Positions 1 to 64,000 of a stretch of 64,000 nt of DNA are shown here, piece by piece (the first letter of the stretch is position 1; each line of letters opens with the position of its first letter). A model generated the notes under the pieces. The model made no database searches, had not been told where the DNA came from, and saw only the letters and a list, made by a program, of their open reading frames with translations. Both the position numbers and the translations under genes were made by a program. Source of the stretch: Inonotus obliquus (taxonomy: Eukaryota; Basidiomycota; Agaricomycetes; Hymenochaetales; Hymenochaetaceae); assembly GCA_032164295.1 (NCBI GenBank), contig JAJHTX010000003.1:496001-560000 (forward strand). Reading direction: 5' to 3'.

Positions 1-1515
1 GATACAGGCTAAGAAATCCCGTCTACTTCTCGTTCGTTCATAAGTGCGGTTGTAGGATAGGAATACGTCAATACAGTGATGGGAACAGTTTTCAAAACAT
101 TCGCCTATTCTGGTTTCTCTGAGCAAGATGTGCACTAGAACCAGAGGGCCTTCTTGAAGACCCTGCAGGGATAAACAGGCAGAACTTCGCTCTCCATTGC
201 CTGACGCGAGTGAAATATCGCCGCTGCGGTCACGCAGACACTGGTTTGAACAGTTCGGAAATAACGGATAGTGGATGTTCTGTGCTTGGTTTGAACAATT
301 GAGAAAACTTCTCGCATGGAGCACATGGAGCACGGTTCTCCAAGGTAGGGGCGGAACCAGGCCTAGAAAGCAAAAGTCAAAATCAAGTAGTAAGTAATGG
401 CACTGACAAGTGTGAGACTGTACATGTGAGTTTTACTGGACTGGTAAAGTGTGATCCTGGATCGCGTGATCGCAATCTAAACTTGAGGGCCGGCTCCCGA
501 TTCCACATGTTTCATTTTACCTTGTTCATCGACTTGACTTTGCTCGTCATACGAGTTTCCTGACAGTAATCCGCTTGGCTTTCAGGCTCGATCAGGATCA
601 ATCAGATGGCGAAAGAGATGTATTTGGGAAGCCAGGCGTTGTGTGATGCAGGGCCTGGACGATTCAAGGAGGCTCCTTCATCTCAAGAAAAAATGCCGTG
701 AAGAAGAGCAAAAATGCTGTCCATCCCCATCCATGGGAACTCGGGCTCATGCGGTCCATGATGTGGAGCATGCCTCACGCGTGGCAGCGCATCTTCCTTC
801 CTTTTTAGGTTCGAACTCTTAACCACTGACTGAAAAACTCTCACTTCCGCATCAAGTTTCGCTATTCCCGAGGAACTTCAGGAAGCTGATGGTGCGGAAC
901 GTCATCCGAGTGTCAAAGCTACCGGTGCGCTTCGGGATGCACACTATCTTTGATGATCATGGTTCCCTTGCTATTCGGGCTGAGGATGGGTAGATCCCCC
1001 GCCGTACAACCAAAGAGATAGGGCGAGTACTCGTAATTATCATCGCTTTAAGTCCACTTGTTCATCAGGTCTATCATGCTTTCACCATGTGCACCTATCT
1101 TACATGGCGAAAGTGATATAAAGAATGGCGTAGATTTTTCCAGTCATGACAGATTAAATCATCGCAGCCTTTAATGGCATACAAACTACACAAACGTTTC
1201 TCACATAAGTTCTTCCGCCCTTTTACGGTGGTTTAGTATCAAAGTGAGTGTTCTCCAAATATAGTTTGAGGGGCTCGCTTATCCTTCTTCGCCAATTTGA
1301 TGATGGAATAGTCAGCCGCTCGGGTCGGAGAGAAGTTCTCCTGAGCTACTCTGCTATGCAAGATATCTGGTTCTTCCCGCCGTTCTAATGTTTTTCCAAA
1401 CGATCCAATCGGCGGAGAAAGGAGGAAAACAATGGTGCAATCACAGTCAGCATCTCCACCATATACCCAGGATTATGTTCGTAAATGCAAGAAAGGACGC
1501 ACGAAAAGTCTCTGC
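1..1515. other. No gene recognised (left flank)
   Basis: I see no convincing gene here. Short open frames on both strands lack splice-consistent continuation or recognisable motifs. A stretch near 850-955 on the plus strand has coding-like composition but ends quickly and matches no family I recognise. The right end merges into the promoter of the repeat-protein gene at 1598. Confidence 0.4.
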
Positions 1516-1574
1516 TATAAATTCTGCTTGAATACCCCAGCGACTCCTCAGAAAGCCAGCAGAGCGCTCTACAC
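1516..1574 (+). promoter_or_regulatory. Core promoter of repeat-protein gene 1 (TATA box plus conserved start block)
   Basis: TATAAA lies at 1516-1521. A 26 bp block beginning cagaaagccagcagag lies at 1549-1574, 33 bp downstream of the TATA box and 23 bp before the ATG. The paralogous gene at 5629 has the same TATA box and a block differing at three positions, at exactly the same 33 bp spacing. The block therefore probably spans the transcription start and the 5' UTR. Confidence 0.6.
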
Positions 1575-1597
1575 ATAGTCATTCTAACTTGTCCACC

Positions 1598-2995
1598 ATG
1601 AAGTTCAACGCCATCTTTGTTGCCTCCGCTCTTGTCTTCGCGTCAACCGCGATGGCCGCCCCTGCTCAGGTTCGTGCCCTTCATGTTAAGTGTAGTTCCC
1701 GTTGTAGTTACTGACGAATGACTCGCACACAGGGTGTGGACCAGTTGACGAATGCTGGTTCGGTCGATGCGCTCACGAATGCGGGCAGCGTTGACGCATT
1801 GACTAACGCGGGTTCGGTCGACCAACTCACGAACGCCAGGTTCCGTCGAAGTGGCTCGGTTGACCAGCTTACGAATGCTGGCTCCGTTGACCGCCTCACT
1901 AACGCAGGCTCCGTTGATGCTCTGACCAACGCGGGTTCCGTTGATCAACTCACGAATGCAAAGGTTTGTCTTGGTAATACAAGCAAGGGTGTGAGACTAA
2001 TGCGTTTGGCATACTTCAGAGGTCTGGCTCTGTCGATGAGCTGACGAACTCTGGTGTTGATGCTCTCACCAATGCCGGGTCCGTTGACCAATTGACGAAT
2101 TCTGGGTCCGTTGATCGGCTCACGAATGCTGGCTCTGTCGACCAGCTAACAAATGCAAAGGTATACTCCCACCTCTCAATTAGAGATCTGAATGTGTGAC
2201 TGAATAGTTTCTCCTACCATATAGAGAAGCGACTCTGTTGATGCACTCACGAATGCGGGTTCGGTTGACCGGTTGACCAACGCCGGATCGGTTGACCAGC
2301 TGACCAACTCCGGCTCGGTCGACCAACTGACGAATGCGAAGGTTCGACGGGCCGACTCGGTTGACCAACTCACCAATGCGGGTTCAGTCGACCGACTCAC
2401 CAATGCAGGGTCGGTTGACGCACTGACGAACGCTGGTTCTGTCGACGCGTTGACAAATGCCGGATCGGTTGACCAACTGACGAATGCCAGATTCCGCCGG
2501 GCCGACTCGGTTGACGCGCTGACCAATGCCGGTTCTGTTGACGCGCTGACCAACGCCGGCTCCGTCGACGCTTTGACGAACGCTGGTTCGGTCGACCAGC
2601 TGACGAATGCGAAACTGCGCCGTGCAGATTCGGTTGATCAACTTACCAATGCGGGTTCAGTCGACCGACTCACCAATGCAGGGTCGGTTGACGCACTGAC
2701 GAACGCTGGTTCTGTCGACGCGTTGACAAATGCCGGCTCGGTTGACCAGCTGACGAATGCCAGATTCCGCCGGGCCGACTCGGTTGACCTTCTTACGAAT
2801 GCCGGTTCTGTTGACAAGCTGACCAACGCCGGCTCCGTCGACGCATTGACGAACGCCGGGTCTGTTGACCAACTGACGAATGCGAAGGCTCGACGTGCGG
2901 ACTCGGTTGACGCGCTGACCAATGCCGGTTCTGTTGACAAACTGACGAATGCTGGTTCAGTTGACCGTCTCACCAATGCCGGTCGTCGCTTCTGA
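1598..2995 (+). CDS. Secreted KEX2-processed repeat protein 1 (candidate RiPP/KEP precursor), 404 aa
   Basis: Four exons with GT..AG introns, all phase 0: 1598-1669, 1733-1963, 2020-2160, 2225-2995. Exon 1 (24 codons) is a signal peptide starting MKFNAIFVASA and ending AAPAQ. The rest is about 38 units of the 9-residue repeat [AS]GSVDxLTN, where x is Q, A, R, E, K or L. Dibasic sites (RFRR, KVRR, KLRR, KARR, or K|R formed across exon junctions 2/3 and 3/4) cut the array into nine blocks of 3-5 units. The protein ends AGRRF. Such a layout is that of fungal KEX2-processed repeat proteins: secretory entry, then kexin cleavage into near-identical peptides. There is no transmembrane segment after the signal and no catalytic domain. 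The paralogue at 5629 shares the signal exon and promoter. Start chosen by the signal peptide and the caccATG context. Peptide function is unknown; structural cell-wall peptides and modified RiPPs are both possible. Confidence 0.8.
1733..2989 (+). repeat. Coding 27 bp tandem repeat array
   Basis: The body of repeat-protein gene 1 is a degenerate 27 bp tandem repeat of about 38 units, interrupted by two introns and by short dibasic linkers. The absence of stops in the repeat also opens long antisense frames, which I take to be artefacts. Confidence 0.8.
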
Positions 2996-3273
2996 ATGAG
3001 GATCTTCTGGTGCCATGTCGGTTGTGAATAAACAAAAAAAACTTGTATATTGTTGGAATACGTTGTAGAACCATGTAGAGCAATATGTACAATTGTTGGG
3101 CTCTGTTTCAGAAGGACCTTATCCCCATGATACTCGGTCCATTGATATGCTTCATTCAATTCGAAGTTCGGAGCACTTTGCTTGAGTCCTAAGCACATCC
3201 CGGTTTATGCTTGGGAGTATTCGTTGTATTCAATCAATCGGAAAGTTTGAACTCGATGCGGAATACCGCTAAA

Positions 3274-4137
3274 CTACGCATAGATGACGGGAACTTCCAA
3301 ATCATCCTCCACATAGACGCTACGATCGAAAGGGGTGCGTAAGCGGTGTTCACTCGCCCACTGGGCAGTTCGGTCGTAATCATTGCACGTATGTAGTACA
3401 TATCCCGTGGGATTTACTTGCCTGTCTTTCGGATCCCATTGCCATACGTATGTGGAAAGGTCTTCATTGCATATGAGAGACTGACGAATAGCGTCGAGAC
3501 AGTGACAAGCGTGTGGAGGTTCGAGCCTTCGAGGAATGATCGTTCAGACTTGCGAGGTTTTTCTTTCGAAGGTAATCGGGAGAGAGTTCCATTCGTATCG
3601 TGTTCTTCCATAGACTGTTATTGGAGTTTCGTAGAAAAGAGTTTACAACAGAGCACGTACAAGGCATTGGAGTTGGTGGAAAGCAAATGTAATTTCCGCC
3701 CGATCCTGCAAGTTGATACGTCTTATTGGTCAAATTTTCCGCTACACTTCTTGGTATTTCGGAGATTCCGACTAGAGCAATGGTGAGGCTCTGTTCCATT
3801 TGCATGGCTGAAGCGAACTAACACCTATAAAGATCCTGCCAGGCCTGATCAACTTCTTCGGAAAGCTCTCGTTGGTAAATCGTGGCATCATGATCGAACC
3901 CTTCGAAGAAGCTCTGGATTCAGACGTAGGATATTACGATAAGTAATTATGGAAAACCGGAAATTGCTGAGCTTTTGCTGTAGTACAAGCCGATGAGGAC
4001 AACGTTGAGAAATGTTTGCGCAGGGAAAACGGTGAACAGGAAGTGACGACAATAGGATGGAGTTTCTCAGTTTCTCCCATTCATTCGTTGCTGTCCGATA
4101 CAAGAGGGTGAAAATCGATGTCTTCATGCTTCCCCAT
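3274..4137 (-). pseudogene. UstYa-like (DUF3328) oxidase, disrupted
   Basis: Read on the minus strand, the pieces follow the order of the UstYa/DUF3328 family. They are: a start beginning MGKHEDIDFHPL; a transmembrane stretch around FLFTVFPAQTFLNVVLIG; the segment SEEVDQAWQDLY; GISEIPRSVAENLTNKT; then HQLQC (first HxxHC motif, with second His replaced by Gln) and HACHCLDAIRQSLICNED (second motif), followed by W-D-P and HTC-N-D-Y-D to a stop at 3274-3276. In dikaritin clusters UstYa/UstYb proteins are the membrane-bound oxidases that cyclise kexin-released core peptides, so its place between the two repeat-precursor genes is telling. The pieces sit in different frames that normal introns do not reconcile: I count at least three frame breaks plus an in-frame TAA after the first motif. 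It looks decayed, although assembly error cannot be excluded. Confidence 0.65.
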
Positions 4138-4323
4138 GGTGAAATCTCAGGAGGTAACTACTGACGGGTTGAGGACGAGATATGGGTAAGAAAGGTCCAG
4201 TCCCAAGTATTAAAGCGACAGCTGAGAGCTCACCCTCCATACTGCGCATCCTAGTTATCCTGATTGCAAGTCATGAGGCCATTACAAGGCTGGACTGAGT
4301 GTCCGCAAGATTTGACTAACGAT

Positions 4324-4806
4324 AGGAACAGGTCAGCCAGACGGACTCTCCTAACGATGTCGCGGGGAACCACGCTTTCCTCGACGATATTGAGGCAAAC
4401 GAGTCTTCGAATCCCGCATCTTCTACTAACTCACTCTGGTTTCTCCAACAAGCAAGACGGTTATCCCGCGAGGAACGGATCCCTCATAAGAGCTCGTTCT
4501 CGACGGTGCGACCATGAGCTAAAGCGTGTTCGGCCGTTATCATGCCAAGAACGATTAGAAGGTGGAATCCATGAGCACTCCGTAAGTCGCGGAGAAGCTA
4601 TCATTGTTACTCCTGTGGAAGGTGCAAAGAGTAGAATTGGAGTCGAGGACGAGGTTGAGGACCGTACCTGGGTGATCGGTGTTAAAATCTGCTTTACGGG
4701 AAATTCCGAGGAATCCACCTCGCGAGTCGCTTTATGTAAACAAGATGGGTCATTCACTTGCCTTGTTGAGCGAGAGCAGACAAGGAGGACCGTTCAGGAG
4801 GTTTAG
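4324..4806 (+). other. Coding-like remnant, family unknown
   Basis: Two plus-strand stretches have protein-like composition. One (about 4329-4510) reads through SLWFLQQARRLSREERIPHK. The second runs to a stop at 4804-4806 and includes TWVIGVKICFTGN. They lie in different frames without clear splice sites. I do not recognise the family. They could be exons of a decayed gene in the repeat-peptide locus or chance open frames. Confidence 0.2.
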
Positions 4807-4989
4807 GAATGCAATTAGACATGCCTGATGGTATGGTATCTTGCCCTGGCTAAGGCTGGCGTCTGTGTCGAATGCACCATTTTGCTATCAAACTTCTCTG
4901 CTGTTTCTCCGGGGTGTAATCGAGACCAATAACTCAGATACTTAGCGGGTTGCAGGACGACCATTGCTTTAATTCCAATGTGAATACAA

Positions 4990-5440
4990 TGTTCTCTACG
5001 TCGACGTCGAGAAAAGCTTTCTTATCTTGGATGCATCGAGCAAATCACCACATTTGCTTGGTGTAGCTCGCAATAGCTTCTTGCAATTCTAGAAGGCCTC
5101 TAATGGACTGTAGACCACCGTTTGCCACAAAGATCTTCTCCATCACTTGATCTAGATGTGCCGTGTGTGCAACCGATATCAGATGAAATGTATCTCTGTC
5201 TCAACTGCGTGAAAGGGCGTGAAAGGCACTCTTATAATACCTTCAAGCATGCGTTCATGACATGATTCTTTCATGTTCTGGGTGAGCATTGGCCAACTTT
5301 TCACATTTTCCAAATTCTTTCTCAAATCCTTGACGTCTAGACATCGCCGACATGACCGGGAATGACTTGGCAGCTTCCTCCAACTGCTTCTTCCATCCGC
5401 TTACGGTCTCGCACGATCACCATTTGATCTAATTGGAAAG
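4990..5440 (-). other. Coding-like remnants on minus strand, family unknown
   Basis: Minus-strand pieces near 5430-5270 (containing KKQLEEAAKSFPVMSAMS) and 5150-5050 (containing MEKIFVANGGLQSIRGLL) read like helical protein exons. No start, splice pattern or family could be established. The remainder of 4807-5525 shows nothing I can name. Confidence 0.2.
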
Positions 5441-5525
5441 AGGAGCAGCTGGTCAAACTGAAGTTCTGTCACGAAAGAAAAAAAAGAGTAGAAAAAAGGG
5501 AGAAACTAATGAGATGTTGAAAGAC

Positions 5526-5584
5526 TATAAAGGTTGCTAGTTACATCGCAATAATCTACAGAAAGCCAACAGAGCCTTCTACAC
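5526..5584 (+). promoter_or_regulatory. Core promoter of repeat-protein gene 2
   Basis: TATAAA lies at 5526-5531 and the conserved block beginning cagaaagccaacagag at 5559-5584. The spacing matches the promoter of the paralogue at 1598. Confidence 0.6.
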
Positions 5585-5628
5585 GACCTCAGCTCCATTT
5601 CTCCAGCACACTAATCCAGCCTTACACA

Positions 5629-6464
5629 ATGAAGTTCAACTCCATCTTCGTGGCGTCGGCCATTCTCCTCGCAACAACCTCCTCTGCTGCACCGTCTAAG
5701 GTTCGTATCGAACCCAACTATATGCCCAGTCCGCATAGTCACTTAAACAGCTTCGTGATTAGAGCCTCGGTTCCGTCGACCAGCTTACGAACAACCGTCG
5801 CGGCAATTCCGTAGACCAACTGAGGAACTCGGGCTCCGTTGACCAACTCACGAATCATAAGCGTAGCGACTCCGTCGATGAACTCACGAATCATCGCAGC
5901 GGCAGCTCCGTCGACGAAGTGACGAACTATAGACGCGGCAACTCTGCTGACGGAGTGACGAACTATAAGCGCGGCAACTCCGTTGACAAACTCGCCAACA
6001 ATCAGCGTGTCGACGAAGTGACGAACTATAAGCGTGGAAACTCCGTCGATGAAGTGACGAACTATAAGCGCGGCAACTCCGCTGACGATCTCACCAATTA
6101 CAAGCGCGGCAGTTCCGTTGACGAACTGACCAACAATCAGCGTGGCAGCTCCGTCGACGAGGTGACGAACTATAAGCGTGGCAACTCTGCTGACGAACTG
6201 ACGAACTATAAGCGCGGCAGCTCCGTTGACAAACTCGCCAACAATCAGCGTGGCAGCTCTGTCGACGAAGTGACGAATTATAAACGCAGCAACTCCGCTG
6301 ATGAATTGACGAACTATAAGCGTGGCAACTCCGTCGACGAACTGACGAACCATAAGCGTGGCAGCTCCGTCGACGAACTCACGAACCATAAGCGTGGCAG
6401 CTCCGTCGACGAACTCACGAACAACAAGCGTGGCAACTCGGTCGACGGACTCACAAACTACTGA
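5629..6464 (+). CDS. Secreted KEX2-processed repeat protein 2 (candidate RiPP/KEP precursor), 257 aa
   Basis: Two exons: 5629-5700 and 5763-6464, with a 62 bp phase 0 intron ending gattag; the alternative acceptor at 5750 hits a stop. Exon 1 is a 24-codon signal peptide starting MKFNSIFVASA, paralogous to the gene at 1598 and identical in length. Exon 2 encodes about 20 units of a 12-residue repeat, consensus G[NS]SVDELTN[YHN]KR, so nearly every unit ends in a kexin KR, RR or QR site. Kexin plus carboxypeptidase trimming would release near-identical decapeptides such as GNSVDELTNY. One precursor, many KR-bounded copies and a Tyr in the core is the design of ustiloxin/phomopsin-type dikaritin precursors; an unmodified KEP is the alternative. 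A UstYa-like remnant lies 1.5 kb upstream and an MFS transporter 0.5 kb downstream in convergent orientation. Confidence 0.8.
5763..6461 (+). repeat. Coding 36 bp tandem repeat array
   Basis: Degenerate 36 bp tandem repeat of about 20 units forming the body of repeat-protein gene 2. Each unit encodes one KR-bounded peptide. The long antisense open frame (5739-6389) is a by-product of the repeat. Confidence 0.8.
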
Positions 6465-6944
6465 ACGTAGGAAATGGTCTGCGGAGGGCTGACATTAATT
6501 ATTCTGTTTCCTGTCAACTTCAGCTTTGTTAGCTATCGGGAATGATAATAAGAATGATTTTGAAAAACTTCCCACTTTCTCGTCAAACATTCAGCGTTTG
6601 TCCCGACCTAAGGAATTGATGCATCTGAATGACTTGAATAGCAGACCTTTATGTTGTCCCAAGTCCCGTCGTCCGGATGAGGCGTTCCCCACGGTCTGCT
6701 TATCGGATAACCTTGATATCAACTATACACTATAAATTATACTAGTATAAATGAGTGCGTACCTTGAATGACATGTAAGTTAATGCTGTACAGTTCTTGT
6801 GGCAGTGACGTTGATATGACGTATTCACGTTCGCGATTACGTTAGTATACGGGCAGACAAATGACAAGTTCTGCTCTGCTATTTTACATTTCATAAATTT
6901 GAGTACTTCTGCCACCGCACCCTCTAACAACCCTTGCCTACCCC

Positions 6945-8717
6945 TCAGCCAGTCTTTGCCTTCATATTCCTCCACAACGTCAAGAACAGGATCGCTCCGA
7001 CACCCAATAATGCCATCTGTACCCCGATGTACTTTTCCATTCCCACCTGTACTCCAGCACCTCCCCACACAGCACCGCTTACACGGCCACTGAAGTTACT
7101 GTATTGGATCGCGAGGCTCAGGCGACCATTCCACTTCTGATGCAGTTGTTTGCTCAGCAAGCTTATCGTCACCGTACTGGCAACGTTGAAACCAAGGGCG
7201 ACGAGGAACCAACAGACGAAAAATGACCCGAAGGTCACCTTGTCGAAGTGGATGACCAGTAGCGTGAGAAGGAGACCCAGGAAGCCTGTGAAAGCTCCGA
7301 AGGCGAGGATGAAACGGTCCGCGATCCGGCGAACAAGGAATAGGTTGAGGAAGAGGAAAGGGAAAATAGCAATACCACCAAGAGCGATGAAATTCCCAGC
7401 GGCGAATGGAGACCAGTTGAACTCGGCCTCGGTAAAGACGGCAATATTTGATTCCCAACCACTCAGCGTGAAAAAACAAGTCATAGCAAACCAACACATC
7501 GTGATGATCACACCCCACTGCCGCACCGAGATTTGCTCCGCCTCATCAATTATTGACGGAGTTTGCGAGCGCGAGACAAGTGAAGATGATGTAGCACTGG
7601 GAACGACCGTTTCTGCGACCGCAGCGTCATCGGACTTTGACTTCGACTCGAGCTCGATTGCAGGTTCCTCGCGTTGTTCTGGGTGCGCATCTGGCACGTC
7701 TTCGAAGAACATCGCAACGGCCACCCAGTAGACTGCCCAGAGAGCCGCCATAACCCACCCCGGGCTTGTCATACCGTTGAAGATTCTGTTGCCAAAACCA
7801 ACTTTATACAACAATCCTGAAGGCATATTCAGGAACGAGCAGAACCGGAGAAATGATTGCTTATTACCTCCCATAAACGGTCCAACGCTGCAACCTATTC
7901 CCTGCCCGATGACAAGCCACCCGGCCAGAGTCGTCCGCCTACGGATACCCACGATCCGACCATCCGAGCAGTAGCGTTTCTACCGATATCAAAGGCCATA
8001 CTTCATACGTTTACCGTACCATGATGGCTCCAACTGCACTTACCGAATACATGAAGTTTGCCATTGCCAAACCGATCACAGACCTTCCGATGAGGATAAG
8101 CCATAGAAAGTTGGCGTACTAGACACAACGGTTAGTCTCAAATGAGATTCAACGTGGTTCCAGGGAACGTACATAGGCCAGGCCGTACAAAATGTGCCCG
8201 ATAATGGCAAAAGCGCACGAAAAGTGAATTGGCCTACTATATTTTCCTAACGCGGGCAATAATTCTCAGAAGAACAAAATACCGCATCATAAAGAAGGAA
8301 CATACCCTGGTCATATTTCAGGAGAAAAGGCAAAGCAACACCAGCGAAAACAACTGGTATACCAAGCACAAGACCGGAAAACGTCGCGGTTCCCCCAAGA
8401 AACTCGGAGTATCTACTTGCTGATGATACAGGAAGAAACATGGTTATCTTTGAATCAAATCAAAACTGGAACCTTTATGACAACATTACATCACTCACCT
8501 GGGACATAATGTTCAACGTAATGACAATCACAAGCGACGACATCCTAGGCAGCCTCAACTCGGGATCAGGCTCGGAATTCTCGACATTGTTAACGACCGT
8601 CTGAGGATGATCGATTGTGCTGCGGCTGATCGGTAACGACGACGCTCTGTTTACGTTCGAACGTCGCTTGAAAACCTGGTTCAGCTTGGATAGCGTCGCC
8701 GTTGAATTGAGCAACAT
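6945..8717 (-). CDS. Major facilitator superfamily transporter, 514 aa
   Basis: Five minus-strand exons with consistent phases: 8717-8499, 8447-8306, 8246-8173, 8118-8044, 7979-6945. The product is 514 aa with a cytosolic N-terminus, then hydrophobic segments in a 6+6 pattern separated by an acidic, Ser-rich central loop (from about DVPDAHPEQREE to SIIDEAEQ). Motifs such as LGGTATFSGLVLGIP, LIGRSVIGLAMANF and GWESNIAVFTEAEFNWSPF resemble the MFS branch that includes SPX-MFS and MFSD8-like vacuolar/lysosomal carriers. The substrate cannot be read from sequence. The gene is convergent with repeat-protein gene 2, so it could export or store the peptides, but an unrelated vacuolar role is as likely. 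The upstream sequence in frame is open without an ATG until a stop, so 8717 is taken as start. Confidence 0.8.
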
Positions 8718-9287
8718 CGTATCTGACTCGATGTGTTCAGGTGCTCTATCGTTCTGCGTGTCTCAGACGTAAAGTTTTAGGAGGGGGATGAAAGGAACTG
8801 GGGCGAGAATGCCACGAAACGATCCCGCGGAGTTCACACCAGGGCCCTTGTCCATTGCCGAAGAAGCATATGCGTCCTGCGCAACATACCATATGGCGAC
8901 ACCGTCGGACTCAAGTCATTCCGACTTGATCAGATTACCAACTCCTCGACCACTTGACTATATGAGTGGCGGGGGCATTTACACGACGACTGTATGACAA
9001 AGCTTCCGTGTCCATCGATGTCGGGAGGAAAGAAGTGTTCGAAATAAGATTTCGCCTCGAGTGGATCTCTTGCTCGTGGGAAAATACTTTATTAGTTATG
9101 GCCCGAACTGATCCGAAATGCTGATCAGCGATCAACAAAAGTGGCTTCCAAGACTGAAGAATTATTACTTATTGAGAACCAGTCAATATCTGAAAACAAG
9201 CTTCACCGCACACGATGCAGGAGAAAGTCCAAGGACGAAAGAGGTGATACGAAGTCATGTGTACCCCTCAAGTCGGTGAACAGTAAA
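8718..9287. other. No gene recognised
   Basis: Region upstream of the MFS gene. Short open frames exist on both strands but none has supporting motifs or splicing. It probably contains the MFS promoter. Confidence 0.35.
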
Positions 9288-9440
9288 CTAAGGCGCCTCT
9301 GGTTGATGTGGACATTGTTGAAACAAGCCTTGCAAATCATTAGCTTTCTTCGTCATTTCATCCAAGGCACCGTTAACCACTTTAGTCAAAGCCTCATGGC
9401 TTTGGGGGGAACCTGAAGTGCTATCATTCGCAACATTCCG
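9288..9440 (-). CDS. Possible terminal exon of a small hypothetical protein
   Basis: A minus-strand exon preceded by an acceptor-like ..gatag encodes about 50 residues ending in a stop at 9288-9290. It includes NGALDEMTKKANDLQGLF and a Cys near the C-terminus, suggesting an amphipathic helix. The upstream exon was not identified and the family is not recognised. Confidence 0.3.
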   Translation of the reverse strand, partial: RNVANDSTSGSPQSHEALTKVVNGALDEMTKKANDLQGLFQQCPHQPEAP

Positions 9441-9970
9441 CTATCAGCAGGGATGGCACTAGAAGACTAGAGTCAAAGCACTACAAGGAGTCCCTCGGTG
9501 AACAACGACCGCGCCGAAGAGGAAAATGGTTTGACCAAGGGAGGAGAGGTAGAAATGACACATCGCTGTCAGGGCAGGCATTACTTTACATGAGCAAGCA
9601 ACAATCACAACCCAATCAAGTGATAGAGTAGTTATGCCTTGAGGAAAAGATATCAGCTGGACACGGTAAGTTCAGTGGCCATCTCACGCGAACCCAATGT
9701 GTCTATGTTCTTAGCCAGGCCGGGCATGATAGGAGTTCTTGTTACAACTCTGTCCAGCTCCGGGTAACATCTGCGAGATGCACGGGTCTAACACCTTAGG
9801 AGACCAAGCACTTCCCCAACGAAACACCTTCGTGGACCAATAAACAAGCAAGGGCATTTCGTAGATATGTGTTTTTATTGAGATAGCCATCTTGATCAGG
9901 GGAGCAATCCTTCCGCAAGTTTTGCAAGTGAATGTCAAGAGTAGCATAAAACATCTCCGAAAGCCGGTGG

Positions 9971-10807
9971 CTAAAATTCATCATCATCTGCAGCTTCGAA
10001 TTGGCTTAGCAGACTCCCACGTAATGATCCTAAGGAAACCTAGTGAGTGACAGCGTGGATGAAAGAACCGGCAACTTACGAGCTGCCTGGACATGAGATG
10101 GTCTTGACCGCTGGGCAAGAGGAGAAGACAACAAAGACGGCGAAAAAGAAGAGTTCAAAGATGTTTGGAAAGGGGATGAAGAACTGGCTGATGGATATTT
10201 GTTTGTTCTGGATGGTGTTGAAGTTGGAGACGCAAACGGGTTTGTAGAAGATGATCTTGCGAGAGAAAGCTAGATTTCAATTCAATTCAAAGCCACATGT
10301 TACCATTCACGAATGAACTCACTTTAGGCGTGAATCCCGACAGAGGTTGTGCCGACGCAGGACTATGTAATTGGACCCGCTTCACTGGAGATCCCGACGG
10401 TTCACATTGAGGAGGAGGATATCGAATGGCAACGTAAGATTGGACGATATTCACAAACAGAACCGCGTACACTGCCGCTTCTGTTGGAAGAATATAGGAG
10501 GCTTCCTCAGCAGATTCTAGAGCTTCAACAACAACGGAATGGACTGACCTATCCAGCATAAACATCGGACCAAATAGCTCATCTCGCTCCCTCCTGCAGC
10601 TACTATCCACAGGCACGTAGCGAGTGACGGCACGATGGGTGCTAGTTGAGTCACGAGAAACACGACCACCAGAGCGAAACCATTGTTCTTCAGTCGCGAG
10701 ATGGCAACACTTCTTCGTGGCTTTAGCCAGTTGATGATGGCGCCGTCCATGAGCTTCGCAGCCCCTGCGGTTAACGTTACTGCTGCTGTTGTTGCGCTGG
10801 TGGACAT
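9971..10807 (-). CDS. Small membrane protein with Ser-rich tail, possibly POM34-like nucleoporin
   Basis: Four minus-strand exons join in phase. The first starts MSTSATTAAVTLTAGAAKL at 10807 and contains a membrane segment (FALVVVFLVTQLAPIVPSLA). The second contains another segment (AAVYAVLFVNIVQSYVAI). The third is a Ser/Pro/Thr-rich stretch. The last encodes SLLSQFEAADDDEF and stops at 9971-9973. Intron ends are GT..AG, for example the join ..LAT|SVHS. Two close membrane segments followed by an SP-rich tail resembles fungal Pom34 (NPCC) nucleoporins, but that identification rests on layout only. The plus strand over 10085-10270 also has an acidic open frame, which I regard as the mirror of the Ser-rich exon. 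Confidence 0.5.
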
Positions 10808-11502
10808 CGTTATTGTAAGTTGTCTGGTTTTCATTCCAGCCAATCGCGGCAAAACGATGCGGTAAATCACGTGATGCGTGACTCTTGGTTCGTCCGTTCC
10901 CATCACCCATCACTACCAATACAACTCGAAGAGTCTGTACGCGCACAAGCATCCAAACACCATCTCAAAAAAACAAACTGCGCCAGTCTATCAACTGCTC
11001 CTCTTAATGATGTCAATCTCTGGGTGGACTGGAATGGGCGGATCACTATGGATGGTCCGGTCTAAACTTCTTCTCTAGGTTTATGCCAAGCATGCCACAG
11101 TACAGATCCTGTTATCGCAGACTGCATGAAGCATCATCGGATATCTGATACGAGTATACTATGTGCTGATCAGGGGCATCCGACGGACGGAATATCGCAA
11201 GTTGCGTTTCTTGGTTTTCAGGTCATACAGTATGTGCTATGGACTAGCTTGGTATTCTGCCGGATTCACGCATTAACCTCCCCAACGATCTGGAATACCT
11301 TTCTCCTTGCTGCTTCAGGACATTTTTTATCAATGTCCTAATACCTCACTTGAAACAAAGGTTCCTTATCGTCCGACACTACGGAGTTTCGCCACTGACA
11401 CCACATTCTGTGTTGAGTACTTAAACTCCGTAAAGCTGGAGGCTACGTTCCAACATAAACTAAAGGCTCGATACTTCCCTCAAAGGACCTTGCTATCTTC
11501 CA
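10808..11502. other. Intergenic region between divergent genes
   Basis: The POM34-like gene leaves leftward and the terpene cyclase gene leaves rightward, so this 0.7 kb must hold both promoters. Small open frames here carry no recognisable motifs. Confidence 0.45.
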
Positions 11503-13099
11503 ATGTCATCTTCATCTCGATTCCAAGCTATCATATTCGACCTCGGCGACGTTCTTTTCTCGTGGACCCCAGCGACGAAAACACCGATACGTCCCTCAAT
11601 CCTGAAGTCGCTCGTATCATCGACTATATGGCACGACTTCGAACGTGGACGAATTACTCAGGATGCCTGCTACTCCGAACTTGCGAATACGTTCTCTCTC
11701 GATAAGGAGCAGATTGCTTCGTCCTTCGAGGAGGCTCGAAAGACCTTGCAGTTTGATAGCCGCTTGTTCAGCTTCATCGCCGACCTGAAGTCCAAACACG
11801 GTCTATCAGTCTTCGCCATGTCTAACGTTTCTTCCGCCGACTTCGAATACCTCCGAGCAAAGAACGCCGACTGGAACGTTTTCGACGGCATCTTCACATC
11901 ATGCACTGTCGGCGAACGGAAACCCGACTTATCGTTCTATCGTCACGTCCTGTCGAATATCAACGTCCCTGCCACGAGTACCATTTTCGTGGACGACAAG
12001 TTCGACAATGTGCTTTCGGCCCGGTCACTCGGTATGCACGGCGTGGTTTTTAGGAATTCAGAAGAGATAATGCAGGCAATCATAAACCTCATTTACGATC
12101 CGATCGAAAGGGCGAAGGGTTTCCTTGATTCTCGTGCCCGCCAACACCAGTCTTTCACGGATACGGGCGTGGCAATAGACGAATTCTTTTCACAGCTAAT
12201 TATATACGAACTAACCCAGAACGAGTACGTCAAGCCCACATTTACCATCCCGCGTTCTTCTAATTTGCCTTCATCGTTCAGGGACATAGTAGAACTCCCT
12301 TCCCCTACTAAACTTGTTAACTTTTTCCGTGGTAAGCTGGATACTGGATGAACTACCTTTCTTTTGCTAACGCGATAACAGGAAAAGGACAACTAACTTC
12401 GGAAAACTATCCTTGCGATCTGGATACCACATCTCTGGCATGGACAGCAGTCAAAGGAATAGACAATAGCGCTATCCACTCCGTTATGGACGAGATGCTC
12501 AAATACCGGAATTCTGACGGTATCCTTGAGGTAAGCATCCTAGGCTGTTTCAAATTATTGGGCTTCGTGATGAATCAATCGTCATGGATACATAGGTCTA
12601 CTTCGATTATACCAGGAGACGTATCGATCCGGTCGTCTGTGTTAACGCTTTGACTCTCTTCTACCGACACGGAAGGGGCTCGGATATTCCTGAGACCCTC
12701 GAATGGGTCGTATCCGTCCTCAAAAATCGAGCATATCTCGAAGGCACTCGATACTATGCAAGTGCCGAATGCTTCTTATACTTCTTCTCTCGTTTCCTCC
12801 TCCACAATAGCGATCTATATGGGAAGTACGCCGCAATTCTCAAAGAACGTCTCAGTGAGCGTGTTGGGCTGGAAGGAGATTCCCTGGCACTAGCGATGAG
12901 GATTTCTGCATGCAATACTGTCGGTATTAGAGACGAACTTGATTTGAAAAGCCTTCGTGCGAGGCAAGCGCCTGATGGCAGCTGGACGGATGGCTGGGTT
13001 TATAGATACGGGGTCCATGGAACTCACATCGCTAACAAGGGCTTAACTACTGCGCTTGCAATCAATGCAATAGAAGGTTTTGGCTCACCACAGTTGTAG
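11503..13099 (+). CDS. HAD-fused class II sesquiterpene cyclase (drimane/albicanyl-type synthase), 493 aa
   Basis: Three exons join in frame: 11503-12331, 12382-12530, 12596-13099 (introns of 50 and 65 bp). Residues 1 to about 230 form a haloacid-dehalogenase-like domain: motif I FDLGDVLFSW with nucleophile D13 (the usual +2 acid is Gly15), motif II S107 in AMSNVS, K140 in GERKPD, and motif IV DD at 164-165 in FVDDKFDN. The C-terminal part carries DLDTT at 289-293, the DxDTT variant of the class II protonation motif, then a beta-domain-like helical region with QAPDGSW and ending FGSPQL. This domain order is that of AstC of Aspergillus (astellolides) and of basidiomycete drimane/albicanyl synthases, which cyclise farnesyl diphosphate by protonation; the HAD part may remove the diphosphate. 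No P450, FPP synthase or other pathway gene lies beside it in this window. The product is inferred from family. Confidence 0.88.
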
Positions 13100-13267
13100 A
13101 CTAAGTATTGGCTCGTACCGCTTTTATAGTATGTAGACGAATTATTCGACGGCATCAGCTTGAATCTTGTTTGTATTAATTGTAATAATGTAATTGTTAC
13201 GTATCTCGCCCTGATCACTAAAGGGATCATTTCCTCCTCTTCGTACCTTCTAATTCGCGGTCGCACA

Positions 13268-13495
13268 ATGAAATCTAAACAAACGTACCAGGAAGTGGAT
13301 ATCCTCGCAGACTCTTCGGACGTCGGCCGATTATCTTTTCCCTTTCATTGGAATCTCAGAGAAGCCAAGAGCTTCAATATCCAACAACGCATTCTTCTCA
13401 CTGCCTTAGATATGCTGGATGAACAACGACAGAGGCGCATGGAAGGTATAAATATCGAAGCATTGGTCGAAGTTGACTTCAATTGCTCCTTATAA
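13268..13495 (+). CDS. Small hypothetical protein, 75 aa
   Basis: An ATG-initiated 75-residue frame 170 bp downstream of the terpene cyclase. It includes LSFPFHWNLREAKSFNIQQR and is rich in charged residues, without signal peptide or membrane segment. The frame is open upstream of the ATG to 13160, so it could also be a terminal exon. No family recognised. Confidence 0.3.
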   Translation: MKSKQTYQEVDILADSSDVGRLSFPFHWNLREAKSFNIQQRILLTALDMLDEQRQRRMEGINIEALVEVDFNCSL

Positions 13496-13499
13496 CGAA

Positions 13500-13779
13500 G
13501 CGTCGGGAAAGTTAGACCTATGAAAGTCTTCAAGGTGTCTGTCGTTCATGGACATGTACGTGGATAGCAATGGTAGCAGAAATCCCATATATTCTTTCAT
13601 CTGCGCGTACTTCCGAGATGACTTATATCAGGGCTGTTGTTAGTGATATGAGAATGGGACGAACTTTTTATACATATTCAAGGACGAAATAGGCGACGAC
13701 GAGAGCGTGTAAACAAAGTATTCGAATGCTTGCAGCTTACTCGTTCTCAGTGATCCATATTATGTATGTTTCTGGAAGA
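13500..13779. other. Intergenic, nothing recognised
   Basis: AT-rich spacer with no supported feature. Confidence 0.4.
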
Positions 13780-14250
13780 AACCGGCTCGTCCCTTGCTAT
13801 CTACTTGCCATCTACACAACCAGGTGCCGACATATCAATTTCTTCTCGTTCCAAAGTCAACAAAATTCAAAACTTCACGCGGTTCGCAAGTTTCCGAGGT
13901 GATCGATGTATTCTATAAATCAAGTATCATTCCCCAAATATGTCAAAGTGGTCCAGGAAAGATTAAGAATTTGTCTGTTGTTTCAAAGTGGAGTGCAACA
14001 AAAAATGACTTCAAATAGTTTATTTTTCACAAGAAACCCTCCGACTCTAACCTTTTCCAGGCAAGGAAGGAAGCAAAGGAAACACAGAGACCCGGCAATA
14101 GCTTCTACAACGAGCTACAACGAGAAATCTTACACCGTGGATATCAAGAAAATTTACCAAGCCGCAGGAACGGATTCACACTACTCTAGCGTAAATTTGT
14201 GAATCAAGAAACCAGTCCTAGATAGAATTGCATGATAAAACTGTTTCTTC
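13780..14250 (+). repeat. Dispersed duplicated segment (copy also at 45250-45665, minus)
   Basis: This stretch aligns by eye with the reverse complement of 45250-45665. Shared blocks include gctatctacttgccatctac, gcaagtttccgaggtgatcg, ggcaaggaaggaa and aacggattcacactac. The 45 kb copy has a longer open frame ending KLAKQEISPS; here the frame is broken. Only the first part recurs at 31330-31420, just after the truncated M3 peptidase copy. Confidence 0.6.
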
Positions 14251-14306
14251 AAAGGAAAGCAAAAATGTGGCACACCTTTGATACACTAGTCTTAAAGTTC
14301 CACGGG

Positions 14307-16159
14307 TCAATCTTCTGATGAACCTCTATCCATAATCCGGCCTTCAGATCGAGCGAACTTCCTCAGACCCTTTCCAGGCTCTTCACCGCGCAAAACATCC
14401 ATCACAGAAACCATATCCGCCCAACTCTTATGTCCCTCATTTATCTTTCCCACCCGTTCCGAGGAAACCTGGCATTTTTCGAAATTTCCAGTATGCAGGC
14501 TGGCTGAGATTTCTGGAATATCGATATTGTTGCAGCTGAATAACTCGGAAAGCCGTTTGGCCACTTTGCATATAAGAACAACGTCTCGTGGAAGGTATGA
14601 CAGGCCAAAGTTCATCTCCTCTAGGGAAGTAAACGAATATGACTCGAAGGGTCGCTGGTGGCTGTGTTCCACGCGCAGGAGCAACGATAGAATCCTGATC
14701 GTTGGACAGTACTGAGCGACGATGTCTAGCGCTCCTAACGTCAGCCGAGGCTGATCTATATCCAACCGTCTAGGTGTCCACGAAAGCTGGAGAACATCAA
14801 ACGGTACGTTACGGCTCTGCAGGGCTTGCTGTAACCCCTGATCATCAATCGGTAACACGTAGTCGAGCATGATTGTGAGTCGCCGAAGGAATTGAAGCCC
14901 GAAAATGGCATCTAGAGACAAATACTGCCGGCGCAGTTCTCCACTATGCCGACTAGGAGTTTCAAGTCGCCAATCCTCCGTGGAGTTGAGTTTCCCACCG
15001 ACTTCATTAAGTGATGTGCATGCGATAACCTCCAGAGACACGAGCATTGGACAACTTTGTGATATTGCGGTAAACATCCCATGGCAAATTTGAGGAGTGG
15101 CGTGATTCCGACAGCCAATGGTTAACGTCGTCAAAGCCCCAAGTATAGGACCTAAGTCTCGGAGGGTTAGGCCCAGAGAATGGGCTGGTGCTGGTATAAA
15201 CATTTCCTTCAGCACAGGAAACATCCCATTCGGCATGGGCGAAGAAAGTTGTAGTTGCGTAGGGGTATAATATAGACGCCGGCCAGAGTTTCGAATTGAC
15301 TCGAGGCGAGGAAAAGTCGACAATAATTGAAAAAGTTTTGGAGTGAACATGGTACTATTGTCGTGAGGAACGAGCAAGGAACTCCAGAATAACACTCTCC
15401 AAATCTCGGAAACGAGATTGGCTCTCGCTCGTCCACCTCGAATCTGGACCAGGTGTGACCTTTATACCGAAGTACTCCAGCTCGGGTGACATTTCAATGA
15501 CCTTGTTGAGGAACGTCGTTAGAGGCTGCCATCCAACAGGATATTCATATGCCCTGATATCAACAACCATTTCCAGTTGCCTCAGAGGCCCAAGGAACAA
15601 AGTAGCGAGCGGAAGAACTCGGATACTCTTCGAAAGATGAATATGAAGAGATAGGAGGTTTGGCAAGAGATGATCGGCTCCTCGATGGTTAGCAAGAATA
15701 TCGAGTAAGCTTTGACTGTAATGCGATAGGCGACCGAACTTTACTGCATCGAAAACCCGCGGGAAATCGTCATTGGAAATGTGAAGTTTCGTGACAAGAC
15801 GAGCATAATGTTCGAAATTCTGCCAGTGCCGTTCAGTTGGAGGATGGGACAGTGCAAGAGTCCCACGGCGCTCGATGCGACGGTCCTGAATGGGAATATA
15901 AGTAGACAATATCATGACATCTTGATAACGTGTCATTTCGTACCAGGGATTTCATCTGCTCTGTTGTTATTTTGTAATCACCAAGAAGCTCCAGCAAGGG
16001 CGACACAGAACCCAGTTCATTCCATGCATAACGTATACAAGTTTCTGTCCACGCTTTGCACAACGTAGCGCAGCGTGCCTGGGACCTTTTGTCCAAGTGT
16101 CGTAGAATGGCTTCTTGCAGCTCTGAAATCACCAATACGCGAGATATTGCATCCGACAT
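14307..16159 (-). pseudogene. F-box/LRR-like protein gene with one frame break
   Basis: On the minus strand the gene starts MSDAISRVLVISELQEAILR, an F-box helix followed by CATLCKAWTETCIRYAW. After an intron near 15960 comes a leucine-rich alpha-helical body typical of the large Agaricomycete F-box family, substrate adaptors of SCF ubiquitin ligases. The first 390 or so residues end at LEFLARSSRQ and a TAG near 15350. The rest (FTPKLFQLLSTFPRLESIRN to the stop at 14307) continues in another frame, and no intron with proper phase bridges them. One missing base near 15355 would explain the break. The broken copy at 41549-42804 has the same break. An upstream in-frame ATG at 16192 is an alternative start. 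Confidence 0.7.
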
Positions 16160-16415
16160 GATAGTGGGCACGGTACTTGTGGGGAGTGGCAATCCGCGTC
16201 AAAGAAGTGTCCTGTTCCCACGACCCATGCCGCGTCCTGCCGGCGCTCGGTTACGCTTAAGCGAAAATAAGCGATGTCCGGATTTTGAGAGATGTATTCG
16301 ACTTGACTGACCTCCATCCACAATGAAATAATGGCAGAAATAAATTGTACATTTTATGTAGTTAGTATCATAAATTGTATTTGTGCAAAAAATTTCAATT
16401 TTCTACAAAAATCTA

Positions 16416-16437
16416 GTGAGATACGGTGGTATCTCAC
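16416..16437. repeat. Perfect 9 bp hairpin
   Basis: GTGAGATAC, a 4-base loop, then GTATCTCAC, embedded in AT-rich sequence with flanking ttctacaaaa motifs on both sides. It may be the core of a small foldback element. The remainder of 16160-16981 has no gene. Confidence 0.55.
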
Positions 16438-16543
16438 CTCATATCTTAGGAACTAGGCAATTTCTACAAAATGTTTTTTGTACAAATTGAAGGAAGACAT
16501 GGATAAATACTTATCATGCATTGAGTTGAGTGATTCTTCAATA

Positions 16544-16620
16544 ACCAGGCCGGATGCTACCGGATGTAGCGACCCAGGACATCACGTCGGTAACCAGGCC
16601 GGATGCTGCCGGATGCAGCT
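16544..16620. repeat. Direct repeat pair around ccaggccggatgct
   Basis: Two copies of a roughly 30 bp unit (taaccaggccggatgct followed by rccggatg and agc) lie about 45 bp apart, each internally repeating ccggatg. No function is evident. Confidence 0.5.
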
Positions 16621-16981
16621 GCTCCCTCAACGTGGCGTATGGGGTCTATCAGCGGGGAGGGATCGAGGAAGTGAGGATGCAGTATTAAAAGTAGGGGCGG
16701 TGTTGTCCTTTGGGATTTGTATTTCACGTCGGCGATGGGGTTTTGGTGGGTATCTCCCGCTGAGCCCTGGGCCCGATCTTTTACATTTAGAAACAGTTGG
16801 CCCTGTGAGTTTTTTCCTATTGGGTTGTTTTCTAGTGGGTGTCCGACTATTAGCATAGGGGTTTTTCCTTTTCTTTTCCCCGTCTGTCGTTTGCGTCGTC
16901 GAGGGGGGCTTTCTCCAGGTTTCTTTTAGAAATATGGGTTCGCTAACTTCTTCGTGTAAATAAGTAGTATAACTGGAAGTG

Positions 16982-17552
16982 TGTTACGCTCTGCGTCGTT
17001 AGGAGCATCGATCACGAAGATCTAGGATGTCGACGAGCACAGGTGAACGAGCTACCACATAATCACAAGTGACCGTAGTCTGCGACGTAGGTGATAGTAC
17101 TAGATTAGCACGTCTAACTAAGGTACAAGTATTTGTACGACTTACCTGCGACATAGGTGATAGTACTAGAACAAGAGAGTGGGGAATCCCTAACTCTCTG
17201 GTCCAGCCTTATATACACTTTGGTCGCGGGTAAGTTCTACTCTAAATAGGTGCTGACTAGCAGCAAGTAAATATGAACAAACAAACAACGGGGCCCAATG
17301 AGTCAGCAAGAATGAGTAAAGATGAGTAAGCGTCGTCGGGTTAAATGGAAAGAAGAATAATGAGTCAGCAAGAATGAGTAATAATAGAATGGGAAAAAGA
17401 ATGAAAGGGAATGGCGGGATAAAGTTGTTATAGATTGTAATTAGCTAAGCCTGTATGTATTAAGTAAGGAATGTGGTTAAAAGGAGTGTAAATATGCATT
17501 GATGAAAATAAAAGAAAGGCCGTATAAAGAGAAGGGAAAAGGCGTCGTAACA
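16982..17552 (-). repeat. 3' LTR of the gypsy element, 571 bp
   Basis: TGTTACG..CGTAACA, about 98 percent similar by eye to the LTR at 27521-28090. It contains a TATATAA box in minus sense and two internal direct-repeat pairs (66 and 62 bp periods). Confidence 0.93.
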
Positions 17553-17565
17553 TTACCCCCTCTTC
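17553..17565 (-). promoter_or_regulatory. Polypurine tract
   Basis: Minus-sense GAAGAGGGGGTAA directly abuts the 3' LTR, as expected for plus-strand priming. The pol stop codon TAA is its last three bases. Confidence 0.85.
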
Positions 17566-18839
17566 AAGGTTGGGCGTCCCGACCAACCCTTTGAACGATC
17601 CGGCTCAGTATACTGGAAGATTGGCTTGAACGTTTTCATTCCTCGAGCAATGAAAGCTCGGGGAGCGCCTGGGTGTTTCTTGTAAAAGTCGTCGATGGCC
17701 TCATTAGAGTTTAGAATGAGGTTATCGTGTGGTTCCCAAGTGGTTTCATCATAACCCTTCCATCTGACGAGGAATTGAAGCTTTCCTCGATGTTTGCGTG
17801 AATCCAGAATTTCGTCGACCTCATATTCTTCCTCTCCGTCGACGAGTTCTGGTGGAGGTGGAGGCGGTTTCTTCTGTCCTTCGAAAGTTGGTTCAACGTA
17901 TGGTTTGAGGAGTACTTTGTTGAAAACCGGATGTACCTTCTTCCATGTTTTAGGTAGCTTTAGTTTGTATGCAGCTGCTCCAACTTTTTCTATGACGTCG
18001 AAGGGACCATACCATTTGTCCGCAAACTTTCGAGTGGGCCTGACCGTAGTGATGTTTCGTCCTTCCAGCATAACCTTGTCTCTAACCGTATATTCTACGA
18101 CATCAGCCGCTTGTTGATCATGCGCCTTTTTCATCACGTTGTTTGCTTTCACCAGATTGTCTTTTGCTTGAGAATGTGCTTGTTTAAGTTCTTTAGCGAA
18201 TTCTTCAGTTGACAGATTATTGGATGTCGTGTGGATTGTCCCTGGATCGAGAGGATTAAGACTGGTATTAACGAAGAAAGGAGACATTTTAGTCGACGAA
18301 TGTTCCCGGTTGTTGTACGCGAACTCCGCAAGGGCTAGCCACTCTGACCAATCCGACTGTCGATGGTTAACGTACATCCTCAGGTACAGTTCAAGTTCTT
18401 GATCAACTCGTTCTGTTTGTCCGTCCGTTTGAGGATGGTATGCCGTCGATGGGTTTCCTTCAATATGAAGTAGCTTGTACAGTTCCTTCATAAAATCAGC
18501 GTCGAATTGAGGACCTCAATCGTGGACAATCTTTTTCGGAAGTCCATGTAACCTGAAGACATGATCACGGTAGAGTTTTGCCGTTCCTTGAGCTGTGATC
18601 TTCGTTGTCGTCGGGATTGCATGTATTTGTTTTGAAAACTTATCAATGATAACGCAAATTGCATTGTACCCATTCGACTCAGGGAGTTCACCAACGAAAT
18701 CAACCAATATTGTCTGCCATGGACCTTCTGGAACGTCATGTGGATGTAAGGTTCGTCATTTGGGTTGTCTAGACGGTTTGGTTCTCTGACAAATGTCGCA
18801 TCCTTTTATGTATCTGAGGACGTCGGGTAGCATTCCAAA
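17553..18839 (-). pseudogene. Integrase with chromodomain (pol C-terminus), stop-interrupted
   Basis: Minus-strand reading: CDICQRTKPSRQPK (zinc-finger end of integrase), VDFVGELPESNGY and CVIIDKFSKQ (catalytic core), then YHPQTDGQTERVDQELELYL with the third catalytic acid. Next comes the GPY/F module (KWYGPFDVIEKVGAAAYKLK) and a C-terminal chromodomain (EYEVDEILDSRKHRGK through LVRWKGYDETTWEPHDNL). The chromodomain would steer integration to methylated-histone chromatin. A TAG follows RKFW, a TGA follows SRQPK, and a TGA sits between KKIVHD and GPQFDADFM where Arg (CGA) is expected. The end overlaps the PPT. Confidence 0.88.
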
Positions 18840-19926
18840 CTACCAGAACTTTCGACCGATGGACCTCAATGTCTTGGTCTGACCTGGATGTCCAGCTAAT
18901 GGAGAATCATGGTATTCTTTTAAGACGTCTTCAATGAATTCCTTTGGAATGACGAGTCTACCATCCATTCTTGGCTCCAATCCTTTACTTGCGTCCTTGA
19001 TCTTCTGTTCCAGTGTTGTGCGAGACGTCTCGACGATTGCCCTAGTTTTGAACCATTCATCATTCAATAGCTGTAGTCCGCGATTATCCTCCTTGCCATT
19101 GTCATAGTTGTATCGGCGAGAGAGAGCATCAGCCTTTGTCATTGTTGTTCCAGGCTTATGGACAAACGTGAAATCAAATTCAGACAGGAATAGCGACCAA
19201 CGGGCTTGTCGACGATTGAGATCTTGAGGCTTTTGGAAGTACGTCAGATTGGTGTGATCCGTCCAGAGTTCAACCAGATGTTTAGCGCCTAAGAGATAAT
19301 GTCTCCACTCTGTTAGTGCTTGAATGACTGCAAGAAGTTCCTTGTCATAAATCTGGTAATTTCGTTCCACCGCTGACAATGTCTGTGACCGATAAGCAAC
19401 CACCTTCCATGTGTCTCCTTGTTTCTGAAGTAAAACTCCTCCAGTCGCAAAGTCTGACGCATCAGTTTCTACTCGGAAAGGGTCATCGTCGTTTGGAATC
19501 GTTAAGACGGGAGCAGTTGTCAGCCTCTTCTTGATCTCTTCAAATGCTTCCTGTTCGATGGAAGTCCATTCCCAAGAGACGTCTCCAGTCAGTCGATTTA
19601 ACGGTCTGACAATAGCGCTATATCCTTTGACGAATCGTCGCAACCAGTTGCCTAGCCCAAGAAACTGTTGTAACTGATTCTTGTTCTTTGGAGGAGGCCA
19701 TTTTGCGATGGCATCGATCTTTGCAGGGTCCATGCGCACTTCACCATTACCAAGGATGTAACCGAGGAACTTTACCGTCGACACTTCAAATTCACACTTC
19801 GCTGGCTTCAAGTACAGTCTATGCTCCCTCAGCACACTGAATACTTGTTTAACCAGCCGTCGATGTTCATCCTGATTATCCGAGAAAATGAGGATATTGT
19901 CGAGATAAATGACAACCTTCCCTTGT
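18840..19926 (-). pseudogene. Reverse transcriptase C-terminal half and RNase H
   Basis: This continues the RT interrupted by the insert at 19927. It begins with GKVVIYLDNILIFSD, where the catalytic motif reads YLDN instead of the usual YxDD. Then follow LKPAKCEFEVSTVKFLGYI, LGLGNWLRRFVKGYSAI and the RNase H domain (VETDASDFATGGVLLQKQ, YDKELLAVIQALTEWRHYL, TDHTNLTYF). The tail DALSRRYNYD leads to the integrase. Confidence 0.88.
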
Positions 19927-21493
19927 TGTTAGAAAACGCTCGCCCTAAAGGGACTATACAGTAACCACAATAGGACGGTCCGGTTGGTTACGGGTTCGGC
20001 GATGCTTTTCTAAAGGTTTCCGGAGCCTACTCGGTTTTCACAAGCAGGGCAGATTCCTAAGTATACTAGGCGTTGCCTCGGACGCTCACTTTTAACTAAT
20101 CAAGTCGGGCCTCAACCTCGTTGACAGACTAGTAGGACAGTGTCGACTGCCGTTCGTAAGCTTCCCTAGTCGGTGGACGACTAATCAATCGTTCCACGCC
20201 GTAGAGTAAGAGAGGTTAAGCAGATTAGGTGGTCTTCAGATTAGAAGCTAGATGCCTAAGAGGACTCGATGTACAAGACGATCGAAAGAAAGATGGGGAG
20301 CTACGGTCTAAGTCTACAACTATTTATACCTTTTCCTCATGTTGTGGACGGACCACTTCCTACGCTCCGTAGTTCCTACTATCGATCTGATTCGTTGTTC
20401 TAGCTTCCAAACTCGTCTGGTAATTCCATTGTTCTGCTGCGGATTGACTCATCGACTGCGCCCTGTGCAGGATGATGACTCGGCGTTGACTCATCTTGAC
20501 TTGAACTGAATTGAAACCTATGCTCGGGGTCGGCCTTGTGCTGCGCCCTGTGCGTAGTGTGAGTCAGTGAGTGAGTCATTGAATGCGTGTTCGTATGCCA
20601 TTGGTTTTGCATGGCTGCGCCGTAGTTAGAGTTCGCTCGTCCGCAGTTGCTCGTGCATTTAAGGAATTCCGTCGGGGTTCCGTTGTATAGCATCTGGGGC
20701 TATGAAGGCTGTGATTGGCTTGTCGCCTCGGGACTCTTGTTCGGGGCCGTCAAGTGTGATTCGACATCGGATATCATCGTGGGGAAACCAAGGTGGTTTA
20801 ACGTATGTGCCTATGGCGATGAGTAGTCGTACGCTTCGTTGAGTATCGTTCGAAGGTATTCTCCAGCCTAGGTATAGGTCTCCTTGTAGTCGAATAGCTT
20901 TGCAGTATGCCCATAGTTCCCTGAGTGTGTTTGCAACCCATGCCGCTGTTATCGGTGAGCGGCGGTTTGTAACATAGTCTGCACTGATCTCCACGAATGT
21001 GCTTGGGCACTCGAGTGCTAATATGTCGTGGATTCCTACTATTGTCCAGTGCGTCTTTGGTTGCATGCCTATTGCCGTATCCATTGCTATTGTTGACCTC
21101 GTGCGATTTCGAACGACCTCCGGGGGATTGTGGTATTCTCGATAAGCTGTTGCTCGTTCGCTGGACACATGATATGTCAACATGCCCGTTGCCTCCCGTA
21201 GTATTATCTTGTGTAGGTCTTCGATGATCTGTCGCACTCTTCTGCATTTATAGCAAGCCGTTGGAGGTTGCTGTACTTGCTGCATCGTTTGCGAAGGTTT
21301 AGTGTGATCGTCGGGATTAGCGTTGCTAGCCGATGCTTCTTGATCGTCGGCTTCGGATTGTATTAGATTCGCGTGTTCTCCGCTTCTCGCTGTCGATCCT
21401 GATCGTCTCCGGCCAGTGAAATTAACCGGTCCCATCCGGGGTAGTTTCGATCGGCGTTCCTAATCGAATCAAAATTTCAGCACAATCCTTTCA
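19927..21493 (-). mobile_element. 1567 bp TG..CA element with ORF (solo-LTR-like), copy A
   Basis: On the plus strand it begins TGTTAGAAAA and ends ATCCTTTCA. It is flanked by perfect 5 bp duplications CTTGT (19922-19926 and 21494-21498), the signature of LTR-retrotransposon integration. It interrupts the gypsy RT between IGQ and GKVV; removing it plus one CTTGT restores the frame. It lacks terminal direct repeats of its own, so it is best read as a solo LTR of a long-LTR family or as a short non-autonomous element. A second copy lies at 58372-59937. Confidence 0.85.
20659..21435 (-). CDS. 258 aa ORF carried inside the 1567 bp element
   Basis: Starts MGPVNFTGRRRSGSTAR about 60 bp inside the element in minus sense. 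The N-terminal 90 residues are hydrophilic (ADDQEASASNANPDD), then a CYKCRRVRQ segment, then a mostly mixed-composition domain including HWTIVGIHDILALECPSTF and WFPHDDIRCRITLDGPEQ, ending RNPDGIP. The copy at 59103-59879 is also intact and differs at about ten positions. An overlapping smaller frame (20400-20693) follows. I recognise no family and no transposase or RT signature. Confidence 0.55.
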   Translation of the reverse strand: MGPVNFTGRRRSGSTARSGEHANLIQSEADDQEASASNANPDDHTKPSQTMQQVQQPPTACYKCRRVRQIIEDLHKIILREATGMLTYHVSSERATAYREYHNPPEVVRNRTRSTIAMDTAIGMQPKTHWTIVGIHDILALECPSTFVEISADYVTNRRSPITAAWVANTLRELWAYCKAIRLQGDLYLGWRIPSNDTQRSVRLLIAIGTYVKPPWFPHDDIRCRITLDGPEQESRGDKPITAFIAPDAIQRNPDGIP

Positions 21494-21934
21494 CTTGTCC
21501 AATCAGATCCCTAAAGATGTTGTTGACGAACGTCTGGAAAGTTGCAGGTGTGTTACATAAACCGAAGAACATGACGGTGGGCTCAAACAGTCCCTCGTTT
21601 GTTCTGAAGGCTGCCTTCCATTCGTCGCCTTCCCTGATACGGACATTGTAGTATCCCCATCTAACGTCAAGTTTCATGATAAACCGTGCTGTTTTGACCT
21701 TGTCGATGAGTTTGCCAATGAGCGGTAACGGGTACTTGTTCTTTATCGTACCTTCGTTGAGCTTCCTGTAATCTTGGATAACTCGCAACGAACCATCCGC
21801 CTTCTTAATGAAAAAGAAGGGGGATGCCATAGGTGACGATGATTCGCGTATATGACCTGACTTTAGGTTTTCGTCGATGAAGGTGCATAGTTCCTCACGT
21901 TCCTTCATGTTTAGTGGATAAACCTTACAGTCGG
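21494..21934 (-). pseudogene. Reverse transcriptase N-terminal half (gypsy pol)
   Basis: Minus-strand frame with DCKVYPLN, then [40 protein letters not shown] and [20 protein letters not shown], the RT fingers and palm with the first catalytic Asp. It ends FRDLIGQ at the insert boundary 21493. The protease and the upstream linker are missing because of the insert at 21935-23621. Confidence 0.88.
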
Positions 21935-23621
21935 TGAATGTTCGAGAACGCGGCCGGTATCAGAAGTACCGGACGAAGGGGGTACGATTTAGATGCGTTG
22001 GGAGGGCCGGTACGTGGCGGTACTAAGTCGTACAGTCACAGACAAGTCGTCAAGAGAGAATAGTAGGGCCTGGCTGGATTGATGAGTACGGGAGACTATA
22101 GGTGACCACTCAAGAGGAGAGGTATCAGGAGACGATCAATACCGAGACGAATCCGTCGATACCGAGTCGTCTGGTGTCCGGTATTACGGTAGAGAGAACG
22201 AAGCAGTAGAGGAGGCGAGCTGAGGAGGTGTTTCTGATGGGACTGGTCGTGAGACGAGAGACGAGGGCGACGAAGACGAGAACGATGACTACCGGTATCG
22301 ATACCGGTGACTACGAGACAAGACGAACGAACGGGGACTTGAACGAGATGAGCAAAACCCGGACCTTCACTCTGGAAGTTCCTCTCAGATTCGCTGGTTT
22401 GCTACAGTAGAACATGCAGGCTATAAATACCATAATATCATAGCCATTCAAGATACCAAATGGGGGGTTTTTACAAGTCGAATCGTACCGTAATCCAGTA
22501 CAAGAAATGGAACATAAAGTCGAATTGAATGTAAAATTACAATCAGGGGAAACATAAGATGATGAATGAATAAGAAGTTTTATCAGGGGGTAGCTAAGAA
22601 TAGGGTGGGACGAGACAAGAACCCAATGAAAACTCATGACGAGTGATACCGAGGTAGGGCGGCGATACCAACGTCGACCAGCGCTAAATTAAGGACGTGT
22701 CTCAAGCTACCGCATGGGCGCTCCTGGTGATGTCCCTGTCGTAGGAGAAGCACGTCATCCTGATTTACCTTTGTTCCGGTATCATGATCCGTGCTGCGTC
22801 AGTCTGGGCATCTACCGATCGATCGGACGGCGTGCTCCAATGTTGACGTGTCGGTACAACCCAACCTTGGCAATGGGGTACTCTACCGCTCGGTACCAAT
22901 CAGTACCCTGGGATCGTCCCTGAGCATCAACGAGATCGCTCGAGCCCCTCGATATTGATCGGTACGCGTTGCCTGCTCGACTGGGCATTGCTTGGCTTCC
23001 CCTCCGAGTCGGATCGATGGCCTCCTCCGAGATCGAAGCAGCGTACGGCGGACTTGATTCATTTCCCAACCTTCCTCTCGACGTAGATCTCCGAGGGCGT
23101 GGTCTCGACCTAGCACACGTTACAAACTCCGGTACAGGAGCGGACCATCAGTATCAACACCGGTATCGTCGGTATTGATGCATGGCGGTTCAGAAGGGCA
23201 TACCGTCAGACTTGGAGCTTCGACCATGATCCAACTCTTCGCAGCAACGTATGGCAGACCGATCGCAGACTAGACGTGGACTATTAATCGTCGGTATCAG
23301 GATGGGTGGACGGTACAGTGTCGGTATCATCGGTATCGAAGTCTGGTGGTTCGGTACTGTGATGGAAGACGGGCGTAGGGATTGGTGATTCGGTATTGGT
23401 GCAGAAGTCTGGCTAAACGTATGCAGGACTAGTTCTCAATCCTTCTTAGCCTTGTCGAATCGCAGAAGCCTCGTACCGCAGGCGTAGATAGGATGGCAGA
23501 AGTACCGTGGTCCGAAGAGAAGTAAGAAGCGGTAGAATCGCAGAAGTATTGTTAATTGGAAGAAGCGGTAGAATCGCAGAATTAAGCCCATATCGATCGT
23601 AGCCTCCGGTATTACTCTTTA
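21935..23621 (+). mobile_element. GATACC-rich 1.7 kb element, copy 1
   Basis: Begins TGAATGTTCGAGAACG and ends TATTACTCTTTA. It is the inverted counterpart of 24707-26427 and of 60809-62460. The interior is crowded with GGTATC/GATACC and GGTACC words. No transposase-like frame is seen. Flanking 4-mers (TCGG and ACGC) are not a clean duplication, unlike the other two copies. Confidence 0.75.
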
Positions 23622-23713
23622 ACGCCAGCATCGGCATTTCCTTGACGCATCTCTGCCCATCGTGTGTAGGCCCGGTGTTAGGACGGACGAGGTGGCAGTG
23701 CACGTTCGAGGCC
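23622..23713 (-). other. Short remnant of the gypsy internal region
   Basis: A 92 bp leftover between two inserts. On the minus strand one frame reads RWAEMRQGNADAG, but it is too short to assign to Gag or protease. Confidence 0.4.
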
Positions 23714-24232
23714 TGTTCTCACGAAGGTCGTCTAGTGACAATCTCTACTGCGTCTTGGGGAAGTACACAGTCGTTGGCGACGTACGTCTAAGGTGGATGA
23801 CCTTGAGTAATGCACGTGTCTAGGAACAGTATACGACTAAGACGTCGCGGTGGTAAGTAGATTGAATAGACTAAGTAAGTACAAGAGAGAAATACCTAAG
23901 ACGTCGTGGTGGTAAGTAGAAGAGTCGAGTGGGGAAGACGAGACAAGATCTATCTACTTATATACACATGAGATGTGGGAAGGTATTACTCTAAGAGGGT
24001 GCTGCACAGCAGCATAACAATATAAACAAACAAACAACGGGGCCCGACGAGTAAGCAAGAATGAGTAAGGGTGAGTAAGCGTCATTGGGTTGGGGCGGAA
24101 TTAGTAATGCAGTATTAGTAATATATCGGGATGGGGCGGAGGGAGTCATAAGGTATTAGTAATGAAAGGAACTTAGTAATATAATGGAATATGAAAAATA
24201 AGAAAGGACAAAAAAGGAAAAGTGTTCTTACA
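23714..24232 (-). repeat. LTR of a related gypsy family inside gag, 519 bp
   Basis: Plus-strand ends TGTTCTCACG and GTGTTCTTACA give TG..CA termini. It shares the acaaacaacggggcccgacgag block and a TATATAAG box with the gypsy LTRs but is otherwise divergent. The flanks AGGCC and CCCGG do not match, so it is not a simple solo-LTR insertion. Confidence 0.65.
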
Positions 24233-24702
24233 CCCGGTCCTTTTCGCCAGGGTCCTTGAATGACTGGTCGAGTTTTTCGAGAAATTTGTCAAAAGCGTCG
24301 ACGATTGCAATTGTTCCCTTTGCATCTGTTATTCCGTCGTAGTAATTCTGAGCCCACGTCGACGCTGTTCCATCCTTCATATACGAGAGGACGAATGAGA
24401 TCTTCTTTTTGTCCATAGCGAAGATCGAATTTGTGTCATCGGCGCTTATGTACACCAGGCATTCTCAACGGAATCGGAGGTAATCCTTGCCTCCTGTGAA
24501 TGGTGTCGGTGGTGCGATCCCAAGATCTTTCATCGTCGACGGCTTAGGGGGTTTGGATTGGGTAGCCATCGCCGTCGCGATGAGCGTGGCAAAATCTTTT
24601 AGTTGTTGTTGGGTGAACGACGACATCGTTGTTTGTGGATTTGACGGGGTTCGTTGTAGTCCAAATGCAGTTGACGTTGACGGTAGAGACAGTGACGAGG
24701 GA
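24233..24702 (-). pseudogene. Gag fragment of the gypsy element
   Basis: Minus-strand frame starting MSSFTQQQLKDFATLIATAM through LGIAPPTPFTGGKDYLRFR, a TGA, then ECLVYISADDTNSIFAMDKK and SYMKDGTASTWAQNYYDGI to EKDRV. This is a typical Ty3/gypsy capsid region. The TGA stands where CGA (Arg) is expected. The frame upstream (APSSLSLPSTSTAFGL) is continuous with ORF0 once the insert at 24707 is removed. Confidence 0.8.
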
Positions 24703-24706
24703 GCGG

Positions 24707-26427
24707 TAAAGAGTAATACCGGAGGCTATGATCGATATGGGCTTAATTCTGCGATTCTACCGCTTCTTCCAATTAACAATACTTCTGCGATTCTACCGCT
24801 TCTTACTTCTCTTCGGACCACGGTACTTCTGCTGTCCTATCTACGCCTGCGGTTCCAACAAAGTACGAGGCTTCTGCGATTCGACAAGGCTAAGAACGAT
24901 TGAGAACTGGTCCACTTCTGCGCCAATACCGAATCACCAATCCCTACGCCCGTCTTCCATCATAGTACCGAACCACCAGACTTCGATACCGATGATACCG
25001 ATACCGTACCGTCCACCCGTCCTGATACCGACGCTTAATACTCCACACCTAGTCGATACTACGCCCTCGACAGCCCATATCATAGAAAAAGGCTCACAAA
25101 GCTGCACTCGGTCTGCCATACGTTGCTGCGAAGAGTTGGATCATGGTCGAGGCTCCAAGCCCGATGGTATGCCCTTCCGAACCGCCATGCATCGATACCG
25201 ACGATACCGGTGTTGATACCGATGGTCCGCTCCGGTACTGGAGTTCGTTACGTGTGCTAGGTCGAGACCACGCCATCGGAGATCTACGTCGAGAGGAAGG
25301 TTGGGAAATGAATCAAGTCCACCGTACGCTGCTTCGATCTTGGAGGAGGCCATCGATCCGACTCGGAGGGGAAGCCAAGCAATGCCCAGTCGAGTCAGGC
25401 GACGCGTACCGGTCGATATCGAGGGGCTAGAGCGATGCTCAGGGACGATCCCAGGGTACTGATTGGTACCGAACGGTAGAGTACCCCATTGCCAAGGTTG
25501 GGTTGTACCGACACGTCAACATCGGAGCACGCCGTCCGATCGATCGGTAGACGCCCAGACTGACGCCGCACGGATCATGATACCGGAACAAAGGTAAATC
25601 AGGATGACGTGCTTCTCCTACGACAGGGACATCGCCAGGAGCGCCCATGCGGTAGCTTGAGACACGTCCTTAATTTAGCGCTGGTCGACGTCGGTATCGC
25701 CGCCCTACCTCGGTATCACTCGTTGTGAGTTTTCGTTGGGTTCTTGTCTCGTCCCACCCTATTCTTAGCTACCCCCTGATAAAACTTCTTATTCATTCAT
25801 TGTCTTATGTTTCCCCTGATTGTAATTTTACATTCAATTCGACTTTATGTTCCATTTCTTGTACCGGATTACGGTACGATTCGACTTGTAAAAACCCCCC
25901 ATTTGGTAACTTGAATGGCTACGGTATTATGGTATTTATAGCCTGCATGTTCTACTGTAGCAGACCAGCTAATCTGAGAGGAACTTCCAGAGTGAAGGTC
26001 CGGGTTTTGCTCATCTCGTTCAAGTCCCCGTTCGTTCGTCTCGTCTCGTAGTCTCCGGTACCGATACCGGTAGTCGTCGTTCTCGTCTTCGTCGCCCTCG
26101 TCTCTCGTCTCACGACCAGTCCCATCAGAAACGCTTCCTCAGCTCGCCTCCTCTACTGCTTTGTTCTCTCTACCGTAATACCGGACACCAGACGACTCGG
26201 TATCGACGGATTCGTCTCGGTATTGATAGTCTCCTGATACCTCTCCTCTTGAGCGGTCACCTATAGTCTCCCGTACTCATCAATCCAGCCAGGCCCTACT
26301 ATTCTCTCTTGACGACTTGTCTGTGACTGTACGACTTAGTACCGCCACGTACCGGCCCTCCCAACGCATCTAAATCGTACCCCCCTCGTCCGGTATTTCT
26401 GATACCGGCCGCGTTCTCGCACATTCA
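24707..26427 (-). mobile_element. GATACC-rich 1.7 kb element, copy 2
   Basis: Element read on the minus strand from TGAATGTGCGAGAACG to TATTACTCTTTA, inverted relative to copy 1. It is flanked by CCGC in that sense (plus-strand GCGG at 24703-24706 and 26428-26431). It splits ORF0/gag between QSPA and PSSL; removing the element and one CCGC restores the frame. Confidence 0.8.
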
Positions 26428-27197
26428 GCGGGCGATTGGGGAGGTGGTGTTGGTTCAGATGTTGACGGTTTTGGTTCTTTCGGCTTCCACCTAATAACCT
26501 TCTTATGTTCTTCGTCTGCCCACGACATCCAACACCTAAGATTTTCCGACCACCACGAAGCACGGACTCTGCCGTTGTCAGTGACGGTAACGTCATCTGA
26601 GTCGTCTACTTTCGCTCCGTTTGGAAGCACGGCTAACTGTTCCTGGGTTAGAGGCACTTTGTCAACGTAGGAGGTCTTCCTCCTTCACTTTGACCTTGAC
26701 TTTGAGCTCTTCAAGCTTTACTTCGACCTCCTCCTGTTTCACTTCAACGATCGGACATTGGGGACAATATGTGAGTTTTACTAGATGGCAACGTCCGTAT
26801 TTGTCGGTCGTTGTAACAATGTCGTTTGGATCGTAGTCAAGCCAATTGAAAGGGATGATGTACGACTTGGGTTTTTTGTATTGTCGACAACGACGCTGAG
26901 GAGCCAGATTGTTTAACATCGAAGGTGAGAGGAGTACTTGTTCAACGTTGGTGTCCACAGTTCGTCAATGCGAAACATTGGTACCCAGGAAATAAGTACG
27001 CGATGAAAATGCTGTGGGTCGTCGAAGTAAATACCGACGTCGAACGGGACTAGGTGTTTGTTCTCGTCTAGGTAATACCCAAAGACAGTGTATGTAGGGT
27101 GTAGCTTGATTAAACTGATATACTCGCAGAGGGAACGCGGTACACCAGACATGCAACGTCGATCGACTCGACGTTCAGATAGCACGTGAACTCTCAC
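26428..27197 (-). pseudogene. ORF0 upstream of gag in the gypsy element
   Basis: Minus-strand frames containing CEYISLIKLHPTYTVFGYYL, then KSYIIPFNWLDYDPNDIVTT, a CPQC motif, an acidic-basic stretch VEVKLEELKVKVKVKEED, and finally VPLTQEQLAVLPNGAKVDDS to TPPPQSP. These are in three frames and would need two single-base shifts to form one product. It lies between the PBS and Gag; I know no function for it. Confidence 0.55.
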
Positions 27198-27508
27198 GTC
27201 GTCCCAGGGGGTTCAGCAACACTTCAAAAGACGACTTTCCAACGTACGAGAACCGCTAGGCACTACTGGGCTTTCTTGTCGCAAGCGACAACCGACGGTA
27301 GCGCTATCAGAGAGCGGTGTCTGGTCAACGTCAAGTAAAGACGTGGGGCGACACTTCACTGGTAGTAGGTGCACGTTCGTCTCAGGGGTCCGACGACTAT
27401 CCACTGACCAACTTTGACAACGAGAGAAACAGAGGTGGAACGGAGGATGTTGTATACACGTACGAGTTAGTTGTTGTTAACGTCGACAACTACGACACGA
27501 GTTAAAAG

Positions 27509-27520
27509 ACTCTCTTGTTA
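27509..27520 (-). promoter_or_regulatory. Primer-binding site complementary to own transcript start
   Basis: Minus-sense TAACAAGAGAGT directly follows the 5' LTR. It is the perfect reverse complement of ACTCTCTTGTTA inside the LTR (plus 27708-27719), which starts 36 nt after the first T of the TATATAA box, where transcription should begin. It does not begin with the TGG expected for tRNA 3' CCA. This matches Tf1/sushi self-priming. Confidence 0.75.
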
Positions 27521-28090
27521 TGTTACGCTCTGCATCGTTAGGAGCATTGATCACGAAGATCTAGGATGTCGACGAGCACAGGTGAACGAGCTACCACATA
27601 ATCACAAGTGACCGTAGTCTGCGACGTAGGTGATAGTACTAGATTAGCACGTCTAACTAAGGTACAAGTATTTGTACGACTTACCTGCGACGTAGGTGAT
27701 AGTAATATAACAAGAGAGTGGGGAATCCCTAACTCTCTGGTCCAGCCTTATATACACTTTGGTCGCGGGTAAGTTCTACTCTAAATAGGTGCTGACTAGC
27801 AGCAAGTAAATATGAACAAACAAACAACGGGGCCCGACGAGTCAGCAAGAATGAGTAAAGATGAGTAAGCGTCGTCGGGTATACGGAAAGAAGAATAATG
27901 AGTCAGCAAGAATGAGTAATAATAGAATGGGAAAAAGAATGAAAGGGAATGGTGGGATAAAGTTGTTATAGATTGTAATTAGCTAAGCCTGTATGTATTA
28001 AGTAAGGAATGTGGTTAAAAGGAGTGTAAATATGCATTGACGAAAATAAAAGAAAGGCCGTATAAAGAAAAGGGAAAAGGCGTTGTAACA
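27521..28090 (-). repeat. 5' LTR of the gypsy element, 570 bp
   Basis: TGTTACG..TGTAACA with a TATATAA box (plus 27748-27755) and the putative transcript start ACTCTC at 27719. Near-identical to the LTR at 16982. Confidence 0.93.
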
Positions 28091-28532
28091 AAGCGCATGC
28101 GCCCGGTGTCGAGTACATGGCCATAAGCCATTATTATTTACTAAATGAAATATTTGTTAGTGACTGTCACTGTCACTGTGACACCTCCGGCAGCACCTCG
28201 GTTACTCCCGGTCAGTAGAGTGACGACCAGTAGTGCACGAAGATCAGGAGGCTGTCATTCGATGTCACATACTACTTTCGGCACGGAGTTATTTTCGGAA
28301 TCTACCATACGCACGGTGTCGGCAAGACTTCCGTCGTAAGGCTTCTTTATTACCGGCATGATCAGTTCTGCTGTCGGCCTGACATGTTTATGAGGCACTG
28401 CATGATATGTCAACCAACCAACCGACACCCGCTCCTTTGGTTCATAAATAAACCAAACCGTATACCTCGGGGGGCTCGAAGAAGAAGAAAATTCACTTCG
28501 CAGGAGGTGCGGAATTGGAAGATATCATTGAC
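28091..28532. other. Spacer between gypsy element and peptidase copy
   Basis: No gene recognised. Contains a small inverted stretch around gtgactgtcactgtcactgtgac near 28160. Confidence 0.4.
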
Positions 28533-31057
28533 CAAGACTCTTCTATCAAAACGTCTCTACAGACAAGGAATTGCGTGATGCATCCAGCCAGGCGGAAGTC
28601 CTCGTCAGAGGCTTCCTTGTAGAGATTGAAATGCGCGTCGATGTATTTCAGGCAAAGAAGAACGCAGAAGCTAACATCAAAGCTCAAGGCGTGAATCTCA
28701 GCCCAGAGGAGCAGAGGCTAGTCGACAGGATGTTGCTTGATGGCAAACGTGCAGGATTGGATCTTCACGAAGATAAGAGGAAGCTCCTAACGATCAAAAA
28801 GAAGCATCTGTCGCAGCTTTGCGTGGAATTCAGCGTAAGTGGTTTCGGACGTGTCGTAATTCGCATGATTTTACAATGAACTTTCGAACAGAAACATTTC
28901 AACGAAGAAGCTGCGAGTTTATCCACCTCAATTGTTGTCAAAGCACGCTAAGTCGAGGGATTCTGTAGGGAAAAATCTACTTCACAGAAGATGAACTGAA
29001 AGGGGTTCCTGCGGACATGAGAAGCGTTTCGAAGGAGGCAAGGTCACCTACGGTGTTACGCATAAAACTCCAGATGTATTCCCTCTGGTGCGCACCCTCG
29101 TCTTCTGTAATTATCTTCATCTCAACGTGGGTCACAGTTCAAATACGCGCAAAACCCCGAGACGCGTAGGAGAGCTTTCTCAAGCTACGAGGATCGTCTA
29201 AAGGTGAACGTCCCGATACTGAACATGGTACTCGAAATTCGTCGCGAGCTTGCCCCGATTCTCGGCTATGCAACATGGGCGGACTATATCACTGAAGAGA
29301 AGATGGCTAAATCCGCCAAGGGCGTAAACGAGTTACGTTGGCTGGGAAAATAAGTGGCAATCAACAATGACTCATTCATATGTGTCAAGTTCCTTGACGA
29401 TATTGAGCAAAAACTGCGCCCTGTCGGTACGAAGGATCGCGCCACTCTGCTGGCTTTGAAGCAGAAAGAACACGAGTCACTGGGGCTTTCCTTCGATGGC
29501 GAATTCTACATGTACGCATTGCTTCCTTGGGCCATATTCTCGATATGAGCTGAGATGCGTTAATGTCTTAGCTGGGACTATCGCTATTACGATAGGAAAT
29601 ATACCGAGGAACATCTTTCGCTTGATGACTCGCTCGTCAAAGAGTATTTCCCCGTGTCCTTTGTCGTCCCTGCTGTCCTCATGGTTTATCAAACCCTTCT
29701 CGGTGTTCGCTTCGAGCCGATCAAGACGGCTGAGCTCTGGCATCCAGGTCTGTCAATTTTGTCTGGTACCACTGAGGTGCACCCTCATTAGATTATGTGC
29801 AGATGCGGAGCTATTCGCAGTATGGGAACAGGATGCCAAAGACGAGAGCGGCTTCGTAGGATATTGCCATTTAGACCTCTTCCCTCGAGGTATTTCCATC
29901 TCTATGTCTGTATGATGATAAGAATCTCACAGTGACCTCTCAGAGGCAAAATATTCACATGCAGCGGTCTGGCCACTAATCCCAGGCTACGATCTTCCTG
30001 ATGGAAAGCGGAACTATCCTGTTACTGCCATGGTAGCGAACTTGGCGAAACCGACTCCTGAACGACCTGCGCTTATGCGACACGACGATGTCGTGACATT
30101 CTTCCATGAAATGGGCCACGTCTTCCACGGTCTTCTCAGAAAGACACGGTTCCCGCGTTTCCATGGAACGAGGTGAGTGAATCGTCTGCGTTGATTTTGC
30201 GTTAATCACTTATGCATTTGTGATAGCGTTGCCCGGGACTTCGTCGAGGCGCCGTCTCAGATGTTAGAGAACTGGTATGGCTCTGTTTCAGATTCTGCTG
30301 TTCGCGATCTAATTCCCAACCAGGTGCTGGGAACCCAAAGTTCTGAAGCGAATGTCTCAGCACTTCGAAAAGAAAGAGCCTCTGTCGGATGAGCTCATCA
30401 AGAAGATCATAGACAGGTGAGCATTCTAAAGATCCTTCCCGGTAGCGTGGCTCTAATGCCTTGCCATAGTCGATATATCAACGTCGGATTATTCTACCTC
30501 CGGCAACTCTTCTTCGCCAAGTTTGACATCAAAGTCCATACTGACCAGAGTACGGCCCTTTCGCGATTCCAAGGCCCTGCTTTGACTAATCTTCTGCATT
30601 GTAGAATCCGAAGACTACACGGCATTGTGGAACAATTTACGGGAGTCAATCTACTTAGTGAAAGGCCCGGATGTGCCCGAATCTGGTCAGGGCACGTTCA
30701 GTCATATCACTGGCGGTTACGATGCCGGTTATTACGGGTACGAATCTCAGCCCTTCAAACAGACTTTCTTCAACTCGCTAATCTCTCTCGTTCAGATACA
30801 TGTATTCTCTCGTTTTCGCTGCTGACATGTACGCGACTGTCTTCAAGAAAGATCCACTAGATCCAGAACCTGGAAAGAGGTACAAGAATGAGATCTTACT
30901 TCCAGGAGGTAGCAGAGACGAACTGGATTCTTTGAAGGTGCGTCTGAATCATCCGAGTGACAAGGGAATTACTTTCTTATACTTTCGGTTATAGCACTTT
31001 CTGGGTCGTTCGTCGAACTCTGCGGCGTTCTTGGAAGCATTGTTCGGATCGTCTTGA
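28533..31057 (+). pseudogene. Truncated M3 oligopeptidase copy (inverted duplicate)
   Basis: From about 28533 this matches the reverse complement of the intact gene at 46046-49085, introns included, so it is a DNA-level copy. It lacks the first ~170 codons. Downstream of GVPADM about a dozen bases present in the intact copy are missing, shifting the frame. The zinc motif HEMGH and the C-terminal GGYDAGYYGY region are still readable. Homology runs past the stop (31055-31057) to about 31330. Confidence 0.85.
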
Positions 31058-31419
31058 TGATCTTTGGATGGATGGACTTAACCTCGCTAGAGTATTTTGG
31101 ATAGGCTCGATGCCGATGTACGTGACCAATATTGGCTGCCTGGTACATTGTCTAAAGTACAAGAATTGAAATCCATAAAAGATGGCCATAGCTTCAATTG
31201 TTTTGATAGTACATCGACTTCCCAGAGAAATACCACTTGGAGCGAGTATAGATGGGCAAGGAATGCACTCGCTCCTCATAGAAATAGAAACAATGCAAAC
31301 TTGCGCATTTATCTAGCCTGTATTTAGGTGAACAAACTGGCTGGTCCCTTGCTATCTACTTGCTATCCACACAGAAATGTGGCCGACATATAAAGATAAT
31401 GTTCCCCAAATACGGACCG

Positions 31420-34400
31420 TGCATGAGTAAAGTCTCACGATCACATGTCAAGTCAACGTGAGCTACACGTGACATGCCGACGCAATTGCTGACGTCATCG
31501 CAGAGTCTCTCCACTAGATCATGTAGAGGCAGGTGTTCAGACCACCAACCAACCCCTTGTGCCGCGAAACGTACAGAGAATGAACAATCGAGGTATCGGT
31601 CAGCCGATATTACTGGGGCTGTTTATATCTTTCATTTTCAGGTAATCTACGGTCAAACATGGTAGATTCAAGGAAGGCGGAGACGCTTGCTGTTAGCAAT
31701 AGTGTTCGTGTTCGAAGGTCGAAGGCGTTTTGAGGGAGTATTCTCGGAGGTCGAGGTTTTATAAGAACTTGTCAGTGATTTATTCCTCAGGCCTAGCTGG
31801 GCCTAGCTTGGGTCCAAACTCGGTGGCTGAGCTTGCTTATATTTGCACGGCACCGTCAGTACTTACTTCCGGTGATTCATTCCTCAAAGCCCGCCCGAGG
31901 AATCGTTACTCCTCTCCCTGTGTTCCGATATTACACTCAGCACTTATGGCATTTCTGATATTTTATTTCTTCTGCGGATAATATCTTGAGATCTGGCTGT
32001 AATGTTGTCCTCAGGCATCAATGATCATGAAAGGTGGGTACACGGTCGTAATGTTTCCATCTCTCATCCATCTGATTTCCTTCCATTATTGTTGTTTTCT
32101 CCTGAAGTCACTCGGCATTGTGGAAAGACCGAGTGCCTCTTTCGTCTCTTTCTGACAACTGGTGTGGTCTGGAAGAACAAATTATCTGATTCTTTGATTC
32201 GGAAGTCCCGATGGAATGGATTCCTGCAGATGTTATCAACACTGGCAGGACCATCAGCAAGGAGTAGGACAACCCCGGTGATATCTATTTTCTGAAATAC
32301 GTCTTGCTCTAACCAGATAATGATACCGTATCAGCCCCGAACGATCATTGCTATTCAATGCAGCTCACCTGACTCTCACTCTTCCCCCGTCTGTTCCTCC
32401 TCTTCAGACCAGTGAAAAGACGCCAGCATTGTGTTCCGTGTTACGCAGACGCAGGAACCGGAACCACTTGGACACGGAAGGAACGATAATACTACGGTTG
32501 AATAGACGGTCAGTCGTGTTGCGGGATCCGATCATCTCGGTCCACGACATGCAGATATGCCAATACTTCGGACATTGCCTATTACCCATTACCCAGTTCG
32601 TTCGGGCGTGACCAGCGGAAGTCAAACGCTGTCAGACAGCAAAGACGAAACTGTATTCCACCACACGGGTAACACGTAAACTTCCTGTCTGACGTTCCCC
32701 TGAATCTTCTGCTAGCAGGGCTGGCGAACGGCAGGTGCCAGTGCCAGAGAACAACACCCTGAGAAGCTACAGCCTACGTGATAAGAAAGCACACAATTGA
32801 AGTTGAGATCCTGTCCTGAAGATAGACCTAAACGGATAGTGAAGTGACAGTTAAGGAATCGACCTGCCGTATCATGTCACTAGATTGAGACTTGGGTTGG
32901 GCAAACTAACTGCAAGCGAGCGATCAATTTATTTATTTATTGATTCGGTTCAGGCCCGGGTGTAAGTGAAAGAAGTATAATCTCGGTAAAAACCATTAAG
33001 CCATGCCATACCATTCTCGTCTCCCCGGGTCGTTAGTCAGTAGCAGAGCTTTGCAAGAGCAAGGGATTTCCTCAAGTAGACAAAGAACTACCGCCTACTT
33101 ATATCAAGCACTCTGAATGCGGATAGTCATTACTCAGGAAGCCATTGGTCGAAAGTTCAGGGAATCATAGATACGACTAGATGCTTTACTTTGAACCCAT
33201 TCGGTTTGCCCGTTTGCCTTTTTGGATCCGTTAACTTCGTCCAGCGCAATGGCTGCTAAAAAAAATTAGATTAGTCTTTTTGGCTGAAGGAGAAGCATCA
33301 GCATCCCAAATGTGGCGTTCAAAAGTCGACAAACAAAAGTTGAGGACTTTTTCCTGAATGGGTGAACCTGGGGTCCTTGGGCCTTAAGGCCTTTGTATAC
33401 TGATTCTGATTCCTATTGGAACAGGTGTTACGGTTTATTTACGAAGCGCCGAGCCTAAGCCGGCAGTACTTATATCGACGATACGTTCTAGAACTTGTTG
33501 GAATTCAGGAGATAATATAGACACAAGGAAACAGAAGTCATAAACTGAAGGCTGAAGGCGGTTGAGAAAGAAACATATGGTCAACGACTCAACGGTAGTC
33601 AGTTGCCATGGTTTGCCGTTTGTCGTTTGAAAGGAAAAGCCAAGCATTGGTTGCGAGAAGAGGACGGAATTCGGTCGGTAATGTGAAGTTAAACCGCGCC
33701 GGAGACTAAGCCGGGCGACCAACCGAGTTGCTGTTGTTGTTGTCGGAACGAAAACATGCCGTTTTGTGCTGAGACCCTATCAAACGCTACACTATGGTTT
33801 ATTCCCTCAGAGCATGTTCTTACAAGAGTTACCATTCGGGAGGGACCGTCACCTAGCAGAATTCGGTGGAACGATTTCCCCACACAACGATCTTTTCTAT
33901 CTATCCATCTATCCATCAGCTGGTCCTTTTTTCGTTTCTTCTGCTTCTGTATGTTTTTGCCACTTCTCACTTCTCACTGGTACTGGTATTGCCCGCGGAC
34001 ATGAGTGCACCGGATAAGATCTCCGCGAAGCGCGCAGCCACATGCATTGTTGGGACCTTCGTCGCCTGCGGCCTGCCCTAGCCCTAGACCCAATGCCTGT
34101 GAACTCGAAGCAAGCTCGGCTGGTTTATTGCATTCAGGTACGTACAACTCGCTGACGTGTCGTCGTCGTTTGAGCGTTGACAACTACGCTTTGATTTACT
34201 ACGATTCTACCTTTAAGAAATATCGTTAGGACGATGAGAATGAAGTGATTTTCGTCGCTCGTTTCGCCGTCCTCCTGTCGTGACATATTACGACGATTGC
34301 CAAGCGCTCTCTACCCACTTTATATATATATATATGCAATTGAATTGGACGGACTACTTATAACTCCCTACCTGGCCCTTAGCGGAAAATGGTTGTCCGG

Positions 34401-37291
34401 AAATAGGGAAAAAACTGTAATGGTCCCGAAACTACGGGTTGGTGCCTTAATGTCGCAATACGCAATACACACGATAAGAACGTTGTCATTTACAGTTCGG
34501 TTTCGGGAGGAGAAACACCGCGATGAATTCGGCGGTCAGTTTTCGGATTTCGCGCGAACATAATGAAATGAATGAATTCTGTAGTGTTGGAAGCGGACGG
34601 ATACATCCATTGGACAGGAGGGACACGGATGAAGAGATGAAGAGATGGCGAGATGACGACGAGTACAACAATAAATTGACCACATGTTTATTTTCATATG
34701 TATTTTCCCAGGCACGTCATTCAGAATCGGACTGATCGACGCTTGGTCGCTTATGGTCAGAGTCTCGGTCGGTCGGAACTCTATCATCACCAGAATATGC
34801 GGGGTAACCAGAGGTACAACCCGTCATACCAAGAAATATCCCAGAGCGCATGACTCCACTCCTCCGACGGCAGGGAAGTACCCTTTCGTGAAACAGGAAT
34901 GGGAGGATATCTATCAACAGAATAAGATTTGTCGAAGTTGTACGTGTCTAACAGCCCGCACGGCCCGTCTCACCGCTGGCTGGAAGGAACAAATTTCATA
35001 ACTGTGACGCCGAGCTTGATGTATCTACACATACATTACGTCTCAAGACCATGTATGTAGATCTGGAAAAACAATTGCAGAATGGAATTTGTATGCAATC
35101 AAATTATCCGGTCAGCAGACATTAACATTACCTTCTTGTATCACCCACCTTATCCGCCCTGGCACATACATAGAATGAAATACTCAGGGGTATTATTCAA
35201 TGAGAGGGGCTTGGTAACAATTACGGTGGCAAAAGAAATACCGTCCTCGATCTAGGGGTACAAGACGAAGGGTGAGTAGATAAGGCCCAGGAACAACTTT
35301 TATGTACCAACTTGTGAAAATCACTCTCCGGACATTTTCTGGGCTGTGATGGCCCGGCTTCAAAGGGTAAGACATGTCTTGTACCGCGTCTTTTGACCGC
35401 GACCGCGGCTCGGCGCTCTCGTATGTACGTACGTACGAAGAATTGAGATGTCTAGGCACCGAACTTATCTTTTCTTGGATATGAAAGATATGACCACTTT
35501 CTTGGGAATCCTGTATAAGTCTCTAGGGGTAGAGATGGTAAGTGGCTTCTGTGCACACAAGAGGTTGTGCATTGCATAACCACGGGGAGGCAGAGCGAAA
35601 GAGGCAGTTTCAGATTGAGATTGTGAAAGTAGACCAGGGGAGACTAAGAACACATCGGATCAAATCAGACGTCCCAGCTATCTTTTGATATTGAGCGGTC
35701 ATGAAAAATATGTCCTGGCCTTTGCCGCGACACTCTTCTTCATTCTTGGCTCGCTTATGCAACTCCACTTGTCCCGACCAGCACAACGGGTCAATGACAC
35801 AGAAACTTGTTTGTTCCATGAAAGAGTACCCAATCTCGCATAGCTGATAGAGGCTGAAAATTTTTCATCTAAAACTGTGCATGTTCGCGGTGAATGATTT
35901 GATACCAGAACAGATGGATTTTAGGGCAATCACTTGCAGTGATAATCAAGATGTCAGATGGACAGAGGAACATAGTGATGAAGATGGCGTGCGATACGAC
36001 GCCAGACGTGTGGCTTGAAGTGCTTCAGTTGGTGCCGTTAGAACTTACAACATGCCGGGGAGGAGACATCCCAGCATGAGAAAACGTCCGGAATGAGCAT
36101 TGGGAAAGAGTGTGTTAGAGCTATTGCCTTTTCCTGTATGTGCCGTTGTTCTCTTCTCGCTGTGATTCTCATGCGGACCGGTTCGTTGTGGGATGCACAT
36201 GGGACGACCGGCAGAATCTCGAGGGCAGCGTTGAACAGAAGATGTGTAGATGATCGGAGGAGAGATCAGAATCAAAACTGGGAGATGGGGAGAGAATCCA
36301 TCTATGATACAAGGCGCAGAGATGCAAAGGCCGTGATTTGACAGAGGGTGAAAAACATAGGATATTGAGGAATCAGGCACAGAGAATACTGGGCGAATTG
36401 AATTAAATGAATGACTTGGCGGAAAGAGATGTTGCCTGGAATTACCTAATTAGGCGTGTGTCAAGACACACGGCGGTGTTGATATGATACCAGTGTGAGC
36501 GGGAATAGCCAGGGGGGCTGGTCTGGGCTCGGCACGTCGAATGTAAATCAAGATCTGTCCACCACGTCGTCCCTGACAAACCAGGCCCCTGCCACTTCCG
36601 GCCTTTTCTTCCCTCTGTGTCACTGTCACACATTATTAATACTGTTATCCTTTAGCTCAACAGGAACTTTGTTCTTAAAAAAATACACCGACGCCCACAG
36701 CCGCGCAAACGAACAGATCTAAAGAAGTCGGGGTTAGAACAAGTTGGTCAATGTGTTTTGCTCAGTGATGGATGATTTTAGATGCCTGTGGCACCCGGTG
36801 TCGCAGTCCCCGGGGGTCATGTCCAAATACGGGTTTTGCAATATTTGTTTTCCGAGATTTTTTTTTCTTGTGTTTCCTTCTTGCAGCTTCACGTCTCAGG
36901 TCAGGTACTATTTGAACCCACAATGCACAAGATCCCGTCTCGCCTTCGTATCTCCCCCGCCTTGCTGCCTCCCTCCCGACGCGCACTCTCCCCGTCGTAC
37001 TCGGCGCATCTCTTTCGCACCTCTTTCTGGGTCTTCACATTGTTCACCATTGTATAGTACCAAGATACCAAGCTCACCCGTGATTCAATGTACAGTCTCT
37101 TCTACCATGCTGATATAGTTGTTCTTACTGATCCTTGCTCTTCAACTCGCAAAGGTCCCTCACATCTACACATGCCAACACGCTACCTTCACCGTACGTT
37201 TCGGACTTTACCAGTCTTGCGGACGCTTCGTATCTGCATTTGATCCCGTGACCTCCCCGATAACTGACTGGCGTGCGCTTCACACAGGCCG
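31420..37291. other. Gene-poor 5.9 kb stretch
   Basis: I found no frame here with recognisable motifs, convincing splicing or start context on either strand. Simple sequence includes tttatttatttatt near 32930 and (ta)n near 34320. The right end near 37000-37290 should hold the promoter of the gene at 37292. Confidence 0.45.
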
Positions 37292-40075
37292 ATGGAACGC
37301 AAATCGCCTCCGTCTCGTGGCTCGCCTAAACATCGAGAGAACGGCAGTCTAGATTTGCCCAAGCGAGAAGTATCAAAGTCGCCAGAAGATCGGCGCATGC
37401 AAGAAAGTCCGAGTCCTGCTTCTTCAAACGCCACTCCACCCAGACGGATGCAAGATGAACAAGTTCCTTCCGCCGACGACTATGAAAAGGGCCTTGTTCT
37501 TTGCGGTACATGCGGCGAAGGTATACCATTTCGTGATCCACAGTCGGGAGGGTTTACTCTCAGACTTTGGGATATGCACCGAGACCAATGGTGAGTGAGC
37601 GTTCTTTTCGGTTCTCGGAATGACCAAGTTTGGAAAGGTCTCATCGTGGCTCATAATTATTTTGTATGCTATAGTCGCTCGCGACATAACCCGCAGCCAG
37701 AGCCGATAGTCTTTACTCCTGAGACGACGATGGACTCAATGGCCAATCCACCCTTAAAGAAACGTCGCGCAAAGCGGACAGAGGAAGAGCGGATTGAATA
37801 TCTCCGAACAGATCCTTACGTGGCACAATTTGAGCCCTACCGCGTCCTTTGCGGCTCTTGTAATAAATGGATCCGCTTACGACCCAATTCAACTTATTGT
37901 TCAATCCCGTGGGACGCCCATCGCAAGAGCTGTCTTTCTAAGAAAGCGTGAGGACCAATTTCACTAATCATTTCTCTTCTGTGGTCTCGGTCTACATCTG
38001 TCCTCTCACCCCTCGGGATTTCTTCGCTGATAGCCCTTCACGGCAATCATCGTTTCTCAAGAGCAGACAGTTGGGCGTATAGAGCATTGCATTTTCATGC
38101 AGACGGGTAGCGAATCTCCCGGATGTTCTGCTGCTATTTTTGCGCGGTCCTACCTCGGTCCGCGCGCCTCAATTTGCTTTGCTTCTCACGGGCTCGGTGC
38201 TACTCTACGCCCAAGTTTCATTTCACTGATCTGGTAGCTCCTGACCGGACGGAGGCCACCTATCTCCTAATCGATCAATGGTTCCTTATTTCAATATTCA
38301 CGTCCGAACTGCGCTGATATCGCGTACATCAGCTTAGCCAGGCACCCTTCTGATGAAGCGGCTTGGATTGCCCTCATGTTTGGGGAAACGAAAGTTGATG
38401 GCAATGTCGCGAAGCGTGTTGTATATTGCGCAGGAATCCAGTGCTTCGAATTCATCTGGGATTTTTTATTATTTTAGATTTCTTTCAATTCTTTTATTGA
38501 CATTTTCCCATTTACTGATATCCGTCATTCTCATTGCAGAGCTCTCCCTATTGACCATCGCTCAATCGATGTGAATGGGGCAACACCTGCTAGGGTACTG
38601 CCTTCTGTCGCCACGCTGACGGCGGGACACGGAAATGGTCCTGCGCCAAATGGACATGGGTCGGCTGGTGGAGGGGTGCATCCGCCCGCATCCCGGTTGC
38701 ATTCATCACTCGGTTCGGCTCCTCCCATGCTTAGCACCAAATCTCGCGCGCCGGCTCCCTATCTCGGTTCGCTGCCAGCTCCAGCTCCAGTGCCGCGTAA
38801 CGGTGCAGGTTCGCCGTATGCTACACCGACATCGTTGGCAAGTGGATCATACACTGATTGTTCGCCACCCACTATTTTGCGGGATATCGGACCAGGTCCT
38901 GGGTCCCTTGCCTCTCATGACGCGCGAAGAAAGAATGCAGAGCAAAGAGCTGCTGCTTTGAGAGCAGACCCGTTCCTTCGCGAGGTCGAACCGAACCGGG
39001 TATTCTGTGCGTTGTGCGGCAAGTGGGTGCAGCTTCGACAAGATAGTTCGTTCTGTGCCTACCCCTGGCATCAACATCGAAGCAAATGCTTAGCTCGATA
39101 GTAAGTCTTATGGAATATTTATCCTCCATGTGGGACTTATTCGGCCTCATAGTCAACGCCGACAAGAGAAAGCCCAGCATTACGCTCATGCTCCATCGCA
39201 TGGATTTGATCATGCGAGCTACAGGTCTTATGGTTCGCACGGGAGCGCTCATCCTGGGACCGACTTCGATGGAGATGGCTCCTTCGACGAAGACTTCGAT
39301 TCTGAAGAAGACTATCCGTCACGCCGACGCTACTCGATAGACGTAGATTCGGGCGATGAAGACGCGCACCATTATTCTCATGGTCAAGCGTCCTCACAGT
39401 CACATAGGCAAAGATATGAGAGGTCGACGGGTCACCCGTACGGGCGTCCCCCTGCGCCTGCTCCTTCGTATACCTATCCATCAGCACATACAAGCAGTTC
39501 TGGTCGTTACAAGATGTCACCACAAACTGCGTCGTTGGCCAGTCACCACAAGTACTCGTCTTCCTCTTATGCGCTGCGAAGGGCGCCTTCCAATGACCTT
39601 GATGACGTCTCAATGGATGAAGACGTTATGGAGGATGAGGAAGACGTTGATATGGGCGGTGAAGATGTCAGACGTGAACGCAGAGTCCGTTATGAGTATG
39701 ACCACGTCCAAAGATCTCCCCGCGAATACTCTCATAGTCGATCTCAACATGTTGTTCGCGCACCTCCTCTGGCCGACCTTCGTTCTGCAAGCGGACGGTA
39801 AGCACCTATCCTTGTCAATGTCCCTTAACAATACTTATGTCTTCCTGTCTATCAGTTTGGCATTCATTTCTTCGTCCGTAGAACATCTATTCGGGACAAC
39901 TTACGATCGCAGTGACGAACTCAGTATCGGAGGCTTGGTGAACTATCTCAATGCGGCCATGCCCACGGATAAGCATGACGATTTTGACGTGCAAGAGGTT
40001 ACACGTGCTGCGGCGTCGCTAGTGAAGTCTGGGGCTATCGTCTTGGAAGGGGACAGGTTGCGTCCTCGCGATTAA
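37292..40075 (+). CDS. Large protein with three zinc-finger-like C-x2-C..W-x2-H-x3-C repeats
   Basis: Five plus-strand exons join in phase: 37292-37590, 37675 to about 37948, about 38540-39100, about 39155-39799 and from about 39860 to 40075. The N-terminus is basic and SP-rich (MERKSPPSRGSPKHRENG). Three related modules follow: CGTCGEGI..WDMHRDQC, CGSCNKWIRLRPNSTYC..WDAHRKSC and CALCGKWVQLRQDSSFC..WHQHRSKC. The second and third are preceded by ADPF/TDPY-xx-x-EP-YRV/NRV. Then come Ala/Pro-rich and His/Tyr/Ser-rich linkers, an acidic patch (DVSMDEDVMEDEEDVDMGG) and a C-terminal winged-helix-like end (VTRAAASLVKSGAIVLEGDR). Cys/His spacing suggests zinc binding; a nuclear or chromatin role is a guess. 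The intron after exon 2 is unusually long (about 590 bp), so an exon may be missed there. Confidence 0.72.
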
Positions 40076-40115
40076 CGTGTGGGACTTGTAATGTTACGAA
40101 AGATTGTCTGGTAAC

Positions 40116-40250
40116 AATGGGTCAAAACCGTTATTCTCGAGCTCCTTGGTTGTTTCTTCTATTTTCCTTGCAATGTTATCAAATATCGCCTGGTAACAGT
40201 TTGCGTCTGTGGGTTAAAACCACTATTCATGGGCTCCTTGGTTGTTTTTT
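40116..40250 (+). repeat. Direct repeat downstream of the zinc-finger-like gene
   Basis: A unit resembling gggtcaaaaccgttattc..gggctccttggttgttt occurs twice (about 40116 and 40204). The region 40076-41548 has no other supported feature. Confidence 0.5.
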
Positions 40251-41548
40251 TCTATTCCTCTTTACTTTCCTTTTCCTTCTGTTTTGGGCTATTGGGTTTT
40301 TTTGGTTGCATGCACACATACCACCCAATGTATTTGTACTTGTATATGTATTTAAGGTTCATCATCAACACCGCCGTTCCATTGTAAAACATGGACGACC
40401 TTCATGTCTCACTTTCACCTATGTTACCTGGCTTCTACTGTTATTCGTCTACGAAATCTCCGCTTGATTATTTGTTTACTTCTTCGGTTCTTACTACATG
40501 CCTCGCTTACCCGTGATACCGTTACTATTTCACAACAAGTTGACTCCGCCTCCTCTCTGGAACTGCGATTTTATTTTCTCTCCTTGCTTATTTTCACTCA
40601 AGGCGTTGCCATTTCTAACCTTTCTCCGCTCTATTCGTTGTTCCTGATGCGTTCCGATCGCAGCGTCGAATGCGCGATCTCCGTAGTGCCGTTAGCCCTT
40701 GTTTCGGGCAAATATGTCAATGTGGCGAGTGTATGTACGACGGACATACGGGGTTATTATCGCGTATTTTTTGTTCTTCCCGCGTCTTGGTACTAGTCTT
40801 GGTCAATGGTCAATGATGCGTATGCGTATATCTTCTAATTCCGCAACCCCCGAGCAAAGTGAATTTTCTTGTTTGAGGCCCCCGAGGTATCTGTGCGCCA
40901 CGAAAGGATAATAAAGGTAATTGGTTTATTTATGGATTCGAAGGAGCGGGTGTTCGTTCGGTTGTCGGTTGGTTGACATGTCAATATCATTGCCAAGCTT
41001 TTGCTTCCAAGCCGAGTAATAGTGTAATGTTGCGCAAAGGTGACGTAGTATCAGGTCATTCTCGTGTGTAGCGTCAATCGTCGAATGGCAGAAGGTTGAG
41101 AAACAAATGAGCTAGCTGCCTTGTTCTTCGTACCCAAAAAACCTCTACTGTGTGATGTGCGATGTGAAGCCGAGATCACCTCAGACTACATTGGAAGGAC
41201 AAAAGAGAATAGATGCCAATGCCTTATGCTCATGTCAGGCCGACTGCAGAACTGATCGTGCCGAGACAGTTAATAATGACAGAAGTCACGTCTTGAGGTC
41301 TTGCCGACGTACGGCAGATTACGAAAATAACTCTGTGCCGAGAGTACTTACAGGTCCAGGCCGAAGAATGACAGCCTCCTGATCTTCGTGCCCTACTGGT
41401 CGTCATTGCAAAGCCACTGGCCGGGAGTAAGGATGATCATGTAGGATGTTGCCGTCACGAGGTGTCTCTACTCTAAATCTAAATTGAGCAGTACACGTGA
41501 GACGTGACGAAGAACTCTTCCAGAAAGAAAGATAGGGGTACTATTGTG

Positions 41549-42804
41549 CCGTCGGATGCAATACCCCGCGTATTGGTGATTTCAGAACTGCAAGAAGTCA
41601 TTGGCCATTCTACGGCACTTGGACGGAAGGACACAGGTACGTTGCGCTAGGTTGTGCAAAGCGTGGACAGATACTTGTATACGTTATATCTCGTTTCCGA
41701 GATTTGGAGAGTGTTATTCTGGAGTTCCTTGCTCGTTCCTCACGACAATAGTACCATGTTCACTCCCAAACTTTTTCGATTATTGTCGACTTTTCCTCGC
41801 CTCCAGTCAATCCGAAACTCTTGTCCTCGTTTATACTATACCCCACCCAACTACAACTTTCTTCGTCCATGCCGAATGGGACGTTCCCTGTGCTGAAGGA
41901 AATGTTTATACACGCAGCATCACATTCTCTGGGCACCGCCCTCCGAGACTTAGGTCCTATACTTGAGACTTTGACAACGCTGACCATTGGCTGTCGGAAT
42001 CACGCCACTCCTGAAATCTGCCATGGAATGTTTACCACGATATCACAAAGTTGTCCAATGCTCGTGTCTCTGGAGGTTATAGCATGTACATCACTCAACG
42101 AAGTCGGTGGTAAACTCAAATCCACAGAGGATTGGCGACTCGAAACTCCTAGTCCGCATAGTGGAGAACTGCGCCGGCAGTATTTGTCTCTAGATGCCAT
42201 TTTCTATTTTTGGGCTTCAATTCCTTCGGCGACTCACTATCATGCTCGACTACGTGTTGCCGATTGACGATCGTGGGTTACAGCAAGCCCTGCAGAGCCG
42301 CGAAGTACCGTTTGATGTTCTCCAGCTTTCGTGGACACCTAGACGGTTGGATATAGATCAGCCTCGGTTGACGTTAGGAGCACTAGACATCGTCGCTCAA
42401 TACTGTCCAACGATCAGGATTCTATCGTTGCTTCTGCGCGTGGAACACAGCTACCAGCGACCCTTCGAGTCATATTCGTTTACTTCCCTAGAGGAGATGA
42501 ACTTTGGCCTTTCGTACCTTACACGCGACGTTGCTCTTATATGCAAAGTGACCAAACGGCTTTCCGAGTTATTCAGCTGCAACAATATCGGTATTCCAGA
42601 AATCTAAGCCAGCCTTCGTACTGGAAAATTCGAAAAATGCCAGTTTTAGAACGAGTAGTGAAGATAAATGAGGAAAATAAGAGTTGGGTGAATATAGTTT
42701 CCGTCATGGATGTTTCACGCAGTGGAGAGGCTGGAAAGGGTTTGAGAAAGTTCGCTCGATCTGAAGGTCGGATTAGGGATAATAGAGGCTCATCAGGAGA
42801 TTGA
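41549..42804 (+). pseudogene. F-box/LRR copy 2, internally deleted
   Basis: Inverted duplicate of 14307-16159. The ATG is changed (CCG before SDAIPRVLVISELQE). After CIRY it jumps to FPRFGECYSG-equivalent sequence, so about 600 bp of the middle is missing. It keeps the same frame break before FTPKLFRLLSTFPRL, then runs to SGEAGKGLRKFARSEGRI with additional shifts. Confidence 0.8.
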
Positions 42805-43287
42805 CCCCGTGGAAATGGAACGTCACCGCGTGTCGAGTCCATCTGGTAGAGGGTGCCATAGACGAAAATATATCCCCTATTTTGACCTTTTGAGCCATGT
42901 ATTAGATAATCTAGCTTAAATCGGACAGATACTTACGTCCACTCACTATTAATGCATATAGAACCCCCGTCCCAGATACACTTGTACAGTCATAAAATAG
43001 ACGGACAGATATACTATGTGAATACCTGTGTGAGTTTGGCAATAGATAACCTGTGTAGATCTATTTCGGACAGCACAAGGCACATATTCTGACATAATGT
43101 AGATTGAAAGTCCGCTCAATCTGACATAATTTGTATTGAAAGTCCGCTCAAATTACAAATCTTCACTTTATTAGAAATAAATAAATAAATACAAATAATG
43201 TATGTTTACACGTTTTGTGACACGAATTAATATTAATGGAAAGCGAGTCCTGCCGCATGACCAACCGGGAGACAAGTTATCACCTAC
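42805..43287. repeat. Spacer with 32 bp tandem duplication
   Basis: Units at 43088-43119 and 43120-43151 (tctgacataatgtagattga and following) are tandem and nearly identical. A short (aaat)n run follows near 43175. No gene is seen. Confidence 0.55.
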
Positions 43288-44505
<1,218 letters not shown>

Positions 44506-45249
44506 GAGGTCGGACTGGAGCAGAGAAACAAAGATGTGAAGAAAGAAAGAAGACATGGTCAGCAAGAACAGTTTGACGAACAGAACACACATAGCAAAGG
44601 CATAAATGATGACGCAGACAAGGAGTGACTTACCATGCCTAGTCACGTAGAGTGAAGATGTCCGAATAGACTCAGAGTGGGCAATAAGAAAGATCTAGAA
44701 GAGTAAGTAAGATACGAATAGGGAGTGATTCCTCTGTAGAGGGTGTGGGAGTAAGGGAAGGTGTTTGCGGGGCAAGCGACATGGTGGCAAGAAGTTAAGA
44801 GAGGGTACGTACGGTGGCACACATGTGCAATGCGTTGAAGTCAAATCTGACCTCGACGCGTCCATACTAGATCGACACAGGGAATATATGATTATCTGGC
44901 ACAAGCTGCACCAGATAATGTAGTGTTATCTACCGACTGACTGCAATAGACTTTCTCTGGGTAAACAGCTATACGTAAACACAGACCATTTGATTCTATC
45001 TTGTCCACACTTCGTCTAGATGATCTGCGAGTGGTACTTTGATAGATGAACAAAGTAGGTATCTTTTCGTCTATACTGAAAATGAGACAGACAATCTATT
45101 TCTAATTTTGATGATACTTCTCCAGGTGTCCTTCGTTTATCTGGACAGCCTCTACCAGATGGACCCGACACGCAGTGCGTGTAAGACAAGTGTATCAAAG
45201 GTGTGCCACATGTTTACTTTCCCCTCTGAAGAATCAGTTTCATCATGCG
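44506..45249. other. Spacer, nothing recognised
   Basis: No supported gene between the USP fragment and the duplicated segment. Confidence 0.4.
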
Positions 45250-45665
45250 ATTCTAACTAGGACTGATTTCTTGTTTCGCAAGTTTACGCTGTAGAGAGTG
45301 GTGTAGTGCGAATCCGTTCTTGCGGCCGCGTAAACTTTCTTGATGTCCACCGTGACGGTGCAAGATTTCTTGTTGTAGAAGCAGTTGCTGGGTCTGTATG
45401 TAGTCTTTCCTTCCTTGCCCTAGAAAAGATAGAGTCGGGGGTTTTCTTGTGAAGTATAAATAATTTGAAATCAATTTTTGTTTGAACCAACAAGCATCGA
45501 AAAATACATCCGTATTCTTATCCACTTTGACAAATGAATGATACCTGATTAGACAAGGACATCATTTCATCCTCAGAGGATACGTCGATCACCTCGGAAA
45601 CTTGAGAACCGAACCGTAGATTGGAACGAGAAGTTGATCATATCTGTGTAGATAGCAAGTACTTT
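45250..45665 (-). repeat. Dispersed duplicated segment, longer-ORF copy
   Basis: Reverse-complement match to 13780-14250. The minus-strand frame includes KPPTLSFLGQGRKDYIQTQQ and ends KLAKQEISPS. The other copy is broken. Family unknown. Confidence 0.55.
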
Positions 45666-46045
45666 GAAGGGCGAGCCCTTTTGTTCTAGCCAAACATGGA
45701 CTAGATAAATGCGCAAGTTCGAGGGGTCGAAATTTCCGTCGGTGTTCTGGACTCTCAGTATTTGTCATCACATCATGTTCCCCACGTTTTAGTCCAGAGA
45801 CTAAGGTTTCTATTTCCATCAGGAGCGAGTACGTTCCTCGCCTATCGTATGCATTGTATTCACTCCAAGTGGTATTTCTCTGGGAAGTCGATGATGTACT
45901 ATCAAACAATCGAAGCCATCTTTTATGGATTTCAATTCTTGTACTTTAGACAATATATCAGGCAGCCCTTGGTCACGTCACGTACTCCGACATCGAGTCT
46001 ATCCAAAATACTCGAGCGAGGTGAAGACCATCAATCCAAAGATCA

Positions 46046-49000
46046 TCAAGACGACCCGAACAATGCTTCCAGGAAGGCCGTAGAGTTCGGCGGACGACCC
46101 AGGAAGTGCTATAACCGAAAGTATCAGAAAGTATTACTTTGTCAGTCGGATGATCCAGACGCACCTTCAAAGAATCCAGTTCGTCCCTGCTACCTCCTGG
46201 AAGTAAGATCTCATTATTGTACCTCTTTCCAAGTTCTGGATCTAGTGGATCTTTCTTGAAGACAGTCGCGTACATGTCAGCAGCGAAAACGAGAGAATAC
46301 ATGTATCTGAACCATAAATTAACGAGGTGAATGGTGTTTTGAAAGGTTGAGATTCGTACCCGTAATAACCGGCATCGTAACCGCCAGTGATATGACTGAA
46401 CGTGCCCTGTCCAGATTCGGGCACATCAGAGCCTTTCACTAAGGAGATTGACTCCCGTAGATTGTTCCACAATGCCGTGTAGTCTTCGGATTCTGTAATG
46501 CAATGAATTAGTCCAAACAGGGCCTTGGAATCGCGAAAGAATCTTACTCTGGTCAGTATGGACTTTGATGTCAAATTTGGCGAAGAAGAGTTGCCGGAGG
46601 TAGAATAATCCGACGTTGATATATCGACTATGGCAAGGCATTAGAGCCACGCTACCGGGAAGGATCTTTAGAATGCTCACCTGTCTATGATCTTCTTGAT
46701 GAGCTCATCCGACAGAGGCTCTTTCTTTTCGAAGTGCTGAGACATTCGCTTCAGAACTTTGGGTTCCCAGCACCTGGTTGGGAATTAGATCGCGAACAGC
46801 AGAATCTGAAACAGAGCCATACCAGTTCTCTAACATCTGAGACGGCGCCTCGACGAAGTCCCGGGCAACGCTATCACAAATGCATAAGTGATTAACGCAA
46901 AATCAACGCAGACGATTCACTCACCTCGTTCCATGGAAACGCGGGAACCGTGTCTTGCTGAGAAGACCGTGGAAGACGTGGCCCATTTCATGGAAGAATG
47001 TCACGACATCGTCGTGTCGCATAAGCGCAGGTCGTTCAGGAGTCGGTTTCGCCAAGTTCGCTACCATGGCAGTAACAGGATAGTTCCGCTTTCCATCAGG
47101 AAGATCGTAGCCTGGGATTAGTGGCCAGACCGCTGCATGTGAATATTTTGCCTCTGAGAGGTCACTGTGAGATTCTTATCATCATACAGACATAGAGATG
47201 GAAATACCTCGAGGGAAGAGGTCTAAATGGCAATATCCTACGAAGCCGCTCTCGTCTTTGGCATCCTGTTCCCATACTGCGAATAGCTCCGCATCTGCAC
47301 ATAATCTAATGAGGGTGCACCTCAGTGGTACCAGACAAAATTGACAGACCTGGATGCCAGAGCTCAGCCGTCTTGATCGGCTCGAAGCGAACACCGAGAA
47401 GGGTCTGATAAATCTCGAGGACAGCAGGGACAACAAAGGATACGGGGAAATACTCTTTGACGAGCGAGTCATCAAGCGAAAGATGTTCCTCGGTATATTT
47501 CCTATCGTAATAGCGATAGTCCCAGCTAAGACATTAACGCATCTCAGCTCATATCGAGAATATGGCCCAAGGAAGCAATGCGTACATGTAGAATTCGCCA
47601 TCGAAGGAAAGCCCCAGTGACTTGTGCTCTTTCTGCTTCAGAGCTAGCAGAGTGGCGCGATCCTTCGTACCGACAGGGCGCAGTTTCTGCTCAATATCAT
47701 CAAGGAACTTGACACATATGAATGAGTCATTGTTGATTGCCTCCTATTTTCCCGGCCAACGTACCTCGTTTACGCCCTTAGCGGATTTAGCCATCTTCTC
47801 TTCAGTGATATAGTCCGCCCATGTTGCATAGCCGAGAATTGGGGCAAGCTCACGGCGTATTTCGAGTACCATGTTCAGTATCGGGACGTTCACTTTCAGA
47901 CGATCCTCGTAGCTTGAGAAAGCTCTCCTACGTGTCTCGGGATTTTGCGCGTATTTGAACTGTGGCCCAGGTTGAGATCAAGATAATTACAGAAGATGAG
48001 GCTGCGTACCAGAGGGAATACATCCGGAGTTTTATGCGTAATACCGTAAGTGACCTTGCCTCCTTCAGTTCGCTTCTCATATCCCGAGACAACGTCAGCA
48101 GGAACCCCTTTCAGTTCCTCTTCTGTGAAGTAGATTTTTCCCTACAGAATCCCTCGACTTAGCGTGCTTTGACAACAATTGAGGTGGATAAACTCACAGC
48201 TTCCTCGTTGAAATTTTTCTGTACGAAAGTTCATTGTAAAATCATGCGAATTACGACACGTCCTTAATAACTTACGCTGAATTCCACGCAAAGCTGCGAC
48301 AGATGCTTCTTTTTGATCGTTAGGAGCTTCCTCTTATCTTCGGGAAGATCCAATCCTGCACGTTTGCCATCAAGCAACATCTTGTCGACTAGCCTCTGCT
48401 CCTCTGGGCTGAGATTCACGCCTTGAGCTTTGATGTTAGCTTCTGCGTTCTTCTTTGCCTGAAATACATCGACGCGCATTTCAATCTCTACAAGGAAGCC
48501 TCTGACGAGGACTTCCGCCTGGCTGGATGCATCACGCAATTCCTTGTCTGTAGAGACGTTTTGGTAGAAGAGGACGGGTTCGAGTAGTTGCAGATCGGCC
48601 TCTGCCTTTGAGAGTTCTACAAACACCTAAACAACGATGGTGAGTATGCATTGCATTTGCAGGAAGATCACAAGGCTTACGGATTCAAAGTTGCACTCGC
48701 TCGCATCAAGAGCAGCGATCTTATCGAACACTTGCTTTACATTGTCAATCGTCTTCTTCACGAGCTCCTGAATGTCCCCAGGTGTGTGCTTCCACGTCGG
48801 CGGAGGCTGGGGCGGGGTGAGAGCTGACATATTTGTGGTAGACAGAGAAGAGGAGAGGAAGGAACTTGTTGATGCGAAGCGACTAAATGAAGGTATCTTG
48901 GCCAAGGATGGGCGACTCAGGATAGAGGTCACGAGCGCGTTCCTTGTGGGTGATGTCGATGGCGATGGCGATAGAAGCACATAGTGTCTCTTTCGTACGG

Positions 49001-49085
49001 CCCGTGCTGCTAGGGAGTGAGTCCGAATGAATGGACGCAAGCCTGATGCTCGCAAGCTCAGCGACGACGGACGCGAGCTGAGCAT
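46046..49085 (-). CDS. M3-family oligopeptidase (thimet oligopeptidase/saccharolysin-like)
   Basis: About a dozen minus-strand exons join with consistent phases into a protein of roughly 770 aa. Residues 1-85 are Arg/Ser-rich without acids (MLSSRPSSLSLRASGLRPF), like a mitochondrial presequence. A second Met begins MSALTPPQPPPTWKHTPGDI, where cytosolic Prd1-type enzymes start. The helical lid follows, then FYIWDYRYYDRKY, ELWHPDAELFAVWE, the zinc site HDDVVTFFHEMGHVFHGL with its downstream EAPSQMLENW glutamate, YLRQLFFAKFDIKVH, and the substrate-binding GGYDAGYYGY. It ends FLEALFGSS. Family members cut short cytosolic or organellar peptides. The truncated inverted copy lies at 28533-31057. Confidence 0.88.
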
Positions 49086-49686
49086 GAGTTTGCAGCCTTT
49101 GCCGAGTGTCGGTCTATTACTGTAAAAGGAATATGTTTCCGGTGCTGACTACACTGCATATATCCTGACTCTTCTTCATAGAGGCCCTCACTGAAGTACA
49201 TGATCAAGAGATAACATGGGAATTGTCTAGCGAGGACCATGCGTTGAGTGGAGTGGCCCTGAGTTTCTATGCCCTCCTTTAAGTTCACTGGTTAAGATGC
49301 TGCAATTACTTGTGGGCAGTATGTAGAAATTTCACTGCTCGCGGTGTCTATGTTCTGTAGTAGAACGGATCAGATGTCTTCCAGGCTGAAAAATGCTCCC
49401 TCAATTCCGAAAGCTTGGAAAGAGTCGGAAGGTACTAGTACTACAGGAGCAGCCACGTTATAGCAGTGGAGAATATCGGAAACTGATATAATTGTAGGAC
49501 ACGATGCTCAGTGTTCTCCCTTCCCGTGTCCTCTTATTGTGCATGGAAGTGACTTTGAAGCCGAACCCGTCCGCAGGAGAATACGAGAAGGCCAAGAGCA
49601 GGGGATGTTATCTTATCTAATCTAAGAGCACGTGAGGCAGCTGCTTTTGGCCGCGTATCACTCCCTTTCTCCATCTCTCATCGACA
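49086..49686. other. Divergent promoter region
   Basis: Lies between the minus-strand oligopeptidase and the plus-strand P-loop gene. No other feature is recognised. Confidence 0.4.
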
Positions 49687-51328
49687 ATGGCCACCTCCTC
49701 TCGTCAACGCCTCGCCAGTACATCGTCCAGCTCATGCAGCCAATGCGAGTGCCACAACATCCTCGTCAATCAGTCTCCTCACTCTAGTCCACACTCCGCG
49801 TCCCTCCCCTCCCCTCCTGACAGTCCCCCACTCGACCCCTACGCTGATATCGACCTTGATTCAATCTCTTCTTTCCCTTCCGTAGCATCAAGCGTCTTCT
49901 TTTCCTCTAGTGCAGGGTCGCCGCATTCCCAACCACGCCATCAAGACCACGAACATGATGGGCTCATAATTCCTTCTCTCACCCTCCCTGCCAAACTTCC
50001 ACAGCCAACACCATACGGACAGACTCTGGGAGATCTCTCGCTCTTGCTTGTTGGCCCGTCAGGTGGCGGCAAGACTGCTCTGGCAGAGTTCCTCGCTGAT
50101 GGAGACGACATTGTGGACGTCGCCGACTGGCAAGACATCGATGGTGGACGCATCCTACGCGCATCAACAGACTGGATAGAGGAGCATGATGCACACGGTC
50201 TTGAGCGCTTTGAGGGCGTCGAGAATGTCAGTTTCACTGAGCTCGATGGATTCGATTATGCTGAGAATGTGAGTCACGTGTGGGCATACAGTTGATAGCC
50301 AGCTGATAAGTCGCCTCACTTCAGCCAAATCGTGTGGCGGAGCGTGTTCTCAAACATGTTCACGACGTGTTCAACACTGTGCGCAACCAAATCGATAGCG
50401 CGCCTTCATCAACGCTGTTGCATTCCCTCCTTGCCTCCTCACATTCACCGCTTTACGCAGCGCTCATCTACGTCACTGCTACGCGTGAGTATTGATACTT
50501 TATATAAATACGCCAGATTTTCGTGCTGAATGTCCAGCAGCTCTAACAGAACAAGACCGGGAAATACTATCATCTATATCGTCCTCGATACCCATTGTTC
50601 TCTGTTGCACGACGTTCCTTTCCTCAAATATCACGTCATTTTCACACGGCACAAGCACGCCCCTTAAACTCTCAAGCTTTCAACCTCACTCACAGCTCTC
50701 ACTTCGCACGGGTCTTTTCCGCAGCCCGCAGACGATTTCTGCACTTCGTGTCGAGGCAGCAGACCGTTTCATGCGGTGGCGCGAAGCCGAGCGCTGCATG
50801 GAGGATATTGCTCCCCCAGTTTGGACAACTCAGGCCCCAAAGCAGCATTCTTTTTCGGGGCAACGTCGATCCACCATTACTCGTTATTCTGCAGATGCGG
50901 GAGAAATAGAAAACTGGAATAAGGCGACGTGGGAGGCGATGTTATCAGAAGACGTTACTCGACGATTGCGACACGCGCGTTCCCTCGAAAAGTCAGAATC
51001 CACCACCGATTCTTCTTCCCTGGCAAATAGCGTCTTGTTCAATGGAGCACCATGCTTTGCTCCGGTCCTAGACCCTCTCCACTTCCGCTCGCTCATGGTT
51101 CTTTCTATGTCGCTACTCTCGCGAAGTTCGCCGTCAGACACTCGTTCAAAAGAAATGACGATGACCGAGACACATTCGACGGTTCGGCCACTAGCTTCTA
51201 GAACTAGATCAAGAACTGATAAACACAAGAAGGATGCAGGCAGTGATAGATGGCGCATCTGGCGCTGGGGCCTGGCACTCTTCTGCGCAGGTGTTAGCAT
51301 AGGCTGTATGTTCTCGACGTTTTCTTGA
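49687..51328 (+). CDS. P-loop NTPase-like protein with C-terminal membrane anchor, 510 aa
   Basis: Exons 49687-50268, 50325-50484 and 50538-51328 sum to 511 codons. A Ser/Pro-rich N-terminus of about 115 residues precedes a Walker A motif (LLLVGPSGGGKTALAEFLAD). A possible switch region (DWQDIDGGRI) follows, then PLYAALIYVTAT and SIPIVL-type beta strands. A helical region (VEAADRFMRWREAERCMED) and a basic stretch precede a single C-terminal membrane segment (GLALFCAGVSIGCMF). Layout suggests a septin-like or dynamin-unrelated GTPase anchored by its tail. The guanine-specifying NKxD motif is not evident, so nucleotide choice is open. Confidence 0.75.
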
Positions 51329-51712
51329 ATCTGAACAAACCTGCACTCCGTCGGAATACCCTCGTTGATTCTCAACCCCCAACTCCGCTCTTTTGTACAT
51401 TTACCAATTCTTATCCTCATTATTTACTGTGATTTTAGTGGCCTCTGGATGACCTTTGACGACTTGTTTGGTCTTGTACGCGCTCTTGTTTCTGTATCTG
51501 TATTATCGTTGCGTTATTATTACTCCTCCCTTGTGATATCATTATATAAGAAACAACGAATGCAATTTGAAAACATTACAGTGAGGAATCTTACGCTACT
51601 ATTAGGTTGCACACAAGTTTGTCAGTAAGCATACTTCTAGTCTGGATCAAATTCAACGCACGAGTCCTGAGGAGGGAGAAAGCAGCAAACAGAAGATGGA
51701 GGAACCTAGCTT
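51329..51712. other. Intergenic, nothing recognised
   Basis: Convergent gene ends; no other supported feature. Confidence 0.4.
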
Positions 51713-52354
51713 TCACTTGGAACGGCCCATAATTTCCAAACCGGGAATATCCCAATCTATGAGAGTACCACTTTCGTCTTTGTTTATCATTATATGACTG
51801 AGAGCGACAGAACCATGCATGATTCCCGCTTGCTCGTAGAGTGCGCTTAGGCCTATACCACACGCAAGATGCATTAATACGTAATGTACGAATCCAGAAA
51901 GCTAATGAAAAAATATAACATGTAACATATGGAGAAGAGATGGGGGGTAGAAAGAGGAGAACAAGAGAGAGTTGAACGGACCGTCTAAGGCATCCCTGGC
52001 AGCGTTGAATAGCTGTAGAGAGCTCTTCATCGTTCGTAAGTCACCTTGTGGTCGAGCCGCGAGGGGTTGTCGGACGACGCGACCAGGAAAAAGCCTTTGA
52101 AGATGTGCAGGAGGTCTTGTGATTGGCTTTGCGGGAGACGGTTTACAAGGAGGAGATGGGAGAGATGGGGCAGAAGGTTCCAGCTTTTTGGTGTTGTCGT
52201 CCATCTGGGTGTCCTCCACCTCAAGCGGCTCAGAAGTTGTGTTATTCGTGGTGGATGGTACACAATTGGTCTGAGGTTCTGTTGTGGTTGTTTGGATTTG
52301 GGGTTGAGGAATGGAGTTCTGAGCATCGTCGTCGAGCATGTCAACGTCCTCCAT
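51713..52354 (-). CDS. Short FunK1-like kinase fragment lacking the HRD motif, 170 aa
   Basis: Exons 52354-51982 and 51852-51713 give 171 codons. The first 90 residues are acidic then Pro-rich (MEDVDMLDDDAQNSIPQ). The kinase-like part reads LFNAARDALDG|LSALYEQAGIMHGSVALSHIMI and SGTLIDWDIPGLE. In fungal FunK1 kinases the matching segment is AG-[IL]-LHRDISxGNIMI; here HRD is HGS and the Asn is displaced, so catalysis looks lost. It has no N-lobe. It is either a decayed duplicate or a tiny pseudokinase. It is divergent from VPS28 with 166 bp between starts. Confidence 0.5.
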
Positions 52355-52520
52355 CTCTGGCGTTTATTTGCGGAGGGAGTGGACGAAAGAACAAAGAGGT
52401 GTTTATGTTTAGCCGACGCGGACAACTTACAGAAAACATCACGTGCGCGTTCCCTCACATGAAACTGAAAGGCAGCATGGCCTTGGAGTCTTCCACTTGT
52501 TTTCTTCTTGAACAACAGCA

Positions 52521-53535
52521 ATGTCTGCACAAGCACCGATTTCGCTGGACGAAGAGGTCAGATTATACACGAACAACTCGGAACGCGAACGATATAGCTT
52601 GCTGGCGACTCTGTTTGGTGTGATTGTTGCTCTGAGCTATTTGGAGAGGGCGTATGTGCGGGATGCAATTCCCGCAGCTGAGTAGGTCTCCTTCTGCCTT
52701 CTAGACGTATTCAATGGAGTAGCTGAGCAACTGCATTCTTTGCATACTTTGATCCTTGATATGACGACGAAGAGTTATTCACCAGCATGTACACGATTGC
52801 TTTCGCAATACAAGACGATGCTCAAACTTGTTGCTGATGATGTGCCGTCGATAGAAGAGTTCATGGCGCGATATCGAGTAAGTTCATTCAATAATCAAGA
52901 GAACCTGTTTTTGATTTACCCTTGTTGCATGGTAGATGGATCATCCTGCAGCATTGCACCGTATCAAAGTTGGTGTGCCCGCGACGGTGGAACATTCAAG
53001 TGACGCGGGTCCGGAGACTGGGAAGTGGATCGCAGAAACTACTCAGGTATATACTTCTAGACTTTCCTTTGCGCTATTCTACCTCCGGTTACTTATGTGT
53101 GTGCGTTCCCGGGCGTATAGAACTTCATCACGTTCATGGATGCGCTACGACTGCGCATGCGCGCCAAGGACGAGTTGCATCCGCTCTTGCAGGGCCTCAT
53201 GACGAACTATGCTCGATTCAAAGCGAGCAAAGACTGGGAAGGTCGGAGTCGGATGGTTTCGTGGTACGTTACTAGACATGATCATCACACCACATCGCTC
53301 ATTCTTCACTTTCTTCGCTCTCTTTGTCCTCAGGCTGATCACATTAAATGGGATGAAGGCATCAGAACAGATAACCGAGGAGCAATCCCGACAGGTATGC
53401 TGTTTATAGTTCTTCACGAGGTGATCATTTCAAACCTTTCATCTGTCATAGTTGCTCTTTGATGTTGAATACGCATACAACGAGTTCTTCCGCAGTCTAA
53501 GCGGAGATTCAGACGGGAAGACGGGAGCGACATGA
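52521..53535 (+). CDS. VPS28: ESCRT-I subunit VPS28
   Basis: Six plus-strand exons: 52521-52681, 52775-52877, 52936-53046, 53121 to about 53263, then two more to the stop at 53533-53535; about 225 aa. The N-terminal core contains EERVRLY-like LDEEVRLYTNNSERERYSLL, then DYSPACTRLLSQYKTMLKLV, PSIEEFMARYRMDHPAALHR and GVPATVEH. The C-terminal four-helix domain follows from TTQNFITFMDALRLRMRAKD to SKDWEGRSRMVSWLITLNGM, with EEQSRQLLFDVEYAYNEFF at the end. VPS28 joins Vps23 and Vps37 in ESCRT-I and links it to ESCRT-II on endosomes. All family landmarks are present and length is normal; it appears intact. Confidence 0.93.
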
Positions 53536-53726
53536 GTTTGATCGATGGAATGGACTATTTTTTATCTGTCCCGCTGATACTCAGCATCTTACGTTTGACA
53601 CCTTTCAAACTCCTAATTGTGGTGTCCAACATCATGCCATGTCAATATAAGAAGACCTCCAAGAAATAATAACATACAGCTAGTCAACCATCACAGCCAG
53701 TCAATGGGCAACAATCAGAACCGAGC

Positions 53727-55105
53727 TTAGACTGTGATCTGACTTTTGCACTCCTTGACATCTCGGGCACCGAATGCATCACTGAAAGAGCATGATCGAG
53801 GCAACGCAACTGATTCTCCGATATCATTGCGCGCTATCCGCGTCCGCGTCATCTCCACTGCGATAGGGCGTACAGACTGGTTCACGATGTGGTTGCTGAG
53901 GTTACGCGAACCAGATGATGCGTCAGTGGAGACGCCAAGACCTATACGCACGATGATGACCGTGAAAACGAGTCCCTGCAGAGGAATTAGTCAGTAGAGC
54001 AAGATAGATATGCAAATGCTTGGAGGCTTACTACAATCGGGCAAATCTACGGTACATTGCTCGTTAGCAAGAGAGCTTCTCGATTTGGACTTGAGAAAAC
54101 TCACTGCATCGAGGAAGAAATAGTGTGACCAGTCGTTGATTGTGTAGGTTGTAATGACCGCAATCAAAGTCGCAGAGTAAACTGCACCAGACTCGATAAT
54201 AATGATAAGCATCGGTGACAGACTCCGGGATTTGAACTCCATTGAAGCCGTGCGCCGTCCGATCCACCAGATACGAAGAGCGATCAGGACTATCCATTCC
54301 TCCTGGTAAGCTATACTTGTTCGCATCAATGCTAGGTAAAAGAGATTACCTGTCGCGGTGAGGTTTGTAGCTAGAGTCAAGGCGTAGAAGGCGGTTCCCC
54401 AACGTTTGACTTTGGCTACGTATATAAGATCGGTTGCATATGCTTGTGATACTGCATGAGGTCCTCCAATCCCCACAGCTACCAATGACTTAGAAAGATA
54501 GCCACGACGTCCGCGAACAAAAACTTACCGATACTTGCGATGAAGCATAATGCAGGTAGTGCGGTAACAACCTTGTTCCTTGCCCAGACAATGTACAAGC
54601 GGTACACCTGGATGAGTTGCATGCTTTAGTAACCGAGTTACGTGATGTCAGGGAGAGCCTACTATGAACGCATCTCCGAGGATGGTCTGCACAGTGTATA
54701 CCGAGATCTGTGCGACATAAAGTGGATGCGACGGTTTACTCAGAAACTTATCCGCTTGTTTCGTATCCGATACGTCAACAAAAGCGTCAATTAACCGCTG
54801 TATATCTATGGCAAGGTGCTGAATTTAGCGGGTAGTCAGAGATGTTCATAAGGGTAGGCGAGCGGGCTCTTTACCGAAAGAGCCAGAGCATACATGAGAG
54901 TAGCCACGGCCAAAACGACCTGATTAAGTCGACTACCGAGCTTAGGTACTATGATGTACAGGGTAGAAGCATAGAGAACGGTAAACGCGCCTAACAACGC
55001 AGTCAGAAAGTATAGCGTGCGAGTTTGGAGAAAAATTTACTCGCCAAATAAAACAGCCTCGAGAAGAACAGCGATTAGAGTCGCCTCACTGACACCGAGG
55101 GACAT
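53727..55105 (-). CDS. Multi-span membrane protein of an Agaricomycete-expanded family
   Basis: Minus-strand exons from ATG at 55105 (MSLGVSEATLIAVLLEAVLF) to the stop at 53727-53729. Hydrophobic segments include GAFTVLYASTLYIIVPKL, VVLAVATLMYALALS, VYTVQTILGDAFIVYRLYIV, ALPALCFIASI, AFYALTLATNLTATGNLFYL, AVYSATLIAVITTYTI and ICPIVGLVFTVIIVRIGL, giving about seven spans. The soluble tail is Ser/Arg-rich (SVRPIAVEMTRTRIARND). The pattern fits the uncharacterised DUF6533/6534-type 7-TM proteins common in mushrooms. No ligand or function can be given. Confidence 0.75.
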
Positions 55106-56034
55106 GATGGGACGGACACTCTCTTGCTTGTGGTTAGTTCGCCTTCGTTGGACTAGAGTCCTTCTACTCAAAGGCTCTTATTGCTTTAGTCGACAGTCTC
55201 CACGAGAATCCGATCGATGGAAGTCAGAACATTTGTTATGAAACAACTATGTTCGTGTCAAGATGGCATCTGTTCAGCGTTGATGCACAACGAATGCACG
55301 CACCACTATTAGATCCGAGTCATTAATGTCGCCGGGGATGTGTCCAAGTCTATCTCCATCCAAGTGGTGATGCTTGTTATGATAGTCAGATATTTCCGCT
55401 TTCTTTGATCCTCACATCATCGTCACGAATGGCGAGAGACTCGTTTGGAAAGCGAGGCTCTAATACTGGCAATGTTTCATTCTTTCCTCACATCGAGGCT
55501 CTAAGACTGACAGTGTTATTGACGACGTAGGCTAAGAGTGGACCCGCCAGATAATACTCACCTCCTTCCTTCCTTCTTTGCAGGGTAACCCATAAATCTT
55601 TCATCTTATTTGCTTGATATTCGCTTCATGCGGACGTTCCGCTATCAAGCACTCTGCGGCGCCGTCAAAAGACTAAAGATCATACGATCAATCCATATAG
55701 TGGGAACGCGCGACGGTGACACGACACGTGGCGTCACCAAGTAAGTTAGGCGGCGTGACACTGACATTTTGTTTGCCACTTTTTCTTTCGTCTCTTTTTT
55801 GCTTTTGTTTCAAATTATTGAAGCTGGTCCGCATTAGTTGCCCTGACTCTCCCGGAAGAAGAGCTTCATTGACCTCGTTACCAATAGGATAGACACGCGA
55901 GAACGACCTCACTGGGCCAACCATATACAATACATGGAATATCCTCGTTCTTCTTTAAACAAATCATGACCACAATCCAGTAAGGCGGCATTGAGACGAG
56001 CTAATACATCAAGACAACACTTGCTGAATCCTCA
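55106..56034. other. Intergenic, nothing recognised
   Basis: Upstream region of the membrane-protein gene and 3' region of the dynamin remnant. No other supported feature. Confidence 0.4.
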
Positions 56035-57733
56035 TCACATTCCATGGCTTCCGAAATTATTCAGTTTCTTCATCATGTTCTCGAGGTTCCTCTTCCGTTC
56101 CACCAAGAATTGGCGTCGTTTTATTACACCGGTGTGCTCGCTGAGGAACTTCTTAGCGGTTTCCTTGTTTGGCTCATCCAGCCCCAGACCACGTATGAGG
56201 GCTGAATGGATTCCGCCCCTAAGACCCTTTATGAAATCCGCGTCGATGATCCGAGGTAAGTTCTCTATGATCATCTGTTCCGTACAATAGTATATTTCGT
56301 ATTCAACTTGTGTTCATGCAGATGAGAAGAATGCAATGCGGACTAGCTTCATACGCTATGCGGAAGTACGCCGCTGTTTCGGCCATCATTCTGAGTTCCT
56401 GCTCGTATGCACCCGGTCTTTCTGGACCTCCCAGCTGGAAGAGATCTTCTTCACGGAAATGTATACCAATTCTCAGCAAGCTGTGCAGAGCATTCATGAC
56501 CTCCTTCGCATCTCGCGGGATTCCGTCATGCATCTTCTACACCAGAGATCGATAGAAGCTTATTCGAGCATATGGGGGAATCATTCACCTGCGGATCCCT
56601 GTCTTGCAAGTAATCGTCATTTTGCGTATACAGATCCTCCTTGAGCTCAAGAAGCCAGTGGATCCAATCGAGAGTCTTCAATGGTGCTTGTTGTAGCTCT
56701 TGGTCCAAGATCTCTCTTGGTGATGGTGTCGATCTGTTAGCATTGTGCATGCGAACAAAGAGAAAATACAGCACCTGACTCTGCAATATTGACCCCTGCT
56801 TGTATATTCTTGGAAGTGCCGTTCCGCAAGCTTACTTAAGCAAGTCTGATATGCATCCCGGACCTCTTCGTCTTCGAAACCATTTTCGGTGTACAGCCTC
56901 CAGTCCACGAAGAAGTCCCGAATGAGTTTGACCTTGGCTTGATACAGCGTATTGTCAGGTAATTCTCTTGTCATTGTGCTTAGGAGTAATTTGTTAGATT
57001 TAAACTCGGTGATGTTGAACCATCTGCATACCAGTTGATAATCTTGCGAACATCTTCCAGATAGAGTGGTTTTGGTCTGACTTCTTTGTCATCCGCAACA
57101 TTCTTGTTGTTTTCAAGCTCGTTTCTGCAGAACAGAACAAGAATGAGTCGAGTTCTGAGAATAATGCACTTGAATGAATTGTATGTGAGATGACAATTCT
57201 GCATGAGTTTCTCATGTCCAGAAATCTACAGACAAAATAACCCAATTCCCATTCAAATTTTCTTACCAATCTTAACAACTTCACAGTTGGATTTTTGGAC
57301 AGTTCTGGAGGAAGATTTTGCAAGTTGTTCTTGGTGCACTGGAGAGAAGAGTGTAAGCTCTCCCTCAGTCTGGGAAGTCTGTATGTCATGAATACCCATT
57401 AGTGCTTCAATGGTTATGACACTGTCCCATGAGACCCTTACGTTCTCTCTATCAATTGGCTCAGAAGAACGCCAAGCCATTCTGTCAGCTTAGGAACACC
57501 CATGCTCTGACGTATGCTGGGTCCCTGATTACACCAAGGTGACATGTTATTGAAAAATGAAGCCTCACACTTACAGATCTCATCAGACATAGACTTTGCC
57601 TTTAGCTCTGCTGCATTAGCTTGCTTCGTGATATAGTAATACCCATATATAAGAGGATGTCTTCAACCTGCAAGAATTTTGAGCCACTCTGTACGTTCTT
57701 CTCCCTGTAGCGTGTCAGACTTTGTGAGTACAC
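56035..57733 (-). pseudogene. Dynamin-like GTPase lacking its G domain
   Basis: Minus-strand exons read, in order: LQGEERTEWLKILAG, a TGA, RHPLIYGYYYITKQANAAEL, SPWCNQGPSIRQSMGVPKLT, then LPRLRESLHSSLQCTKNNLQ, LPDNTLYQAKVKLIRDFFVD, LRIGIHFREEDLFQLGGPER, and the GED-like end IIENLPRIIDADFIKGLRGG to LENMMKKLNNFGSHG with stop at 56035. This is the stalk and GED of a fungal dynamin/Mx-like protein. The GTPase domain is missing because an LTR begins at 57734, directly upstream. At least one stop codon interrupts the rest. Confidence 0.78.
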
Positions 57734-58371
57734 TGTTATGATGTCTTTTCCGTTTTCCCTATATGGCCTTTCTTTCTTTTTCGCCAATGCATATTTACAT
57801 TCTTTCAACCACATTCCTTACTTAATACATACAGGCTTAGCTAATTACAATCTATAACAACTTTATCCCGCCATTCTCTTTCATTCTCTTTTCCATTCCA
57901 TTATTACTTATTCTTGCTGATTCATTACTCTTCTTTCCGTTTAACCTGACGTCGCTTACTCATCATTACTCATTCTTGCTGACTCATCGGGCCCCATTGT
58001 TTATTCGCTCATATTGTCTTGCTGCTAGTCAGCACCTATTTAGAGTAGAACTTACCCGCGACCAAAGTGTATATAAGGCTGGATCAGAGAGCACCTGCGG
58101 AACATACCTTAGATGTGCTAATTAGCCCTTGGCATGCAACCACGTGCGCCAGGCTAATTGGACTCCCGTATGGCTCCCCTCCCTGGACTGCGAATAAGAC
58201 CGCGAACAGTAGGCGACTTAGGCGTGTCCGCAAAACTGTTTGCAGGTAAGTACTTGTGTTAGTCATCACCTACACCTGATGGCACGTGGCATGGCTCTTC
58301 TTCAGGCACAAGGGACACGCGCATCGATCAAACACTCGAGCTCATCGTCGGCAATGATGAGCTCGAGTATC
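57734..58371 (+). repeat. Degenerate gypsy-type LTR
   Basis: Plus-sense TGTTATGATGTCTTTTCC matches the start of the gypsy LTR sense strand. Similarity continues through the TATATAAGGCTGGA box to about 58090, then diverges. The right boundary is not identifiable; it runs into the palindrome at 58335 and the element at 58372. Confidence 0.65.
58335..58367. repeat. Perfect 12 bp inverted repeat beside an insertion site
   Basis: CTCGAGCTCATC, 9-base spacer, GATGAGCTCGAG. The adjoining GTATC is duplicated by the element that starts at 58372. Confidence 0.75.
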
Positions 58372-59937
58372 TGTTAGAAAATGCTCGTCCTAAAGGGACT
58401 ATACAGTAACCACAGTAGGACGGTCTGCAGTGTTACGGGTTCGGCGATGCTTTTCTAAGAGTTTCCGGAGCCTACTCGGTTTTCACAAGCAGGGCAGATT
58501 CCCAAGTATACTAAGCGTTGCCTCAGACGCTCTCGTTTACTAATCAAGTCGGGCCTCAACCTCGTTGACAGACTAGTAGGACAGTATCGACTGCCGTTCG
58601 TAAGCTTCCCTAGTCGGTGGGCAACTAATCAATCGTTCCACGCCGTAGAGTAAGAGAGGTTAAGCAGATTAGGTGGTCTTCAGATTAGAAGCTAGATGCC
58701 TAAGAGGACTCGATGTACAAGACGATCGAAAGAAAGATAGGGAGCTACGGTCTAAGTCTACAACTATTTATATCTCTTCCTCATGTTGTGGACGGACCAC
58801 TTCCTATGCTCCGTAGTTCCTACTCTCGATCTGATTCGTTATTCTAGCTTCCAACCTCGTCTGGTATTCCTATTGTTCTGCTGCGGATTGACTCATCAAC
58901 TGCGCCCTGTGCAGGATGATGACTCGGCGTTGACTCATCTTGACTTGAACTGAATTGAAACCTATGCTCGGGGTCGGCCTTGTGCTGCACCCTGTGCATA
59001 GAGTGAGTCAGTGAGTGAGTCATTGAATGCGTGTTCGTATGCCATTGGTTTTGCATGGCTGCGCCGTAGTTAGAGTTCGCTCGTCCGCAGTTGCTCGTGC
59101 ATTTAAGGAATTCCGTCGGGGTTCCGTTGTATAACATCTGGGGCTATGAAGGCTGTGATTTGCTTGTCACCTCGGGACTCTTGTTTGGGGCTGTCAAGTG
59201 TGATTCGACATCGGATATCATCGTGGGGAAACCAAGGTGGTTTAACGTAGGTGCCTATGGCGATGAGTAGCCGTACGCTTCGTCGAGTATCGTTCGAAGG
59301 TATTCTCCAGCCTAGGTATAGGTTTCCTTGTAGTCGAATAGCTTTGCAGTATGCCCATAGTTCCCTGAGTGTGTTTGCAACCCATGCCGCTGTTATCGGT
59401 GAGCGGCGGTTCATAACATAGTCTGCACTGATCTCCACGAATGTGCTTGGGCACTCGAGTGCTAATATGTCGTGGATTCCTACTATTGTCCAGTGTGTCT
59501 TTGGTTGCATGCCTATTGCCATATCCATTGCTATTGTTGACCTCGTGCGATTTCGAATGACCTCCGGGGGATTGTGGTATTCTCGATAAGCTGTTGCTCG
59601 TTCGCTGGACACATGATATGTCAACATGCCCGTTGCTTCCCGTAGTATTATCTTGTGTAGGTCTTCGATGATCTGTCGCACTCTTCTGCATTTATAGCAA
59701 GCCGTTGGAGGTTGCTGTACTTGCTGCATCGTTTGCGAAGGTTTAGTGTGATCGTCGGGATTAGCATTGCTAGCCGATGCTTCTTGATCGTCGGCTTCGG
59801 ATTGTATTAGATTCGCATGTTCTCCGCTTCTCGCTGTCGATCCTGATCGTAGCCGGCCAGTGAAATTAACCGGTCCCATCCGGGGTAGTTTCGATCGGCG
59901 TTCCTAATCGAATCAAAATTTCAGCACAATCCTTTCA
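58372..59937 (-). mobile_element. 1566 bp TG..CA element with ORF, copy B
   Basis: Same element as 19927-21493, with perfect 5 bp duplications GTATC at 58367-58371 and 59938-59942. Confidence 0.85.
59103..59879 (-). CDS. 258 aa ORF inside the element, copy B
   Basis: Full-length counterpart of the ORF at 20659-21435, starting MGPVNFTGRLRSGSTAR. It has about ten substitutions and no indel relative to copy A. A smaller frame (58844-59137) overlaps its end, as in copy A. Function unknown. Confidence 0.55.
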   Translation of the reverse strand: MGPVNFTGRLRSGSTARSGEHANLIQSEADDQEASASNANPDDHTKPSQTMQQVQQPPTACYKCRRVRQIIEDLHKIILREATGMLTYHVSSERATAYREYHNPPEVIRNRTRSTIAMDMAIGMQPKTHWTIVGIHDILALECPSTFVEISADYVMNRRSPITAAWVANTLRELWAYCKAIRLQGNLYLGWRIPSNDTRRSVRLLIAIGTYVKPPWFPHDDIRCRITLDSPKQESRGDKQITAFIAPDVIQRNPDGIP

Positions 59938-59942
59938 GTATC

Positions 59943-60272
59943 TCGCTTATTTCTCGCTCGTTTCGCTTCGTTTTTGTTCGAAAAATCATATAAAATATTA
60001 AATTAATTGTCCATAAATTACTCTAGCCTTCACAGTGTAGGTGATAATCATATAGTATTTGTTTTACACATTACTAAGTACGTTTTCACTCAAGTGCTTT
60101 GAAAATTCATACATTGTCAAGAAATGCTCATGAGTAGCCAATACAGTGATAATATGAGGCAAGAAAGTACGAGAAAATGCTCATCCGATATAGGCACCGA
60201 AATTGCCAAGAAACAGGAGGGAATTAGCAAAGAAAGCGCTAGATTCCTCGTATGTACCGGCATGCATTACGC
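59943..60272. other. AT-rich spacer
   Basis: No supported feature between the element and the 3' end of the next pseudogene. Confidence 0.4.
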
Positions 60273-60808
60273 TCACTCATTGTCGGAGTCGTCATCGGAG
60301 CTGCTGTGAGAGTTGTCGGAAGACTCTTCTGATGATGAGTCTGTGTTGTATGCCTTGGAATTCTCGCCACTGGAGTCACTGTCAACGATTGGAAGAGACA
60401 TGCCCTTAGGGCGCTTTTGAGCAACAATCGAGTGTCTCGCAGCCTTGCGCTTCCGTCCTGCGTCACTACAGGTTTTGCGACTTTGAGTAGAGGCGGACGA
60501 TGGACCGACATCAGCAGCAACACGTGATTCGATTTCCTCGACGGTGAGCCTTTCCCAGCGGCATTCACTACTGTCTAGTTTGTTGTTGAGATCCTTGAGT
60601 TCGTTCTCCTTGAGTTTCTCGATGTCGAACAGAAAATTGCTGGGCCAGCCAACAAGGTGGACATTGTACTTCTGGACAATGCAGCGCTGGTAGCTCTTCC
60701 AGCGCATTCGAACGTTCCTGCCGATAATTTTGCCTTGGCAGTAGACATTAGATAAGAAGCAGGGAAGAACTCAAGTACTCACCAAGGCCTTCAGAGATCT
60801 TACTGCGG

Positions 60809-62460
60809 TAAAGGGTAATACCGGAGGCTACGATCGATATGGACTTAATTCTGCGATTCTACCACTTCTTCCAATTAACAATACTTCTGCGATTCTACCG
60901 CTTCTTACTTTTCTTCGGACCATGGTACTTCTGCCATCCTATCTACACCTACGGTTCCAACGAAGTACGAGGCTTCTGCGATTTGACAAGGCTAAGACTG
61001 ATTGAGAACTGGTCCTGCATGCATTTAGCCCAATACCAAATCACCAATCCCTACACCTGTCTTCCATCACAATACTGAACCACCAGACTTCGATACCGAT
61101 GATACCGATACCGTACCGTCCTCCCATCCTAATACCGATGCTTAATAGTACGCCCTCGACGGCCAATACCGAGGGAAAGGCGCGCGAGCTACGATCAGTC
61201 TGCCATATGTTGCTGCGAAGAGTTGGATCATTGTCGAAGCTCCAAGTCCGACGGTCTGCCCTTCTGAACCGCCGTGCATCGATACCAATGATACCGGTGT
61301 TGATACCAATGATCCACTCCAGTACCGAAGTCCGTGACGTGTGCTAGGTCGAGACCATGCCCTCGGAGATCTACGTCAAGAGGAAGGTTGGGAAATGAAT
61401 CAGGTCTGCCATATGCTGCTTCGATCTCGGAGGAGACCATCGATCTGACTTGGAGGCAAAGCCAAGCAATGCCCAGTCGAGTCAGGCAATGTGTACCGAT
61501 CGATATCGAGGGAGTACCCCAATGCCAAGATTAGGTTGTACCAACATATCAACATCGGAGCACACTGTCCGATTGCTCGGAAGACACCCAGACTGACGCC
61601 GCACGGATCATGATACCGGAACAAAGGTAAATCAGGATGACGTGCTTGAGAAGATGACAGGGCCATCGCCAGGAGCGCCCATGCGGTAGTTTGAGACACG
61701 TCCTTATTTTAGCGCTGGTCGACGTCAGTACCGCCACCCTACCTCGGTATCACTCGTCGTGAGTTTTCATTGGGTTCTTGTCTCGTCCCACCCTATTCTT
61801 AGCTACCCCCTGATAAAACTTCTTATTCATTCATCGTCTTATGTTTCCCCTGGTTATATTTTTTCATTCAATTCGATCTCATGTTCCCCTTCTTGTACCG
61901 GATTGTGGTACGATTCAGTTTGTAAAAACTCCCCATTTGGTATCTTGAATGGCTACGGTATTATGGTATTTATAGCCTGCATGTTCTACTGTAGCAAACC
62001 AGCTAATCTGAGAGGAACTTCCAGAGGAAGGTCCGGGTTTCGCTCATCTCGTTCAAGCCCCCGTTCATTTGTCTTGTCTCGTAGTCACCGGTATTGATAC
62101 CGGTAGTCGTCGTTATTGTCTTTGTCGTCCTCGCCTCTTGTCTCACAACTAGTCCTATCAGAAACGTCCCCTCTGCTCATCTTCTCTACTGTTTCGTTCT
62201 CTCTACCGCGATACCAGACAACAAACGACTCGGTATCGACGGATTTGTCTCGGTATCGATCATCTCCTGATACCTCGTCTCTCGAGCGGTCACCTAGAGC
62301 CCCCTGTACTCATCAATCCAGCCAGGCCCTACTATCTCTCTTGACGACTTGTCTGTGACAGTATGACTTAGTACCGCCACGTACCGGCCCTCCCAACGCA
62401 TCTAAATCGTACCCCCCCTCGTCCGGTACTTCTGATACCGGCCGCGTTCTCGCACATTCA
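60809..62460 (-). mobile_element. GATACC-rich element, copy 3 (1652 bp)
   Basis: Same orientation as copy 2. CCGC (plus-strand GCGG) flanks it at 60805-60808 and 62461-62464. It interrupts the host exon between SAAR and SKIS; excision with one CCGC restores the frame. Long internal runs of gatacc words and a conserved tract near 61740-62040 are shared with the other copies. Confidence 0.82.
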
Positions 62461-63093
62461 GCGGGCTGCAGACTTCCCGGCTATGTGGCGCTTATCGCAG
62501 TTCACCTGGATCCTTCTGTTCACAATTCCCTTCATCCCTGAAATGGCGAATGCTTCATACTCAGCCGGGAAGTGGCTGAGTGGAATATTAAGGCTCTCTT
62601 CTATAAATTTTCGAGATAGCTCATCATAGTAACAAATCGGTTCGTGTGTTCCATCAAGCAATGTTCTGACGATCACAAGTAACGCGCTGGTATCGCAACG
62701 TTCACTCAACAGCTCTAGCTAGAAGATAGTTAGTTAAAATTTGTTGCGAGTGTTTGAAGAGCACACCTCTCGACGCATGCGTTCGCCGATATGGCGGATG
62801 TCCTGCGCCTTGGCTAGTGCAGAAGATCGGGAGCCTTTCATGTGTTTCATCCTGCCTTCTTCCAGGAGTTGCATTGCAACATCCTGAAGTGCTTTGCTCG
62901 AGTTCTTGAATGCCTCATACCCGGAACTATCTTCGGTATTAATTGACTGGAGTTGAGCGAGCGAGAGCTTTTTCCCGGGGGGTAGATCTGTCAGGACAGA
63001 TGCCTAAAAGTCAGTAACGAAATAGATTGAAAGTTAAATACTCACGCGAATTGAAGTCGAGCGACTTAAGCTTGACCCATGCATTGTATAGGG

Positions 63094-63537
63094 TGTTACG
63101 CTCTGTGTCATTAGGAACGTCGATCACGAAGATCTAGGACGTCGACAAGCACAGGTGAACGAGCTACCACTTAATCACAAGTGACCGTAGTCTGCGACGT
63201 AGGTGATAGTACTAGAACAAGAGAGTGGGGAATCCCTAACTCTCTGGTCCAGCCTTATATACACTTTGGTCACGGGTAAGTTCTACTCTAAATAGGTGCT
63301 GACTAGCAGCAAGTAAATATGAACAAACAAACAACGGGGCCCGACGAGTCAGCAAGAATGAGTAATAATAGAATGGGAAAAAGAATGAAAGGGAATGACG
63401 GGATAAAGTTGTTATAGATTGTAATTAGCTAAGCCTGTATGTATTAAGTAAGGAATGTGGTTAAAAGGAGTGTAAATATGCATTTGACGAAAATAAAAGA
63501 AAGGCTGTATAAAGAAAAGGGAAAAGGCGTCGTAACA
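63094..63537 (-). mobile_element. Solo gypsy LTR, 444 bp
   Basis: TGTTACG..CGTAACA of the same family as 16982-17552, with a perfect 5 bp duplication TAGGG (63089-63093, 63538-63542). It is 127 bp shorter, explained by two gaps at internal direct repeats. It splits the host codons for PTL and YNAW; removal restores the frame. Confidence 0.9.
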
Positions 63538-64000
63538 TAGGGTGGGTTTACGAGGTTTCTTGTACGTCGAAAGCCTCATGATCTCGTCTCTAACTTGGAT
63601 CATGCTGATATCATATTTGGCTGCAATCTCCGACGTGACAACTCATTGTCGATCAAGCTCCTCTCGTATGTGAGCCATCATCCGATTCCACTTGTCTGTC
63701 TTCTCCAAACTGGAAGTGACGCGTTGTTCCTTGGTAAGGTTTCATGTACGTTTTCGACGTGGTGCAGACACATTTGGCTGTGATTTGGCTTTCTCCAACA
63801 GAGCCTTAGCCCTGAGCACCGAAATTTCGCATTCAGGGGGATTCGGTGTGTCTGGGCAATCTGAGGACGCATTGTTCAACGCTGGCATTGATTGGGCTAC
63901 TGGAAAGTCGGTATTCTTGTGCTGTGTGAGCGAAGGATTTGCTGACACTAATACCGGCGATTGAAATAGAGATGGTGGTCCAATATTTGGATCAGTCGTG

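Follow-up and report, generated by a model that had tools for sequence, protein, structure and literature searches.

An SVDxLTN-repeat locus in Inonotus obliquus, most likely of a dikaritin-like RiPP pathway in a basidiomycete

Do the genes of Inonotus obliquus that encode repeat after repeat of an SVDxLTN motif specify Kex2-processed peptides, and would these peptides be oxidised? The genes were found in a stretch of 64,000 nt (the window; assembly GCA_032164295.1, JAJHTX010000003.1:496,001-560,000, forward strand), in which an initial annotation had recognized two paralogous precursors. The paralogy of gene 1 and gene 2 was upheld, but the family has a third member, gene 1b, which is situated outside the window, 9 kb upstream of gene 1, and encodes 486 aa with 46 repeat units. 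All three are paralogous predicted secreted precursors carrying SVDxLTN repeats. With at most one mismatch the pattern was matched 53 times in the window against 0.25 expected, and none of 100 shuffles reached 53.

The spliced models (Table 1) bear out the matching 24-codon signal exons (72-nt first exons) followed by SVDxLTN repeats, and genes 1 and 2 also have a TATA box in common. A TATA box and a 5' leader segment are common to the precursor genes, with TATAAA at -82 in gene 1b as in gene 1 and at -103 in gene 2. Judged by eye, the first exon of each of the three genes has the features of a signal peptide, with a basic start, a run of hydrophobic residues and small residues at the cleavage end. 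The introns of gene 1 are GT-AG introns of 63, 56 and 64 nt, and the single intron of gene 2 is 62 nt long. Within gene 1 or gene 2 the repeat units vary mainly at synonymous sites, with pS of 0.71 versus pN of 0.10 in gene 1 (36 of 38 units) and 0.55 versus 0.11 in gene 2 (18 of 20 units), the pN values being lowered because the units were chosen by pattern.

Table 1. Features of the locus, in window positions
Feature	Position	Strand	Remarks
TATAAA box, gene 1	1516..1521	+	82 bases 5' of start codon
Gene 1	1598-2995	+	4 exons, 404 aa, spliced model
Gene 1 exon 1, signal-peptide exon (24 codons, 72 nt), MKFNAIFVASALVFASTAMAAPAQ	1598..1669	+	spliced model; signal by eye
Gene 1 exon 2, nonapeptide repeats	1733..1963	+	spliced model
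Gene 1 exon 3, nonapeptide repeats	2020..2160	+	spliced model
Gene 1 exon 4, RR-ended blocks of nonapeptide repeats, and stop codon	2225..2995	+	spliced model
UstYa-type (PF11807) gene, broken, oriented divergently to gene 2	3277..4137	-	in-frame stop after 18 codons
TATAAA box, gene 2	5526..5531	+	103 bases 5' of start codon
Gene 2	5629-6464	+	2 exons, 257 aa, spliced model
Gene 2 exon 1, signal-peptide exon (24 codons, 72 nt), MKFNSIFVASAILLATTSSAAPSK	5629..5700	+	spliced model
Gene 2 exon 2, some 20 units of twelve residues, mostly with KR, RR or QR at the end, and stop codon	5763..6464	+	spliced model
Major facilitator superfamily transporter gene, main exon, beside gene 2	6948..7979	-	PF07690, 47.2 bits, cut-off 33.4

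Our recount of gene 1 agrees with the earlier figures of 38 nine-residue units in nine dibasic-bounded blocks (2 KR, 7 RR), after which a terminal F remains. The dibasic sites are confined to the block ends, and the exon 2/3 and exon 3/4 junctions each form a dibasic K|R. The longer repeat peptides expected of this gene are accordingly predicted as nine peptides of 29 to 48 residues. Gene 1b exhibits eleven dibasic-bounded fragments and a terminal F, so that repeat number differs between the two genes (9 and 11 blocks). Gene 2 likewise conforms to its description as some 20 twelve-residue units mostly ending in KR, RR or QR (12, 2 and 3, respectively); 19 units were found by pattern and one RVDEVTN unit was missed by it. 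Neither the number of its dibasic sites (14) nor that of the spacings between them that equal 12 or 24 residues (11) was reached by any of 10000 shuffles. Cutting at KR/RR alone would give 15 pieces, nine of them decapeptides and six of 13 to 22 residues, because QR is outside the KEP-defining sites and some units have no basic end. The decapeptides proposed for gene 2 are therefore predicted, but the sequence given for them, GNSVDELTNY, is a consensus that does not itself occur in the gene; the encoded cores that come closest to it are GNSVDEVTNY, GNSADELTNY, GNSVDGLTNY and GNSVDELTNH. Packaging of the same motif as decapeptides or 40-mers in paralogues would illustrate the exploration of product size within one precursor family.

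By definition, a KEP carries a signal peptide and three or more repeats that are 8 to 100 aa long and lie between KR, KK, RK or RR sites (PMC7329392). All three genes have the signal peptide, as judged by eye, and nine (gene 1), eleven (gene 1b) and fifteen (gene 2) dibasic-bounded pieces. Like KEPs of other Agaricomycetes (Coprinopsis, Lentinula and Pleurotus), genes 1 and 2 thus fit the published definition, and since UstYa genes are paired with the precursors, the proposed KEP/dikaritin-type build is supported. The Kex2 repeat layout is also that of the alpha-pheromone-like basidiomycete KEPs, which carry STE13 sites (PMC6339444). An STE13-type alpha-pheromone precursor was rejected, because the dibasic sites of genes 1, 1b and 2 are never followed by XA or XP.

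In Pfam, DUF6633 scored 31.2 bits (cut-off, 27) on gene 1, but no single stretch passed, and every other match to the precursors was under its cut-off; all were read as repeat noise. The protein search with gene 1 returned one match at an E value of ≤1 among 7990 scored candidates, a Fomitiporia protein (84 bits) with decayed SVDxLTN-like repeats and no visible signal peptide, and that with gene 2 returned none among 7995. These searches scored only the candidates with the most words in common with the query, and repetitive composition may lower the score, so the scarcity of homologues is weak evidence. With that limit, the claim that no described family has the SVDxLTN core held in both Pfam and the protein searches, and the term SVD does not occur in the main text of PMC9769878.

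A UstYa-type (PF11807) gene is divergent to each of the three precursors, with start codons 1667 and 1691 bp apart in the intact pairs and 1492 bp apart at gene 2, as measured from the apparent start of the broken copy. The two intact copies, partners of gene 1 and gene 1b, both have HQLHC and HARHC motifs. Their models reach up to 276 aa, and the 271-aa model with preferred splice sites scored 177 bits against PF11807 (cut-off, 25). The copy beside gene 2 has an in-frame stop after 18 codons, its similarity is spread over two frames, and its first HXXHC motif is changed to HQLQC. The gene 1 precursor and its UstYa gene were duplicated together, inverted. It appears that the precursor-oxidase pair was copied as a unit on two occasions, the one separating the lineage of gene 1 from that of gene 2 and the other, recent, being the inverted duplication. 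A sequence search of the UstYa protein against solved structures gave no match at an E value of ≤0.1. The UstYa protein ACEPAH_4053 of Sanghuangporus vaninii is 73% identical; despite this, a precursor from that species was absent from the matches in the gene 1 and gene 2 protein searches.

Dikaritins such as ustiloxin and phomopsin are defined by UstYa homologs (PMC12048977, PMC10512285), and those characterized in the literature that we cite are of ascomycete origin. Like ustiloxin, phomopsin, asperipin-2a and victorin, the present precursors have a predicted signal peptide and repeats separated by Kex2 sites, and genes 1 and 1b adjoin an intact UstYa gene with two HXXHC motifs. The differences are the basidiomycete host, the SVDxLTN core, the broken UstYa copy nearest gene 2, and the long, Tyr-free gene 1 peptides. 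Ustiloxins, asperipin-2a and phomopsins cyclize via Tyr (PMC7329392). In gene 2, Tyr directly follows the Asn of the unit in 10 of 20 units, and the core Tyr of a Tyr-ether dikaritin is absent from the repeats of both gene 1 and gene 1b. Since the gene 1 peptides have 29 to 48 residues and no tyrosine, they are not classical dikaritin cores. This bars gene 1 from the Tyr-ether subgroup but not from dikaritin-like working. A Tyr-free KEP with DUF3328 is not unheard of, because Tyr is present in 65.6% of the repeats of DUF3328-accompanied KEPs in the published survey (PMC7329392). In the same survey a DUF3328 gene lay within 15 genes of 103 of 1680 basidiomycete KEPs (6.1%), so that the pairing is uncommon in basidiomycetes but has been counted previously. 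The Tyr-free core raises the question of UstYa chemistry beyond tyrosine ethers.

The adjacency of precursor and oxidase suggests a new peptide pathway. Because UstYa-type genes are paired with each precursor, as a dikaritin-type RiPP predicts, we consider that genes 1, 1b and 2 probably encode Kex2-processed secreted repeat precursors of a dikaritin-like pathway, and that this basidiomycete locus, on sequence grounds, is most likely of the dikaritin-like RiPP type, with an undescribed core. From the gene structures, repeats, divergent pairing and oxidase motifs we infer secretion, cleavage, oxidation and product as follows. The signal peptide would carry the precursor to the ER, where a membrane-anchored UstYa-type oxidase from the divergent neighbor may oxidize residues of the repeated core by cross-linking or desaturation. 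Kex2 would then cleave after KR/RR in the Golgi and Kex1 trim the basic residues; the genome has two matches to the kexin-type P_proprotein profile. Each precursor would thereby yield many similar peptides, those of gene 2 being decapeptides (e.g., GNSVDEVTNY) and those of genes 1 and 1b having 29 to 48 residues; most likely they would serve as interaction peptides. Since its own oxidase is broken, gene 2 would either depend on the intact copies acting in trans or give linear peptides. With an intact UstYa gene co-duplicated with a precursor, whether mushrooms make oxidized Kex2-type RiPPs becomes testable.

Alternatively, the precursors may be cut by Kex2 and Kex1 into secreted peptides that stay unmodified or minimally modified, with UstYa acting elsewhere or left over. 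In four Agaricomycetes, the peptides detected from KEPs were linear and minimally modified (PMC9769878), those of Coprinopsis, Lentinula and Pleurotus being of this type, and both the broken UstYa copy of gene 2 and the lack of Tyr in the gene 1 cores are consistent with such products. However, UstYa places are few: a profile search of the 36-Mb genome found 13 pieces, grouped as at least nine places. Three of these are the precursor partners, one divergent beside each precursor, and two of the three partners are intact; moreover, precursor and oxidase of the gene 1 pair were duplicated together. We therefore regard purely linear products as unlikely. UstYa is not always a KEP marker in this genome, because no KEP was visible at the C5 UstYa places in the four stretches scanned (C5:2397501-2403500 lies outside the scan).

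It is also conceivable, if improbable, that the gene 1 type gives structural surface peptides like those of Rep1, its nonapeptide blocks self-assembling into beta-rich fibrils at the hyphal surface. Rep1 of Ustilago maydis, likewise built of repeats separated by Kex2 sites, is cut into ten small peptides (35 to 53 aa) and a larger one (228 aa); these assemble into amyloid-like fibrils that are surface-active (PMC4617103). The nine predicted gene 1 peptides are of similar length. In single-sequence AlphaFold2, gene 1 exon 4 was modeled as beta-rich, each nonapeptide contributing roughly one strand (mean pLDDT 73.7, pTM 0.70), versus a pLDDT of 40.3 for gene 2. Only one of the five exon 4 models was confident, however (the others, 56.9, 56.7, 45.5 and 37.6), and repeats may fold spuriously in silico. 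Foldseek gave no match to the gene 1 model at an E value of ≤0.001; re-ranking of its 204 chains placed curli CsgA and solenoids first, a ranking of the same chains only. The likeness to Rep1 drawn here is one of repeat layout and peptide length. The nonapeptide substructure and the UstYa pairing set gene 1 apart from Rep1, and the pairing is left unexplained by this reading. A combined reading, very improbable in our estimate, is that the Tyr-free peptides of genes 1 and 1b are both oxidized by UstYa, by desaturation or cross-linking of side chains (e.g., those of Val, Asp, Leu or Asn), and folded as a beta-solenoid or fibril, alongside the short decapeptides. If true, this would be a mushroom RiPP both oxidatively tailored and self-assembling.

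That the proteins are instead secreted uncut into the cell wall or matrix, their dibasic sites incidental, is highly improbable. In its favor, the repeat number varies between genes 1 and 1b, and cutting is here predicted from sequence; against it, the number and spacing of the gene 2 dibasic sites are beyond chance, and those of gene 1 occur only at block ends, two of them formed exactly at exon junctions.

Among 19 open-frame pieces searched with Pfam, which cover part of the neighborhood, no tyrosinase, methyltransferase or peptidase was found, a further difference from the dikaritins. A role for the major facilitator superfamily transporter beside gene 2 as exporter is speculation. The threonyl-tRNA synthetase gene between the inverted arms was considered as a self-resistance copy and dropped. 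Its best piece scored 170.5 bits, the exons being scored separately and no piece reaching the whole-gene cut-off, and because the other genome matches were far weaker (44.6 and 43.2 bits), it is probably a housekeeping gene. A fourth, unrelated KR-repeat precursor was observed about 40 kb away, at approximately C3:455.8-456.2 kb, adjoining two UstYa genes.

The two KEX2-type repeat precursors described in the initial annotation, genes 1 and 2, were confirmed at their positions, with GT-AG introns and first exons matching at 24 codons each. The gene 1 product (404 aa) has 38 units in nine blocks, each dibasic-ended, and both of its KR sites arise across exon junctions; the gene 2 product (257 aa) has about 20 units and 12 KR, 2 RR and 3 QR sites. 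Repeat number and dibasic spacing were above chance expectation. Cutting gene 2 at KR/RR gives 15 pieces, nine of which are decapeptides; the example named in the initial annotation, GNSVDELTNY, is not literally encoded. The residue following the unit's Asn in gene 2 is Tyr in 10 of 20 units (Asn in 5, His in 4 and Ser in 1), and Tyr is therefore not fixed.

In both genes the units vary mainly at synonymous positions, with pS 0.71 and pN 0.10 for gene 1 (36 of 38 units) and pS 0.55 and pN 0.11 for gene 2 (18 of 20), the choice of units by the SVDxLTN pattern lowering pN by construction. The excluded units were two of gene 1 starting GVD instead of SVD, tiling of its repeats revealing no further deviants, and SVDQLRN and RVDEVTN of gene 2. 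The gene 1 pN without the variable codon, 0.02, is not independent evidence since the pattern leaves no freedom at the other six residues; what is informative is how widely synonymous codons vary where the residue is fixed.

The window is C3:496001-560000 of a genome of 36.07 Mb in 30 contigs. When this genome was searched with the SVDxLTN pattern, runs were located in gene 1, gene 2 and C3:486927-488388 (-), and the one-mismatch places listed included at least isolated sites and a C10 cluster as well; a protein search with gene 2 as the query returned the same places. The third run belongs to gene 1b, whose residues 1-186 are identical to those of gene 1, with four nucleotide differences. Genes 1, 1b and 2 all have a TATAAA box, and a segment of the 5' leader is common to them. 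In the C10 frame, decayed SVDxLTN repeats occupy roughly residues 145-317. The N-terminal flank is matched by weaker relatives in other parts of the genome, with a similarity that does not extend over the repeats, and there are open frames of retroelement-like type close by. By its sequence it looks like a precursor fragment taken up by a mobile-element-like gene. Similarly decayed repeats are carried by the Fomitiporia protein P0001.

Searching the whole genome for the UstYa oxidase family (PF11807, DUF3328) gave at least 13 pieces, grouped as at least nine places, three of which are divergent to precursors. The start codon of gene 1's partner lies 94 bp before the window. Both intact genes have longest models of 276 aa, or 271 aa with preferred splice sites; the 271-aa model scores 177 bits in Pfam. 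The best relatives of the intact UstYa protein are from two Hymenochaetaceae, with 73% identity along the full length in Sanghuangporus vaninii and 80% over 62% in a partial protein of Fomitiporia mediterranea, which makes a basidiomycete close to this family the likely source. Among the UstYa query and 11 proteins picked from the best 120 of 284 matches, the first of the HXXHC motifs known from UstYa homologs (PMC12048977) was invariant, as were H196 and C197 of the second, with H193 nearly so. The copy beside gene 2 has an in-frame stop after 18 codons, similarity over two frames and HQLQC replacing HQLHC.

Gene 1 and its UstYa partner were duplicated as a pair in inverted orientation, with 97-98% identity over about 1.1 kb in the UstYa arm and 89% over 1.5 kb in the precursor arm; the middle of the intergenic region gave no match over 200 nt. 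The genome's strongest threonyl-tRNA synthetase match sits between the arms. The UstYa gene pairs on C5 have equal scores and opposite orientation and are probably another inverted duplication; no KEX2-processed repeat protein (KEP) was seen around them in the four stretches scanned, a coverage with one 6-kb gap.

Features of the precursor and UstYa loci and other elements
Feature	Location	Strand	Remarks
Gene 1	window 1598-2995		4 exons
Gene 2	window 5629-6464		2 exons
Gene 1b	C3:486909-488550	-	model 486 aa, 46 units, 11 blocks
UstYa	C3:490498-491135	+	intact; start codon C3:490217; divergent to gene 1b, 1667 bp
UstYa	C3:494989-495626	-	intact; start codon C3:495907; divergent to gene 1, 1691 bp
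UstYa	C3:499346-499699 (gene, window 3277-4137)	-	broken; divergent to gene 2, 1492 bp from its apparent start
UstYa, two places	C3:451642-454393		PF11807
UstYa, four places	C5 near 2383749-2385190 and 2418562-2420005		PF11807
LEQSF-KR precursor	C3 about 455784-456243	+	putative
Cytochrome P450	C3 about 481.3-482.6 kb		first piece under cut-off
Threonyl-tRNA synthetase match	C3:492090-493382	-
C10 frame	C10:821657-822976	+	440 aa, open
HAD-superfamily hydrolase exon	window 11464-12348	+	PF00702
Retroelement pieces	window 17556-18515		Tf2-type SH3, chromodomain
Inverted repeat	window 29013-30759 and 46338-48084		1747 nt, 97% complementary

The earlier interpretation of the two genes as RiPP/KEP precursors is supported, and the UstYa pairing strengthens it. 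Dikaritins are by definition peptides that derive from KEPs and are cyclised by homologs of UstYa (PMC10512285), and by analogy the locus most likely follows a dikaritin-type route, in which the signal peptide would be followed by UstYa oxidation, Kex2 and Kex1 processing and release. The genome has two kexin-domain matches, and the processing-enzyme type is thus present. UstYa homologs in the phomopsin pathway also desaturate residues (same source), an activity that would fit a core without Tyr such as that of gene 1. Since 65.6% of repeats in DUF3328-accompanied KEPs contain Tyr, against 38.2% in others (PMC7329392), a Tyr-free precursor partnered with UstYa is in the minority, yet not unheard of. 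An MFS transporter gene adjoins gene 2; any role for it or for the cytochrome P450 in the pathway is speculation.

KEPs are common: the same survey records 7878 of them, 2560 stand-alone, which represent 838 types and come from 1345 of 1461 strains. For 103 of 1680 basidiomycete KEPs it records a DUF3328 gene within 15 genes, so that the class was already known and its pairing with DUF3328 already counted. No characterised basidiomycete dikaritin was found in a literature search covering mostly papers free of subscription, without supplements, which leaves absence unproven.

The LEQSF-KR precursor, adjoining two UstYa genes, has its own signal-like exon, judged by eye, and EA after the dibasic site in three units; its sequence marks it as a putative second KEP-like precursor, unrelated to the SVDxLTN family. 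KEP-like precursors were scanned for in ten sequences, the window and nine other stretches. Elsewhere in the window, the HAD-superfamily exon and the retroelement pieces were observed, and the 1747-nt inverted repeat is probably a transposable element pair.
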